Shown: one piece after another, positions 1 to 64,000 of the stretch
Layout: each line of letters opens with the position of its first letter
Numbering within the stretch: the stretch's first letter is position 1
NCBI RefSeq assembly: GCF_030848495.1
Contig: NZ_JAVDDT010000003.1
Coordinates: forward strand, 186,001 to 250,000
Reading direction: 5' to 3'
DNA length: 64,000 nucleotides
Source: Natronospira bacteriovora
Lineage (GTDB): Bacteria; Pseudomonadota; Gammaproteobacteria; Natronospirales; Natronospiraceae
The notes under the pieces: generated by a model
What the model saw: the letters and a program-made list of their open reading frames with translations, nothing else
Databases searched by the model: none
What the model was told of the DNA's origin: nothing
Translations under genes and position numbers: made by a program

Positions 1-747
1 AAGGCGGAATGCGCGGAACTGCTGGAGACACCGGATAAGGCACCGGATGGTGAGCAAACCTATGACCTGGTGCGGCCCCGTTCGGCCTGCCCCGGCTGCG
101 GGCGGGCCATCCGCGCCTGGGAGAACATCCCGATCATCAGTTACCTGATCCTTCGTGGCCGCTGCCCGGGCTGCGGTATGCGGATCTCCCTGCGTTATCC
201 CCTGGTGGAACTGCTGGTGGGCCTGTTGACCGTGGGGGTTATCGCGGCCTTCGGTGTAAGCATCTTCAGCCTGGCCCTGCTGCCCCTGGTCTGGGCCCTG
301 GTGGCCATGAGCTTCATCGACCTGGAACATCAGCTGCTGCCCGACCAGCTCACCCTCCCCCTGCTGTGGCTGGGGCTGCTGGTCGCCCTTCATCCATCCG
401 CGCCGCTGGATCCCGCCGATGCCATCATCGGAGCCACCGTCGGCTACCTTTCCCTGTGGTCGGTCTATCAGCTCTTCCGTCTGCTGACCGGCAAGGAAGG
501 CATGGGTTTTGGTGATTTCAAGCTCATGGGGCTGCTGGGGGCCTGGATGGGCTGGACGGTGGTGCCTCTGGTGGTTCTGCTGGGTTCGGGACTGGGCGTG
601 CTGGCGGCCATCGGCATGGCACTGGCAGGTCGCAAGGTCAGCGGGCAGCCCATGCCCTTCGGGCCCTTCCTCGCCGGTGCCGGGCTGGTGGCCCTGTTCT
701 GGGGCGATCACATCATTGAAGGCTATCTGCGTCTCTCCGGTCTTTGA
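1..747 (+). CDS. pilD: Prepilin peptidase / N-methyltransferase PilD (5' end outside window)
   Basis: Membrane aspartyl protease that cleaves and N-methylates type IV prepilins and type II secretion pseudopilins. The reading frame is already open at base 1 (KAECAELLE is typical of the PilD N-terminal cytoplasmic loop), so the true start and first membrane helix lie upstream; the GTG at 70 is internal. Two CPGCG motifs form the tetra-cysteine site of long-form PilD. Catalytic aspartates are visible in the IDLEHQLLPD and GFGDFKLMG segments, and several hydrophobic helices follow. It precedes coaE, as in the usual pilBCD-coaE order of gammaproteobacteria. Family assignment is secure; only the N-terminus is missing. 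Confidence 0.93.
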   Translation, partial: KAECAELLETPDKAPDGEQTYDLVRPRSACPGCGRAIRAWENIPIISYLILRGRCPGCGMRISLRYPLVELLVGLLTVGVIAAFGVSIFSLALLPLVWALVAMSFIDLEHQLLPDQLTLPLLWLGLLVALHPSAPLDPADAIIGATVGYLSLWSVYQLFRLLTGKEGMGFGDFKLMGLLGAWMGWTVVPLVVLLGSGLGVLAAIGMALAGRKVSGQPMPFGPFLAGAGLVALFWGDHIIEGYLRLSGL

Positions 748-763
748 CGGCACCCGGTTCACC

Positions 764-1390
764 ATGCGTGAGAAGCCGCGAAAAGCCCCATTCAAGGTTG
801 CCCTGACCGGAGGTGCCGGCAGCGGCAAGTCCGCCGTGGCAGCCCGCCTGCGGGAAAAAGGGGTGACCGTGATCGACACGGATCAGCTGGCGCGGACGGT
901 GGTGGCACCCGGCAGTGAGGGCCTGGAAGCGGTGGTTGGCGCTTTTGGCAGCGATGTACTGGATGACGACGGCCAGCTGGATCGCCGACGCCTGCGGGAA
1001 CGGATTCTGGGGGATGCCAGCAGCCGGCGGCAGCTCGAAGCCATCCTTCACCCCCGTATCATGGCGGCCCTGGCCTCGGCCATGGAAGCGGCTGATGGGG
1101 CCTATGTGGTCGCTGAGATTCCGCTGCTGGTGGAATCCGGACACGCCGGAAGCTTCGACCACGTAGTCACCGTTGAAGCGCCCATGGCGACGCGGCTGAA
1201 ACGCATGATGGCCCGGGACGGTGTCACTGAACCGGCTGCCCGTGCCCTGATCGACGCCCAGGCCAGCACGGAGCAACGGTGCGCCATTGCTGACAGCGTG
1301 ATCGAGAACGACGGCACTCTTGCAGCACTGAACGAGCAGGTGGATGCCCTCCACCACCGGCTCGTGCAGCTCGGCGCCCCAACCGCCTGA
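764..1390 (+). CDS. coaE: Dephospho-CoA kinase
   Basis: Phosphorylates the 3'-hydroxyl of dephospho-CoA, the last step of coenzyme A synthesis, in the cytoplasm. The 208-residue product has a P-loop GGAGSGKS near residue 16 and the VIDTD motif near residue 38, both family hallmarks, and its length matches the family. The frame is open further upstream, but the ATG at 764 lies 16 bases after the pilD stop and puts the P-loop at the usual distance from the N-terminus. It lies between pilD and zapD, the conserved order. Confidence 0.95.
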   Translation: MREKPRKAPFKVALTGGAGSGKSAVAARLREKGVTVIDTDQLARTVVAPGSEGLEAVVGAFGSDVLDDDGQLDRRRLRERILGDASSRRQLEAILHPRIMAALASAMEAADGAYVVAEIPLLVESGHAGSFDHVVTVEAPMATRLKRMMARDGVTEPAARALIDAQASTEQRCAIADSVIENDGTLAALNEQVDALHHRLVQLGAPTA

Positions 1391-1446
1391 TCCGTTCCCA
1401 GGCGGGCCTTGGACAAACCCGCTTTCCTGGTTGAGAATACCCGCCC

Positions 1447-2229
1447 ATGACAGGCCGCACCTCTTCCAGCCGTGTAATCTATGAACAGCCGCTCACCGAG
1501 CAGGTGCGCAGTTTTCTGCGCCTGGAGCATCTGTTTCGCCGTGCCCGGCACGCCGTGTCACGACAGTCGTCCTGGGACAGCCTCTGTGGCGCCGAAACCG
1601 TGCTTGAACTCCTGGCCCTGCTGAGCCGGGGTGACATTCGCCGCGAGGTGCTCAAGGAAGCCGATCGAATCGCCCGTGCACTCAAGGATTACAGCAACCA
1701 CGAAGGTGTGGATGAAAATCGCCTCAGTGGTGTTCTCGACCGCTTGCGCAGCATGCGCGAACACTTGGGTGCCGGTACCGTTTCTCCCGACCGCCCCCTG
1801 CGGGAAAACGATTTTCTCGCAATGATCCAGCAACGACGTTCCATCCCGGGTGGCAGCTGCGGCTTCGACCTGCCGCGACTGCATGCCTGGCTGGAACAAC
1901 CCGCCGATGTACGCAAACCGGATCTGGAGGCCTGGCTGGAGCAACTGGCACCATTGGAGAACGGCATCAATGAACTGCTGAAGCTGATTCGTGGCAGCGC
2001 CTCGGAGAACAGCCACGTTGCCGTACGCGGCTTTTTTCGCCACACCCCGCCGAGCGAGCCGCCCTGCCGCCTGATTCGCGTCACCGTGGCCGACTACGGC
2101 ATCTTTCCAGAGATCAGCGGCAACCGGCACCGTTTCACCATTCGCTTTCTGGCCATCGGCGACCTGGCCGGTCAGGCCCGTCCCCTGAGCGAAGACGTCT
2201 CGTTCGGTCTTTCCCTCTGTCAACTGTAA
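1447..2229 (+). CDS. zapD: Cell division protein ZapD
   Basis: ZapD (DUF1342) binds the C-terminal tail of FtsZ and bundles protofilaments at the Z ring. The 260-residue product begins in the family style (IYEQPLTEQVRSFLRLEHLF) and carries the conserved central RGDI-related and C-terminal beta-rich segments; length is normal. It sits between coaE and yacG, as in many gammaproteobacteria. No membrane segments or signal peptide are seen. Confidence 0.93.
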   Translation: MTGRTSSSRVIYEQPLTEQVRSFLRLEHLFRRARHAVSRQSSWDSLCGAETVLELLALLSRGDIRREVLKEADRIARALKDYSNHEGVDENRLSGVLDRLRSMREHLGAGTVSPDRPLRENDFLAMIQQRRSIPGGSCGFDLPRLHAWLEQPADVRKPDLEAWLEQLAPLENGINELLKLIRGSASENSHVAVRGFFRHTPPSEPPCRLIRVTVADYGIFPEISGNRHRFTIRFLAIGDLAGQARPLSEDVSFGLSLCQL

Positions 2230-2247
2230 ACCGGATCCCGTATTGCC

Positions 2248-2433
2248 ATGCCTGAACGCCCCGCTCCCGAAGTCAATTGCCCCCATTGCGGGAAGAAGAC
2301 CCCTTTCAGTCCCGACAATCGCTGGCGCCCCTTCTGCAGCGAACGCTGCCGCATGGTGGACCTGGGGGAATGGTTCAACGAGGAAAAGCGGATTCCGGAA
2401 GATTCGCCGGATTGGCCGGGGGACGAGTCTTAA
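2248..2433 (+). CDS. yacG: DNA gyrase inhibitor YacG (zinc-binding)
   Basis: Small zinc protein that binds GyrB and inhibits gyrase in E. coli. The 61 residues contain the four zinc cysteines as C11-x2-C14 and C30-x3-C34, followed by the DLGEW motif and an acidic tail, all typical. It starts 18 bases after zapD and is probably cotranscribed with it. The gene faces the Nudix gene convergently, and the gap between them is filled by an inverted-repeat element. Confidence 0.93.
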
Positions 2434-2458
2434 TCAACCCCCACCCCGTCGAACCCTT

Positions 2459-2625
2459 TCGTAGTCGTAATCGTAATCGTAGTCGTAATCGGCTTTGGAA
2501 AGGAGCAAGGAGCAAAACCCTGAAAGGCGAAAAGCTGGCGGTGCCGGTGTTGGGGTTTTTCGCTCGTCGCTTGGAAATTCCGATTACGATTCCGATTACG
2601 ATTACGACTACGAAAACGATTAATC
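2459..2625. repeat. TCGTNN-hexamer inverted-repeat element, copy 1
   Basis: The left arm (2459-2492) is five TCGTAG/TCGTAA hexamers ending in TCGG. The right arm (2576-2625) is the complementary run of TTACGA-type hexamers beginning AATTCCG. Between them is about 80 bases of A/G-rich then T-rich sequence (GGAAAGGAGCAAGGAGCA at the left inner edge). The same layout recurs at 30792-30960 and, inverted, at 42041-42234. The arms would form a long hairpin. The right end overlaps the TAA stop codon of the Nudix gene (2620-2622). No coding capacity is apparent. Confidence 0.85.
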
Positions 2626-3576
2626 GGGGGTTGGCCAGAGGCTGCGGATGGCAGCGATTCCCTGAATACTGTGTCGATGCAGTTCGGGGAGGTCGTGGAT
2701 CGTCATGCCGCCGATGGCGTAGACGGGTAATCGGGTGGCGGCGGCCAGTGCCAGGAAGCGATCCTGGCCGAGTGGCGCGGTGTCCGGGTGGCTGGGCGTG
2801 GCGCGGACATGACCGAGGGTCACGAAATCGGCCCCCAGCGCCTCTGCATGGCGCAATTCCTCCCCATTGTGGCAGGACACCCCAAACAAGCTGGGACGCG
2901 GCACAGGGCGCCCCTGAAGGCCGCTGGCACGCCGCCAGGGTAGGTGAACGCCGTCCGCGGCGATTTCCCGAGCCAGATCGGCGTCACCATTGACCAGAAC
3001 CCGGGCACCGGCGGCCTGCAGGCGGGGAAGCATTTCCCGGAGCAATGAGCGATGCCGCGGGTCCCGCACCACCGGGCCGCGCAACTGAATAAGGGTACTG
3101 CCCTGCCCGACCGCCCTCAGGAGCCGGTCAGTCCATTCGGGGCCGGGAGGCACATTGGGCGTCACCAGATAGCGGTCCGGCAGGCGGGCCGCGGCCACAA
3201 TGGGGGTATTGGCATCCAGGAAATCCAGCCTTGTCAACGCTTCCGGCTGGAACCAGTCGAAGCGCTGCCCCTCGCGGGCCTCGAGCGTCCCGTCCCAGGC
3301 CGTCACTCGCCACACGTCCAGATCCACCCGGGGTCCCCGGTCGTAGTCATGCTGCAGGCGAATCAGGGGGCGGCCGTCGCGCACGGTCACGGCCAGTTCT
3401 TCCTGGAGTTCACGGCACAATCCGGCCCAGCGGGATTCGCCCGGTTCCAGCTTGCCGCCCGGGAACTCCCAGCGACCGGCCATGCTGCGGCCCGGTGGGC
3501 GGGTGGCGGCAAGAATGCGGCCATCCTGACGGGTCAGGACGGCCGCGACGATATGCAGGCGACGGGGGTCAGACAT
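2620..3576 (-). CDS. Nudix hydrolase fused to a TenI/ThiE-like domain
   Basis: The 318-residue protein has an N-terminal MutT-type Nudix domain. The Nudix box spans residues about 40-62 (GGKLEPGES then RELQEEL), with the family's final Gly position altered. A C-terminal domain from about residue 130 resembles thiamine-phosphate synthase/TenI (ADGVHL and AIGGM are visible). MutT domains sanitise oxidised nucleotides such as 8-oxo-dGTP. The C-terminal half lacks the usual Asn-Asp pair (here NGD) and the PTxTK phosphate-binding motif, so TMP synthase activity is doubtful. This fusion is known in gammaproteobacteria near secA. The stop codon lies within the edge of a repeat element. Confidence 0.88.
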   Translation of the reverse strand: MSDPRRLHIVAAVLTRQDGRILAATRPPGRSMAGRWEFPGGKLEPGESRWAGLCRELQEELAVTVRDGRPLIRLQHDYDRGPRVDLDVWRVTAWDGTLEAREGQRFDWFQPEALTRLDFLDANTPIVAAARLPDRYLVTPNVPPGPEWTDRLLRAVGQGSTLIQLRGPVVRDPRHRSLLREMLPRLQAAGARVLVNGDADLAREIAADGVHLPWRRASGLQGRPVPRPSLFGVSCHNGEELRHAEALGADFVTLGHVRATPSHPDTAPLGQDRFLALAAATRLPVYAIGGMTIHDLPELHRHSIQGIAAIRSLWPTPD

Positions 3577-3651
3577 TCAGGCACTGTGTGACGGGAATGT
3601 CACATCCATGGCAGTCGGCGTCATGACGCTGCGCCGGTGACATCGCCAGGA

Positions 3652-6387
3652 TCAGGCGAGCTTCCCGCAGCAGTGCTTGTATTTCTTGCCGGAGCCACAG
3701 GGACAGGCCTCATTGCGACCCACCTTGGGCTGATCGCGAACCACCTGCTGGGGCTTGCCCGGCTGCCCTCCGGCCGCGGCAGCCACGCCACCGGCGCCAC
3801 CGCCGGCGGCGGCCGCCGAACCCAGACCACCGGCCTGGGCGTGCTGGAACTTCATCCGGCTGCTGTCCTGGCGACGCTGTTCTTCCACCGCCTGGACATC
3901 CTCGCGGTCGCGCACCTGAACCTTGGACAGAATGCTGATGACTTCGGCCTTGTAGCGCTCCAACATGTCCGCAAACATGGCGAAGGCTTCCTTCTTGTAT
4001 TCATGCTTGGGGTTGCGCTGGGCAAAACCACGCAGATTGATCCCCTGGCGCAAATGGTCCATGGCGGCCAGGTGTTCCTTCCAGTGGTTGTCCAGCACCC
4101 GCAGCATGACCGCCTTCTCGAAATGGCGCAGGACGGAGGTGCCCACCAGATTTTCCTTCTCGGCATAGGCCTTGTCCGCTGCCTCCAGGATGCGGCGTCG
4201 CATGCCCGCCTCATCCAGCTGATCATCCTCATCCAGCCACTGCTGGATTGGCAGCTTGAGATTGAACTCACGATCCAGGGCCTCCTCCAGGCCCTGAATG
4301 TCCCACATCTCATCAATGCTTTCCGGCGGGACATAGGTATCGACGGTCTGGCTGATGACATCCTCGCGAATGCCTTCCACAGCATCCGACACATCATCCG
4401 TGGCCATCAGTTCATTGCGCTGCTCGTAGATGACCTTGCGCTGATCATTGGCCACATTGTCGTATTCAAGCAGGTTCTTACGGATGTCGAAGTTGTGCTG
4501 CTCGACCTTGCGCTGGGCATTCTCGATGGTTCGCGTCACCCAGGGATGTTCAATGGCCTCGCCCTTCTGCATGCCCAGCTTCTGGAGGATGCCCTTGACC
4601 CGGTCCTTGGCAAAGATTCGCATGAGCGAATCTTCCAGTGACAGGTAGAAACGGCTGGAGCCCGGATCGCCCTGACGGCCGGAACGGCCACGCAACTGGT
4701 TATCGATGCGACGGGACTCGTGACGCTCGGTGCCGATGATGTGAAGGCCACCGGCATCCAGCACCTGCTGATGGCGCTCTTCCCATTGCCTGCGGATCTT
4801 TTCCTTTTCCGCATCGCTCTTGGCTTCTTCCAGTGCCTTGTCCGGATTGCCACCCAGCACGATGTCGGTGCCGCGGCCGGCCATGTTGGTGGCAATGGTC
4901 ACGGCGCCGGGCAGGCCGGCATCGGCCACCACTTCCGCTTCCTTGGCGTGCATCTTGGCATTGAGCACGTTGTGCTTGATGCCGGATTTCTTCAGCAGCC
5001 CGGAGAGATACTCCGACACCTCGATGGACGTGGTACCCACCAGCGCCGGCTGGCCACGTTCATGGCAGTCCTTGATGTCCTCGATGATGGCATCGTATTT
5101 CTCGTTCTTGGACAGATAGACCAGATCCGACAGGTCCTTGCGGACCATGGGCTTGTGAGTCGGAATCTGCACCACTTCAAGCCCGTAGATCTGCTCGAAT
5201 TCCACCGCTTCCGTATCGGCGGTGCCGGTCATGCCCGAGAGCTTCTCGTACTGGCGGAAATAGTTCTGGAAGGTGATGGATGCCAGTGTCTGGTTCTCGG
5301 CCTGGATCTTGACGCCTTCCTTGGCTTCCACCGCCTGATGCAGACCGTCGGACCAGCGACGCCCCGGCATGGTGCGGCCGGTGAATTCATCCACGATGAT
5401 CACCCGGTCATCCTGCACCAGATAATGGACATCCTTCTCGAACAGGGCATGCGCACGCAGGGCCGCATTGAGGTGATGAACCAGGTTCATGTTCGCCGCA
5501 TCGTAAAGGCTCTGCTCTTCGCTCAGCAGCCCCATGCGCACCAGCTCTTCCTCGACCCGCTCATGCCCCTGCTCGGTCAGATGCACCTGACGGGCCTTCT
5601 CGTCCACGGTGTAATCACCGGGATCGGTTTCGTCCTCTTCCTTCTTGAGGCGGGGTACGAGCTTGTCCATCTTGATATAGAGATCAGTGGAATCGTCCAC
5701 CGGCCCCGAGATGATCAGGGGTGTGCGGGCCTCGTCGATCAGGATGGAATCCACCTCGTCGACAATGGCGAAACCCAGGTTTCCCTGTACCCGATCTTCG
5801 GCACGGAAGGCCATGTTGTCGCGCAGGTAGTCAAAGCCGTATTCATTGTTGGTGCCGTAGGTGATGTCGGCACCATAGGCGGCCCGCTTTTCTTCCGTGG
5901 GCTGGCCACCGCTGAGGATGATGCCCACGGTCATGTCCAGGGCATTGAAGATGGGTTCCATCCATTTTGCGTCACGTTCGGCCAGATAGTCGTTCACGGT
6001 GACCACATGAACGCCGGTTTCGGGGATGGCATTGAGGTAGGCCGGCAGTGTGGCCACCAGCGTCTTGCCTTCACCGGTCTTCATCTCGGAGATCTTGCCC
6101 AGATGCAGCACCATGCCGCCCAGCAGCTGAACATCGAAATGGCGCATTCCCAGGGTACGTCGGGAGGCCTCCCGCACTGCCGCGAAAGCCTCCGGCAACA
6201 GATCGTCGAGGCTTTCACCGTCACGATGTCGCTGGCGAAATTCCGCGGTCTTTCCCTTGAGGGCGTCGTCATCCAGCGCTTCGAACTGCGATTCCAGCTC
6301 ATTGATGCGATCGACGTTGCGGCGAAGTTTTTTCAGCAGTCGCTCGTTTCGGCTGCCGATGATGCTCTTGACCAGTTTGCCTAGCAT
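3652..6387 (-). CDS. secA: Preprotein translocase ATPase SecA
   Basis: Motor ATPase that drives unfolded preproteins through SecYEG. The 911 residues include Walker A (MKTGEGKT, about residues 102-109), the DEAD-like [16 protein letters not shown] segment, helicase motifs ([28 protein letters not shown]), and a C-terminal zinc/SecB-binding tail [14 protein letters not shown] preceded by a Gly/Ala-rich linker. Length is standard. It lies downstream of an M23 peptidase gene and upstream of the Nudix gene on the same strand. No secM is found upstream, so regulation must differ from E. coli. Confidence 0.97.
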
Positions 6388-6408
6388 GGTTGTCCGTCTT
6401 TCCTCGTC

Positions 6409-6445
6409 AAAAAAGCGTGAGGCCGACCCCCAGCGGGAATCGGCC
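6409..6445 (-). terminator. Possible terminator or leader hairpin between the M23 gene and secA
   Basis: On the minus strand GGCCGA and TCGGCC (6445-6440 and 6426-6421) form a stem with a 13-base loop. After six bases a run of six T's follows (6414-6409). It could end the M23 transcript or act as a secA leader structure. The gap between stem and T-run makes a standard intrinsic terminator uncertain. Confidence 0.3.
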
Positions 6446-6518
6446 CCTTCCGAATATTTTCCCCGTGGCCACCACGTAGGGCGCCGGCCGGGAAACGTGG
6501 AGATGCTGTGCGACGCGC

Positions 6519-7451
6519 TCAGTTACTGGCGCGAATGTATTCCACCGGATTGACCGTGCGCCCATTGTAATGGACTTCGAAGTGAACATGGGGCCCGGTG
6601 GCACGACCGGTTTCCCCCAGCAGGGCAATGCGCTGGCCTTTCTGGACCATTTCGCCCACTTCCACCAGGTTTTCCTTGTTGTGGGCGTAACGCGTGACAT
6701 AACCATTGCCGTGATTGATTTCCACCAGATTGCCGTAGCCGTAACGCTTGCCGGACCAGGTCACCACGCCGGCCGCCACCGCCGAGATGTCGGTTCCCGG
6801 GCGGGCGGCAAAATCGATGCCGCCATGCCAGGCGCGGCGCCCGCTGAAGGGATCCGTACGGGAGCCATATCCGGAAGAGACCCAGCCACCCCGGATGGGA
6901 CGCCCCTGTGGACGTACCCGATCCTGAACATTGCGGTTCATGAGCATTTTTTCAAGGACGGCCAGCTGACGATCCCGGTCCCGAATCTGGTTGGACAGGT
7001 CCTCAACACGATCCGGCACGCCAAGAGCGGCGGCATCATCGAGAATGGAATCACTGAGGGGTTCCTCCGGACCACCCTGGGCCGGGACGAGACCGAAATT
7101 GAACTCCCCTTCTTCCAGGCCGGCCATGCGCGTCAGGCGCTCCCCCAGGGCATTGAGGCGGGTCACCTGGGCCTGCATTTCCGCCAGTTGCGCATTGAGC
7201 GCCGCCAGCTTCATCTCCGAATCCCGGGTCACCTGCTCAAGGCGAACCCGCTCGGCAGCCAGTTCCGCCTTCCAGCGCTGGGCCTGCTCATCGGGTGTTT
7301 CCACCACGAATGTCTTGACCGAAAAGAAGGCCGCACCGAACAGCAGCCCCAGCAGCAGGACACCGCCACCGACGAAACTCGCCAGATGAGCGGGATGCCC
7401 GAGATTGAACTGCTGGGATCCGCCTCGTCTTGTCCAGATAATGATATTCAT
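6519..7451 (-). CDS. M23 family metallopeptidase (murein endopeptidase-like)
   Basis: A predicted envelope peptidoglycan hydrolase or hydrolase-like protein. The 310-residue protein has one N-terminal membrane helix (about residues 24-48), a Glu/Arg-rich coiled coil (about 55-110), and a C-terminal LytM/M23 domain with HGGIDFA (H-x3-D zinc ligands) and HVHFE (HxH), so the catalytic zinc site looks intact. Position upstream of secA and next to the divergent DUF721 gene is conserved in gammaproteobacteria. The substrate is probably peptide cross-links, by family analogy. Confidence 0.9.
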
Positions 7452-7632
7452 CTGCCCGGGCCGCTCCGGTTGGTGGTTGACTGGTGGCCTCCGCCACCGA
7501 CAACACTCGGCTTTGGGAGCAAGGAAATTTCGCTCTTTTTATCTTTGCCGCCGTCCTGAAACACTGGCGAGCGGTTCACGTTCAATGTCACCATATTGCC
7601 ATGCTTGGGCAAAAATGGCTTTATTCAGTTAC

Positions 7633-8091
7633 ATGTTGAACAATTTTCCCACATCACTGCAAGTCCGGATGCGTCATTCCAGGGGGCCGCTCGGCCGCCT
7701 TTTTGCCCGCATTGGTCGGAATACGCCTGAAAACGAACGCCTCCGGGCCCTGTTGCCCGATGATCTGGCCGACCACTGCGTCGGCTGGGAACGCGAAGGT
7801 GAGCTGCTTTGCCTGGTCATGGACAGTAATGCCTGGGCGAGCCGCGCCCGCTACGCTCTGGCCCGGCGTCAGCAAGGTCTGCTGGCGGCCTGTGACCCGC
7901 CGGCACGACAACTGCGTGTGCGCACGGCCAATGTCCGCGGCGGGCGGCAAAACCGGGAACGCGGCAAGTCACCGACCGCCAGGCCCCCTGAACGCATCAG
8001 CCAGCGCAGCCGTGAACACGTGCGTGAGGCGGCACGGCATATCCAGGATCCGGAACTGCGAGCGGCCCTGGAAAGGCTTGCCAGGGAGTAG
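7633..8091 (+). CDS. DUF721 family protein
   Basis: A small basic protein of the DUF721 (DciA-like) family; DciA proteins load replicative helicase in many bacteria, but this gammaproteobacterial branch near lpxC/secA is uncharacterised. The start is uncertain: ATG codons at 7615, 7633 and 7669 are all in frame and none has a strong ribosome-binding site. The 7633 start gives 152 residues. The conserved part (PLGRLFARI, LLPDDLADHC, WASRARYAL) is intact and the tail is Arg-rich. It is divergent from the M23 gene and convergent with lpxC. Confidence 0.75.
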   Translation: MLNNFPTSLQVRMRHSRGPLGRLFARIGRNTPENERLRALLPDDLADHCVGWEREGELLCLVMDSNAWASRARYALARRQQGLLAACDPPARQLRVRTANVRGGRQNRERGKSPTARPPERISQRSREHVREAARHIQDPELRAALERLARE

Positions 8092-8133
8092 CGTCGCCTC
8101 CCTGAATCCGTCCAATGCCGTCGGCCCCATACG

Positions 8134-8162
8134 AAAATGCCCCGCCAGGGCGGGGCATTTTT
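8134..8162. terminator. Bidirectional intrinsic terminator between DUF721 gene and lpxC
   Basis: AAAATGCCCCGC (8134-8145) pairs with GCGGGGCATTTT (8150-8161) around a four-base loop. It is A-rich on the left and T-rich on the right, so it can stop transcription from both convergent genes. It lies 43 bases after the DUF721 stop and 48 bases beyond the lpxC stop. Confidence 0.88.
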
Positions 8163-8209
8163 CCGTTCTCACTGCATGACGTGCGCTGACCCGGCTTCTC
8201 GCGCGGGGC

Positions 8210-9127
8210 TCAGAGCTGAACAGCCTGCACCGGCGTCATGTAGGAAATCGGCGCCTCGGCCACATCGTCGAAGGTGACCTCTTCCCAGGCCGACTCGTCC
8301 GCCACCAGGGCGCGCAGCAGCTTGTTGTTGGTGCTGTGCCCGGAGCGACAACCCGTGAAGGCGCCGATCAGGCTGTGGCCCAGCAGGTACAGATCGCCAA
8401 TGGCATCCAGTACCTTGTGCTTGACGAATTCGTCCTCATAGCGGAGACCGTCCTCATTCAGGATGCGGAAGTCGTCCACCACGATGGCGTTGTCCAGGCT
8501 GCCGCCCAGCGCCAGATTGCGCTCGCGCAGCATTTCGATGTCCCGCATGAAGCCGAAGGTGCGCGCCCGGCTGACTTCCTTCACGAAAGAGGTGGTGGAG
8601 AAGTCGATCAGGGCGTTCTGGCTGTGCTTCTTGAACACCGGGTGCTGGAAATCGATTTCGAAATTCACCTTGAAGCCATTGAAAGGCTCGAAGGCGGCCC
8701 ACTTGCCTTCCTCCTCGACCCGAATCGGCTTCTTGATGCGAATGAAACGCTTGGCGGCGTTCTGTTCCTCGATTCCCGCCGACTGCAGCAGGAAGACGAA
8801 GGGACCGGCGCTGCCATCCATGATCGGCACTTCAGGCGCACTCAGATCCACGTAGGCGTTGTCGATGCCGAGACCCGCGAAGGCCGACATCAGGTGTTCG
8901 ATGGTCGCCACGCGAACATCGCCATCCACCAGGGTCGTGGAAAGCAACGTGTCGCCAACGTTCTCGGCCTTGGCCCGGATTTCCACCGGCTCATCCAGGT
9001 CCACGCGCCGGAACACGATGCCAGTGTTGGGGGCGGCCGGCCGAAGGGTCATGTAGACCTTTTCGCCGGTGTGCAGGCCCACGCCGGTGGCGCGGATCAT
9101 GTTCTTCAGCGTACGCTGCTTCAGCAT
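8210..9127 (-). CDS. lpxC: UDP-3-O-acyl-N-acetylglucosamine deacetylase
   Basis: Zinc deacetylase for the committed step of lipid A synthesis. The 305-residue product has [19 protein letters not shown], the zinc motif HKVLD within [15 protein letters not shown], and a GHSLIGAF segment followed by the C-terminal GHSTNN. These are the known ligands and catalytic residues of the family. It is the distal gene after ftsZ, separated by 265 bases that contain a likely promoter of its own. Confidence 0.96.
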
Positions 9128-9265
9128 TCCTTACCTACTCTCTCTCGCGAATGCCGGCTCACGGCACCCGGTCAAACCAGACCCGTCGTCAGCTCGGGGA
9201 GGGAGCACGACGGTTGACATTTCCGTTGGGCACGGACAAGCCGCCCGCAACGAGCGGACCGGCGG

Positions 9266-9294
9266 ACTCTAGCACAGGAACATTGGGAGCACAA
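9266..9294 (-). promoter_or_regulatory. Candidate sigma70 promoter for lpxC
   Basis: On the minus strand TTGTGC (9294-9289), a 17-base spacer and TAGAGT (9271-9266) are preceded by TG at the extended -10 position (TGCTAGAGT). It lies about 140 bases upstream of the lpxC start within the ftsZ-lpxC gap. The -35 match is weak; the extended -10 is the main support. Confidence 0.42.
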
Positions 9295-9392
9295 GCACCT
9301 GAGCAGGCCCGACCGCTCTGTCGCCGATCCCTCGGCGTCTGATCACTGACCGGATACCGTGACACGAGTTCCATTCCCGGATACGCCGTGAC

Positions 9393-10541
9393 TCAGTCCG
9401 CCTGGCGGCGCAGAAAGGCCGGAATGTCCAGGTATTCGGAGTCGCCACCCGCTTCCGGCGAGAAACTCTCGCCGCCGGCTGCCTTGCGCCGGACCACGGC
9501 CGGACGCTCCAGATCCTTGTAATCCACCTTGCCGTCCGGATCCCGCTTGACCACCTTCATGTCGGGCTTCTCCCGGTTCAGCTGCGGTGCACCAAGGCCG
9601 GTGGCCACCACGGTCACCCGAATCTCATTGCTCATTTCCGGGTCAATGACCGCGCCCACCACCACGGTGGCGTCGTCGGAGGCGAACTCCTTGACAGTCT
9701 GGCCGACTTCGTCGAATTCGCCGATGCCGATATCCATGCCGGCGGTGACGTTGACCAGGATCCCGCGAGCGCCGGAGAGATCGATGTCCTCCAGCAGCGG
9801 ACTGGCCACAGCGGCCTCGGCGGCTTCCCGGCCCCGGTTTTCTCCGGTGGCCACACCCGAACCCATCATGGCCATGCCCATTTCCGACATGACGGTGCGC
9901 ACGTCGGCGAAGTCCACGTTGATCAGACCCGGCCGGGTGATCAGCTCGGCAATGCCCTGGCAGGCCCCCAGCAGGATGTTGTTGGCGGATTTGAAGGCAT
10001 CCAGCAGACTGGTCTGCTTACCCAGCACCGAAAGTAGCTTGTCGTTGGGGATGGTGATCAGGGAATCCACGTTGCGGGACAGTTCCTCGATCCCTGCCTG
10101 TGCGGCCTGCATGCGCCGACCACCCTCGAAGACGAAGGGCTTGGTGACCACCGCCACGGTCAGCACACCCAGCTCGCGGGCAATCTGGGCCACCACCGGT
10201 GCGGCCCCCGTGCCCGTGCCGCCACCCATGCCGGCGGTGATGAAAAGCATGTCGGTCCCTTCGATCACTTCGATCAGCCGGTCCCGATCCTCCATGGCTG
10301 CCTGCCGGCCCACCTCCGGGTTGGCGCCGGCGCCGAGCCCCTTGGTGATGTTGCAGCCGATCTGCAGCTGGGTCTTCACACTGGTGTTGTTGAGGGCCTG
10401 GGCATCGGTATTGGCGCAGATGAACTCAACGCCTTCGATGCCGTTGTTGACCATGTGGGCCACGGCATTGCCGCCCCCACCACCAACGCCGATCACCTTG
10501 ATGACGGCGTTCTGACTGTAGCCATCCATCAGTTCAAACAT
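9393..10541 (-). CDS. ftsZ: Cell division protein FtsZ
   Basis: Tubulin-like GTPase that forms the Z ring. The 382 residues contain the GTP-binding G box GGGTGTG at about 106-112 and the catalytic T7 loop region. A variable linker leads to the C-terminal peptide DIPAFLRRQ, which binds FtsA, ZipA and ZapD. It follows ftsA after 56 bases in the dcw cluster and precedes lpxC, the canonical order. ZapD, one of its partners, is encoded at 1447-2229. Confidence 0.98.
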   Translation of the reverse strand: MFELMDGYSQNAVIKVIGVGGGGGNAVAHMVNNGIEGVEFICANTDAQALNNTSVKTQLQIGCNITKGLGAGANPEVGRQAAMEDRDRLIEVIEGTDMLFITAGMGGGTGTGAAPVVAQIARELGVLTVAVVTKPFVFEGGRRMQAAQAGIEELSRNVDSLITIPNDKLLSVLGKQTSLLDAFKSANNILLGACQGIAELITRPGLINVDFADVRTVMSEMGMAMMGSGVATGENRGREAAEAAVASPLLEDIDLSGARGILVNVTAGMDIGIGEFDEVGQTVKEFASDDATVVVGAVIDPEMSNEIRVTVVATGLGAPQLNREKPDMKVVKRDPDGKVDYKDLERPAVVRRKAAGGESFSPEAGGDSEYLDIPAFLRRQAD

Positions 10542-10597
10542 AAGTCACTCTCCCCGATTGCTCCGTAAATCCGTTGGATGATTTGCTTGCCTTGCAC

Positions 10598-11825
10598 TCA
10601 GAAGTTGCCCTGGAACCAGCTCTTCATGCGCTCCCATGTTTCCTTGAAGCCGCCTCCAAGACGCTCTTCCGATCCTCTTGAACTCAAGCCCCTGCTGCCG
10701 AACAGCAGCAGACCCACACCGGTGGCGTACACCGGATTCCTGACCACATCAGACAGCCCCTGCACATGCTGGGGCGTGCCCATGCGTACGGGCATATGGA
10801 ACACTTCCTCGGCCAGTTCCACCACACCTTCCATCTTCGCGCTGCCGCCGGTCAGTACCAGGCCGGCGGCGATCATGTCCTCGAAGCCGGAGCGCCGCAG
10901 CTCGGCCTGCACCAGACTGAACAGTTCCTCGTAGCGGGGCTCGACCACCTCCGCCAGGGTCTGGCGGGCCAGTCGCCTTGCCGGGCGATCGCCCACGCTG
11001 GGCACCTCGATGGTCTCGTCCGGGCTGGCCAACTGCGGCAGGGCGCAGGCGTACTTGACCTTGATTTCCTCGGCATGATGGGTGGGCGTGCGCAGGGCCA
11101 CGGCAATATCGTTGGTCACCTGGTCGCCGGCGATGGGAATCACTGCCGTGTGACGGATGGAACCGTCGGTGAACACCGCAATGTCCGTGGTGCCGCCGCC
11201 CACATCCACGATGCAGACACCCAAATCCTTTTCGTCGTCGGTCAGCACCGAGTAGCTGGACGCCAGCTGCTCGAGAATGATGTCGTCCACCTCCAGGCCA
11301 CAGCGGCGCACGCACTTGATGATGTTCTGCGCGGCGCTGGCGGCACCGGTCACCATGTGGACCTTGGCCTCCAGACGCACCCCGGACATGCCCACCGGCT
11401 CGCGGATGCCGTCCTGGTCATCGATGATGAATTCCTGGGGCAGGATGTGGAGGATCTTCTGATCCGCCGGAATGGCCACCGCTCGTGCGGCGTCGATCAC
11501 GCGCTCCACGTCCCCCGGCGTGACCTCCTTGTCACGGATGGCCACGATGCCGTGGGAGTTGAGGCTCTTGACGTGACTGCCCGCAATCCCGGCAAACACG
11601 GAATGGATCTCGCAGCCGGCCATCAGCTCGGCCTCTTCAATGGCACGCTGAATCGACTGCACGGTGGACTCGATGTTGACCACCACGCCCTTCTTCAGGC
11701 CGCGGGAGGGATGATGGCCAATGCCGATCACCTCCACGTGGTCCTCGCCCTTGATCTCGCCCACGATGGCGACCACCTTGGACGTGCCGATATCCAGTCC
11801 GACGATCAGGTTCTTTTCCGTCTTT

Positions 11826-11833
<8 letters not shown>
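10598..11833 (-). CDS. ftsA: Cell division protein FtsA
   Basis: Actin-like ATPase that anchors FtsZ to the membrane and recruits later divisome proteins. The 411-residue product has the phosphate-1 motif DIGTSKVVA, phosphate-2 VDVGGGTTD and adenosine motif LTGGSAKMEG. It ends in an amphipathic membrane-targeting helix (WERMKSWFQ). ATG at 11833 is chosen because it gives the family N-terminus MARKTEKNLIVGLDIG; its start overlaps the ftsQ stop by 8 bases, suggesting translational coupling. Confidence 0.97.
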
Positions 11834-14968
<3,135 letters not shown>

Positions 14969-14972
<4 letters not shown>

Positions 14973-16060
14973 GCGGCACCTCCCGGCCGAGCCACGGCCT
15001 CGCACACATCCGCCACGACCTGATCCGCATCCGGCCGGGCTTCGGCACGGGCGCGACGGGCCATGTGGATCAGGTGATCCCGGTTTTCGGTCAGGGCATC
15101 CAGCATCGGACCCAGTTCTCCCTTCTCCAGTCGTTCCTGTGGCAGCAATCGGGCGGCACCGGCTCGCTCCAGAAAGAGGGCGTTGGCGGTCTGGTGGTCA
15201 TCCACCGCGGCCGGGAACGGCACCAGTACGGAGGCCACGCCCGCGGCTGCCAGCTCGGCCACGGTCAGGGCACCGGCGCGACAGATGGCCAGATCGGCCC
15301 ACGCCCAGGCGTCCGCCATATCCTCAATGAAGGGCTCCACGTTCGCCGCCACACCCGACTCGTCCCAAGCTGCCCGGGTTTCCTCCAGCCAGCGCGGACC
15401 ACATTGGTGGCGTACGGTCACGCGGCCCTGGGGCAAGCCGGCGACCGCCCGGGGCAATGATTCGTTGATTGCCTTCGCTCCCTGGGAGCCACCCACCACC
15501 AGCAGGCGAACAGGACCGTCCCGGCCCCGAAGCCGTTCTTCCGGCGCCGGCAGATCCACTACGGCCTGACGCACCGGATTACCCACGGTCTGTGCTCCCA
15601 GGGATTGAGGGAAACTACCCGGGAATCCACACAGCACCCGGCGTGCGCAGCGGGCCAGCACACGGTTGGTCAGGCCCGCAATGGCATTCTGCTCGTGAAT
15701 CACCAGTGGCAGGCGCATCAAGCAGGCGGCCAGGCCGCCGGGGCCACTGGCGAATCCGCCCATGCCCAGCACCACGGCCGGCCTTCTCCGGCGCAGCACC
15801 CGCCGCGCCTGGGCAATGGCCCGCAGCAGTCGCCAGGGCATGGCCAGCCAGCCGACCAGGCCCTTGCCGCGCAGGGCGCCGACCTGGATGCAGTCGAGCT
15901 CGATGGCCCGCGCCGGTACCAGGCGTGACTCCAGGCCGGCCTGCGTTCCCAGCCAGCTAACGGTCCAGCCCCGTGCCCGCAGGACCTCGGCCACGGCCAG
16001 CCCCGGGAACACATGGCCACCAGTACCACCGGCCATGATGACGGCGTGACGGGCGCTCAT
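14969..16060 (-). CDS. murG: UDP-GlcNAc:lipid I GlcNAc transferase MurG
   Basis: Peripheral membrane glycosyltransferase that converts lipid I to lipid II. The 363-residue product starts [20 protein letters not shown], containing the first glycine-rich loop. The second, [13 protein letters not shown], and the UDP-GlcNAc site [15 protein letters not shown] are also visible. ATG 16060 overlaps the ftsW stop by 4 bases; the longer open frame upstream is antisense-like extension and not used. Confidence 0.96.
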
Positions 16061-17238
16061 GCCTTCACCTCCCGGCGCAGATTGCTGACCGGCGTGATTT
16101 CCCGGCTCACCCGCAATACCAGGGCCAGCGCGCCCAGGGTCACCAGCAGGCTGGAGCCGCCATAGCTGATCAGGGGTAGCGTCAAGCCCTTGGTCGGCAA
16201 CAACCCCATGTTGACGCCCATGTTGATGGTGGCCTGGATACCCAGCCAGACACTGACCCCCCAGGCCACGTAGGCGCCGAAGGCGTGACCGCTCAACCAG
16301 GCTCGGGTGCCGATCAGAAAACAGCGCCACACCAGGAAGGCGAACAGTCCGATGAGAACCAGAACCCCCAGGAGGCCGAGCTCTTCGAACAGTACGGCGA
16401 AGATGAAATCCGTATGGGATTCGGGCAGGTAGAACAGCTTCTGCACACTGCTGCCAAGACCAACACCGAACCATTCACCACGGCCGATGGCAATCAACGA
16501 CTGGGTCAGCTGAAAGCCGCTGTTGAAGGGGTCGGCCCAGGGATTGAGAAAGGTTGTCAGACGTTCCACCCGGTAGGGCGAGGAGAAAGCCAGACCGGCC
16601 ATGGCCATGGCACCCACACCGCCCAGCAGGCTGAAGTCACGGATTCGCACACCGCCAAGGAAGAGCATGGCCAGGATGGTGATCAGAAGCACGATGGCGG
16701 CACCGAAATCCGGCTGCAGCAACAGCAGGAAGACCGCAAGGCCCGCCACCAGAACCGGCTTCAGGAAACCCGAGAAACGGGTGGCCAGTTCCTCCTGACG
16801 CCGCACCATGTAGGCGGCCACATAGAGGATGAGCAGCAGGCGGGCGGGTTCCGAGACCTGCAGGTGGAAGGGCCCGATGGCGATCCAGCGCACGGCGCCG
16901 TTGACTTCCTTGCCCACCCCGGGCACCAGCACCAGAAGCAGGAGAAAGAGCGCAAACAACAGCAGCAGGAAGCTGGTCTGCTGCCAGACCCGCAGGGGAA
17001 TCTGGCAGGTCATGAAAGCGGCTACCAGCGCCAGCCCCAGGAACATGGCCTGACGGCGCAGGTAGTGAAAGGGATCACCCAGCGCCCGGTCGGCAATGGA
17101 AATGCTGGACGAGGCCACGGCCACCAGCCCCAGGGTCAGCAGGGCCAGGGTAACAATCAGCAGCGGCCAGTCGACACCATGGGCAAGCTGGCGCCACCAG
17201 CGGCTGTCGATCGGACGTTCAAGGGCCACCTGGCTCAT
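16057..17238 (-). CDS. ftsW: Peptidoglycan glycosyltransferase FtsW
   Basis: SEDS-family polytopic glycan polymerase that works with FtsI at the septum. The 393 residues show about ten membrane helices and SEDS signatures such as GVGKEVNGAVRWI, SEPARLLLILY, QPDFGAAIV and a C-terminal PLISYGGSSLL. It overlaps murD and murG by 4 bases on either side. The N-terminal cytoplasmic segment of about 25 residues is typical. Confidence 0.96.
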   Translation of the reverse strand: MSQVALERPIDSRWWRQLAHGVDWPLLIVTLALLTLGLVAVASSSISIADRALGDPFHYLRRQAMFLGLALVAAFMTCQIPLRVWQQTSFLLLLFALFLLLLVLVPGVGKEVNGAVRWIAIGPFHLQVSEPARLLLILYVAAYMVRRQEELATRFSGFLKPVLVAGLAVFLLLLQPDFGAAIVLLITILAMLFLGGVRIRDFSLLGGVGAMAMAGLAFSSPYRVERLTTFLNPWADPFNSGFQLTQSLIAIGRGEWFGVGLGSSVQKLFYLPESHTDFIFAVLFEELGLLGVLVLIGLFAFLVWRCFLIGTRAWLSGHAFGAYVAWGVSVWLGIQATINMGVNMGLLPTKGLTLPLISYGGSSLLVTLGALALVLRVSREITPVSNLRREVKA

Positions 17239-18593
17239 GCGGCACCTCCCCGGGCCAGCACGGCCTGCTCGAAGGCACGTCCCCGCGCCTCAAAGCCATC
17301 GAAAAGGTCAAAGCTGGCGCAGGCGGGCGAGAGCAACACAGTGTCACCGGGTCGGGCCAGGCCAGCCGCCACGGTTACGGCCTGATCCATGTCCGTGGCA
17401 CGCTCAAGCGCAACCGCCTCCGGTACCTGGGCCGCCAGCGCGTCGGCTGCCTCCCCCATCAGCACCACCGCCCGAACGGAATGGGCCAACGCCGGCCGCA
17501 GGGGCGTGAAATCCTGACCCTTGCCCTGACCACCAGCGATCAGCACCACCGGCTCGCTCAGACCCGCCAGCGCGGCCAGGGTCGCGCCAAGGTTGGTGGC
17601 CTTGGAATCATTGATCCAGCGCACACCGTCCCGCTCGGCGACCAGCGCCATGCGGTGAGGCAGACCGTGGAAGCTGCCCAGGCGCGCCAGTGCGGCAACC
17701 GGATCCAGGCCAAGCGCATGCACGGCAGCCAGTGCCGCGAGCACGTTCAGACGGTTGTGCCCGCCCGGCAGGCCGGGCAGATCGGCCGGGCCGAGGACGC
17801 GCTCACCATGGGCGAAGCAGCAGCGCTCCTCGACGCTGCGCAGGCCGAACTCATCCGCAGCGGGCTCACCCGCCCCGAACCAGATGATGCGGCGCGCGAG
17901 ACCTGCCATGGCCGCCACGCGCTCGTCATCACGGTTGAGTACGGCAATCCGGCTTTGGGCGGCCAGGCGAGCCTTGGCCCCGGCATAGGCGGCCATGTCA
18001 CCGTGGCGGTCCAGGTGATCGGGGCTGAGATTCAGAATCACCCCCACGGCGGCATCCAGGGACCGGGTGGTTTCCAGCTGGAAGCTCGATACCTCCAGCA
18101 CATACAGGTCCGCGTCTTCCTCGAGCAGCTCCAGTGCCGGCCGGCCAAGATTGCCGCCGGGCACGACCCGGTAGCCGGGAGCATCCAGCAGATGCGCCAG
18201 CAGGCTGACCACGGTGCTCTTGCCGTTGGAACCGGTGACGGCCACCAGCGGCGCCCTGGCCAGGCGGGCAAACAGCTCAACGTCACCCAGAACGTCAACA
18301 CCCTGACGCCGGGCGGCGGTCAGCAAGGGCTCATTGGACGCCACCCCGGGCGAAACAATGAGCCGGCCCACGTCCGCCGGCAGACTGGCGGGAAAGGCGC
18401 CCAGCCATTCCGCCTGGGGCAGTTCCTCCCGGAGGCGATCCAGCAGGGGTGGTGACGGACGGCTGTCCACGACGGCCACGGGCTCACCGCGCATCACCAG
18501 GTGACGCGCCACGGAAAATCCGGTGCGGCCGAGCCCGACCACCAGATTCACCGCCTGCCTGTTGTCCGCCAGTGCCGACATGCCGGTATTCAT
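17235..18593 (-). CDS. murD: UDP-N-acetylmuramoylalanine--D-glutamate ligase
   Basis: Adds D-Glu to UDP-MurNAc-L-Ala. The 452-residue product has an N-terminal Rossmann motif (VVGLGRTGFSVARHL), ATP loop VTGSNGKSTVVSL, LNLSPDHLDRH and NDSKATN. ATG 18593 follows directly on a GAGGAG sequence; an in-frame ATG at 18581 lies 12 bases further from it, so the exact start is uncertain by four residues. The gene begins 4 bases after the mraY stop. Confidence 0.96.
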   Translation of the reverse strand: MNTGMSALADNRQAVNLVVGLGRTGFSVARHLVMRGEPVAVVDSRPSPPLLDRLREELPQAEWLGAFPASLPADVGRLIVSPGVASNEPLLTAARRQGVDVLGDVELFARLARAPLVAVTGSNGKSTVVSLLAHLLDAPGYRVVPGGNLGRPALELLEEDADLYVLEVSSFQLETTRSLDAAVGVILNLSPDHLDRHGDMAAYAGAKARLAAQSRIAVLNRDDERVAAMAGLARRIIWFGAGEPAADEFGLRSVEERCCFAHGERVLGPADLPGLPGGHNRLNVLAALAAVHALGLDPVAALARLGSFHGLPHRMALVAERDGVRWINDSKATNLGATLAALAGLSEPVVLIAGGQGKGQDFTPLRPALAHSVRAVVLMGEAADALAAQVPEAVALERATDMDQAVTVAAGLARPGDTVLLSPACASFDLFDGFEARGRAFEQAVLARGGAA

Positions 18594-18597
18594 CTCC

Positions 18598-19686
18598 TCA
18601 ACGCAGTTTCAGACTGGACAGGCCGATCAGCACCAGAATCACGGTGATGATCCAGAAGCGCACGATCACGCGCGGTTCCGGCCAGCCCTTGAGTTCGAAA
18701 TGGTGATGCAGGGGCGCCATGCGAAAGACACGACGCCCGGTCAGCTTGTAGGACGCCACCTGGACGATGACCGACAGGGTCTCGATCACGAAGACGCCGC
18801 CCATGATGATGAGAATGATTTCCTGACGGGTGATGATGGCCAGGGTACCCAGGGCCGCCCCCAGGGAAAGCGCACCCACATCGCCCATGAATACCTGAGC
18901 CGGGTGCGTGTTGAACCACAGAAAGCCCAGCCCGGCCCCCACCATGGCCGCACAGAAGACCACCACCTCGCCGGCGCCCGGGATAAAGGGGATGCCCAGG
19001 TACTCGGCAAAATGTAGATGGCCGGAGGCATAACCGAAGATGCCCAGTCCGCCGGCCACCATGACCGCCGGCAGAATGGCCAGACCGTCCAGGCCATCGG
19101 TCAGGTTGACGGCATTGCTGGTACCGACGATGACGAAGTAGGCCAGCAGGATGTAGAGCGCGCCCAGAGGCAGCAGCACATCCTTGAGGAAGGGAATGAG
19201 CAGGGCCGTTTCCGCACCATTGCCCTCGGGTGCGGTGAAATACAGGAAGCAGGCCGTGGCCAGAGCAGCAACGGATTGCCAGAAGATCTTCGATTTCGCC
19301 GACAGGCCGGCGGAATTACCCAGGGCCAGCTTGCGCCAGTCATCCACCCATCCGATGGCACCGAAGGCCAGCGTCACTCCGATCAGCACCCAGGTGTAGC
19401 GATTTTCCAGATCCCCCCAGAGCAGGGTACTGACGGTGATGGCGAGAAGGATCAGGGCTCCCCCCATGGTGGGGGTGCCGGCCTTGACCAGATGCGTCTG
19501 GGGCCCGTCATCCCGCACCTGCTGACCAATCTGGTAGCGACTCAGGTGACGAATCATGGATGGCCCGGCAATGAAACAGAATACCAGCGCCGTCAGCACC
19601 CCGAGGATCGCCCGCATGGTGAGGTACTGGAAGACGTAGAACCCGGTATGGAACTGGGTCAGGTATTCAGTCAACCACAACAGCAT
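18598..19686 (-). CDS. mraY: Phospho-N-acetylmuramoyl-pentapeptide transferase
   Basis: Polytopic membrane enzyme that makes lipid I from UDP-MurNAc-pentapeptide and undecaprenyl phosphate. The 362-residue product has about ten helices and family motifs KAGTPTMGG, the [13 protein letters not shown] aspartate-rich segment and [11 protein letters not shown]. The start ATG 19686 is preceded by GGAGG and gives the family N-terminus (MLLWLTEYL); it follows the murF stop by one base. Confidence 0.97.
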
Positions 19687-19687
19687 T

Positions 19688-21073
19688 TCAGCCTCCTCTC
19701 CCGGCCATTCGCTCCGGCCGATCCCGGAGGCTGTCCACAACCCGTTCGAGCCCCATGGAACGGGAGCCCTTGATCAGAACGGTCACATTGGGACGCAATT
19801 CGTTGCGCAGTACTTCAATCAGGCGCTCGATGCGCCAGCAGTGAATCGCTCCCGGACCGAACGCTTCCGCCGCAGCGGCCGCCTGCTCGCCGATGGCATA
19901 CAGGCGCTCCACGCCGGCCTCGCGCGCCAGGCGTCCCGCTTCGGCATGGGCTTCGCCTGCCGACTCGCCCAGCTCGCCCATGTCGCCGAGCACCAGCCAG
20001 CGCGGCTGCGGCTGTTCGCCGAGCCAATCCAGGGACGCGGCCAGTGAACCCGGATTGGCGTTGTAACAGTCATTGATCAGCGTGGCCCCACCCGGCCCGG
20101 CCACCGGCTCCAGGCGCCCGGGCTCGGGCCGCACCGAGGCGAGCCCGCGAGTGATGGTGGCGGGGCTGATGTCAACGGCGATGGCCGCGGCTGTCGCCGC
20201 CAGGGCATTGATCAGGTTGTGACGCCCGGGCAGGGCCAGGCGCAGGGCCACGTTGCCCACCGGTGTATCGACCAGGGCCCGGGTGCCGTCCGCGGCATAC
20301 CGGGGCGTCTCGGCGAGACGAACGTCACCACATTCGAGCCCGAATTCGATGCGCGATCGGGAGCCGGCCATCTTCCGCCACACGTCCACCCGCGGGTCAC
20401 CTGCGTTGAGCACGGCGATGCCGTGGGCCGGCAGCCCCTCGATGAGCTCACCCTTGGCCCGTGCCACACCGTCCAGGTCACCGAAGCCCTCCAGATGAGC
20501 CGGGCCCGCATTGGTGATCAGGCCCACATCGGGTTGGGTGATGCGGGTCAGGCGGGCAATCTCGCCGTGGTGATTGGCACCCATTTCGATCACGGCGGCC
20601 CGATCGTCCGGGGCCAGACGCAATAGCGTCAGCGGCAAACCGATTTCATTGTTGTAGTTGCCACGGGTGGCCAGGGCATGGCCGGGCCACTGCTCGGACA
20701 GAATGGCCTGGATCATGGAGCGCACGGTGGTCTTGCCGTTGGAACCGGTGACCGCGATCACCGGCCCCTGGAATCGGGCACGCCAGTCGGTCGCCAGCCG
20801 GCCGAGGGCCTTGAGGGTGTCATCCACCTCCACCAGCGGCCCGACGCCGGCATCGAAAACGCCCGCTGAATCAACCAGGGCCGCAACGGCTCCGTTGGCC
20901 AGGGCCTGGGGCACGAAGGTGTGACCGTCAAAACGCGGCCCACGCAGGGCGATGAACAACTCACCGGCCACCAGTGTGCGCGTATCGGTACTGACACGGT
21001 CGAAGCCCGCATCCCGGCCACGCAAACGGCCGCCACAGATTTCCGCCAGTTCGGAGAGTTGCCAGCGGCTCAT
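19688..21073 (-). CDS. murF: UDP-MurNAc-tripeptide--D-Ala-D-Ala ligase
   Basis: Adds the D-Ala-D-Ala made by Ddl to UDP-MurNAc-tripeptide. The 461-residue product has the N-terminal substrate domain with [17 protein letters not shown], the ATP loop [26 protein letters not shown] and DCYNANPGS. Its ATG overlaps the murE stop by 4 bases, as across most of this cluster. Confidence 0.96.
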
Positions 21074-22566
21074 GCCTCACCCTCCCCCAGCAGACGCTGG
21101 ACCACATCCCGGTCACTGAAAGGCAATACATCCCGGCCCACGGTCTGGGTGGTCTCGTGCCCCTTGCCGGCCACCAGAATCACATCCCCCGGCCGCGCCC
21201 GTCCCACGGCCTGGGCAATGGCTTCCTCTCGATCCCGGCAGACACGGGCTTCACGCCCGGCTCCTCTCAGAATGTCAGCGACAATCTGCTCTCCCGCCTC
21301 GCTGCGCGGATTGTCGTCAGTCACGATGACTTCCTCGGCCAGCTGGGCGGCCAGACGCCCCATGAGCGGGCGTTTCTCTCGGTCGCGGTCACCGCCACAA
21401 CCGAACACGCACCACAGGCGGCCGGTGCAATGCGCGCGCAGTGTGGAAAGGGCCTTGGACAGGGCGTCGGGGGTATGAGCGTAATCCACCACCACGGTGG
21501 GAAGGCGGCCACCACCGAATCGCTCCATGCGCCCGGGAACGGCAGGCACCTCGCCCAGTGCATGGGCCGCCCGGGCACTGCTGATCCCTTCCAGGCGCAG
21601 AGCGGCAAATGCCGCGGCCAGATTGAAGGCATTGAAGCTGCCCATCCAGGGACTGTCGATGATGGCGCTGCCCAGTGCGCCCTCGACCTCCACCCGCAGA
21701 CCGTCGGCCCGCGGCTGGTAGCGGTAATTCAGCATTTCACCTTCATGAGCCGCGCCGGATTCGGAAAGCCGGAGGCAGCGGACGCCTTCAGGCAGGGCGT
21801 CCGCCATGAATGCCCCCCAGTAGTCGTCAGCATTGATGACCGCCCATTCCAGCTCACGATGCTGGAACAGGTGCCGCTTGGCTTCGGCGTAGGCGGTTTC
21901 ATGGCCGTGATAGTCGAGATGATCGTGACTCAGATTACTGAACACCGCCCCACGGAAGCGAACCGCATCCACCCGGTGCTGGGACAGACCATGGGAAGAC
22001 ACCTCCATGACCACGCGGCGGGCGCCGGACTGGACCATATCGGCCAGTGCAGACTGCAGCGAGACGGCATCGGGCGTGGTGTGGGTGGACGGTCGCAGCG
22101 ATCCGGGCCGGCCCATGCCCAGGGTGCCGAGCACAGCCGCCGGATGATCCAGCTTTTCCAGTGCCGTGGCCGCCAGATGGCTGATGGAGGTCTTGCCATT
22201 GGTGCCGGTCACACCAAGCACCCGCATCTGCGCAGAGGGTTGCCCGAAGAAGCGGTCGGCAATGCGGCCGGCTTCCCGGGAAAGACCCGGCACGGCAATG
22301 AACGGAATCGCACCTTCCGGCGGCTGATGGCCCGGAACGGGCTCCCAGAGCACCACGGTGGCCCCCCGCTGCAGGGCCTGGGGGAGATGATCGAGGCCAT
22401 GGCTGCCACGCAGGCCGGCACAGGCCAGGAAGGCGCCACCGTCCACGACCGTTCGACTGTCCAGACTGACGCCCGCGGGACAAAGACCGGCGGCGCTCCC
22501 GGCATCGACGATGCCGTGAAGCAGTTGCTCCAGATTCAGGCCCCTGAGCGCTTCCGCCGCCATCAT
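21070..22566 (-). CDS. murE: UDP-MurNAc-L-Ala-D-Glu--meso-diaminopimelate ligase
   Basis: Adds the third stem-peptide residue. The 498-residue product has SLDSRTVVDGGAFLA, the ATP loop VTGTNGKTSISHL, VSSHGLSQHRVD and the DNPR motif that marks meso-diaminopimelate (rather than lysine) specificity, consistent with a Gram-negative cell wall. It overlaps ftsI and murF by 4 bases each. Confidence 0.96.
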   Translation of the reverse strand: MMAAEALRGLNLEQLLHGIVDAGSAAGLCPAGVSLDSRTVVDGGAFLACAGLRGSHGLDHLPQALQRGATVVLWEPVPGHQPPEGAIPFIAVPGLSREAGRIADRFFGQPSAQMRVLGVTGTNGKTSISHLAATALEKLDHPAAVLGTLGMGRPGSLRPSTHTTPDAVSLQSALADMVQSGARRVVMEVSSHGLSQHRVDAVRFRGAVFSNLSHDHLDYHGHETAYAEAKRHLFQHRELEWAVINADDYWGAFMADALPEGVRCLRLSESGAAHEGEMLNYRYQPRADGLRVEVEGALGSAIIDSPWMGSFNAFNLAAAFAALRLEGISSARAAHALGEVPAVPGRMERFGGGRLPTVVVDYAHTPDALSKALSTLRAHCTGRLWCVFGCGGDRDREKRPLMGRLAAQLAEEVIVTDDNPRSEAGEQIVADILRGAGREARVCRDREEAIAQAVGRARPGDVILVAGKGHETTQTVGRDVLPFSDRDVVQRLLGEGEA

Positions 22567-24275
22567 GGGGTTCCTCCCGCGCGGACTACCACGCTGTTGC
22601 GCGTCGGCTCGACACGATCCCGGGGCACATCCAGCAGTCGCATGGCGTCCGCCATGACCCGCCCGAAGACAGGCGCCGCCACCGCGCCCCCGTAAAAATC
22701 CTCACCGCGCGGATTGTCAATCACGACCACGGCCACCAGTCTCGGTCGTGAGGCCGGAATGGCACCCACGAAGACGGACTGGTAGTGGTCGTCCGAGTAG
22801 CCGCCGACACCGCTCTTCTTCACGGTGCCGGTCTTGCCGGCCACCCGATATCCTTCGACCGCTGCACGCGTCCCGGTTCCCCCGGGAAGGGTCACGGTCT
22901 CGAGCATTTCCATCAGCCAGGCCGCGGTTTCCGGCTGCATGATCGGTTCGCCCGGAGGCGTGACATCGCGCCGGATCAGACTGACTTCCGGCAACACCCC
23001 GCCATTGGCCAGCGCCGCATACGCGGCCGCCAGCTGAAGCGGACTCATGGAAAGGCCATAGCCGTAGGAGGCCGTCACCTGACCGATCTGACGCCACTCG
23101 CTCCAGTGCCGCAGGCGCCCCGGCGCCTCGCCGGGAAAGGCACTGGTGGTTAGCTGCCCGATCCCCAGACGACCAAGGCCGCGCCAGAGCGTTTCCGGGT
23201 CGGATTCAAGGGCAATCTTGGTGGCGCCGATATTGCTCGATTTCTGCAACACGCCGGTGATGTCGAGCTCACCGTAGTTGCGAATGTCGCTCACCGTGTG
23301 ACCGGCCACCCGAAAGCGCCCGGGGCTGGTGTCGAAACGCGCATCGGCGGTGATCTGGCCCGCCTCGAAGGCGGCGGACACCACAAAGGGCTTGATGGTG
23401 GATCCCGGCTCTATCAGGTCCACAACAGCCCGGTTTCTCATCCGGGACGGCGTGACGCCACGACGGCTGTTGGGATTGAATCCGGGCTGGCTGGCCATGG
23501 CCAGCACCTCGCCACTGCCAGGCTCCATGAGAATGATCGAACCCGACTCTGCCTTGTGCTCACGCATGGCGGCCTTGAGCTCACGGTAGGCCACATACTG
23601 CAGGCGCAGGTCAATGCTGGTCTCGAGTGTCTTGCCCGGCCGCGGCGAACGAATGTTCTCCACATCCTCGATGACCCGGCCAAGGCGGTCGCGCAACACC
23701 CGCTTGGCACCCGGCTCGCCCTTCAGCCAGCCTTCAAAGGCCAGCTCGATGCCCTCCTGCCCGCGGTCGTCGATATTGGTAAACCCCAGGACATGCGCGG
23801 CCACTTCGCCGGCCGGATAGAAGCGGCGGTACTCCCGCTGACTGTAGACACCGGGGATCTCCAGGCCGAGGATGGCTTCAGCCTCTTCCGGCGCCAGATG
23901 CCGCCTGAGATAGACGAACTCCCGATCCTGGCGAGCTTCCACGCGGCTGCGCAGCTGCAGGGAAGACAGGCCCAGGGCCCCGGCCAGCTCCTCGATGCGC
24001 TCGCCTGCCTCAAGCAGTTCGCCGGGGTGAGCCCAGATGGAATTGACCGGAGTGCTGACCGCCATGGGTTCGCCATGGCGGTCGGTGACCATGCCGCGAT
24101 GTGCCGGCACTTCCACCACCCGCAGATGGCGGGCCTGTCCCTGGCTCTGCAGAAAGTCGCGATCCACCACCTGCAGCTCCACGGCACGCCCCACAAGCGC
24201 GAACAGCAGCAGCGCGAGGGCCGTCATGACCACCCCGCGCCGCCAGCGTCCTTCCTGTTGCTCACGCTTGCTCAT
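22563..24275 (-). CDS. ftsI: Septal peptidoglycan transpeptidase FtsI (PBP3)
   Basis: Monofunctional class B penicillin-binding protein that cross-links septal peptidoglycan with FtsW. The 570 residues have a short cytoplasmic tail, one membrane helix (about 14-32), a pedestal domain, and a transpeptidase domain with the three penicilloyl-serine motifs STIK (nucleophile Ser), SSN and KTGT. Length and order are normal for the family. It overlaps ftsL and murE by 4 bases. Confidence 0.97.
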   Translation of the reverse strand: MSKREQQEGRWRRGVVMTALALLLFALVGRAVELQVVDRDFLQSQGQARHLRVVEVPAHRGMVTDRHGEPMAVSTPVNSIWAHPGELLEAGERIEELAGALGLSSLQLRSRVEARQDREFVYLRRHLAPEEAEAILGLEIPGVYSQREYRRFYPAGEVAAHVLGFTNIDDRGQEGIELAFEGWLKGEPGAKRVLRDRLGRVIEDVENIRSPRPGKTLETSIDLRLQYVAYRELKAAMREHKAESGSIILMEPGSGEVLAMASQPGFNPNSRRGVTPSRMRNRAVVDLIEPGSTIKPFVVSAAFEAGQITADARFDTSPGRFRVAGHTVSDIRNYGELDITGVLQKSSNIGATKIALESDPETLWRGLGRLGIGQLTTSAFPGEAPGRLRHWSEWRQIGQVTASYGYGLSMSPLQLAAAYAALANGGVLPEVSLIRRDVTPPGEPIMQPETAAWLMEMLETVTLPGGTGTRAAVEGYRVAGKTGTVKKSGVGGYSDDHYQSVFVGAIPASRPRLVAVVVIDNPRGEDFYGGAVAAPVFGRVMADAMRLLDVPRDRVEPTRNSVVVRAGGTP

Positions 24276-24538
24276 GGTTCCACCAACACCATTTCCACAT
24301 CGATCGGCCGCCGCATGTCCAGCTCGTCCCGGGCAATGCGCTCGATCCTCGCCTTGGTGGCCCAGGCGCTCTGCTCCAGCTGCAGCCGCCCCCAGTCCAC
24401 ATTCAGCTCATCCCGCTGCGCCTGCAGGCCCTGCAATTCCACGAACAGCACGCGGGCCTCGTGCCGCGCCCAGATCACGCTCAGGGCGGTGACCAGCACC
24501 AGGGCCAACAGGGTCGCGGCCAGCAGACGCAGACTCAC
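24272..24538 (-). CDS. ftsL: Cell division protein FtsL
   Basis: Small bitopic divisome protein that forms a complex with FtsQ and FtsB. The 88 residues have one N-terminal membrane helix (about 4-22) and a coiled-coil ectodomain ending in the family pattern IARDELDMRRP. Identification rests on length, topology and its fixed place between rsmH and ftsI, with 4-base overlaps on both sides. Confidence 0.92.
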   Translation of the reverse strand: MSLRLLAATLLALVLVTALSVIWARHEARVLFVELQGLQAQRDELNVDWGRLQLEQSAWATKARIERIARDELDMRRPIDVEMVLVEP

Positions 24539-25479
24539 GACCGCCGCTCCGCAATTCGCAGCACGGCACTGCGGGCGCGGGGATTCTCTGCCTGTTCCGC
24601 CTCACCCGCCTTGATGGCCTTGCCCACAGCACGAAACGGCGGCAGCTCGGCATCGGGCAGGGGCACACCGGCCACCACCTTGGGCTGATCCGCATTGCCG
24701 CGAATGAATCGCTTCACCCGCCGATCCTCCAGTGAATGAAAACTGATCAGGGCCGCGCGCCCGCCCGGGGCCAGCACCTGCCGGAGGCTGGCCAGCACCT
24801 GATCCAGTACCGCCAGCTCCCGGTTGACGTGGATGCGGATGGCCTGGAAGGAACGGGTTGCCGGATGCCTGCCGGGCGGCCCGGCGGGCACCGCCTCGGC
24901 AATGATCTCGGCCAGCCGGCCGGTGCTCTCGATACGTTCAGCGGCCCGGGCCTGAAGGATGGCGCGGGCGATGCGCCGGGCGAAGCGCTCCTCGCCGTAC
25001 TCCCGCAGGACACGAATGATCTCCCCCTCCTCCGCCTCGGCCAGCCAATCCGCCGCACTCTGCCCGGCTTCCGGGTTCATCCGCATGTCCAGCGGGCCAC
25101 TGCGGGAGAAGGAAAACCCCCGCTCGGGATCATCCAGCTGTGGTGATGACACCCCCAGGTCCAGCAACACGCCGTCGACCCGGCCGGCCACGCCTTCCTG
25201 GTCGACCACCAGTGGCAACGCGGCAAAACTGGTGTGATGAATACTGACCCTGGGGTCGCCACCATGATGCTCGCGGGCGTGGGCAATGGCCTCCGGGTCC
25301 TGATCAATCAGGATCAGTCGCCCCTGCTCACTCAGGGTCGCCAACAGCAGGGCCGCATGGCCGCCTCGACCATAGGTCCCGTCCACGTAGATGCCATCCG
25401 GCCGGGGCGCAAGACCCGCCACCGCCTCCTCGGCCAGCACCGGGCGATGTGCTCTGGCGAACCCTGATTCAAGCGCCAT
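24535..25479 (-). CDS. rsmH: 16S rRNA (cytosine(1402)-N(4))-methyltransferase RsmH
   Basis: SAM-dependent methyltransferase that modifies C1402 in the ribosomal P site. Motifs include HRPVLAEEAV, the SAM loop VDGTYGRGGH and LLDLGVSSPQLDDPERGFSF. ATG 25479 is preferred: GGAGG lies 8 bases upstream and the 314-residue product matches the family. An in-frame GTG at 25539, directly after the mraZ stop, would add 20 residues with no family counterpart. Confidence 0.95.
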   Translation of the reverse strand: MALESGFARAHRPVLAEEAVAGLAPRPDGIYVDGTYGRGGHAALLLATLSEQGRLILIDQDPEAIAHAREHHGGDPRVSIHHTSFAALPLVVDQEGVAGRVDGVLLDLGVSSPQLDDPERGFSFSRSGPLDMRMNPEAGQSAADWLAEAEEGEIIRVLREYGEERFARRIARAILQARAAERIESTGRLAEIIAEAVPAGPPGRHPATRSFQAIRIHVNRELAVLDQVLASLRQVLAPGGRAALISFHSLEDRRVKRFIRGNADQPKVVAGVPLPDAELPPFRAVGKAIKAGEAEQAENPRARSAVLRIAERRS

Positions 25480-25539
25480 AAGCGCGGCCTCCACCGTCTG
25501 ACTCGGACGGTCTTCCTGTCTGTCGGTCCGCCCTGCCAC

Positions 25540-25998
25540 TTACAGGGACAGGGATTCGAGTTCGGCCGGCAGATCCAGCTGTTCGTCGTCCAGCGCCTCC
25601 TGCATCCAGGCATCCCGCTGTTCTTTCCAGCGACCCTCATCCCAGAGCTCGAACTTGTTGCCCTGGCCGATGAGAACGACTTTCTTCTCCAGCCCGGCAA
25701 AATCCCGCAGTGGCCCCGGCAGCAGCACGCGACCGTTGCCGTCCATTTCCACTTCCGTTGCATGGCCGACCAGCAGGCGCTGAAGCTTGCGTGCCTGGCG
25801 ATTGAAGCTGGGCAGCTTGTTGAGCTTGCGCTCGATCTCTTCCCACTCGCTCAGGGGGTAGATAAGCAGACAGACGTCACGATCCACGGTGACCACGAGC
25901 TCACCCTCGTGCTCTTCCCGCAGATGCTCTCGATACCGCGAGGGAATGGCCATCCGCCCCTTGGTATCCAGCGCAATGTGATTGACGCCTCTGAACAC
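25540..25998 (-). CDS. mraZ: Transcriptional regulator MraZ
   Basis: DNA-binding regulator of the dcw cluster, built from two SpoVT/AbrB-like halves. The GTG at 25998 gives 152 residues beginning with the family N-terminus VFRGVNHIALDTKGR, the same length as E. coli MraZ; the frame is open upstream but that extension has no family match. Both halves carry the DxxGR motif (DTKGRMAIP and DGNGRVLLP). Three direct repeats that fit the MraZ operator lie just upstream (26052-26076), so the gene is probably autoregulated. Confidence 0.95.
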   Translation of the reverse strand: MFRGVNHIALDTKGRMAIPSRYREHLREEHEGELVVTVDRDVCLLIYPLSEWEEIERKLNKLPSFNRQARKLQRLLVGHATEVEMDGNGRVLLPGPLRDFAGLEKKVVLIGQGNKFELWDEGRWKEQRDAWMQEALDDEQLDLPAELESLSL

Positions 25999-26051
25999 TT
26001 CCCTGCACCACTCGACGTGTCGCCCTGGGTCGGGAGCCAATGGGCAGTTAA

Positions 26052-26076
26052 CCCATTTTCTCCCACTTTTCTCCAC
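26052..26076 (-). promoter_or_regulatory. MraZ operator (three TGGG-type direct repeats)
   Basis: Read on the minus strand, GTGGA, GTGGG and ATGGG occur at 26076-26072, 26066-26062 and 26056-26052, exactly 10 bases apart. This matches the (A/G)TGGG-N5 repeats bound by MraZ in E. coli and other bacteria. They begin roughly at the predicted transcription start, so bound MraZ would block initiation or escape. Further GTGGG sequences at 26104-26108 (in the promoter spacer) and 26123-26127 may be accessory. Confidence 0.82.
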
Positions 26077-26084
26077 TTCGTGAC

Positions 26085-26114
26085 ACTATAGGTAGCGATT
26101 CCACCCACTGTCAA
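26085..26114 (-). promoter_or_regulatory. dcw cluster promoter (sigma70)
   Basis: A consensus -35 TTGACA (26114-26109), an 18-base spacer and a -10 TATAGT (26090-26085) lie about 90 bases upstream of the mraZ start on the minus strand. The expected transcription start is near 26078, next to the MraZ repeats. This is the strongest promoter-like sequence seen in the window and probably drives the cluster from mraZ onward. Confidence 0.82.
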
Positions 26115-26127
26115 GGAAAAATCCCAC

Positions 26128-26414
26128 GGCCAGTCAAATAGTTACGGCATTTTCAGGGCCCAATTTCAGGGTAATGATGAATCGAAAAATCAGTGGCTTA
26201 CAGAGACTACTTCAGGTGTAATTTAGGAGTTTCGGCCACTTTCGGGATAATGGAAGAAGGGGACGGCCCGGCCCGCCCAAGGAGTCACCACGCTGCAAAG
26301 GGCCTGGTGATCCTGCGCAAAACCGTCGGGAAACCGCGAGGGACCGGAAATCCCGGGAACCCCGCCCTGGCGCCCAGACCCGAAGGCGGCCCTCCCGTTC
26401 TTTCGCCAAGAATC
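26128..26414. other. Non-coding gap between the dcw promoter and rnpB terminator
   Basis: About 290 bases with no gene that I can support. One open frame crosses it, but it has no recognisable motif, no ribosome-binding site, and runs into the terminator and rnpB. No repeat of the intergenic families is present. Confidence 0.6.
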
Positions 26415-26446
26415 AAAAAAGCCGCGCCCGAATGGACGCGGCTTTC
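26415..26446 (-). terminator. rnpB intrinsic terminator
   Basis: On the minus strand AAAGCCGCG and CGCGGCTTT form a stem (26446-26438 with 26426-26418) around an 11-base loop, with T's continuing in the 3' strand. It lies immediately after the mature 3' end of the RNase P RNA. Confidence 0.85.
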
Positions 26447-26447
26447 C

Positions 26448-26832
26448 TGTTTCAGAGCCAGCCTGTAAGCCGGGTTCTGTCGAGGACGGTCATTCCTCTG
26501 GGATGGACGTCGCCGTCCACCTCAAGCAGCCTACCCGGGAACATGTGCGGGCCGCACATCGCATGCACGAGGCATGCACGCTCCCCTATTTGGCCTTGCT
26601 CCGGGTGGGGTTTACCCTGCCACACGCTGTTGCCAGCGGCGCGGTGCGCTCTTACCGCACCTTTTCACCCTTGCCTGTGCCCGAAGGCCATCGGCGGTAT
26701 GTTTTCTGCGGCACTTTCCGTGGGCTCGCGCCCCCCAGGCGTTACCTGGCACCCTGCCCTGTGGAGCCCGGACTTTCCTCCGTGGTCTCGCTGACGCGAC
26801 ACCACCGCGACCGCCCGGCTGACTCCGCGTCT
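26448..26832 (-). ncRNA. rnpB: RNase P RNA (bacterial type A)
   Basis: Catalytic RNA of RNase P, which matures tRNA 5' ends. Read on the minus strand it contains the invariant GAGGAAAGTCCGGGCTCC near the 5' end (CR-I), a helical body with the GGTAAGAGCGCACC segment, and the 3' block AGAGGAATGACCGTC followed by ACAGAACCCGGCTTA. The ends pair (AGTCAGCC with GGCTGGCT) as helix P1. Size near 385 bases is normal. Ends are estimated from P1 to within a few bases. Protein-like frames across this interval on the other strand are spurious. Confidence 0.96.
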
Positions 26833-26857
26833 ATTGGACACCGCCGGGCATCAGGGT

Positions 26858-27733
26858 TCAAGTGGAATCATCACCTTTCAGGGCCAGCAGGCGCTGATAG
26901 AGGGCGTTTTTTGGCAAGCCAGTCGCTTTTGCCGCCACCTGCGCGGCCTTGCGCGGCGCCAGGGCCTCCGACAGGGCCCTGAGCAGGGCATCAGTATTGA
27001 TCGCCCGCGCGCCCTCCCCCTGCAACACCTCGTCCGGGTCATTGGCCGGGGCGCCGGCCACGACAATCACCGCCTCACCCTTGCGCGCTTCCGGCGCATG
27101 GGCGGCCCAATCGGCGAGTTCCGCCAGATCACCATGGCGAAGCTGCTCGTGGCGCTTGGTCAATTCCCGCCCGACACAGGCGGATCGCTCCGCACCCAGG
27201 GTCTGGCAGAGATCCGCCAGTGTGGCCGCCAGACGATGAATGGACTCGTAGAAGATCAGGGTATCTTCAACCTCCGCCAGGCTCTCGAAGTAACGCCGGC
27301 GGGCCCCCGGCTGTCGTGGGGGAAAGCCGAGAAAGCGGAACGGTTCCGGCGCGATACCGGACGCTGAAAGCGCGGCTATGGCGGCATTCGGGCCGGGAAC
27401 GGGACAAACGGGAATGCCACTGGCCACGGCGGAACGAACCAGGGGGAAACCCGGGTCACTCAGCAATGGCGTACCGGCATCGGAGACCAGCGCCACATTC
27501 TCGCCGGAGGCCAGCGCGGCAATCAGGCCCGGTACGCGCTCGGCCTCATTGTGTTCATGCAGGGAGACCAGCGGCTTGCGGATACCCAGGTGGGTCAGCA
27601 AGCGCCCGCTGTGACGGGTGTCCTCGCAGGCGATGCAATCCACCGCTGCCAGCACCTGACGCATCCGCGAACTGGCATCGTCCAGATTACCGATTGGCGT
27701 GGCGACGATGTAAAGCGTACCGCTTTGTTGCAC
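26858..27733 (-). CDS. rsmI: 16S rRNA (cytidine(1402)-2'-O)-methyltransferase RsmI
   Basis: Methylates the ribose of C1402, the same nucleotide that RsmH (24535-25479) methylates on the base. The 291 residues have the tetrapyrrole-methylase fold motifs VATPIGNLDD, VSDAGTPLLSDPG and PGPNAAIAALSASG, and a C-terminal helical domain (NALYQRLLAL). It is divergent from lpoA, the conserved arrangement. The rnpB promoter must lie near or within its 3' end. Confidence 0.95.
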   Translation of the reverse strand: MQQSGTLYIVATPIGNLDDASSRMRQVLAAVDCIACEDTRHSGRLLTHLGIRKPLVSLHEHNEAERVPGLIAALASGENVALVSDAGTPLLSDPGFPLVRSAVASGIPVCPVPGPNAAIAALSASGIAPEPFRFLGFPPRQPGARRRYFESLAEVEDTLIFYESIHRLAATLADLCQTLGAERSACVGRELTKRHEQLRHGDLAELADWAAHAPEARKGEAVIVVAGAPANDPDEVLQGEGARAINTDALLRALSEALAPRKAAQVAAKATGLPKNALYQRLLALKGDDST

Positions 27734-27867
27734 AATAACCGCCTGTTACGGCGCACTCCCCCAGCGGGTGGCGCCGGATTGTTAGAATGTCAGGGCGCTC
27801 ATGAGAATTTTCCGGCCCGGCCGGCGGTCTCACACTGAACGGATCCCTCCCAGAGAGCACACACGAT

Positions 27868-29780
27868 ATGCCAATGCGAGCCATCTCTCCAGCCAGCCTG
27901 TCACGAATCGCCGTCATCCTGCTGCTGGCCACGCTGTGGGCCTGCGCACCCCGCCCGGTGGAACGGCCGGTCATGGATGCGGACGAAGTGGCGCTGATGG
28001 CTGACAGCGCCGAGATCATGCTGGAGACAGGCGACCCGGCCGCGGCCGCCGACCTGTTCACGGAGATTGCCCGTGCCGTGGATGAGGAGGAACGGCCGGA
28101 GTGGCTGTTCCGTGCCGCCGACGCCTGGCTGCAGGCCGGAGAAACCGATCGCGCCCGCACCCTGGTTCGCAGCCTGAGCGCAGCGGAACTGTCGCGGGAG
28201 GATCGCTTCCGGGCCGCCGTGCTGCTGTCACGTGCGGATGTCATGGACAACCGCCCGCGGGAAGCCCTTGCCCGCCTGGACGTGCGTGACGAAGGTGTCC
28301 CCTCCGTCGTGATGCCGGATCTGCTGCGGGTGCGCGCCCAGGCCCGCTTTCAGATGGATGACATCGTTCACGGTGTGGCGGATTACCAGCGCCTGGCGGA
28401 CCGCCTGTCCGGAGAGGAACGCATGGCCGTCCTGCAGACACTCTGGGATCGCCTGATGGGCCTGCCCACGCTGCCGGATCGTGAAGCCGTGGCGGGCCGC
28501 CCCCTGGTGGCCGGCTGGATCAATCTGGCACGTGCCGGCCAGGAAAGCTGGCAAAGGCCGGATCGCTTCGACGACGCCGTCGCCGAATGGGAATCCCTGC
28601 ACCGCGGCCATCCGGCGCGGGAACTGATGGATCGCCTGCTTGCCGAGCACCGGGAGCGCTTCCGCTACCCGGATCAGGTGGCGTTGCTGTTGCCACTGAG
28701 CGGGCGCTTTGCCGGCCCGGCGGTGGCCGTGCGCGATGGTTTTCTGGCCGCGCACTTCAACCAGCCGGGCGAGCGGCGCCCGAACGTGCGCGTGTACGAC
28801 ACCGCCGGTGACCCCGAACAGGTCATGACCGTCTACCAGCAGGCCATTGATGAAGGCGCCGGCATGGTGGTGGGGCCACTGACCCGCCCTGAACTGGCCC
28901 GCCTGGCAAGGAGCGAACGCCAGGTGCCGGTACTGGGCTTGAATTATCTGCTGGAGAACGAAGACAGTGTCGACGGCCTGTTCCAGTTCGGGCTTGACCC
29001 GGAGAGCGAGGCCCGCCAGGTGGCCGAGCGCGTCATTCGCGAGGGCCATTCCAACGCCATCGCCCTGGTGCCGGAATCCGAGTGGGGCTACCGCATGCTG
29101 GATGCCTTCCGCGAGGCCCTTGAGGCTCAGGGTGGCGTGTTGCTCGATTACGAGACCTATCACAGTGGCCAGCGGGACTTTTCCGGACGCATCACCCGTG
29201 TGCTGGGTCTTGACCGCAGTGCCGCCCGCCACCGCAGCCTGGCATCCGCTGTTGGCGAGAGCCTGGAGTTCGAGCCCCGCCGGCGCCAGGACATCGATGC
29301 CATTTTCCTCGCTTCCCAGGACGGTCAGGCCTCACTCATCCGTCCTCAGCTGCGCTTTCACCGTGCCATCGGGGTGCCGGTTTTCGCCAGCTCCCATGTC
29401 TATCGACCAGGCCAGGCCAGTGACAGTGATCTTGACGGCATCCGCTTCCCCGACATGCCCTGGAGCATCGCCCGGGAGGGTGAAGCCCGCCAGGCTCGCC
29501 TGCGGGTGGAAACCATCTGGCCGGAGGCCTTCGAACAGCACGGGCGGCTGTACGCCCTTGGCTTTGACGCCTACCGACTGGTGCCGGTCCTGAACAATTT
29601 CGAGCATCCCCTGCAGCCGCCGCTGGCCGCCATGACCGGGGTCCTGAGCCTGTCCGGCGACAACCGGATCCAGCGCCAGCTGAGCTGGGCCCAGTTCTCG
29701 CGTGGCCAGCCCATTCCCCTGGAACCCATCGAGGAACTGCGCGAGATCGAGGAGCCCGTCCCCGTGCATGTGGGCGGCCA

Positions 29781-29784
<4 letters not shown>
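27868..29784 (+). CDS. lpoA: Penicillin-binding protein activator LpoA
   Basis: Outer-membrane lipoprotein that activates PBP1A. The 638-residue product begins with a lipoprotein signal ending LWAC (Cys about 26), followed by an N-terminal TPR-like domain (about 40-270) and a C-terminal periplasmic-binding-protein-like domain starting near VALLLPLSGRFAG. Length and domain order match gammaproteobacterial LpoA. It heads the conserved lpoA-yraN-diaA set and is divergent from rsmI. Confidence 0.92.
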
Positions 29785-30757
<973 letters not shown>

Positions 30758-30791
30758 GCACGACATCACCGCCGGCAGGGCCCATCCGATC

Positions 30792-30960
30792 TCGTAGTCG
30801 TAATCGTAGTCGTAATCGGGTTTTGAAAAGAACAAGAAGCAAGGAGCAGGAAGCCCACTACTCAAGGACGACCGTGCAGTGCCGGCTTTTCGTGTTTTGC
30901 TCGTAACTCGTAGCTTCTGAAAATTCCGATTACGATTACGACAACGACAACGACAACGAT
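30792..30960. repeat. TCGTNN-hexamer inverted-repeat element, copy 2
   Basis: The left arm 30792-30819 is four TCGTAG/TCGTAA hexamers ending TCGG. The right arm 30922-30960 starts AATTCCG and continues as TTACGA then three CAACGA-type hexamers. Inner flanks AGAAGC and GCTTCT extend the inverted repeat. The left junction TCGGGTTTTGAAAAGAA and the inner CTCAAGGACGAC are shared with copy 3. It fills most of the diaA to FAD-oxidase gap and ends 28 bases before the next start codon. Confidence 0.85.
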
Positions 30961-30987
30961 GAAATTCATTCTAGGGGAGGTGCCGCT

Positions 30988-32400
30988 TTGACCCTTAGTG
31001 CCGAGAACGAACTTCCCCGCTCCGCCATCGCCCGCCTGCAACAGGCGATCGACCCCGATCGCCTGCTCACCGATCCGGCGGACTGCTGGGCCTATGGCTA
31101 TGACAACAGCCGTCGACATGTCTGTCCCCAGGCGGTGGCCTTTCCCTTCAATACCGAGGAAGTCGCCGGGCTGGTGCACGCCTGTCGCGAACTGGGCCTG
31201 CCCCTGGTCGGGCGGGGTCGCGGCAGCGGGACGGCCGGTGCCGCCGTGCCGATACGGCGGGGACTTGTGATCTCACTTGAACGCATGGACCGGATCATCG
31301 AGATCAATGCGGATGATCGACTGGCCATCGTCGAGGCGGGTGTGACCAATGGTGACCTTCAGCGCGCACTGGAACGGGAAGGGTTTTTCTGGCCACCGGA
31401 CCCGACCTCGGCCGACTACTGCAGTGTGGGTGGCAACCTGGCCTGCAACGCCGCCGGCCCCCGCGCCGTGAAGTACGGCACACCCCGCGACAATATCCTG
31501 GGGCTCACCGCCGTTACCGGAACGGGCGACATCATTCGCACCGGGGTGCACACCACCAAGGGCGTGGTGGGTTACGACCTGACCCGGCTGATGGTGGGCT
31601 CGGAAGGCACCCTGGGCATCATCACCCAGGCGACGCTGAAGATCACACCGAAGCCGGAAGCCCGACGAACTCTGCGCGCTGTCTACACCAGCATGACCAC
31701 GGCAGCGGCAGCCGTGTCACGAATCATGGCCCAGCCGGTCACGCCGTGCATGCTGGAGTTCATCGACGGGCGGGCCATCGACATGATCCGTGACTACGCC
31801 AGCGTGGATCTGCCGGAAGATGCCGGCGCCATGCTCATGATTGAAGTGGATGGAAGCCTGGAGCAGCTGGCGTATTCCGAACAGGCAGTTGCCGAGGCCG
31901 CGCGGGGTGACGGCCTGAGCGAACTGCGTACTGCTGCCAGCGAGGACGAACGTCAGGGGCTTTGGGCCGCCCGCAAGGCCCTTTCCCCCGCCCAGCGCAA
32001 GATCGCCCCGAAGAAGATCAATGAAGACGTGGTGGTGCCCGTCTCACGCATGGCCGATCTGATTGCCGGCCTCGATCAGCTGTCCCGGCAGTATGGCATC
32101 ATCATCGTCAACTTCGGCCATGCCGGTAACGGCAACATTCATGTCAATCTGCTGGTGGATCCGGACGATCCGAAGCAAATGGCAGTGGTGGATGAGTGCC
32201 TGCAAAAGGTCTTTCAACTGGTTCTCGACCTGCGCGGTACCCTGTCTGGTGAACACGGCATCGGTTATGACAAGCGCCAGTTTGTTGGCCTGGAGATTGA
32301 ACCCGCGTCCCTGGCCCTGATGAAACAGATCAAGAAACAGTTCGACCCGGATGGCTTGCTGAACCCGGGCAAGCTGTTCCCGGATGTGGTGCCGGATTGA
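30988..32400 (+). CDS. FAD-binding oxidase, GlcD / D-lactate dehydrogenase-like
   Basis: Flavoprotein of the glycolate oxidase GlcD / D-lactate dehydrogenase family, oxidising a 2-hydroxyacid and passing electrons to the respiratory chain or a cytochrome. The 470 residues contain an FAD_binding_4 domain (GRGRGSGTAGAAVP, NLACNAAGPRAVKYGT, VGSEGTLGI) and an FAD-oxidase C domain (FGHAGNGNIHVN, SGEHGIG). The TTG start at 30988 is supported by GGGGAGG 8 bases upstream. No glcE/glcF partners adjoin it, so D-lactate or 2-hydroxyglutarate dehydrogenase is as likely as glycolate oxidase. Confidence 0.88.
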   Translation: MTLSAENELPRSAIARLQQAIDPDRLLTDPADCWAYGYDNSRRHVCPQAVAFPFNTEEVAGLVHACRELGLPLVGRGRGSGTAGAAVPIRRGLVISLERMDRIIEINADDRLAIVEAGVTNGDLQRALEREGFFWPPDPTSADYCSVGGNLACNAAGPRAVKYGTPRDNILGLTAVTGTGDIIRTGVHTTKGVVGYDLTRLMVGSEGTLGIITQATLKITPKPEARRTLRAVYTSMTTAAAAVSRIMAQPVTPCMLEFIDGRAIDMIRDYASVDLPEDAGAMLMIEVDGSLEQLAYSEQAVAEAARGDGLSELRTAASEDERQGLWAARKALSPAQRKIAPKKINEDVVVPVSRMADLIAGLDQLSRQYGIIIVNFGHAGNGNIHVNLLVDPDDPKQMAVVDECLQKVFQLVLDLRGTLSGEHGIGYDKRQFVGLEIEPASLALMKQIKKQFDPDGLLNPGKLFPDVVPD

Positions 32401-32419
32401 TCATCCGGAGAAAACACTG

Positions 32420-32618
32420 GGAACCACCGAAGACACCGAACATACCGAAAAGAGAAAAATGAATAACCAGGGAAGACAGAGTGAGCACAACGGTGGAGAG
32501 CCTGGCTGTGCTTATGGATCTGGGAAAGCCTCAGATCTTTCGCCCTCCCCACACCCTGTGCGCTCTGTGCTTGTTTCTTTTGAGTTTCTTCGGTGAGTTC
32601 GGCGTCTTCGGCGGTTCC
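32420..32618. repeat. Inverted-repeat element with ACCGAAGAC-type arms
   Basis: The left arm (32420-32455) starts GGAACCACCGAAGACACCGA. The right arm (32585-32618), read in reverse complement, starts GGAACCGCCGAAGACGCCGA; both continue into a third ACCGAA unit. Each arm is an iteration of an (A/G)CCGAA core every 9 bases. The central 130 bases hold a second imperfect pair of GCACAGAG / CTCTGTGC-type sequences. It is unrelated in sequence to the TCGTNN family but similar in design. It occupies most of the 246-base gap before the ICMT-like gene; no gene is supported inside it. Confidence 0.8.
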
Positions 32619-32646
32619 AATGTTTTTTCTTGAAAAGGCACATGAC

Positions 32647-33270
32647 ATGAAACAGAAATACTTCATCGACAGCCACAAGGGCGCCACCGCCATTGCGGTG
32701 ATTGCCATGATGGCCTGGCACGGGGCCTGGGATCAGACGGCGGCCTGGGTCTATCTGGCTCTGCATGGCAGCTATGGAGTTTTCTGGGTGCTCAAGAGCC
32801 GTATCTTCGGGGACAAGAGCTGGGAGGCAGCCACGGGGCTTGGCTACGGTCTGGTGATCTGGGGTGGCCTGAGTCTGTACTGGATCGGACCCTGGCTTCT
32901 GATGAGCCGCGGAGTGGAACCTCATCCGGGGATTCTTGCCCTGTGCATTGCCCTGTACTGCTCGGGCGTCTTCCTGCACTTCGCCTCGGACATGCAGAAA
33001 CACATGCATCTGGCCCATCGTCCGGGTGTTCTCCTGAGCGATGGGCTGTGGTCACGCAGCCGCAACCCCAATTACCTGGGCGAACTGCTGATCTACGCCA
33101 GCTTCGTCATCCTGCCCCTGCACTGGGCACCACCCCTGGTGCTGCTGGCCTTCATGAGCATCATCTGGATCCCCAACATGCGCCGCAAGGACCGCTCCCT
33201 CGCCCGCTACCCCGAATTCCAGACCTGGAAAGCCCGCAGCGGCCTGCTGTTTCCGAAGATCCTGAAATGA
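32647..33270 (+). CDS. Isoprenylcysteine carboxyl methyltransferase-like / DUF1295-like membrane protein
   Basis: Polytopic membrane protein, 207 residues from ATG 32647, with about five hydrophobic helices. It carries the C-terminal signature GLWSRSRNPNYLGELL seen in ICMT/PEMT and DUF1295 proteins, where it binds S-adenosylmethionine. Substrate is unknown; lipid methylation and steroid-reductase-like roles have both been suggested for relatives. It stands alone between two different inverted-repeat elements, with its stop codon only 2 bases from the second. Confidence 0.78.
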   Translation: MKQKYFIDSHKGATAIAVIAMMAWHGAWDQTAAWVYLALHGSYGVFWVLKSRIFGDKSWEAATGLGYGLVIWGGLSLYWIGPWLLMSRGVEPHPGILALCIALYCSGVFLHFASDMQKHMHLAHRPGVLLSDGLWSRSRNPNYLGELLIYASFVILPLHWAPPLVLLAFMSIIWIPNMRRKDRSLARYPEFQTWKARSGLLFPKILK

Positions 33271-33272
33271 AT

Positions 33273-33509
33273 AATGCGCCGCGAAATGCACGCAAAATAA
33301 ACGCGAAATAATTAATAGAAGCCACAGATAAACACAGATGAACACGGATGTTCTGGCCGTGCCGGGTAACGGGCACTTGGCTATGTTCGAACTTCATCGA
33401 CTGCCGTGATGTACCTTGGAGCCACCACAACCCCATCTGTGTCCATCTGTGTTCATCTGTGGTTGAATTTATTTTGCGTTCATTTTGCGTGCATTTCGCG
33501 GCGCATTTT
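33273..33509. repeat. Inverted-repeat element with long arms (ATGCGCCGCGAAATGCACGC and ACACAGATG blocks)
   Basis: The left arm (33273-33350) and the reverse complement of the right arm (33433-33509) share AATGCGCCGCGAAATGCACG, then AAAATAAACGC-type sequence, then an ACAGAT(A/G)AACACAGATG block, imperfectly over about 78 bases. The spacer is about 80 bases. The element exactly fills the gap between the ICMT-like stop (33270) and the sspB stop (33511). The ACACAGATGAACACAGATG block resembles strings I recall from unrelated bacterial genomes, which I cannot check here. Confidence 0.85.
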
Positions 33510-33510
33510 C

Positions 33511-33918
33511 TTACTTGATAACACGCAGGTTGGGGCGCTTGGCCTTGCTGCCGGAGGAGTCGCTGCTGTCGGGGGAGGGCTTGTCGCCACCTTCAGGCGG
33601 CGGTGGGTCGTCATCGTCACTGAAGAGCATGCCCTGGCCGGATTCCCGGGAGTAGATGGCCAGTACGGCGCCAATGGGAAGAGAGACCTGGCGTGGCTGG
33701 CCGCCAAAGCGGGCATTGAAGAGGATACCTTCATTGGCCAGGGAGAGGGCCTGAACCGCCGACGGGCTGATGTTCAGGATGATCTTGCCGTTCTGGACGT
33801 GTTCGGTCGGCACCTCGACACCGTCGTACTCGGCATCCACCAGAAGATGGGGCGTTTCACCATTGTCCACCATCCATTCGTGCATGGCGCGGATGAGATA
33901 GGGACGGCGGGAGATCAT
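33511..33918 (-). CDS. sspB: ClpXP protease specificity-enhancing factor SspB
   Basis: Adaptor that delivers ssrA-tagged proteins to ClpXP. The 135 residues have the substrate-binding domain (RRPYLIRAMHEW, ILNISPSAV, FNARFGG), a Pro/Asp/Ser-rich flexible linker and the C-terminal ClpX-binding motif RPNLRVIK. It lies downstream of sspA in the usual sspA-sspB order. The stop codon directly abuts an inverted-repeat element. Confidence 0.95.
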   Translation of the reverse strand: MISRRPYLIRAMHEWMVDNGETPHLLVDAEYDGVEVPTEHVQNGKIILNISPSAVQALSLANEGILFNARFGGQPRQVSLPIGAVLAIYSRESGQGMLFSDDDDPPPPEGGDKPSPDSSDSSGSKAKRPNLRVIK

Positions 33919-33965
33919 AGACTATCACCTGGGGCTTGCGAAAAAGTGTCGCGGGAACAGCGGCA

Positions 33966-34586
33966 TCAGCCGCGTTCCCGCTCCACGGAGGTCAGACTTG
34001 CCTTGAAGGAAGCTCGATCGAACAGACGGTCACAATAGGCGCGCACCTTCTTCGCCCGTGGCGGCAACTTGATGCCCAGACGATCCAGGCGCCACAACAG
34101 GGGAGCCACCGTGCAATCGGCAAGACTGAACTCCCCTTCCACCAGCGCTTCGGTGGCAAACATGGGATCGGCCGCCACTACGCTGTCCGTCAGCTCCTTG
34201 CGGGCATTTTCCACCTTTTTGGGCGTGCCATTCTCAATGACATCGGCAAGGCGATACCAGTCCTGCTCGATCTGATAGACCATCAGGCGAACCCTGGCCC
34301 GTCCAACCGGATCCACCGGCATCAGAGGCGGGTGGGGAAAGCGCTCATCCAGGTACTCCATGATGACCATGGGGCCATGCAATACCAGGTCCCTGTCCGC
34401 CAGGGTGGGCACCGTCTGGTAGGGATTGAGATCAATCAGGTCTTCCGGAATCTGCCCATTCTCCACCAGCACGGATTCGTGGTTGATGCCCTTCTCGGAC
34501 AGCACGAATCGAATCCGGTGACTCTCAATGGAGTCCGGGTACGAGAACAGCGTCATCACCGAACGACGGTTGGCAACCACGGCCAT
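33966..34586 (-). CDS. sspA: Stringent starvation protein A
   Basis: GST-fold protein that binds RNA polymerase and affects stationary-phase and acid-stress transcription. ATG 34586 gives 206 residues and has GGGGAG 8 bases upstream; an in-frame GTG at 34595 would add three residues. The N-terminal thioredoxin-like domain (LFSYPDSIESHRIRFVLSEK) and the PHPPLMPVDP segment conserved in SspA are present. It lies between petC and sspB, standard for gammaproteobacteria. Confidence 0.93.
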   Translation of the reverse strand: MAVVANRRSVMTLFSYPDSIESHRIRFVLSEKGINHESVLVENGQIPEDLIDLNPYQTVPTLADRDLVLHGPMVIMEYLDERFPHPPLMPVDPVGRARVRLMVYQIEQDWYRLADVIENGTPKKVENARKELTDSVVAADPMFATEALVEGEFSLADCTVAPLLWRLDRLGIKLPPRAKKVRAYCDRLFDRASFKASLTSVERERG

Positions 34587-34629
34587 GAACAGCACTCCCC
34601 TGCCTCTGCCCGCCGGAGCGGACGCGACA

Positions 34630-35388
34630 TTATTTGACGTCGCGCCAGTACTCTTTCTTGAGCAGATAGGCCAACAGGATAAAGACGCCGATGAAGGCCA
34701 GCACCCAGAAACCCATCTGGCGACGCTGCGTCTGAATCGGCTCCCCGGCGTAATCCAGGAAGTTCACGATATCCCGGACCACACGATCGTATTCGCTATG
34801 GGACAGACGTCCCTCGCGAACGGTTCTGAAACCCACGAAGGTTTCGCTTCCGTTGTCACTTTCCTTGTACACGGCTTCTTGCAGGCCCTGCAGGGACCAG
34901 AGGACGTGCGGCATGGCGGCGTTCCCCAGCATCCGGTTATTGGTACCGGCCACGGTGCCTTCATCCACGTAGAAGCTGTGAAGGAAGTTGTAGATCCAGT
35001 CCGGCCCGCGACTCCGGGCCACCAGCGTCAGGTCGGGTGCGGCCATGCCGAACCACTCCGAGGCATCATCTTCCGGCATGGCAATCTTGACCATGTCGGC
35101 CAGCTCTTCGCCCGTGAAGACGATGTTCTCCAGCGCCACGTCATCGGGCAGCTGAAGGTCATCGGCAATGCGCTGGTAACGCTTGAACTCCAGGGAGTGG
35201 CAGCCAAGGCAGTAATTCATGTAGTACTTGGCGCCGCGTTGCAGTGACGACAGATTGGTCACGTCATTGCCGGCCGATGAGGGCCGCCATTCACGGACAT
35301 CACTGTCGTCCGCGATCACGGCGCCCGCCGAGGCGGCCACGACCAGGACAATTGCGCTGAGAGACAGTTTCTTGATTGTTCTCATCAT
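34630..35388 (-). CDS. petC: Cytochrome c1 of the bc1 complex
   Basis: Heme c subunit that takes electrons from the Rieske centre and passes them to a soluble or membrane cytochrome c. The 252 residues have an N-terminal signal (about 1-26), the heme motif C60-LG-C63-H64, a later Met-containing segment that supplies the second axial ligand, and one C-terminal membrane anchor (GFWVLAFIGVFILLAYLL). It overlaps petB by 4 bases. Confidence 0.95.
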   Translation of the reverse strand: MMRTIKKLSLSAIVLVVAASAGAVIADDSDVREWRPSSAGNDVTNLSSLQRGAKYYMNYCLGCHSLEFKRYQRIADDLQLPDDVALENIVFTGEELADMVKIAMPEDDASEWFGMAAPDLTLVARSRGPDWIYNFLHSFYVDEGTVAGTNNRMLGNAAMPHVLWSLQGLQEAVYKESDNGSETFVGFRTVREGRLSHSEYDRVVRDIVNFLDYAGEPIQTQRRQMGFWVLAFIGVFILLAYLLKKEYWRDVK

Positions 35389-36779
35389 GAGGTCACCCTT
35401 TCCGGCACCGGCTTGGATTCATTCAGTCGGGTATGCGGCGGCAGCAGCAGGAAGACGGCGCTGACCAGCAGCATCATGGCAAGCGCAATCAGGCTCATGC
35501 CACCGGTATCACGCAGCAGATCCATGAGAATCATGATTGCCGCCACGATCCCGAAGGCCCCGTAGTAGTAATTCCGGCTGCGATCAAAGGAATACACCCA
35601 GGAGATCCCGAAGAACAGGAAGTAGAACTGGGTGAAACGCAGGGACAGCTCGGAGTACAGCGGGGTGGCCGGCTGCAGACCCAGATAGCCCAGCACGACG
35701 AAGCCGCCGGCAAAGGCCATCAGCAGGGTCTTGTAGAGGGTGCTGCGATAACGCACGGACTTGACCGGGTGACGGTCAATCCAGGGCAGGAAGAACAGCA
35801 CCACAATGGCCAGACCCATGGCAATCACACCGCCCAACTGGTCCGGAATGGCACGCAGGATGGCGTAGAAGGGTGTGAAGTACCACACCGGCGGCACGTA
35901 GTCCGGCGTCTGCAGCGGATCCGCGGGCACGAAGTTGGCCGGCTTCAGGAAGAGATCCAGGAAGGTCGGCGCATAAAACACGATCAGGGCGAACAGGAAC
36001 AGGAAGACGCCCACCGCGAAGATGTCCTTGACGGTGTAGTAGGGATGGAAGGGAATGCCATCCACCGGTTTGCCGTCCGAACCCAGGTTCTGCTTGATCT
36101 CAATGCCATCCGGATTGTTGGAGCCGGTCTGACGCAGAGCCACCAGGTGGAAGAACACCAGACCGATCAGCACCAGTGGCAGGGCAATCACGTGCAGAGC
36201 GAAGAAGCGGTTCAGGGTGACGTCGGAAATCAGGTAGTCACCGCGAATCCAGGTCGCCAGGGGCTCACCCACATAGGGCAGCACGCCGAACAGGGAGATG
36301 ATCACCTGGGCGCCCCAGTAGGACATCTGGCCCCAGGGCAGCAGATAGCCCATGAAGGCTTCGGCCATCAGCACGATGTAGATCAGCACACCGAAAATCC
36401 ACAGCAGCTCACGGGGCTTCTTGTAGGAGCCATACATGAGGCCACGGAACATGTGCAGATAGACCACCACGAAGAACATGGAGGCCCCGGTGGAGTGCAT
36501 GTAGCGAAGCAGCCAGCCCCATTCCACATCACGCATGATGTATTCCACGGAGGCGAAGGCGCCGTCCGCGGAGGGCTTGTAGCTCATGGTCAGGAAGATG
36601 CCGGTGACGATCTGAATGACCAGCACCAGCAGAGCCAGGGAGCCGAAAAAGTACCAGAAGTTGAAGTTCTTCGGTGCGTAGTAGCCGGTCAGCTGACTTT
36701 CAACGAATTCCCGGTAAGGCAGGCGGTCGTTGATCCAGTCACCGACAGTACCGCCACCCGTGTTGCTCTTGTTCTGCAT
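35385..36779 (-). CDS. petB: Cytochrome b of the bc1 complex
   Basis: Polytopic diheme subunit that holds the Qo and Qi quinone sites. The 464 residues have eight or more helices, heme-ligand histidines in the second and fourth helices (LRYMHSTGASMFF, LHVIALPLVL), and the Qo motif PVWY in place of mitochondrial PEWY. PVWY is the reported form in beta- and gammaproteobacteria. A C-terminal extension with extra helices follows the core. The start codon overlaps the petA stop by one base (TGATG). Confidence 0.96.
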   Translation of the reverse strand: MQNKSNTGGGTVGDWINDRLPYREFVESQLTGYYAPKNFNFWYFFGSLALLVLVIQIVTGIFLTMSYKPSADGAFASVEYIMRDVEWGWLLRYMHSTGASMFFVVVYLHMFRGLMYGSYKKPRELLWIFGVLIYIVLMAEAFMGYLLPWGQMSYWGAQVIISLFGVLPYVGEPLATWIRGDYLISDVTLNRFFALHVIALPLVLIGLVFFHLVALRQTGSNNPDGIEIKQNLGSDGKPVDGIPFHPYYTVKDIFAVGVFLFLFALIVFYAPTFLDLFLKPANFVPADPLQTPDYVPPVWYFTPFYAILRAIPDQLGGVIAMGLAIVVLFFLPWIDRHPVKSVRYRSTLYKTLLMAFAGGFVVLGYLGLQPATPLYSELSLRFTQFYFLFFGISWVYSFDRSRNYYYGAFGIVAAIMILMDLLRDTGGMSLIALAMMLLVSAVFLLLPPHTRLNESKPVPERVTS

Positions 36780-37369
36780 CAGGCGACCTCTGTGTCTTCA
36801 CCAACGATAAGGGTGTTGTCATCGACAAAGCGATGCGGCGGAATTTCCATGTTGGTCGGCGCCGGCACGTTCCGGTACACACGACCGGCCAGGTCGAAAC
36901 GCGACCCATGGCAGGCACAGAAGTAGCCGCCGGGCCAGTCCGAACCCATGGCCGGATCGCCCGGGTTGGGATGGAAGGCCGGGGAGCAGCCCAGGTGGGT
37001 GCAGACCGCCACCAGCACCAGATACTCGGGCTTGATGGAACGGTGCTCGTTGCGGGCGTAATCCGGCTGGTCGGATGCCTCGGAATCCGGATCACGCAGG
37101 CGATCCCGGATGTCGGACAGCCGGGCCACGGCGTCCTCACTGCGACGGACCACCTGGATCGGACGACCACGCCAGCTCAGGGTGATGCGCTCACCCTCGT
37201 CCATTCTGCTCACATCCACTTCCACCGGGGCACCGGCCAGGCGGGCCTTGGCACTGGGCTGGAGGGACGCGATAAAGGGAGTCGCGACCGCTGCCACACC
37301 GATACCACCCACGACCGAGGTCGCCACGGTGAGGAAGTGACGTCTGTTGTTGTCAACGCCGTTGCTCAT
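36779..37369 (-). CDS. petA: Ubiquinol-cytochrome c reductase Rieske iron-sulfur subunit
   Basis: 2Fe-2S subunit of the bc1 complex. The 196-residue product from ATG 37369 (AGGAG 8 bases upstream) starts with a Tat-type signal anchor (NNRRHFLTVATS). Its cluster ligands are in CTHLGCS and CACHGS. Upstream sequence stays open in frame but shows no family similarity. First gene of petABC; a TATAAT lies about 220 bases upstream. Confidence 0.95.
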   Translation of the reverse strand: MSNGVDNNRRHFLTVATSVVGGIGVAAVATPFIASLQPSAKARLAGAPVEVDVSRMDEGERITLSWRGRPIQVVRRSEDAVARLSDIRDRLRDPDSEASDQPDYARNEHRSIKPEYLVLVAVCTHLGCSPAFHPNPGDPAMGSDWPGGYFCACHGSRFDLAGRVYRNVPAPTNMEIPPHRFVDDNTLIVGEDTEVA

Positions 37370-37587
37370 TCTCCGGTTCTCCTGGAGCTCAATGCAGATC
37401 TTCGAAACCTTGCCATGACCGGAACCCGGGCTGGCGGGCAGCGCCTGGCTGCCGCGCAAGCCCCGACATATGCCTGCGGGACCCGTCCGGAACCCGTTGG
37501 CCGCGTCACCTGCCGGCCGACCGGGTGGTTCTGGCTTGTCGGGAGCCCCTGAAACGGGCCGGGAATCTCCCAAAAAATAAAGGGGCG

Positions 37588-37593
37588 ATTATA
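37588..37593 (-). promoter_or_regulatory. Candidate -10 of the petABC promoter
   Basis: A perfect TATAAT on the minus strand lies in the 399-base gap between divergent petA and the DegS-type gene. A TGGCGA about 18 bases further upstream is a weak -35. If real, the petABC transcript has a leader of about 210 bases, in which I see no conserved RNA motif. Confidence 0.4.
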
Positions 37594-37664
37594 CACAGTT
37601 CAGCCCGCGACTCGCCACTGCCGGCAAATCCGGACAGGCCGGGGCGAAGGACGGCAATGGTGGC

Positions 37665-37694
37665 GGGACAGGCAAATTACGACAATGCTATTCT
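37665..37694 (+). promoter_or_regulatory. Candidate promoter for the DegS-type protease gene
   Basis: GGGACA (37665-37670), an 18-base spacer and TATTCT (37689-37694) with TG at the extended -10 position (TGCTATTCT). It lies about 75 bases upstream of the chosen start. The remaining gap sequence back to petA shows nothing else recognisable. Confidence 0.45.
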
Positions 37695-37768
37695 GTTCGG
37701 CCAAAGGCGAACGGGTTCTGGCAATGCATTCGGGGAGGCCAGAACTCCGCCCACCCCGGAGACCGGAC

Positions 37769-38905
37769 ATGGAGCCCTACCGCAAGATGCCCAACCCGCC
37801 CGGATGGTTGTCAACCTGGATGGATTTCCTGGCCAAATCGGTGGTGGTCGGCCTGGCAGCCGCCTTTGTCGTGGTGTATTTCCGCCCGGAACTGCTGACC
37901 CAGCGGCAGGCCGTGGACAGCTATGCGGCCGCTGTGGAGCGCTCCACACCCTCGGTGGTGAACGTGCATACCGCCCGGCGCGTCGAGGACTCCCCCTCCA
38001 CCATGCTTTCCGAACCCTTCTGGCAGCGATTCTTCGGAGATGCACCGGGGCTGCATCGGGAGCGGATCGAGAGCAGCCTCGGCTCCGGAGTAATCGTGTC
38101 CCCGGAAGGTCACATTCTGACCAGCAATCATGTCATTGAGGGTGCCGACGAGATCCGTGTCGCCCTGCATGATGGCCGGGTCAGCAGCGCGGAGATTGTC
38201 GGCACGGACCCCGAGACTGATCTGGCCCTGCTGAAGATCGACGCCAGCAACCTGCCCGTGATTGCCTTTGGCCGTTCGGAGCGCCTGCGAGTGGGGGATG
38301 TCACCCTGGCCATCGGCAACCCGGTCGGACTCGGACAGTCGGTCAGTCAGGGCATTGTCAGTGCCACCGGGCGCAGTCAGCTGGGTATCACGCTGTTCGA
38401 GAACTTCATCCAGACCGATGCGGCCATCAACATCGGCAACTCCGGCGGAGCCCTGGTGGACTCCCGGGGACGGCTGATCGGCATCAACACAGCCATGCTG
38501 TCCGGTGAGAACGGGGGCGGCGGCATCGGTTTTGCCATCCCCGTCAATCTCGCCCGCGGCGTGATGGAACAGATCATTGAGCACGGACGGGTGATCCGCG
38601 GCTATCTGGGCATTGCTCCGCAGACGCTCAGCCCGGAGCTGGCCGAGTCCTTTGGTCTGGAAGCCCCGGCGGGTGTGGTGGTGACCAATGTCCAGCGGGC
38701 AAGCCCGGCCGATCAGGCCGGCATCCGCCCGGGGGATATCGTCACCCACATCAACGGCCGCCCCATCCTTGACGATTACGACGCCCTCAACAAGGTGGCC
38801 AGCCTGCAGCCGGGGGAACTGGCGGAAGTTCGCCTGATTCGCGATGAACAGACACTGACCGTCCATGCGCTGATCGCCGAACGGGGCATCCCGGGAAGGA
38901 ACTGA
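37769..38905 (+). CDS. degS: DegS/HtrA-type serine endoprotease
   Basis: Membrane-anchored periplasmic protease. In E. coli DegS senses misfolded outer-membrane proteins and cleaves RseA to release sigma E. ATG 37769 has GGAG 8 bases upstream and gives 378 residues with one N-terminal membrane helix (FLAKSVVVGLAAAFVVVYF), a trypsin-like domain with His in TSNHVIEG, Asp in TDLALLKI and Ser in GNSGGAL, and a single C-terminal PDZ domain. One PDZ plus a membrane anchor favours DegS over DegP/Q. Location beside petABC and his genes is common in gammaproteobacteria. Confidence 0.92.
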   Translation: MEPYRKMPNPPGWLSTWMDFLAKSVVVGLAAAFVVVYFRPELLTQRQAVDSYAAAVERSTPSVVNVHTARRVEDSPSTMLSEPFWQRFFGDAPGLHRERIESSLGSGVIVSPEGHILTSNHVIEGADEIRVALHDGRVSSAEIVGTDPETDLALLKIDASNLPVIAFGRSERLRVGDVTLAIGNPVGLGQSVSQGIVSATGRSQLGITLFENFIQTDAAINIGNSGGALVDSRGRLIGINTAMLSGENGGGGIGFAIPVNLARGVMEQIIEHGRVIRGYLGIAPQTLSPELAESFGLEAPAGVVVTNVQRASPADQAGIRPGDIVTHINGRPILDDYDALNKVASLQPGELAEVRLIRDEQTLTVHALIAERGIPGRN

Positions 38906-38920
38906 CCGCAAGGGCTCCGG

Positions 38921-40003
38921 CTATCGCCGGTTCAGGGCCGCCGTCAGCGCTTCCAGCAGGCGGGTATTTTCCGCCTCACTGCCGACGGTCAGCCGCAGGC
39001 AGTCGGTCAGGGCAGGATGCTGGCCATGCAGACACTTCACCAGCACGCCGGCTTCCTTCATGGCGGCGTGTACGGCCGACGCCTCCCGCACCCGCACCAG
39101 CAGGAAATTGGCTTCGCTTGGCCATACCCGCAGCCCGGGAATGGCCTCCAGTGCCTGATGCAGCCGCAGCCGCTGTTCGCGCAGTGATGCGGCCAGGTTC
39201 TGCCACCAGTCGGGATGCGCCAGAGCGAAGCGGGTCGCCAGCTGGGTGAAGACATTGATGTTGTAGGGCATGCGCACCCGCTCCAGAGCATCCACCCACT
39301 CCGGTGCGGCCACCAGCCAGCCCAGCCGCAGACCGGCCATACCCGCCTTGGACAGGGTTCGCATCACCGCCACATTGTCAGGACGACCGGCCAGATCCAG
39401 GCAATGCTCGCGGCTGTGCGGGAAATAGGCCTCGTCGATCACCACCAGGCCCGGCGTGGCCTCGGCCAGTGCCAGCAGGGTCTCACGGGGGAAGCGATTT
39501 CCGGTGGGGTTGTTGGGGTTGGCCACAAAGACCAGCGCCGGCTTCTCGCGCTCGATGGCGGCAACCGCCCGCTGCGGATCCAGACTGAAATCCTCGGGAT
39601 CCAGTGCCAGCGGGTGGTAGCCCATTCCTGCCGTCGTGGCGGCGGCCCGGAAGATGGCAAAGCCAGGTTCCGGCGTCATCAGGCAGGCATCGGGGCGGGC
39701 CAGTGCCAGACACAGCATCTGGATGATCTCGTCCGAACCGTTGCCCAGTAACAGGCCCAGAGAATCGGCAATGGCGAACTGGCGCCGGAGCCCGGCCTTC
39801 ACCGCCTGCGCACCGCCGTCGGGATACCGATGCCAATCGGCTTCGGCCACCCAGTCCTGCCACGCTTTCAGCAAGGCAGGGGGCAGGCCCGTGGGCGCCT
39901 CCATGGCATCGAGCTTCACCAGGCCACGCGCATCCGCCACCGCATAGGGGCTGGCCGCCAGAATCTCCGGCCGCACCACCTCCGACACCCGAACACGACT
40001 CAC
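38921..40003 (-). CDS. hisC: Histidinol-phosphate aminotransferase
   Basis: PLP-dependent fold-type I aminotransferase of histidine biosynthesis. The 360 residues have GNGSDEIIQML, the NPNNPTGN motif and the PLP lysine in RTLSKAGMAGLRLGW. The GTG start at 40003 has GGGAGG 5 bases upstream. It follows hisD by 14 bases and is probably cotranscribed with hisG and hisD. Confidence 0.94.
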   Translation of the reverse strand: MSRVRVSEVVRPEILAASPYAVADARGLVKLDAMEAPTGLPPALLKAWQDWVAEADWHRYPDGGAQAVKAGLRRQFAIADSLGLLLGNGSDEIIQMLCLALARPDACLMTPEPGFAIFRAAATTAGMGYHPLALDPEDFSLDPQRAVAAIEREKPALVFVANPNNPTGNRFPRETLLALAEATPGLVVIDEAYFPHSREHCLDLAGRPDNVAVMRTLSKAGMAGLRLGWLVAAPEWVDALERVRMPYNINVFTQLATRFALAHPDWWQNLAASLREQRLRLHQALEAIPGLRVWPSEANFLLVRVREASAVHAAMKEAGVLVKCLHGQHPALTDCLRLTVGSEAENTRLLEALTAALNRR

Positions 40004-40017
40004 TCAGGCCTCCCGAC

Positions 40018-41334
40018 TCATGCGCTTTGGTCCCCGCCCGGTCGGCGCAAGGCCGCGGAGCGGGCGTGCGCGGTCAGGCCCTCGGCATCGGCCAGGGTCA
40101 CCGAGGCCTCGGCCAGCGCCGACACTCCGTCCGGATGGCACTGGATGAGGCTGGAACGCTTCTGGAAATCCTGCACCCCAAGGGGTGAGGCAAAACGGGC
40201 CGTGCCGGACGTGGGCAGCACGTGATTGGGCCCGGCGCAATAATCACCGAAGGCCTCGGGCGCATGGTGCCCCATGAAGATGGCCCCGGCATGCCGTACC
40301 GAAGGCAGCAGTGCGTCCGGGTCGTCCACGGCCAACTCAAGATGCTCAGGGGCAATGCGATTGATCAGGGCCAGGCCCTCGGCCTCGTTATGACAGTCAA
40401 TCAGGGCACCGCGACCGGACAGGGAGGCGCGGATGATGTCGCGACGGGGCATCGCCGACAGCAAACGCTCCATGGCCGCCTCCACCCGGTCAAGATAATC
40501 GGAATCGGGACTAACCAGGATGGACTGGGCCAGCTCATCGTGTTCGGCCTGGGCGAACAGATCCATGGCCGCCCAGTCCGGCGGCAGACTGCCATCGGTA
40601 TAGATGGCGACTTCCGACGGCCCGGCGATACTGTCGATCCCGACCCGGCCAAAGACCTGACGCTTGGCCGATGCCACCCAGGCGTTGCCCGGCCCGACAA
40701 TCTTGTCCACCGCCGGCAAGGTGGCCGTGCCGTAGGCCAGTGCCGCCACGGCCTGGGCGCCACCCACGGTAAAGACCCGGTCCACGCCCGTCAGTGCGGC
40801 GGCCGCCAGGACCAGATCGTTGAGCACGCCGTCCGGCGCCGGCACCACCATGATGATCTCGCCCACGCCGGCGACACGGGCCGGCACGATGTTCATCAGC
40901 ACCGACGACGGATAGGCGGCACGCCCGCCGGGCACATAGACCCCTACCCGGTCCAGGGCGGTAACACGCTGACCCAGGCGATTGCCCTGGGCGTCCTGGA
41001 AGGACCAGCCCTCCTCTTTCTGGCGTTCGGCGTAGGCGCGAATGCGTTCGGCCGCGAACGTCAGTGCCTCGCTCGCCGCCGGTTCGGCCTTTTCCAGCGC
41101 GGTGGACAGACGCTCGGCGGGAATCTCCAGCTCGGCCGCCTCGGCGCAATCGAGGCGATCCAGCTCACGGGTATATCGCAGCAGGGCCGCATCGCCCTCC
41201 TCGCGCACGGCCCGCAGAATGCGCCTGACGGTCTCGTCCACCTGGACGGCGGCGTCGCCATCCCGATCCAGCAGGGCCATGAAGCGGGATTCGAAGTCCC
41301 CGGCCTGGCTGTCCAGGCGATTGATCAGGCTCAT
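40018..41334 (-). CDS. hisD: Histidinol dehydrogenase
   Basis: Zinc enzyme that oxidises histidinol to histidine in two NAD-dependent steps. The 438 residues contain [29 protein letters not shown] and the [11 protein letters not shown] segment with zinc and catalytic residues. The start ATG overlaps the hisG stop by 4 bases (ATGA). Confidence 0.96.
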
Positions 41335-41990
41335 GCGCCCTCCCCGGCGGCTGCCTGCCGGCCACGCACGGCCTCGGCGATACGATCCACCACCGCGCGA
41401 ATCTCGCTGTGCCGGGTTTTCATGGCCGCCTTGTTGACCACCAGGCGGGCACTGATGTCGGCCACGGTCTCCACCGGTTCCAGGCCATTGGCCCGCAGGG
41501 TGTTGCCGGTGTCCACCAGATCCACGATTTCATCGGCCAGCCCCACCAGGGGCGCCAGTTCCACCGAGCCATACAGCTTGATCAGCTCCACCTGCTGCCC
41601 CTTGCGCGCGTAATGGCGACGAGCAGACGCCATGAACTTGGTCGCCACCCGCAGACGACGGCGTGGCGGCTGGTAATCCCTTGGCCGGGCCACCATCAGG
41701 CGGCAATGGGCCAGATCCAGGTCCAGGGGTTCATAGAGACCGCTGCCTTCATGCTCGAGCAGCACATCCTTGCCGACAATACCGAGGTGCGCCGCGCCAT
41801 GCTCCACATAGGTGGGCACATCACTGGTACGCACCTGCAGGATGCGGGCGTGATCACCGATGACGGGCAGGATCAGGCGCCGGCTTCTGCCGGGATCCTC
41901 GGCGGGCTCGATGCCGGCCGCCTTGAGCAGAGGCAGGGTGTCCTGCAGAACCCGACCCTTTGAGACGGCGATGGTAAGGGGGTTGCTCAT
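41331..41990 (-). CDS. hisG: ATP phosphoribosyltransferase, short form
   Basis: First enzyme of histidine biosynthesis. The 219 residues have the catalytic core ([33 protein letters not shown]) but lack the C-terminal ACT-like regulatory domain of long HisG. Short HisG normally needs HisZ as regulatory partner; no hisZ is in this window. It is the first of hisGDC and is separated from murA by a repeat element. Confidence 0.94.
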
Positions 41991-42040
41991 AGTCTCTTGT
42001 CACCGACAGTTAACAAGCTGCAAAAGCAGCCCGATTCGAA

Positions 42041-42234
<194 letters not shown>

Positions 42235-42254
42235 GGGGCGGGCTTTCGCCCGCC

Positions 42255-43825
<1,571 letters not shown>

Positions 43826-44017
43826 AGGCTTCCTCAATCTGGCGGAAATCGCGTCGTTGATGCCGCGACAGCGGCAATGGCGAACGCGACATGATAATGC
43901 CGTTGGCATGAACGAATCCAGCGCACACGCTCGCCAGCGGGTCGTTACGGCCGCTACACTGCGCCTGATCGTCCCCGAACGGGACAGTACCCACCAGCCC
44001 AGGCATTCGAGGGAAGC

Positions 44018-44998
44018 ATGCTGCTGCAGATCGTCGCCATCATTGCGGGACTGGGTCTGACCATCTGGTCGGCGGATCGTTTCGTTGACGGTGCGGCCAC
44101 CACGGCGGCCCGTCTGGGCATTTCCCCCCTGGTCATCGGGCTGACCATCATTGCCGTGGGCACCTCGGCACCGGAAATTGCCACCTCCGCCCTGGCCGCC
44201 GCCCAGGGTTACCCCGGGCTGGGCATTGGCAATGCCGTGGGCTCCAATGTGGCCAATATCGGCCTGATCCTGGGCATCACGGCCCTGGTGATTCCCCTGA
44301 AACTGCGCTCGGCCAGTCTGAGGCGCGAGCTGCCGCTGCTGATCGTGGTCACACTGATCTGCCTGCTGCTGCTGGCCAATCATCAGCTGGAACGTCTGGA
44401 AGCCGGGGTCATGCTGCTGATGTTCGTGGCCAGCCTGCTCTGGCTGGCCTGGCTGGCGAAACAATCCGGACCGGACGACCCCATCGTGCCGGACATCCCC
44501 GACCCCCTTCATGGTGGCGCCAGCCTGAAGACGGCGCTGGGCCAGCTGTTTCTTGGCCTGGGGGTATTGCTGGCGGCGGCCCAGCTGCTGGTCTGGGGGG
44601 CCGGCAGCCTGGCGGCCACCCTGGGCGTCTCCGAACTGGTGGTCGGCCTGACCATCGTCGCCATCGGAACCAGCCTGCCGGAGCTGGCCACCTGCATCGC
44701 CGCCGCCCTCAAGGGGCAGCACGATATCGCGGTGGGCAACATCATCGGCTCGAATCTGTTCAATCTGCTGATCGTGCTGCCCCTGCCGGGCCTGATTGCA
44801 CCCGGGCCGGTCCCCGATGGCGTTCTGTCGCGGGACTACCCGGTGATGATCGGCTTCAGTCTGCTCATCGTGGTGCTGGCGCGTGGCTTCGGCGGCCGCG
44901 GGGTCATCCATCGCTGGCAGGGTGGCCTGCTGCTCTTGCTGTTCCTGGCCTATCAGCTGCTGCTGCTGGGCACATCCGGCGTCGGGGCTGTGCGATAA
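44018..44998 (+). CDS. yrbG: Calcium/sodium antiporter, YrbG/CaCA family
   Basis: Inner-membrane cation exchanger. The 326 residues form about ten helices in two inverted halves, each with the alpha-repeat signature (GTSAPEIATS in the first, GTSLPELATC in the second) and GSNVANIG / GSNLFNLL. Ion specificity in bacteria is uncertain. It is divergent from ibaG and heads the kdsD-kdsC-lptCAB series, as in E. coli. Confidence 0.93.
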   Translation: MLLQIVAIIAGLGLTIWSADRFVDGAATTAARLGISPLVIGLTIIAVGTSAPEIATSALAAAQGYPGLGIGNAVGSNVANIGLILGITALVIPLKLRSASLRRELPLLIVVTLICLLLLANHQLERLEAGVMLLMFVASLLWLAWLAKQSGPDDPIVPDIPDPLHGGASLKTALGQLFLGLGVLLAAAQLLVWGAGSLAATLGVSELVVGLTIVAIGTSLPELATCIAAALKGQHDIAVGNIIGSNLFNLLIVLPLPGLIAPGPVPDGVLSRDYPVMIGFSLLIVVLARGFGGRGVIHRWQGGLLLLLFLAYQLLLLGTSGVGAVR

Positions 44999-45033
44999 TT
45001 CCACCATCCATCATCCAGGGGAAAGAGAGCGAC

Positions 45034-46035
45034 ATGGCAAGCAGGAATCCGGACAACGCTGTGGCCAGTGAAAGCAAGGCACTGGAACTGGCGCGGGAGG
45101 TGCTCGAGCTGGAAGCCGACTCCGTTCGGGACCTGGCGGCGCGGCTGGGCGAGGAGTTTGCGACCGCCTGGCGCATCTGCCTGGACTGCCAGGGCCGGGT
45201 CATCGTGACCGGCATGGGCAAATCCGGGCACATCGCCGGCAAGGTGGCCGCCACCCTGGCCAGTACCGGCACGCCGGCCTTCTTCGTGCACCCGGGCGAG
45301 GCCAGTCACGGTGACCTGGGCATGATCACCGGCGAGGATGTGGTGCTTGCTCTGTCCAACTCCGGGGAAACCGGCGAGGTGCTGACCATTCTGCCCCTGA
45401 TCAAGCGCCTGGGCGTGCCGCTGATCAGCATGACCGGCCGACCGGATTCAACCCTCGCCCGCGCCGCCAATGCCAACCTGGACGTGTCCGTGGCTCGCGA
45501 GGCCTGCCCGCTCAATCTGGCGCCCACCTCAAGCACGACGGCGACGCTGGCCATGGGCGATGCCCTGGCGGTGGCACTGCTGGAAAGCCGGGGCTTTACC
45601 CAGGAAGACTTTGCCCGCTCCCACCCGGGCGGCAGCCTGGGGCGCCGCCTACTGCTGCAGCTGGACGACCTCATGCATTCCGGTGATGAGGTGCCGAAAG
45701 TGAATGCCGACACCCCCATGCGGGAAGCCCTTCTGGAAATGACCCGCAAGGGCCTGGGCATGACCGCCGTGGTGGATGACGAGAACCGGGTGGTGGGCAT
45801 CTTCACCGACGGTGACCTGCGCCGTACCCTGGACCGCCTGGTGGACGTCCACAGCACCCCGGTCAGGGAACTGATGACCGCCGGCCCGAAAACCGCCCGC
45901 CCCGACATGCTCGCCGGCGAGGCCCTGCGCCTGATGGAGACCCAGCGCATCAACCAGCTTCTGATCACCGATGCAGACGGACGCCTGATCGGTGCCCTGA
46001 ACATGCACGACATGCTGCGTGCCGGGGTGGTGTAA
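45034..46035 (+). CDS. kdsD: Arabinose 5-phosphate isomerase KdsD
   Basis: Converts ribulose-5-phosphate to arabinose-5-phosphate, precursor of the LPS sugar Kdo. The 333 residues comprise a SIS domain (TGMGKSGHIAGKVAATLAS, SNSGETGEV, SSTTATLAMGDAL) and two C-terminal CBS domains from about residue 205. Its stop overlaps the kdsC start (TAATG). Confidence 0.96.
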   Translation: MASRNPDNAVASESKALELAREVLELEADSVRDLAARLGEEFATAWRICLDCQGRVIVTGMGKSGHIAGKVAATLASTGTPAFFVHPGEASHGDLGMITGEDVVLALSNSGETGEVLTILPLIKRLGVPLISMTGRPDSTLARAANANLDVSVAREACPLNLAPTSSTTATLAMGDALAVALLESRGFTQEDFARSHPGGSLGRRLLLQLDDLMHSGDEVPKVNADTPMREALLEMTRKGLGMTAVVDDENRVVGIFTDGDLRRTLDRLVDVHSTPVRELMTAGPKTARPDMLAGEALRLMETQRINQLLITDADGRLIGALNMHDMLRAGVV

Positions 46036-46556
46036 TGATTGATCCCGGCCTGAAGAAACGTGCTGCCGACATCCGCCTGGCCGTGTTCGACGTCGACGGC
46101 GTACTCACGGACGGCCGCCTCTACCTCGGCCCCGACGGACTTGAGCTCAAGGTCTTTCATACCCGCGACGGGCACGGCCTCAAACAGCTGATGAAGGAAG
46201 GCGTCGAAGTGGCCATCATCTCCGGCCGGCGCTCACAGGCCGTGGAAGACCGCATGAGCCAACTCGGGATCCGCCACGTCTTTCTCGGCGTGGATGACAA
46301 GCGCCCCTGCTTTCACGAGCTGCGGGAACAGCTCGGCCTGCCAGCGGCCCAGTGTGCCTTCATGGGTGATGACCTGGTTGACCTGCCGGCCATGGCAGAC
46401 GTGGGCCTGGCGGCCGCCCCGGCCGATGCCCATCCGGCCGTCCTTGAGCAGGTACACTGGTCCAGCCGGGCCAATGGTGGCTTCGGTGCCGCCCGTGAGT
46501 GCTGCGACCTGATTCTCGCGGCCCGGGGATCCGATACCCGTTACGCGGGGAATTGA
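46035..46556 (+). CDS. kdsC: 3-deoxy-D-manno-octulosonate 8-phosphate phosphatase KdsC
   Basis: HAD-family phosphatase that releases Kdo from Kdo-8-phosphate. The 173 residues have the nucleophile motif DVDGVLTDG, SGRRSQAVEDR and the Mg-binding MGDDLVDLPAM. It lacks a cap domain, as is normal for this tetrameric enzyme. One-base overlap with kdsD indicates coupling. Confidence 0.96.
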   Translation: MIDPGLKKRAADIRLAVFDVDGVLTDGRLYLGPDGLELKVFHTRDGHGLKQLMKEGVEVAIISGRRSQAVEDRMSQLGIRHVFLGVDDKRPCFHELREQLGLPAAQCAFMGDDLVDLPAMADVGLAAAPADAHPAVLEQVHWSSRANGGFGAARECCDLILAARGSDTRYAGN

Positions 46557-46571
46557 GGAAGGGGCCTCACC

Positions 46572-47144
46572 ATGCTGCGCTGGCTCGCCGCTCTGCTCAT
46601 CATTGCCGCCGCCATCATCAGCCTGCTGATGCTGGGGGAACGGCGCGAACCGCTGCCGCCACCCGCACCGGTCGAGGCCGAAGAAGAACAGCCGGACTAC
46701 TGGATGGAAAGCAGCCGCATCGAGCGCTTCGATGAAGACGGAGAGCGCCTGCTGCTGCTGGACTCGGATCGACTGGCCCATTTCCCCAGCGATGAACGCA
46801 GCGAGATGAGACAGGTGCGCGCCGAACAACGTGGCCCGGAATCGCTGCTTTGGGAAATGCACGCCGAACACGGGCTCGTCACCGGTGACCGCAGCCTGGT
46901 GGCCCTGAGCGGAGATGTCAGAATGGAGCGCCGCGCACCCCACGGACCGTCAACCTGGCTGTACACCGACAGCCTCGAGTTTCTGCCCCGGGACGATCTG
47001 GCGCGGACGGACGACCCGGTTCGCATGGAACGCGGGGCGACCATCACCACCGGGATCGGCCTGCATGCGGCCATGGCCGAGGATCGGCTGATCATCAAGC
47101 AGGAGGTAAGGACACGACATGTCTCTCCCACAGACCCGAACTAG
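46572..47144 (+). CDS. lptC: LPS export protein LptC
   Basis: Bitopic inner-membrane component that passes LPS from LptBFG to LptA. The 190 residues have one N-terminal helix (about 1-20), a Pro/Glu-rich linker and a beta-jellyroll periplasmic domain (LLLLDSDRLAHFPSDER, VALSGDVRMERR). Sequence conservation in LptC is low; the call leans on topology and on position between kdsC and lptA. It overlaps lptA by 26 bases. Confidence 0.9.
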   Translation: MLRWLAALLIIAAAIISLLMLGERREPLPPPAPVEAEEEQPDYWMESSRIERFDEDGERLLLLDSDRLAHFPSDERSEMRQVRAEQRGPESLLWEMHAEHGLVTGDRSLVALSGDVRMERRAPHGPSTWLYTDSLEFLPRDDLARTDDPVRMERGATITTGIGLHAAMAEDRLIIKQEVRTRHVSPTDPN

Positions 47145-47631
47145 TGCCTGGATCAGCCTGCTGGCCGGTCTGATGCTGGCCGCCGCGGCCCAGGCCGAGG
47201 GCGAGATGGAGATTCTTGCCGACGAACAGGACGTGGACGGCCAGGCCGGTACCGCCACCTACCGCGGCAACGTGGAGATTCGGCAACAGAATCTGCTCAT
47301 TTACGCGGATCAGGTCGTCTTTTTCGAGAATGAGGATGGCGAATATGATCGTGCGGAGATGCGCGGCCAGCCCGTTCATCTGATTTCAACCCCGGAGGGG
47401 CGAGCGAAAACCGAGGCCTTTGCCCACTTCATGGAGTACAACCTCCAGACCGAACACCTGCTGATGCAGGGCGAGGCCCGCCTGAAACAGGAACGGCAGG
47501 ACCTGCGAGCCGAGCGCATTGAATACGACCTGCCCACCGAGCGTATCCGCGCCAGCCGCGGCGACGGTGAGGACGAACGGGTGCGGGTACGCTTTGAACG
47601 CCAGTCACCGGATCGGGAGAATGGCTCGTGA
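47119..47631 (+). CDS. lptA: LPS transport periplasmic protein LptA
   Basis: Periplasmic bridge protein for LPS. The 170 residues have a signal peptide (about 1-25, ending AAAQAEG) and an OstA/jellyroll domain ([37 protein letters not shown]). Its start lies inside the lptC 3' end and its stop overlaps lptB (GTGA), giving a tightly coupled lptCAB unit. Confidence 0.94.
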
Positions 47632-48356
47632 GCAAACGCCTGGAGGCACGCGGCCTGGCCAAGCGTTACGGCGCCCGCCAGGTAGTCAAGGACGTCAATA
47701 TGGTGGTTGAACCCGGCGAAGTGGTGGGCCTGCTCGGCCCCAATGGCGCCGGCAAGACCACCTCCTTCTACATGATCGTCGGCCTGGTTCAGGCCGATTC
47801 CGGGCGCATACTGATGAATGGCGAGGATGTCACCCACCTGCCGGTTCACGCCCGGGCCCAGGCGGGCCTCGGCTACCTGCCGCAGGAAGCGTCCGTCTTC
47901 CGCAAACTCACGGTGGAGCAGAACATCCGGGCCATCCTGGAAGTCCGCAGGGATCTCGACGCCGCCGGCCGTGACCGCATTACCGAGGCCCTGCTGGAGG
48001 AGCTCAATATCGGCCACGTCCGCGAAAGCCTCGGCATGAGCCTGTCCGGCGGTGAACGTCGACGGGTGGAAATCGCACGCGCCCTGGCCGCCGAACCGGC
48101 CTTCATGCTGCTGGACGAGCCCTTCGCCGGGGTGGATCCGATCTCCGTGGGCGAAATCCAGCGCATCGTCACTCACCTGAGGGATCGGGGCATCGGCGTG
48201 CTGATTACCGACCACAATGTGAGAGAAACTCTGGGCATCTGCGGCCGGTCGTACATCATTAGCGAGGGCGCGGTGATCGCCGAGGGTACCGCTGAGGAGG
48301 TACTTGCCCACCGTCAGGTCAGGGAAGTCTACCTGGGCGAGGATTTTCGGCTATAA
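47628..48356 (+). CDS. lptB: LPS export ABC transporter ATPase LptB
   Basis: Cytoplasmic ATPase that powers LPS extraction by LptFG. The 242 residues contain Walker [11 protein letters not shown]-loop region [12 protein letters not shown], signature LSGGERRR, Walker [11 protein letters not shown] and switch His in [10 protein letters not shown]. The GTG start overlaps lptA by 4 bases. rpoN follows after 96 bases, the conserved order. Confidence 0.97.
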
Positions 48357-48452
48357 ATAGAGAAAGGCCCTCGCTTCCCCTTTGCCGTTGCGGCGCCTTG
48401 CCAGCACGCTTTCAGCAGGAGTCTCACTTGCCAGCCATCCAAGAAAAATCAA

Positions 48453-49874
48453 ATGCTTAAGCCGGCACTGCAATTGAAGATCGGCCAGAAGCTGGCCATG
48501 ACCCCCCAGCTCCAGCAGGCCATACGCCTGCTACAGCTCTCCTCGCTTGAACTGGAAACCGAGATTCGCCAGGCCCTGGACAGCAACGTCATGCTGGAAG
48601 CCGAGGAGGAATTGGATTCCGCCCGCGACGCCACCGACGACAACTCGCCCGCTCCGGATCAAACCGCCAGCGAGGTGGAAACCCGCTTCGAGACACCGGA
48701 TTACTTCTATTCCACCGGCACCGGTGGCGGCTGGCAGGAGGATATTGACGAGGATCGCCGCAGCGAGAATGCGGAAGGTACCTCCCTGCATGATCACCTG
48801 CACTGGCAGCTGGACATGGCCTCCTTCAGCGAAGCCGATCGCCGCATCGCCGAGGCCGTGATCGACGGGATCGACGGTGACGGCTACCTGCGTGAATCCC
48901 TCGACGACCTGCGCCAGGCACTGGACGAGGAGGCCGCGGAGGCGATCGAGGACGCCGAGATCGAGATGGTGATCCGCCGTATCCAGTGCTTTGACCCGGC
49001 CGGCGTGGGCGCCCGGAGTCTGCGCGAATGCCTGAACCTGCAACTTCAGGCCCTGGCCCGGGAAGGGGCCGATGTCCGCCTGGCCGAGACCCTGGTGGAG
49101 GAACACCTGGAAGCCCTGGCGCGGCAACCGGCGGACAAGCTGGCGAATCGCCTGGACTGCGATGTGGCATCCGTACAGGCGGCCATATCACTGATCCGGA
49201 GCCTGCACCCCCACCCCGGCACACGGGTCGCACCGGCCACCACGGAATACGTGGTACCCGATGTGGTGGTACGTCGTCACGAGGGCCGCTGGGTGGTGGA
49301 ACTCAACAGCGACATCACGCCCAGCCTTCGGGTCAACCGGCTCTATGCCGACCTGGTGGCCAAGCGCCAGGGCGGTGGCGAGTTCCAGACCATGCGCGGG
49401 CAACTGCAGGAGGCCCGCTGGCTGGTTCGCAGTCTTGAGATGCGCAATGACACCCTGCTGAGGGTGGCCTCGGCGATTGTCGAGCACCAGCAGGCCTTTC
49501 TGGATCAGGGCGAGGAGCACATGAAACCCCTGGTACTGGCCGAGATCGCCGAGGCGGTGGATCTGCACGAGTCCACCATCTCGCGGGTCACCACCCGCAA
49601 GTACATGCTGACTCCACGCGGGGTGTTTGAATTCAAGTACTTCTTCTCGGCCCAGCTGGCACGGGAAGACGGTGGCGAGACCTCGGCCACCGCCGTGCGC
49701 GCACGCATAAAACGCATGATTGCCGCGGAGAACCCGGCCAAGCCGCTGAGTGACAGCCGCCTGGCGGACGACCTCAAGCAGGAGGGATTCCGGGTGGCGC
49801 GGCGCACGGTGGCCAAATACCGGGAGGGCATGAACATACCGCCGTCCCATGAACGCAAGCGGGTAAACGCATAG
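48453..49874 (+). CDS. rpoN: RNA polymerase sigma-54 factor
   Basis: Alternative sigma factor that needs AAA+ activators. The 473 residues have a Gln/Leu-rich region I (MTPQLQQAIRLLQLSSLELE), an acidic region II, the core-binding domain, a helix-turn-helix (VDLHESTISRVTTRKYM) and the RpoN box ARRTVAKYRE at the C-terminus that reads the -24 element. It starts a cluster with hpf, ptsN, rapZ, ptsO and Enzyme I, all tied to nitrogen-PTS signalling. Confidence 0.97.
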   Translation: MLKPALQLKIGQKLAMTPQLQQAIRLLQLSSLELETEIRQALDSNVMLEAEEELDSARDATDDNSPAPDQTASEVETRFETPDYFYSTGTGGGWQEDIDEDRRSENAEGTSLHDHLHWQLDMASFSEADRRIAEAVIDGIDGDGYLRESLDDLRQALDEEAAEAIEDAEIEMVIRRIQCFDPAGVGARSLRECLNLQLQALAREGADVRLAETLVEEHLEALARQPADKLANRLDCDVASVQAAISLIRSLHPHPGTRVAPATTEYVVPDVVVRRHEGRWVVELNSDITPSLRVNRLYADLVAKRQGGGEFQTMRGQLQEARWLVRSLEMRNDTLLRVASAIVEHQQAFLDQGEEHMKPLVLAEIAEAVDLHESTISRVTTRKYMLTPRGVFEFKYFFSAQLAREDGGETSATAVRARIKRMIAAENPAKPLSDSRLADDLKQEGFRVARRTVAKYREGMNIPPSHERKRVNA

Positions 49875-50073
49875 CGGGTTCAGGAAGTGACCCGGCGCTG
49901 GCGCACACGACAGCGGAAAGCGGGATCCGGTCCCGCACCGTGTGCACTTCAAAACGGCCCGTGGCGATTCGCCACGCAAGCGCGGCGCAGTGAGACCGGC
50001 CAAACCAGACGGGCCTGCCGGTGGGGAACAAGCCGCTCGAGTGTGTGGCGCATCACGAGAGGAGTGCCAGACC

Positions 50074-50424
50074 ATGCAGATGAATCTGACCGGCCATCAT
50101 GTCGAGATCACCCCTTCCCTGCGCGATTACGTGGACACCAAGATGGAGCGCCTGGAACGACACTTTGATCACATCAACGGGGTGCATGTGATCCTGACGG
50201 TCGAGAAACTCCAGCACAAGGCGGAAGCCAAGGTGAATGTGACCGGAAAGCCGCTGTTCGCCGACGCCCTGGAGGAAGACATGTACGCCGCCATCGACCG
50301 TCTGGTCGACAAGCTGGATCGCCAGGTCAAGAAGCACAAGGAGAAGATCAAGGACCACCACGCCGCCACGGTGGACAAGGCAGACCGGCTTCCCCCGCAC
50401 CCGGATGAGCTGGGGCCGGCCTGA
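50074..50424 (+). CDS. hpf: Ribosome hibernation promoting factor (HPF/RaiA family)
   Basis: Binds the 30S decoding region and promotes 70S dimerisation or inactivation in stationary phase. ATG 50074 has GAGAGGAG 9 bases upstream; the 116-residue product starts MQMNLTGHHVEITPSLRDYV and keeps the basic RNA-binding face (KLDRQVKKHKEKIKDHH). It is a short form with a tail of about 20 residues beyond E. coli HPF. The frame is open upstream but that part is not family-like. Confidence 0.93.
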   Translation: MQMNLTGHHVEITPSLRDYVDTKMERLERHFDHINGVHVILTVEKLQHKAEAKVNVTGKPLFADALEEDMYAAIDRLVDKLDRQVKKHKEKIKDHHAATVDKADRLPPHPDELGPA

Positions 50425-50464
50425 CGGCGGGTCAGAACAGCCCCTCGGGGCCGGAATCCTGCCC

Positions 50465-50494
50465 CCGGTGGCCGGCTGTCAAGCCGGCCACCGG
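50465..50494. terminator. Perfect 13-bp stem-loop between hpf and ptsN
   Basis: CCGGTGGCCGGCT (50465-50477) is followed by the loop GTCA and then the exact reverse complement AGCCGGCCACCGG (50482-50494). The stem is very stable but there is no T-run, so it is more likely an RNA stability or processing element, or a Rho-related structure, than a standard intrinsic terminator. It lies 40 bases after the hpf stop. Confidence 0.5.
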
Positions 50495-50545
50495 ACCGCC
50501 CGACAGACATTCATGCCGTTGGTGCCGAAAAGGATCCGGCCAGGC

Positions 50546-50574
50546 TTGAGAAGGACACGGGGCGGGTCTAGACT
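50546..50574 (+). promoter_or_regulatory. Candidate sigma70 promoter for ptsN
   Basis: TTGAGA (50546-50551, five of six consensus bases), a 17-base spacer and TAGACT (50569-50574). It lies about 68 bases upstream of the ptsN start and after the stable stem-loop, so ptsN-rapZ-ptsO can be transcribed separately from rpoN-hpf. Confidence 0.5.
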
Positions 50575-50641
50575 GTGCGGCCTTCGTGGGCTGGAACCGG
50601 ATTGGAAACCAGCCCCCTGACCAGCTGAATACGGCAATATC

Positions 50642-51121
50642 ATGACGATAAGAGATCTCATCGCTCCGGAACGCATCAGCACGGCCACCGAGGTGGGCGG
50701 CAAGAAGCGCGCGCTGGAAATGCTCAGTGACCTGCTGGCAAGCAGTGGTGAGGAGCTCAGCCGGGGCGAAATCTTCACCAGCATGATCAACCGCGAGCGG
50801 CTTGGCAGTACCGCCATCGGTTCCGGCGTTGCCATTCCTCACGGCCGCATTGAAGGCCTGCGCAACAGCATGGGCGCCTTCATTCGCCTGCAGGATCCCA
50901 TCGATTTCGATGCCACGGATGGTGCCCCGGTGGACATGATGTTTGCCCTGATCGTGCCGACCCAGTGCGCCGAAGAACACCTGAATGCACTGGCGGCGCT
51001 TGCCCGCATGTTCTCCCGCAGTGATCTTTGCGATCAGCTGCGCCTTGCCGAGAGCCCGGACGCCATCTACGAATTGCTGATCAGCTCGGAGGCCGACGAC
51101 CAGCAACAGGCAACCGCCTGA
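50642..51121 (+). CDS. ptsN: PTS IIA-like nitrogen regulatory protein PtsN (EIIA-Ntr)
   Basis: Terminal phosphoacceptor of the nitrogen PTS, regulating potassium uptake and other targets by protein contact. The 159 residues match the EIIA mannitol/fructose fold with the phosphorylated His in GVAIPHGRIEG. It is followed by rapZ after 112 bases, the conserved order. Confidence 0.94.
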   Translation: MTIRDLIAPERISTATEVGGKKRALEMLSDLLASSGEELSRGEIFTSMINRERLGSTAIGSGVAIPHGRIEGLRNSMGAFIRLQDPIDFDATDGAPVDMMFALIVPTQCAEEHLNALAALARMFSRSDLCDQLRLAESPDAIYELLISSEADDQQQATA

Positions 51122-51233
51122 CCCGCTCCTGTCTCCGCCGCCGGGCCGGGCGGCTCTGGTATATTGGTTCCCCTGAGCAGCATCTGAGCCATTCATTCGC
51201 TGCCGCGGCCAGATCGACCACGGAGAGCACGGC

Positions 51234-52091
51234 ATGAAACTCACCATTGTCAGCGGCCTGTCCGGATCCGGAAAAAGTGTGGCCCTGCACATGCTTGAGG
51301 ACATGGGCTATTACTGCATCGATAACCTGCCGGTGGCCGTGCTCCGGAATTTCGTGCGTGAGACCGTGGCCACCGGCAACCCGGAATACAGCCTGATGGC
51401 TGTGGGCGTGGACGCCCGCAACCGCCCGGAAGAGGTGGAAGCCCTGCCGGATCTGCTGGAAACCTTTTCGAAAGAAGGCATCCAGTGCGAATTAATCTTT
51501 CTTGATGCCGATGAGGATGTGCTTCTGCGCCGCTACAGCGAAACGCGACGGCGGCACCCCCTGTCCAGCGAGGAGCGGACACTGCCGGACGCCATTCGTG
51601 AGGAAAGACGTCTGCTGTCCGCCATCGCCGAGCGGGCCGACCTGATCATCGACACATCCCGCCTGACGGCCAATCGCCTGCGGGAACTGATTCATGATCG
51701 CCTCAGCCACGATGGCAAGGGCACGCTGTCGCTGATGTTCGAATCCTTCGGTTTCAAGCACGGTGTGCCGCGGGACGCGGATTTCGTCTTCGATGTACGC
51801 TGCCTGCCCAACCCCCACTGGGAGCCCGTGTTGAGACCCCGCACCGGCCGGGACCAGGAAGTCATCGATTATCTGGACAAATCGGATCTCGCCCAGCGCA
51901 TGGTAGGGGATCTGATCGATTTCCTTGAGCAATGGCTGCCCCCCTTCGAGGTGGGCCGACGCAGTTACGTCACCGTGGCCATCGGCTGCACCGGCGGGCA
52001 ACATCGCTCAGTCTATGTGGCTGACCGCCTTGCCCGACATTTCCAGCAGCACTGGGGCAAGGTCGTCACGCGGCATATCAGTCTCAATTGA
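51234..52091 (+). CDS. rapZ: RNase adapter protein RapZ
   Basis: In E. coli RapZ binds small RNA GlmZ and directs RNase E to it, controlling glucosamine-6-phosphate synthase. The 285 residues have Walker A GLSGSGKSV at the N-terminus, LIFLDADEDVLLRRYSETRR, and the C-terminal RNA-binding domain with GCTGGQHRSVYVADRL. No glmZ is seen nearby. It lies between ptsN and ptsO. Confidence 0.95.
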   Translation: MKLTIVSGLSGSGKSVALHMLEDMGYYCIDNLPVAVLRNFVRETVATGNPEYSLMAVGVDARNRPEEVEALPDLLETFSKEGIQCELIFLDADEDVLLRRYSETRRRHPLSSEERTLPDAIREERRLLSAIAERADLIIDTSRLTANRLRELIHDRLSHDGKGTLSLMFESFGFKHGVPRDADFVFDVRCLPNPHWEPVLRPRTGRDQEVIDYLDKSDLAQRMVGDLIDFLEQWLPPFEVGRRSYVTVAIGCTGGQHRSVYVADRLARHFQQHWGKVVTRHISLN

Positions 52092-52109
52092 GGAGGCCTG
52101 TCAGGCATC

Positions 52110-52400
52110 ATGTCCGACTCTGAACCCCCGATGACCGAATGCGATGTGGTCATCTGCAACAAGCTGGGCATGCACGCCCGCGCGGCAACACGCTTCGTGA
52201 CCGCCGCCTCCCGTTTCAAGGCCGACATCAGGGTCGAAAAGGATGGACGCGATGTCAGCGGCAAAAGCATCATGGGCCTGATGATGCTCGCCGCCAGCAA
52301 GGGGACACGCCTCCACATTCGCGCCGAAGGCGAGGATGCCAGAGAAGCGGTGGAACAGCTCTGCCGCCTGGTGAAGAATCGCTTTGATGAAGGTGAATGA
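52110..52400 (+). CDS. ptsO: HPr-like phosphocarrier NPr
   Basis: Carries phosphate from Enzyme I to PtsN. The 96 residues have the phosphorylated His22 in NKLGMHARAA and the KSIMGLMML segment around the regulatory-Ser position of HPr. It follows rapZ by 18 bases and precedes the Enzyme I gene by about 35, so the full relay is encoded in order. Confidence 0.94.
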   Translation: MSDSEPPMTECDVVICNKLGMHARAATRFVTAASRFKADIRVEKDGRDVSGKSIMGLMMLAASKGTRLHIRAEGEDAREAVEQLCRLVKNRFDEGE

Positions 52401-52434
52401 CCATGGATAAGTGGCAGCCACGAGGAACCACGAT

Positions 52435-54180
52435 TTGAGTCTGCTCCTGAATGGTATCGGCGTATCCCGCGGGATCGTGATCGGCCAGGCGCATGTGGCC
52501 GATGGCGAGCCCATGGAAATCCTCGAATACAATCTGCCCCGCCCGGAGCTGGACAGCGAAGTTGATCGTTTTCATCAGGCCCGGGAGGCGGCAAAGGAGC
52601 AGCTCAGCAAGGTCCGGGAGCAGATCCCCGAACATGCCCCCACCGAGATTGGCGCCTTCATCGATACCCACTTGCTGATGCTGGATGACGAGGCCCTGTC
52701 CAAGGCGGTGGAAGACCTGATCCGTCAGGAGCAGTGCAACGCGGAATGGGCGCTGCAAAAGCAGCGTGACCAGCTGGTGGCTGTTTTCGATGAAATGGAC
52801 GACCCCTATCTGCGCACCCGCCGGGATGACGTGGATCACGTGGTCAATCGTGTACAGCGCCTGCTGACCCGCGGCGAGGATTTCTGGGAAGAGGCCCACG
52901 ACGAGGTGGGCGCCTACCCCATTCTGGTGGCCGAGGATCTGTCCCCGGCCGATCTGGTGATGATGCAGAGCCGGGGCGTGCGGGCCCTGATCACCGAGTC
53001 CGGCGGCCCACTCTCCCATACCAGCATTCTGGCCCGCAGCCTGGGCATTCCCGCCGTGGTCGGCCTGCACCGGGCCAGACAGCTGCTGCGGGATGGCGAA
53101 TCCCTGATCATCGACGGCCTCAAGGGCGCGGTCTTCGCCAATCCCGGTGAACGGGAGATCGCCTTCTACCGGCGCAAGCGGAGAGAGCTCTGGAAACACG
53201 TCCGTGAGCTCAAGAGCCTGCGTGGTGCGCGAGCCGAAACCCTGGACGGTACCCGCATCCAGCTGATGGCCAACATCGAGCTGCCGGAAGACCTCAAGCT
53301 GTACCAGAAGACCGGGGGTGACGGCATTGGCCTGTACCGAACCGAATTCCTCTACATGAACCGGCCGGATTTCCCCGACGAGGATGAACAGCACGAACGC
53401 TATCAGGAGCTGCTGGCCGCCGCCGATGGCGCACCCGTCACCATCCGCACGCTGGATCTGGGCGCCGACAAGCGCCTGCGGGGCAGCGATCGCGGCCCGG
53501 AAGATGCCCGCAACCCGGCGCTGGGCCTGCGCGGCATTCGCTACAGCCTGAGCGAACCCAACACCTTCCTGAAACAGCTGCGGGCCCTGCTGCGGGCATC
53601 GGCCGACGCCCCGCTACGCATCATGCTGCCACTGGTCACCACCGCCCAGGAGGTGCTCCAGGCCCAGCAGATGGTGGAAGTGGCCAAGCAGACCCTGGAC
53701 GCCCGCGGCCAGGACTACGACCCGGCCGTGCCCATCGGCGCCATGATCGAAGTCCCTTCCGCCGCCCTGACGGCACACCAGATCGCCCGACACGTGGACT
53801 TCCTGTCCATCGGCACCAATGACCTGATCCAGTACACCCTGGCCATCGACCGGGTGGACGATCATGTGAACTACCTTTATGACCCGGTGCATCCGTCGGT
53901 GCTGAAGCTGATCTCCAACACCCTCCAGGCCGGCCAGCGGATCGGCATTCCCGTGTCCATGTGCGGGGAGATGGCGGGCGACCCCCAGTACACGCGCCTG
54001 CTGCTGGGTCTGGGGCTGCGGGAATTTTCCATGCACCCCTCGACCCTGCTGGAAGTCAAGCGGGTCATTACCCGCACGAATTTGCGTGACCTCAAGGGCC
54101 GTACCCGCGCCTTCATGCAGAACACCGACCCCGGGCGGGCCCCCGATCTGCTGCGCCGCCTGAATGCCAACCAGGGCTAG
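52435..54180 (+). CDS. ptsP: Phosphoenolpyruvate-protein phosphotransferase (Enzyme I, no GAF domain)
   Basis: Autophosphorylates with PEP and passes phosphate to NPr. The chosen TTG at 52435 gives 581 residues beginning MSLLLNGIGVSRG, like many Enzyme I proteins, with GAGGA 8 bases upstream; an in-frame GTG at 52411 would add eight residues. The active His is in GGPLSHTSILARSLGIPAVVG; the PEP-binding barrel motifs TGGDGIGLYRTEF, RTLDLGADK and SIGTNDLIQY follow. It lacks the N-terminal GAF domain of E. coli PtsP, yet its location beside ptsO implies service in the nitrogen PTS. No sugar-specific EII is in the window. Confidence 0.93.
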   Translation: MSLLLNGIGVSRGIVIGQAHVADGEPMEILEYNLPRPELDSEVDRFHQAREAAKEQLSKVREQIPEHAPTEIGAFIDTHLLMLDDEALSKAVEDLIRQEQCNAEWALQKQRDQLVAVFDEMDDPYLRTRRDDVDHVVNRVQRLLTRGEDFWEEAHDEVGAYPILVAEDLSPADLVMMQSRGVRALITESGGPLSHTSILARSLGIPAVVGLHRARQLLRDGESLIIDGLKGAVFANPGEREIAFYRRKRRELWKHVRELKSLRGARAETLDGTRIQLMANIELPEDLKLYQKTGGDGIGLYRTEFLYMNRPDFPDEDEQHERYQELLAAADGAPVTIRTLDLGADKRLRGSDRGPEDARNPALGLRGIRYSLSEPNTFLKQLRALLRASADAPLRIMLPLVTTAQEVLQAQQMVEVAKQTLDARGQDYDPAVPIGAMIEVPSAALTAHQIARHVDFLSIGTNDLIQYTLAIDRVDDHVNYLYDPVHPSVLKLISNTLQAGQRIGIPVSMCGEMAGDPQYTRLLLGLGLREFSMHPSTLLEVKRVITRTNLRDLKGRTRAFMQNTDPGRAPDLLRRLNANQG

Positions 54181-54346
54181 TGCATTCGCGCTGATCCCGT
54201 ACAGACCGCCCCGAAACACGGAAAAGCCGCTCAGAAGCTGCTAAGCTCTGGAATGGTTGATAATTCCCATGCCCCCGGTGGTGGCGGGATACCGTTACCG
54301 CCACGGGCATGAACTTGCTCCAGAGGAGCGAGAGGTGGGTAGGGAC

Positions 54347-55039
54347 ATGATGCGCAGAATCGTTGTAATCAACCCCAAGGGGGGCTGTGGCAAGACCACG
54401 CTGAGCACGAACCTGGCCAGCTATTTTGCCGTTCAGGGCTTTCGGACCTCGCTGATGGACTACGACGTCCAGGGCTCCAGCTCCCAGTGGCTGCAGCTGC
54501 GTGGGCCGGATCGCCCCGAGATCCGGGGCGTACGGGCCGCCGAGGCCGTTCCGGGAGCGACCCGCGCCTGGCAGACCCGCCCGCCGGAAGGGACGGAACG
54601 CCTCATCGTGGACACGCCGGCGGCCCTCGACTATCACCGTCTGGTGGAAGCCACCCGCGGTGCGCAGGCCATCATCATTCCGGTGCTGCCGTCCAATATC
54701 GATATCCATGCGGCATCGCGCTGCATCGCCGATTTGCTGATCAAGGCGCGCATCAGTCGCCGGGGCGATCGTCTTGCCGTGGTGGCCAACCGGGTACGCA
54801 AGCACACCCGGGTCTACGGCAAACTCGAACGCTTCCTCAACAGCCTGGACATTCCCTTCGTCACCACCCTTCGCGATACACAGAACTATGTTCGTGCCGT
54901 GGAGCAGGGCATTGGCATATTCGAGTTGCCGGAATCCGAGTGCGCACGGGATCGCGCTCAATGGCGGCCGCTGATCGACTGGATTGAATCACGTCCCGTC
55001 CATCAACTGATTCACGGCGGGCGCCTGGCCGGTCAATAG
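54347..55039 (+). CDS. Orphan ParA/MinD-like ATPase
   Basis: Deviant Walker A ATPase of 230 residues (KGGCGKTTLSTNLA near residue 10, MDYDVQGSSSQW as A' motif, IVDTPAAL as Walker B). The ATG pair at 54347/54350 follows a GAGAGGTGGG purine-rich stretch; longer starts upstream have no family match. No parB or parS-like gene adjoins, so its cargo is unknown; relatives position chemotaxis arrays or other complexes. It faces the response regulator gene convergently. Confidence 0.8.
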   Translation: MMRRIVVINPKGGCGKTTLSTNLASYFAVQGFRTSLMDYDVQGSSSQWLQLRGPDRPEIRGVRAAEAVPGATRAWQTRPPEGTERLIVDTPAALDYHRLVEATRGAQAIIIPVLPSNIDIHAASRCIADLLIKARISRRGDRLAVVANRVRKHTRVYGKLERFLNSLDIPFVTTLRDTQNYVRAVEQGIGIFELPESECARDRAQWRPLIDWIESRPVHQLIHGGRLAGQ

Positions 55040-55076
55040 GCCAGGCAACTGCGCTGCCTGTCTCGCTGCCCGGCCC

Positions 55077-55538
55077 TCAATCCAGACTGCGGTTGACGCC
55101 GAGCCAGTAAAGCCCGAGACGCCCAACCGCTTCCAGGAAGGCCTCCGACGCGATCGGCTTCTGCACATAGCTGTTCGCGCCCTGGGAATAGGCCTCTGCC
55201 CGATCCCGGTCTTCATCCGATGACGTCAGAATGACCACCGGCAGAAAACGATAGCGCTCACTCTGGCGAATGGCCCTGAGCACCTCGAAACCGTCCACTC
55301 GCGGCATTTTCAGATCCAGTAGCACGACGGCCGGCATGGGCTGCGGGCCTTCCGACTCCGGCTGGATCCCGAGCATGGCGAGTGCCTCGACGCCATCCCG
55401 GGCCTGCAATACCTCATTTTCGATTCCGCATTTTCGCAATGCCCGAATCGTCAGATCCGCGTCATCCGGGTTGTCCTCCACCAACATGATGGGAAAGGAC
55501 ACCACCTCGGATCTTGCTGCCATCTCATCATCCATCAC
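55077..55538 (-). CDS. Single-domain response regulator (Rcp1/CheY-like)
   Basis: The 153-residue receiver has acidic residues in LVEDNPDDAD, the phosphoacceptor Asp75 in LLDLKMPR, Ser/Thr in LTSSDED and Lys in VQKPIA. It has no output domain, as in the Rcp1-like family that pairs with phytochrome-type kinases. Its start overlaps the upstream sensor kinase stop by 11 bases, so the two are almost certainly partners. Confidence 0.9.
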   Translation of the reverse strand: MMDDEMAARSEVVSFPIMLVEDNPDDADLTIRALRKCGIENEVLQARDGVEALAMLGIQPESEGPQPMPAVVLLDLKMPRVDGFEVLRAIRQSERYRFLPVVILTSSDEDRDRAEAYSQGANSYVQKPIASEAFLEAVGRLGLYWLGVNRSLD

Positions 55539-57792
55539 TCATTCCCCTGTCACCAAAACTGAAACGGAAGCAGGCACCCATCGAAGGATGGCCATGGGCG
55601 GTGATCCACCCACCATGGCGAATCACGATCCGATGCACCGTGGTGAGTCCGATACCCGTCCCTTCGAATTCTTCGTAACCGTGCAGGCGCTGGAAGGGCT
55701 GGAAGATGCGCTCCACATAGGCTGAATCGAAGCCTGCACCATTGTCCCGCAATTCAAAGCCCTGTTGCCCCGACTCGCCCTTGAAGGCACTCAGGTGAAT
55801 CTCGGGTGATTCGGCCTGGCGGGTGAACTTCCAGGCATTGTCCAACAGGTTCTCCAGCGCTGTCTTCAGCAGATCCGCATCCGCATACGCTTCCAGCCCT
55901 TCGTCGACCTGCCAGTGAACGCGACGATCAGGGTAATCCTCTTCCAGCTGCCGGCAGATCGACACTGCCACGTCAGTGACTGATACCCGGCTCCGCTTCA
56001 GTTCCGAGAGTGACACCCTGGACAGGCGAAGCAGGTCATCGATCAGGTCACCCATGCGCGAGGTTGCCGCACGAATACGCTGAATGTAATGGTGAGCGGT
56101 TTCATCCAGGGCCCCGCCGTAGTCTTCTTCCAGGGCCTGGGAATAGCCATCGATCCCGCGCAAAGGGGCCCGGAGATCGTGGGAAACCGAATAGGAAAAG
56201 GATTCCAGCTCGCGATTGGCGAACTCCAGCGCCTCCGTCCGGCTCCTTACCCGCCATTCAAGCTGGCGATTAAGGGCTCTGAGCTCCTCTTCCGCCAACA
56301 CCTTGTCGGTAATGTCCAATACGAAACTCAGGATGTGACCCCGTTCCGGGTCATCCAGATCCACGGCCGCCATGTACCAGGCGCAGTGGACGACTCGACC
56401 CATCCGGGTGTGCACTCTGCAGGCAAACTCGCAACCGTCTTCCTCGCAAGAAAAGATCCTGCGAAAGGATTCTTCCACGCCGGCCCGGTCGTCCTCATGA
56501 AAGAAGAGCCATTCAAACGGTCGACGGCCCAGCACGGCCGTTGCCGGCCATTCGAACAGCTTTTCCGCGCGGGACGACCAGGAGCGAATCCGAAGCCCAC
56601 GATCCCATTCGATGACCGCCAGGGGCGAATGACCAACATGCAGCCGGAGATGCTCCAGGATCTGCCGGCGTTCTTCATCCGCCTGATGCAGGTGCGAGAG
56701 TATCGTCCGGAATTCATCACTCATCCTGTCACCGCCAACCGATGCATCCACGGGTTCATTGCGGCGAATGCCGTGAACCTGCTCAAGCACGGGCAGGACA
56801 TTCCGGCGCACGAACACCCGCCCGGAAAAGATCGCCAGAACCAGCAGGGACAAGAAGGCGGTGAACATCAGGATCAGCGACCAGTTCCGGTATTGCCGGG
56901 CGTGGATCAGCCCGGGCTCCAGCGGCACCCCGGCCACGGCGAACACGCGCCGCCCATCGCCCAGCTCGACCTGATTGGCGGCATGCTGCCGACGCACACC
57001 ATCAAGCCCCATCATGGCCTCGCGAATGAAACCGTCCACCACCTGAGCAAGCAGGCTGTCCACGTTCTCCAGGCGATGACCGATCCAGCGATCCGCGTCG
57101 GCACTTCGATAGTGGATCCGTCCATCATCACCGATCAGGGTTAGAATGTAGTCCGAAGCCAACGGTTCCAGGCCTGACGGCAAAACGGCCTGCTCCGGAT
57201 CAATGGCCAGGAACACCACGGCTTCCGGATCCAGCCCCGTTCCCACACGCTGCGCCAGATGCAGAACACGCTGACTGTTGCCCGTGGCAAAGGGCATGAC
57301 GGCATCGCCGATCTGCGGATCCGAACGCGATCGGGCAGCCTGGAAGAAGGCATGGGACGAAAGATCGGGCCGCACATCGGGCATTCGGGTCGCACATTGC
57401 AGGTGGCCGTTCCCTCCCACCACGCCGGCATTGAAGATGTAGTCGCTCTGCTCAACCACGTCCTGAAAAGCGCCTCCACACACGGCATCCGGCTGTGATG
57501 CCTCGCCGGCCTGGCGATTCATCAGCATTAGCAGACTGCGTGAATACTCCAGCTGATTGGCGTGGGATCGGGCCATGGTATCGGCGATCGTGATCGTCTG
57601 TTCCATCGCACGTTCCCGCTCACCGGAATAGACCAGCCAGAAAAGCAGTGCAAAACAGACAAAGACCGGGATGGCGGCAAGCATGGTCAGGCGGAAAAAG
57701 ATCAGCGCAATCGGTCGTGCCCAGAAACCCCGGGGGGGCCCCCTGCCCCACCGGCGTCTGAAGCGACCGCTTCCGTGAATCGATTCACTCAT
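55528..57792 (-). CDS. Membrane sensor histidine kinase with periplasmic sensor and PAS domains
   Basis: The 754 residues run: N-terminal membrane helix (about 28-55), periplasmic Cache-like sensor (about 56-315), second helix (NWSLILMFTAFLSLLVLAIF), a linker, a PAS domain (about 395-510, SPLAVIEWDRGLRIRSW) with PAC, a coiled coil, HisKA with His in SYSVSHDLRAPLRGIDGYSQ, and HATPase with N box LENLLDNAWKF, G1 LRDNGAGFD and G2 GTGIGLT. The ligand is unknown. It overlaps the lipoprotein gene by 8 bases and the regulator by 11, placing sensing and envelope enzymes in one operon. Confidence 0.93.
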   Translation of the reverse strand: MSESIHGSGRFRRRWGRGPPRGFWARPIALIFFRLTMLAAIPVFVCFALLFWLVYSGERERAMEQTITIADTMARSHANQLEYSRSLLMLMNRQAGEASQPDAVCGGAFQDVVEQSDYIFNAGVVGGNGHLQCATRMPDVRPDLSSHAFFQAARSRSDPQIGDAVMPFATGNSQRVLHLAQRVGTGLDPEAVVFLAIDPEQAVLPSGLEPLASDYILTLIGDDGRIHYRSADADRWIGHRLENVDSLLAQVVDGFIREAMMGLDGVRRQHAANQVELGDGRRVFAVAGVPLEPGLIHARQYRNWSLILMFTAFLSLLVLAIFSGRVFVRRNVLPVLEQVHGIRRNEPVDASVGGDRMSDEFRTILSHLHQADEERRQILEHLRLHVGHSPLAVIEWDRGLRIRSWSSRAEKLFEWPATAVLGRRPFEWLFFHEDDRAGVEESFRRIFSCEEDGCEFACRVHTRMGRVVHCAWYMAAVDLDDPERGHILSFVLDITDKVLAEEELRALNRQLEWRVRSRTEALEFANRELESFSYSVSHDLRAPLRGIDGYSQALEEDYGGALDETAHHYIQRIRAATSRMGDLIDDLLRLSRVSLSELKRSRVSVTDVAVSICRQLEEDYPDRRVHWQVDEGLEAYADADLLKTALENLLDNAWKFTRQAESPEIHLSAFKGESGQQGFELRDNGAGFDSAYVERIFQPFQRLHGYEEFEGTGIGLTTVHRIVIRHGGWITAHGHPSMGACFRFSFGDRGMSDG

Positions 57793-59053
57793 GTTCCGGA
57801 ACAGCGTCCTGTGCCTGACTTTCGGGCTTCACCACGCCGAGCATGACCCGGCGCCGATTCTCGCCCATGCCTGTCCAGGCGAGCAGAACGCGCCCCTCAT
57901 GAGCCAGTGCAACCGGCACCCCACTGGCGCGGCTGGCGGCCACCGTCCGCAAGGGGGTGGCCGGCGACAGCCGTTCACCGTCCACCACCCGACCCATGAG
58001 ATGGGCTTCACCGTTCCGCTGCGCCATCCAGAAAACCAACAGTGACGTCTCATCCAGTGCCGCCAAAGCCACGCGCCCCATCGCGCCACCATCGTCAATA
58101 CGCAGGGCTTCGCTGTAATGCCCTGAATCATCGTGGCGATAACGCAGTTGAACGCGCGGCTCGACCGCGCCACTGAACCAGGCCACAGCGGTTTTTCCTG
58201 GCCGACGCAGCGCGGCGGGGCCATTGACCGGACAGGCAGCAATCCGCCAGCCGTCGTCCTTGACCGTCTCTGAACGCTGGATCGATTCACCCAGCGGGCC
58301 GATGCTGGCAATGTCACGGATTTCATCATGACTTCGGTCACGGTAGAAAACCCGTGGCCCTTCCGGCTCCAGCACCATGGCGGTCATGCAGCAATCGCAG
58401 ACGCGGTCATCCACTTCTTCATCTTCACCGGGGATGGAAGCACCCGGCTCAAAGCGTGCCCAGCGCAGGCTCATGTCGCCATGGTGGCCATGGCCGGCCG
58501 CCTCCGTGTTTCCTTCGGTGACGGTGTGACGCCCGTCCAGCCAGGCGACAGCCAGGTCACCGTTCTCCAGCACCACCGAAGACAGGAAGCCGTGCTCGGC
58601 CTGGCGGCCCTCCCGATGGAGGATGAACGGCTCACTCCAGCTGTCACCCTCGTCTTTCGACCAGGCCGCGTGAATGTTGTAGTGATAGGTACCGGGGCCA
58701 CTGCGAACCAGCCAGTGGGCAAACAGGTAGTCACCCACCGGACGCACACCCGGGGTGTCCGCCCAGTTGGCGAACCAGTTATCCCCGGTGATCACGGTTC
58801 TTGGTTCGGACCATTCATTCCCGTCCAGACGGGAGAATTTCAGGGCATGCTGTCCATCGCCAAGGGCCTTCAACCACGACAGATAAACACCATCGGCATC
58901 GGCCGCCAGACGTGGCGCAAAGCTGTTCTCTCCGGCCGGTGATGGCAATTCCTGCAAGACCGGTGCATCCGGTGTCCGCTCACAGGCGGCCAGGATGAAC
59001 AGTGTCACGGCAACAAGGCACAAGCTGGCTCGACTCGAATTCAACATCATCAA
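57785..59053 (-). CDS. BNR/sialidase-fold exported lipoprotein with a DRVCDCC motif
   Basis: The 422-residue protein has a lipoprotein signal with lipobox LAAC (Cys24). The rest is predicted beta-propeller with at least one Asp box (SKDEGDSW) and repeated VAWLDGRH-type strands. A mid-protein DRVCDCCMTAM cysteine cluster could bind metal or form disulfides. True sialidase catalytic residues are not evident, so a carbohydrate-binding or scaffolding role is as likely. It overlaps the acylase gene by 4 bases and the kinase by 8. Confidence 0.8.
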   Translation of the reverse strand: MMMLNSSRASLCLVAVTLFILAACERTPDAPVLQELPSPAGENSFAPRLAADADGVYLSWLKALGDGQHALKFSRLDGNEWSEPRTVITGDNWFANWADTPGVRPVGDYLFAHWLVRSGPGTYHYNIHAAWSKDEGDSWSEPFILHREGRQAEHGFLSSVVLENGDLAVAWLDGRHTVTEGNTEAAGHGHHGDMSLRWARFEPGASIPGEDEEVDDRVCDCCMTAMVLEPEGPRVFYRDRSHDEIRDIASIGPLGESIQRSETVKDDGWRIAACPVNGPAALRRPGKTAVAWFSGAVEPRVQLRYRHDDSGHYSEALRIDDGGAMGRVALAALDETSLLVFWMAQRNGEAHLMGRVVDGERLSPATPLRTVAASRASGVPVALAHEGRVLLAWTGMGENRRRVMLGVVKPESQAQDAVPEHE

Positions 59054-61416
59054 AACTCCGGAATGAGAATCAGGGTATGCGCCGCGTCGCCCGGCAGGAA
59101 GGGACTGCTGCGGCCATCGCTCCAGTCACGATGCCCGTCTCGGTACCAGGGGGAAAGGAAATGGCCGCTCTGCCCACCGGGCATGTGAAAAACCCCATCC
59201 GCTTCGGCACCGGGGCGCACCACCAGGCGCTGGGACGCACCAAAGGCACCGACCTGAACCCTTGGCATATGCTGATCACCCGGCAAACGCTCGGGTGTCA
59301 GATCGAGCCAGCGGGCAAGCAAGGGCAGTGAGGTACTCATGGGGTGACGGACATGGGTGGTGTTGCGCTCCCCCCAATCCTGCCAATCTCCGTCCGAATT
59401 CGCATTCTGCCGGGAGGCCGCAATCACGGCATCCATCGCATCCACCAGCAGCTCGTCCCAGCTGTCAAAATCGGGTGCCAGCAGATGCATTGGCCGTTCG
59501 GCCAGCAATTGGCGAACCGGACGCTCCCGCTTGCGCTGATGCCGGTAATCAAAATCCGGCCAGGCCTCCACCATCGGATGCAATAGGGGACCCAAGGTCC
59601 GCCCGGTCACCTCGCGACGAAAATCCCGCAGCAGACGATAGCCCACGGAGTCCGGCCAGGCATGACCGTGCCAATGGGTGATCTCCTCGCGGAAGCGCCG
59701 ACGCGCCTCGCTGGCCTCCGCCGCGTCGGCCGCGCTCAGGGCAATGGGTACCCAGTCGTAGAGCAAACGGGCTTCATCATCCAGCTGAAGATCCAGCATG
59801 GCCTGTTCATCGTGACGTTCCATTTCAAACAGACGGTCACGAATCTGTTGCTGACGGGCCGCCACCGGGTAACCGCCATCGCCGATCCTGTCCAGATGTT
59901 CGCCACTGGCCACCCGGGCATTGGCGGTCCAGAGGCGACCATGGGCCGGGTTCACCACCCGGGGATACGCCGCCTCCGAAAGCCACTCACCCGCATGGAA
60001 ATCTCCGGAGCGCGGCAGGCGAGCCGCCGAGCGGAAACCGCCGTCCCGCTCGGGAATGCGACCGGCAATCGTCCAGCCAATATCGCCGGCCCGGTCCACG
60101 GCCAGGAGGTTCTGGGGGGGCATGCCAAGCCGGGCACCCGCCTCCAGCAGGGACGTCACATCACGCGCCCGGTAGACATCGCGGAAGGCCACGTTCAGCC
60201 CCCCTGGCAAAGCGGCAGTCCAGACCTTGGCATGCTTCTCATCATCCGCGACCGACACCACCGGCCCCCATCGACTCCAGACATAACTCAGGCTTTCACT
60301 GGCTCCGCCCCGCACCTCGATCACTTCTTCATGTTCAATGAGCTGCTCGGGGCCGTCCGGGGTCAGGTAGCGACCCGCCTCCTCCTCATCCCAATCCAGG
60401 ACCACCCGGGTCGACCAATCGCCGTAACTGTTGGTGAAGGTCCAGGCCAGGTGCCCATTGCTGCCGAGCACCACGCCGGGAACGCCCGGCAGGCTGGCGC
60501 CGGTAATCGGCCATTCATGCTCGCCTCGGACCTGAAACTGAAGGCGATACCAGGTATTCGGCAAGGACAGGCCGAGATGGGTGTCACCGGCAAGCAAGGC
60601 CGCCTCCCCCTCCAGCAGGTCCCCCGACACGGCCCAGCTGTTGCTGCCCGGCAATGGCAGCTCGCCGCCCAGCAGGCGTCGCCAATCCAGGTTCACGTCC
60701 TCGAAGTCGCGCACCTGAAACTGATCCTCGCCGGGAATCGCTGGCAACTCAGGCAGGGGCTCATCCTGCAATGGCGCGTCCCGCGGGTCAGCCGGATCCA
60801 GCAGGAAGGTGGACACGGCCTCCGGCAATGTTCTTGTGATGCGATCCAGCTGCAGGGCCCGATGACCGCGCGCGTCGTTGAGGTAGAAGAACATGGAGAG
60901 GTTCACCAGCAGGCTGTCCTCGGCCCGCCAGTCCTGTGGCCGTGCATTCAGCAACCAGTATTCCGGCGGCCGACTGCCCAGGGCGTCCAGCCCGGCATTG
61001 ACACCGGCGGCATAGCGGCTCAAGAGGACCTGGTCGGCTTCGGGCAGTGTCGCCAGGGCCTCTCTGGCCAGATGACGGCCTCGCCAATGGCGCCGCTGGC
61101 GATCAAAATCCAGTGCCACCTCACCAAACAGGGCCGCCAGCTCACCGGCGGCCGAGCGACGCAGGGTGTCCATCTGGAAAAAACGTTCCTGGGCGTGCAC
61201 GAAACCCATGGCAAAGGCCGCGTCACCCTCGCTGTCCGCGACAATACTGGGAACACCCTGTCGATCCCGCTCGATGTTGACCGGGCCTTCCACCGCGAGG
61301 GCAATTTCACCATCGAGGGCCGGCAGGCTGGCACGGAACAGCAGCCAGGCCGCCAACAGAATCACCACAGCCAGGAGCAACAGCCCCCCACTTCCCCAGA
61401 GCAGCCCACGCTTCAT
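59050..61416 (-). CDS. Penicillin acylase family protein (Ntn hydrolase)
   Basis: The 788-residue exported amidase precursor has an N-terminal membrane helix (about 8-28), an alpha chain, a spacer, and a beta chain whose N-terminal nucleophile would be Ser258 in PGSNSWAVSG after autocleavage. Family members cleave acyl amides such as beta-lactam side chains, acyl-homoserine lactones or lipopeptides; the substrate here is unknown. It is the first gene of the operon acylase - BNR lipoprotein - kinase - regulator and diverges from the GGCT-like gene. Confidence 0.92.
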   Translation of the reverse strand: MKRGLLWGSGGLLLLAVVILLAAWLLFRASLPALDGEIALAVEGPVNIERDRQGVPSIVADSEGDAAFAMGFVHAQERFFQMDTLRRSAAGELAALFGEVALDFDRQRRHWRGRHLAREALATLPEADQVLLSRYAAGVNAGLDALGSRPPEYWLLNARPQDWRAEDSLLVNLSMFFYLNDARGHRALQLDRITRTLPEAVSTFLLDPADPRDAPLQDEPLPELPAIPGEDQFQVRDFEDVNLDWRRLLGGELPLPGSNSWAVSGDLLEGEAALLAGDTHLGLSLPNTWYRLQFQVRGEHEWPITGASLPGVPGVVLGSNGHLAWTFTNSYGDWSTRVVLDWDEEEAGRYLTPDGPEQLIEHEEVIEVRGGASESLSYVWSRWGPVVSVADDEKHAKVWTAALPGGLNVAFRDVYRARDVTSLLEAGARLGMPPQNLLAVDRAGDIGWTIAGRIPERDGGFRSAARLPRSGDFHAGEWLSEAAYPRVVNPAHGRLWTANARVASGEHLDRIGDGGYPVAARQQQIRDRLFEMERHDEQAMLDLQLDDEARLLYDWVPIALSAADAAEASEARRRFREEITHWHGHAWPDSVGYRLLRDFRREVTGRTLGPLLHPMVEAWPDFDYRHQRKRERPVRQLLAERPMHLLAPDFDSWDELLVDAMDAVIAASRQNANSDGDWQDWGERNTTHVRHPMSTSLPLLARWLDLTPERLPGDQHMPRVQVGAFGASQRLVVRPGAEADGVFHMPGGQSGHFLSPWYRDGHRDWSDGRSSPFLPGDAAHTLILIPEF

Positions 61417-61504
61417 GCCCGTTCTCCCGTTACTGTCATGTCACGATTCTGGCACAGGCCCGCCTGTCTTGCCCGCCTGTGGTGTCTTCAGCTAAGTTGG
61501 CGGG

Positions 61505-62029
61505 ATGCTTATCTTCCAGTACGGCTCCAACCTGTCCTCCCAGCGCCTGAATAGTGAGGCGCGCCTGCGAGGCAACGCCCGGGTGGTCGGCGTGGCCCGC
61601 ACCCGCTCGCCCTACCGTTTCTGCTTCCCCGTCTGGGGCGGCATCAATGGCTGCGCCGCCGCCGGCATACTGCCCGGTGGCCCCGGGCCGGCCTGGGGCG
61701 TGATCTACGAGGTGCCCGAGGAACGGGTCTATCGGCATGCCGACGCCCCCTTCCCCACCCTGGATACCATTGAAGACGAGGGCAAGGACTACGACCGCGG
61801 CCCCATTGACGTGTGCTTCAGGGACGGCCGGCGACCGGATGAGACCGTGCATACCTATCATCCCCGCCAACCGCGGAGCGGACTGCAAACCGAGTGGCAC
61901 TATGTGCAGCATATCCTGAGTGGTGCGGCCGAACATGATCTGCCCGGCTCATATCAGCAGTACCTGCGGGACTGCGTGATGGACAACAACCCCTCACTCG
62001 CCAACACACTGGAGCAGCAGCAACCATGA
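61505..62029 (+). CDS. Gamma-glutamylcyclotransferase-like protein
   Basis: The 174-residue GGCT-fold protein has the substrate-loop motif YGSNLSSQRL at the N-terminus and LDTIEDEGKDYDR, where the Glu is the candidate catalytic residue. Such enzymes release 5-oxoproline from gamma-glutamyl compounds. Its stop overlaps the MAPEG gene by 4 bases; pairing with a glutathione-linked family hints at glutathione metabolism. Confidence 0.85.
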   Translation: MLIFQYGSNLSSQRLNSEARLRGNARVVGVARTRSPYRFCFPVWGGINGCAAAGILPGGPGPAWGVIYEVPEERVYRHADAPFPTLDTIEDEGKDYDRGPIDVCFRDGRRPDETVHTYHPRQPRSGLQTEWHYVQHILSGAAEHDLPGSYQQYLRDCVMDNNPSLANTLEQQQP

Positions 62030-62436
62030 TCTGGCTACCTGTAAGCAGCCTGTATGCCGGCCTCGGGGCCCTGTTGATGATTGCCCTGGCCGCTCGCATT
62101 CCACCCCTGAGACGACGTCACCATGTAGGCATCAATTCCGGCGGCCGTGAAGACCTGGCCCTGGCCATGCGCGCCCACGGCAACGCGGTGGAAAACCTGC
62201 CCCTGGGCCTGCTCATGCTGGGCCTGCTGGAAATTCAGGGGATATCGCCGGCCTGGCTGTACGCCATCGGCGGCCTGCTGCTGCTCGGACGCCTGCTGCA
62301 TGCCTGGGGACTGAGCCTCAGTGCCGGCAAGACCTTTGGTCGCTTCTGGGGCATGGTGCTGACATGGCTGTCACTATTGATCATGGCCGGGATGCTGATA
62401 TGGCTGGCACTGCCCTTGAGCCAGAGCAGCCTTTAA
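62026..62436 (+). CDS. MAPEG family membrane protein
   Basis: The 136 residues form four membrane helices with the family motif RAHGNAVENLPLGLL, part of the glutathione-binding site in microsomal glutathione transferases. Bacterial members (YecN-like) are mostly uncharacterised. It overlaps the GGCT-like gene by 4 bases and the following gene by up to 73. Confidence 0.9.
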   Translation: MIWLPVSSLYAGLGALLMIALAARIPPLRRRHHVGINSGGREDLALAMRAHGNAVENLPLGLLMLGLLEIQGISPAWLYAIGGLLLLGRLLHAWGLSLSAGKTFGRFWGMVLTWLSLLIMAGMLIWLALPLSQSSL

Positions 62437-63014
62437 GGCTGCATCTGCTGCAACAGACCGAGCCTGAACGGGAACGCTTCGGGCGCAACCCCCTGTTCGT
62501 GCGCGCCTTTGCCGACCTGGTGGAGGCGCAGGCCTATCGACGCCTGGTGATGGGCTTTCATGGCTACTACCGTCTGCTGGAGACATTGATCCGCCGCAAT
62601 CCCGACTGGCTGCGCACCGGCCTGGATCATGCCTGCCTGAACAAGAGCGACTGGCTTGCCGAGGATCTGGCGGTTCTCGACATGGACGCTGGCCCTCTCG
62701 CACCCCTTGCTCACCTGCCCCGCATCCGCTCCCTTTCGGAAGCCGCCGGGGCCTGTTTCCTGAGCGAGTACATTGCCTGGAACAGTGAAGTGGCGGAAAA
62801 ACATCTGCGCCTGGCCCTGCCCCGTTCCTGCCAGCCGGCGCTTCGCTTTGTCACGGCCTACGGCAAGAGCCGGGAAAGCCAATGGCAACGCCATTGTGCC
62901 TGGCTGGACAGCCGGGCCCTGTCCCGATCACAGCGCGACGCCTGCGTGCGGGCCGCTCGCGACGGCTTCCTCGGTCTGGATGCCTGGCTGGAAACCTGCT
63001 TGGACGAGAACTAA
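62364..63014 (+). CDS. Heme-oxygenase-like fold protein lacking the proximal histidine
   Basis: The 216 residues (204 if the in-frame ATG at 62400 is used) resemble bacterial heme oxygenases in helix pattern (FADLVEAQAYRRLVMGFHGYYRLLE; SEAAGACFLSEYIAWNSEV). At the T-x3-H site that supplies the heme ligand the sequence is TEPER, with Arg in place of His. The distal-helix glycines (GSTLGG in canonical enzymes) are also replaced. Classical heme cleavage is therefore unlikely. It overlaps MAPEG, so the three genes form one transcription unit. Confidence 0.72.
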   Translation: MAVTIDHGRDADMAGTALEPEQPLRLHLLQQTEPERERFGRNPLFVRAFADLVEAQAYRRLVMGFHGYYRLLETLIRRNPDWLRTGLDHACLNKSDWLAEDLAVLDMDAGPLAPLAHLPRIRSLSEAAGACFLSEYIAWNSEVAEKHLRLALPRSCQPALRFVTAYGKSRESQWQRHCAWLDSRALSRSQRDACVRAARDGFLGLDAWLETCLDEN

Positions 63015-63026
63015 GACGAGAACTAA
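63003..63026 (+). repeat. Tandem 12-bp duplication over the stop codon
   Basis: GACGAGAACTAA occurs twice in direct succession (63003-63014 and 63015-63026). The first copy supplies the last codons and stop of the heme-oxygenase-like gene; the second duplicates the stop in the same frame. It looks like a slippage or short-duplication event. Confidence 0.85.
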
Positions 63027-63134
63027 GACAACCATCGAGAATACGCTTCGCTGAATAGCAGAAGGGGTATTCGAGTTTGGTTGCCTGGGCGATCTTGTTG
63101 ACCCTCCCCTTTTCCAGAGCGGTGATTCGTCTGA

Positions 63135-63148
63135 TTGGTGCACACCAA
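63135..63148. promoter_or_regulatory. Short inverted repeat upstream of the metY leader
   Basis: TTGGTG and CACCAA are separated by two bases (63135-63148), about 60 bases upstream of a possible -35 element. It could be an operator or a small hairpin. The rest of 63027-63207 shows nothing else I can name. Confidence 0.3.
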
Positions 63149-63207
63149 CCCGACGCCCCCTAACCGCTCGATGCCCCAGCTTTTCCGCGAAGAATCCGAA
63201 AAAATTC

Positions 63208-63237
63208 TTGACACGGCATCCCCATTGTCTTGATGAT
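63208..63237 (+). promoter_or_regulatory. Candidate promoter of the metY leader
   Basis: A perfect -35 TTGACA (63208-63213) is followed at 17-18 bases by TGATGA/GATGAT (63231-63237), a weak -10. A start near 63243 would put the ATG at 63245 almost at the 5' end of the RNA (leaderless) and would exclude the two earlier ATGs at 63233 and 63236. Confidence 0.4.
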
Positions 63238-63367
63238 GAAAAGCATGATCATTGCCAACGACACAGTTCCATTGCTCAAGGCCCCGGCGCTTCCCGCGTC
63301 CGCGATGATGGCTTGTATGTGTATGCCCGCCGTTCCGGCTGCGGGGTCATGCACGACTGTGTTCTAG
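63233..63367 (+). CDS. Putative Met/Cys-rich leader peptide of metY
   Basis: A 44-codon frame (ATG at 63233; 63236, 63245, 63305 and 63308 are alternatives) ends in TAG at 63365-63367. Codons 25-31 (63305-63325) read Met-Met-Ala-Cys-Met-Cys-Met. The whole peptide has seven Met and three Cys. The run lies directly before paired RNA segments that end in an intrinsic terminator ahead of metY, the layout of an attenuation leader peptide. No Shine-Dalgarno sequence is evident for any of the starts, which is the main weakness. Confidence 0.6.
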   Translation: MMKSMIIANDTVPLLKAPALPASAMMACMCMPAVPAAGSCTTVF

Positions 63368-63427
63368 ACGATCAGCAAGACAGTTGTTCATCCAACCCGC
63401 AGCGGCGATGCCGGTGCGGGTTTTTTT
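63326..63427 (+). promoter_or_regulatory. Transcription attenuator upstream of metY (segments 1-4 and terminator)
   Basis: Segment 1 CCCGC (63326-63330) can pair with segment 2 GCGGG (63341-63345). Segment 2, extended as GCTGCGGG (63338-63345), is exactly complementary to segment 3 CCCGCAGC (63396-63403). Segments 3 and 4 form the terminator: CCCGCA/TGCGGG plus CGGC/GCCG (63396-63420) followed by seven T's (63421-63427). The 2:3 and 3:4 pairings exclude each other. Stalling at the Met/Cys codons would cover segment 1 and free segment 2, giving read-through into metY. Confidence 0.7.
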
Positions 63428-63472
63428 GTCTTTGAATTCCCCCTGAACTGGTCTCTCCGCTGCGGTGAATGA

Positions 63473-64000
<528 letters not shown>

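Follow-up and report, generated by a model that had tools for sequence, protein, structure and literature searches.

A probable methionine/cysteine leader-peptide attenuator ahead of metY in Natronospira bacteriovora, with counterparts in other phyla

The metY leader and its parts

The window, by which we mean the whole 64,000-nucleotide stretch of Natronospira bacteriovora DNA analyzed here, ends within metY, the first gene of a metY-metX-hom operon in which metX and then a homoserine dehydrogenase gene (hom) follow 3' of metY. The encoded MetY protein scores 686.9 bits against TIGR01326 (cut-off 495.1), a family named 'O-acetylhomoserine aminocarboxypropyltransferase/cysteine synthase' whose enzymes are annotated as producing both homocysteine, towards methionine, and cysteine. 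MetJ (PF01340) is absent from the host genome, which is 97% complete (the E. coli control was positive), and no Rfam riboswitch was found in the window leader. Elsewhere, the minus strand of the window carries a bacterial class A RNase P RNA (26450-26826). The leader and the start of the operon comprise the following parts.

63208-63213, plus strand: -35 element TTGACA, 6/6, at the same place in the leaders L005-L008 and L117 and in leaders of other phyla
63232-63237, plus strand: -10 element GATGAT, weak, 4/6, after a spacer of 18
63245-63367, plus strand: leader ORF of 40 codons plus TAG, MIIANDTVPLLKAPALPASAMMACMCMPAVPAAGSCTTVF, its ATG 7 nt past the -10
63305-63325, plus strand: putative regulatory codon run ATG ATG GCT TGT ATG TGT ATG, coding MMACMCM
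63326-63330, plus strand: segment 1, CCCGC, with 63341-63345 as its partner
63338-63345, plus strand: segment 2, GCTGCGGG, predicted 5' strand of the antiterminator, starting 12 nt past the last Met codon
63353-63387, plus strand: bridging hairpin ACGACTGT/ACAGTTGT, within the antiterminator loop, holding the leader stop codon
63394-63427, plus strand: intrinsic terminator AACCCGCAGCGGC-GAT-GCCGGTGCGGGTT followed by a T tract
63396-63403, plus strand: segment 3, CCCGCAGC, 5' part of the terminator
63518-64000, plus strand: metY (TIGR01326), O-acetylhomoserine/O-acetylserine sulfhydrylase, 439 aa, continuing beyond the window

On re-reading the sequence, we found the positions that an earlier note on this DNA had given for the run, segments 1 to 3 and the terminator to be exact. 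The MMACMCM run ends 39 nt 5' of the leader stop codon, TAG at 63365-63367, and the bridging hairpin pairs 63353-63360 with 63380-63387. The terminator hairpin (about -22 kcal/mol, with T7 at 63421-63427) contains one G-G mismatch, which is probably the reason why a strict terminator scanner omits it. The fold of the leader region has z = -2.97 relative to shuffles. Further copies of the codon run TGYATGTGYATG occur at two sites in the host genome, each within a longer coding ORF; inspected by eye, these ORFs are folP-like and HIT-like, and both sites were rejected as a second leader. Between the terminator and metY lies a second strong hairpin region (63440-63517); here the minimum-energy fold of the window has the Shine-Dalgarno region of metY base-paired to sequence 5' of it. 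A stable hairpin in this interval is, by eye, common to L005, L007 and L008. The hairpin region 3' of the terminator may constitute a translational layer.

TTGACA at 63208-63213 is the sole promoter-like site in 62500-64000. The likely start of the leader ORF is the ATG at 63245, because the in-frame ATGs at 63233 and 63236 fall inside the -10 box; this box is itself poor, which counts against reading the leader as an attenuator. To relate promoters to start codons, we picked the best sigma-70-like promoter blind to start codons in leaders outside Bacteroidota. An in-frame start codon lay 6-9 nt past the -10 in 15 of the 16 strong-promoter leaders, among them the GTG of L038 and the window ATG at 63245. 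The start codon thus coincides with the expected transcription start in nearly all promoter-bearing leaders, an arrangement indicating that the leader mRNA is probably leaderless. A start of this kind would explain the missing Shine-Dalgarno site, which the earlier note had regarded as a weak point.

Recurrence of the Met/Cys run at metY

A search for close MetY orthologues in 186 relatives and 369 genomes of the class returned five further genomes (L005-L008 and L117) with a MetY of the window's clade, 74-78% identical. These are the closest same-class orthologues that retain an intergenic leader, and all five possess the Met/Cys run, the promoter, the terminator and the complementarity between segment 2 and the terminator. 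The order of parts is the same in each: TTGACA, the -10, an ATG 6-8 nt on, the run, a stop codon 25-31 nt 5' of the terminator, and a strong terminator of the pattern (A/G)ACCCGC...GCGGGTTTTTT. Their runs include ACMCMCM, CMMCMCI and MCMCCM, within the peptide stretches FACMCMCMFMRIPV (L005 and L008), LACMCMCMLMRTAV (L007), CIACMMCMCIPQ (L006) and LHMCMCCMLMHV (L117). Comparison of the L005 and L008 leader ORFs shows five synonymous codon differences and five non-synonymous ones; the latter all lie in the N-terminal part, with none in or after the run.

The earlier note had proposed to look in relatives for conserved Met/Cys runs with covarying pairings, and had let its reading stand or fall with the conservation of the leader frame and the pairings. 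The comparison came out positive, as 5/5 leader-bearing relatives keep both. L042, a sequence titled Gammaproteobacteria whose MetY is the sister of the window MetY in the tree, lacks a leader, a different gene lying immediately 5' of its metY. Distribution of metY is patchy, since two genomes of the window's own genus lack a close MetY orthologue.

By scanning named genomes and by phylum-level searches we assembled 168 usable metY leaders, representing about ten phyla. In 45 of them an ORF upstream of metY contained five or more Met/Cys within seven codons, against 0.15 expected from dinucleotide shuffles; ORF starts in this survey include TTG/GTG extensions, and not all N-termini are real starts. 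Such leaders were found in 6/6 gammaproteobacteria (from the class set, L042 excluded), 11/30 Gemmatimonadota, 3/30 Acidobacteriota, 14/28 Bacteroidia, 9/44 other Bacteroidota, 2/5 Ignavibacteria/Kapabacteria and 0/12 cyanobacteria. Many metY genes have no leader ORF, and none of 25 distant gammaproteobacterial MetY loci had a Met/Cys run. Thus, the leader that the earlier note had placed ahead of gammaproteobacterial metY is indeed there, but it is not confined to that class: it precedes the same metY clade in Gemmatimonadota, Acidobacteriota, Acidimicrobiia, Bacteroidota and Kapabacteria/Ignavibacteria.

The enrichment is specific to two amino acids. When runs of each of the 20 were counted, only those of C (25 leaders, 0.4 expected) and M (19 leaders, 0.0 expected) were strongly enriched. 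Among 599 nearby ORFs used as a control there were two hits, one being metY and the other an overlapping frame at a metY locus; the remaining ~597 gave none. Cys codons are divided almost evenly between TGT (70) and TGC (68), and selection therefore acts on the amino acid rather than on a DNA repeat. The order and spacing of the run vary (CMCMCM, MMCCCCM, MNMRMRMRM), and the N-terminal parts of the leader ORFs do not align.

Some leaders depart from the common type. L054 (Acidobacteriota) encodes, ahead of metY, a peptide with Met and without Cys (MNMRMRMRM), possibly a Met-only version. In L063, L067, L081, L189, L198, L199 and other Bacteroidota the ORFs end in three to six Cys codons at or near the stop, and no convincing terminator accompanies these Cys-ending ORFs. 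Two MetY contigs carry labels at odds with their sequences: L105, labelled Methylobacteriaceae, is 63% identical, within the range of Bacteroidota genes, and L068, labelled Synechococcus, groups with Bacteroidota in the tree. Both are possibly misbinned MAG contigs.

Predicted antiterminator pairing, and riboswitches at metY

Two pairings claimed for the window were borne out. Segment 2 is a perfect complement of 63396-63403 over 8 bp, and CCCGC of segment 1 pairs with GCGGG at 63341-63345 in the minimum-energy fold, sequestering segment 2. Taken in the window alone, the 8-bp match has p = 0.017 against shuffled sequence and is thus no more than moderately unusual; the strength of the complementarity evidence comes from the relatives. 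Because loop lengths differ and MAFFT misregistered segment 2 when aligning 11 whole leaders, we did not count alignment columns but compared each leader's own terminator arm with permuted ones. For this purpose, we took 44 leaders having both a run and a terminator and scored the segment 3' of the run for complementarity to the 5' arm of the terminator.

Own arms scored a mean of 17.8 as opposed to 14.35 (sd 0.44) for permuted arms, and 0/20000 permutations scored as high (p < 5e-5). By group, the effect was clear in Gemmatimonadota (p = 0.001) and Bacteroidota/Ignavibacteria (p = 0.003) and weak in the six gammaproteobacterial leaders (p = 0.033) and Acidobacteriota (p = 0.07). Pairs of segment 2 and terminator arm are exemplified by GCTGCGGG/CCCGCAGC in the window, CCGTGCGGG/CCCGCACGG in L005, CCGGCGCGGGG/CCCCGCGCCGG in L049, CTGTGGGTTG/CGACCCACGG in L152, GCCGGA/TCCGGC in L099 and GTGAGAATG/CGTTCTCAC in L090. 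Scoring for complementarity found no good antiterminator in L054, L136, L157 and L161, though their leaders are of the same type. The best segments 2 commonly begin 12-16 nt past the last Met/Cys codon, which is roughly the reach of a ribosome stalled at that codon.

We also folded the window leader with a ribosome masking part of it. When the run is masked, the 2:3 antiterminator (-30 kcal/mol) forms in the simulation once the nascent RNA extends to segment 3, and with the ribosome placed at the stop codon the terminator alone remains. Full-length RNA at equilibrium favors the terminator in several simulated stalls. The switch would therefore have to be kinetic, the antiterminator winning during transcription, as in other attenuators.

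These data bear on a simpler view of the locus, in which the hairpin merely terminates transcription arriving from upstream, metY is transcribed from a promoter of its own 3' of the hairpin, and the Met/Cys frame is there by chance. Intergenic terminators of such kind are common, and the 8-bp match on its own is not extreme. The only promoter-like site is nevertheless upstream of the ORF; promoter, ORF, run and terminator occur together in all five close leader-bearing relatives and in other phyla; and the complementarity covaries across leaders. We therefore consider this explanation very unlikely.

Equally hard to credit is the idea that the leader peptide responds to a signal other than amino-acid supply, such as copper or the redox state by means of its Cys/Met side chains, or works in trans as a small protein. 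Cys/Met-rich peptides do bind Cu(I), and some of the Bacteroidota peptides have four to six Cys at their C-terminus. Enrichment is, however, confined to metY leaders and to the pathway's two products, the order and spacing of the run vary in a way unlike a metal motif, and in leaders of the terminator type the run precedes the antiterminator segment by about 12-16 nt, the spacing that ribosome stalling calls for.

SAM riboswitches share this position with the leader ORFs. Scanning 60 metY loci, we found SAM-II ahead of metY in nine Gemmatimonadota and SAM-I ahead of metY in four Acidobacteriota; at twelve Bacteroidia loci, a SAM-I aptamer lay within the leader or close to it. Several loci (L133, L140, L186 and L191) have an aptamer and no Met/Cys ORF. 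At others the two are stacked, with SAM-II 21-41 nt ahead of a Met/Cys- or Cys-rich leader ORF in the Gemmatimonadota L132 and L137, and SAM-I 2-15 nt ahead of one in the Bacteroidia L180, L184, L189 and L204. An aptamer directly before a leader ORF possibly forms a two-input gate, responding to SAM and to charged tRNA. That aptamer and ORF either substitute for one another or stand in tandem at a single gene speaks for the two having a common function.

That SAM riboswitches occupy this position in many relatives might suggest instead a metabolite riboswitch of unknown class that uses the terminator, the ORF being incidental, but this is very improbable, given that the leaders of the six genomes gave no Rfam match at E up to 1 (bar one sub-threshold snoRNA hit outside the leader), that the N-terminal ORF parts do not align, and that what is conserved across phyla is a Met/Cys run at the amino-acid level, its Cys codons varying freely between synonyms, and not an RNA fold.

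A proposed attenuation mechanism and its known counterparts

Conservation, codon specificity and covariation in the leaders of relatives all support the reading offered by the earlier note, and we regard it as highly probable that the element is a ribosome-mediated transcription attenuator sensing the charging of tRNA-Met and tRNA-Cys. At sequence level it displays what is expected of a trp/his attenuator: a promoter, a short ORF, codons for the products of the pathway, a terminator, a covarying antiterminator and suitable placement of the run. RNA polymerase would start at about 63245, placing the 5' end of the mRNA at, or 1-2 nt from, the leader AUG, where a ribosome would initiate without a Shine-Dalgarno site. 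If Met- or Cys-tRNA were short, the ribosome would stall in MMACMCM and cover segment 1. Segment 2 could then pair with segment 3 (63396-63403) around the bridging hairpin, and this 2:3 pairing would block the terminator and allow metY-metX-hom to be transcribed. With Met and Cys both plentiful, the ribosome would reach the UAG at 63365 and disrupt the bridging hairpin, 1:2 would re-form behind it, segment 3 would enter the terminator and transcription would end at about 63427.

From the codon runs and the annotated activity of the enzyme, we infer that the leader responds to Met as well as Cys and not to just one of the two. Sensing of both fits MetY, as its family is annotated as making homocysteine and cysteine. 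Met starvation would also lower initiation with fMet, thus complicating the sensing of Met. On balance, although with distinctly less assurance than for the window element, we favor the broader proposal that the leaders represent an undescribed trans-phylum class of leaderless Met/Cys attenuators, dual sensors for a dual-product enzyme that replace SAM-I/SAM-II or are stacked behind them.

The known controls of methionine genes are MetJ/MetR/SahR/SamR, SAM/SAH riboswitches and T-boxes. If our reading is true, a sensor of charged tRNA for Met and Cys adds a missing kind of control to this list, two amino acids are linked in one leader peptide, and classical attenuation operates on leaderless mRNAs across many phyla. 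The alternation or stacking of SAM riboswitch and leader peptide at one gene makes the evolutionary choice of sensor testable.

A survey of methionine regulation in about 200 proteobacteria reported no leader-peptide system and was unsuccessful in seeking regulators for the genes still uncovered, metY of beta-proteobacteria being an example (Leyn 2014, PMC4239095). Cys leaders without terminators, and no methionine leaders, were described in Actinobacteria (Seliverstov 2005, PMC1262725), and metY is not mentioned by Naville and Gautheret 2010 (PMC2965389). In full texts drawn largely from outside the subscription journals, we found no description of a Met/Cys leader peptide ahead of met genes. 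Our best reading is that this trans-phylum Met/Cys variant of ribosome-mediated attenuation is probably new.

Among known systems, SAM-I (RF00162) and SAM-II/SAM_alpha (RF00521) occupy the corresponding position ahead of metY in relatives but bind SAM directly, and neither these nor any other SAM family matched the window or the six leaders. The metXZ RNA element of beta-proteobacteria, which lies ahead of metX or metZ, consists of six conserved sequence regions and a pseudoknot, with no leader peptide (Leyn 2014, PMC4239095). It resembles the window leader in preceding methionine genes and in its proposed terminator/antiterminator switch; the window leader differs in having a leader peptide and in preceding metY.

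Nearest in the mode of initiation are the mycobacterial polycysteine uORFs, short leaderless ORFs with clustered Cys codons ahead of sulfur genes (Shell 2015, PMC4633059; Canestrari 2020, via PMC13236596). Their runs are of Cys only and lie near the stop codon, no terminator is present, and the regulation described for them is translational. The metY leader, in contrast, mixes Met and Cys, and its run lies 39 nt before the stop and is followed by a terminator and a covarying antiterminator. The Cys-ending Bacteroidota variants without a clear terminator appear closer to the mycobacterial type. With the trp/his/leu/thr attenuators of Proteobacteria, the metY leader shares a short ORF carrying product codons, the 1:2/2:3/3:4 pairings and a terminator before the first structural gene. 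Unlike them, it reads Met and Cys, its mRNA is apparently leaderless, and it recurs at the same gene across phyla.
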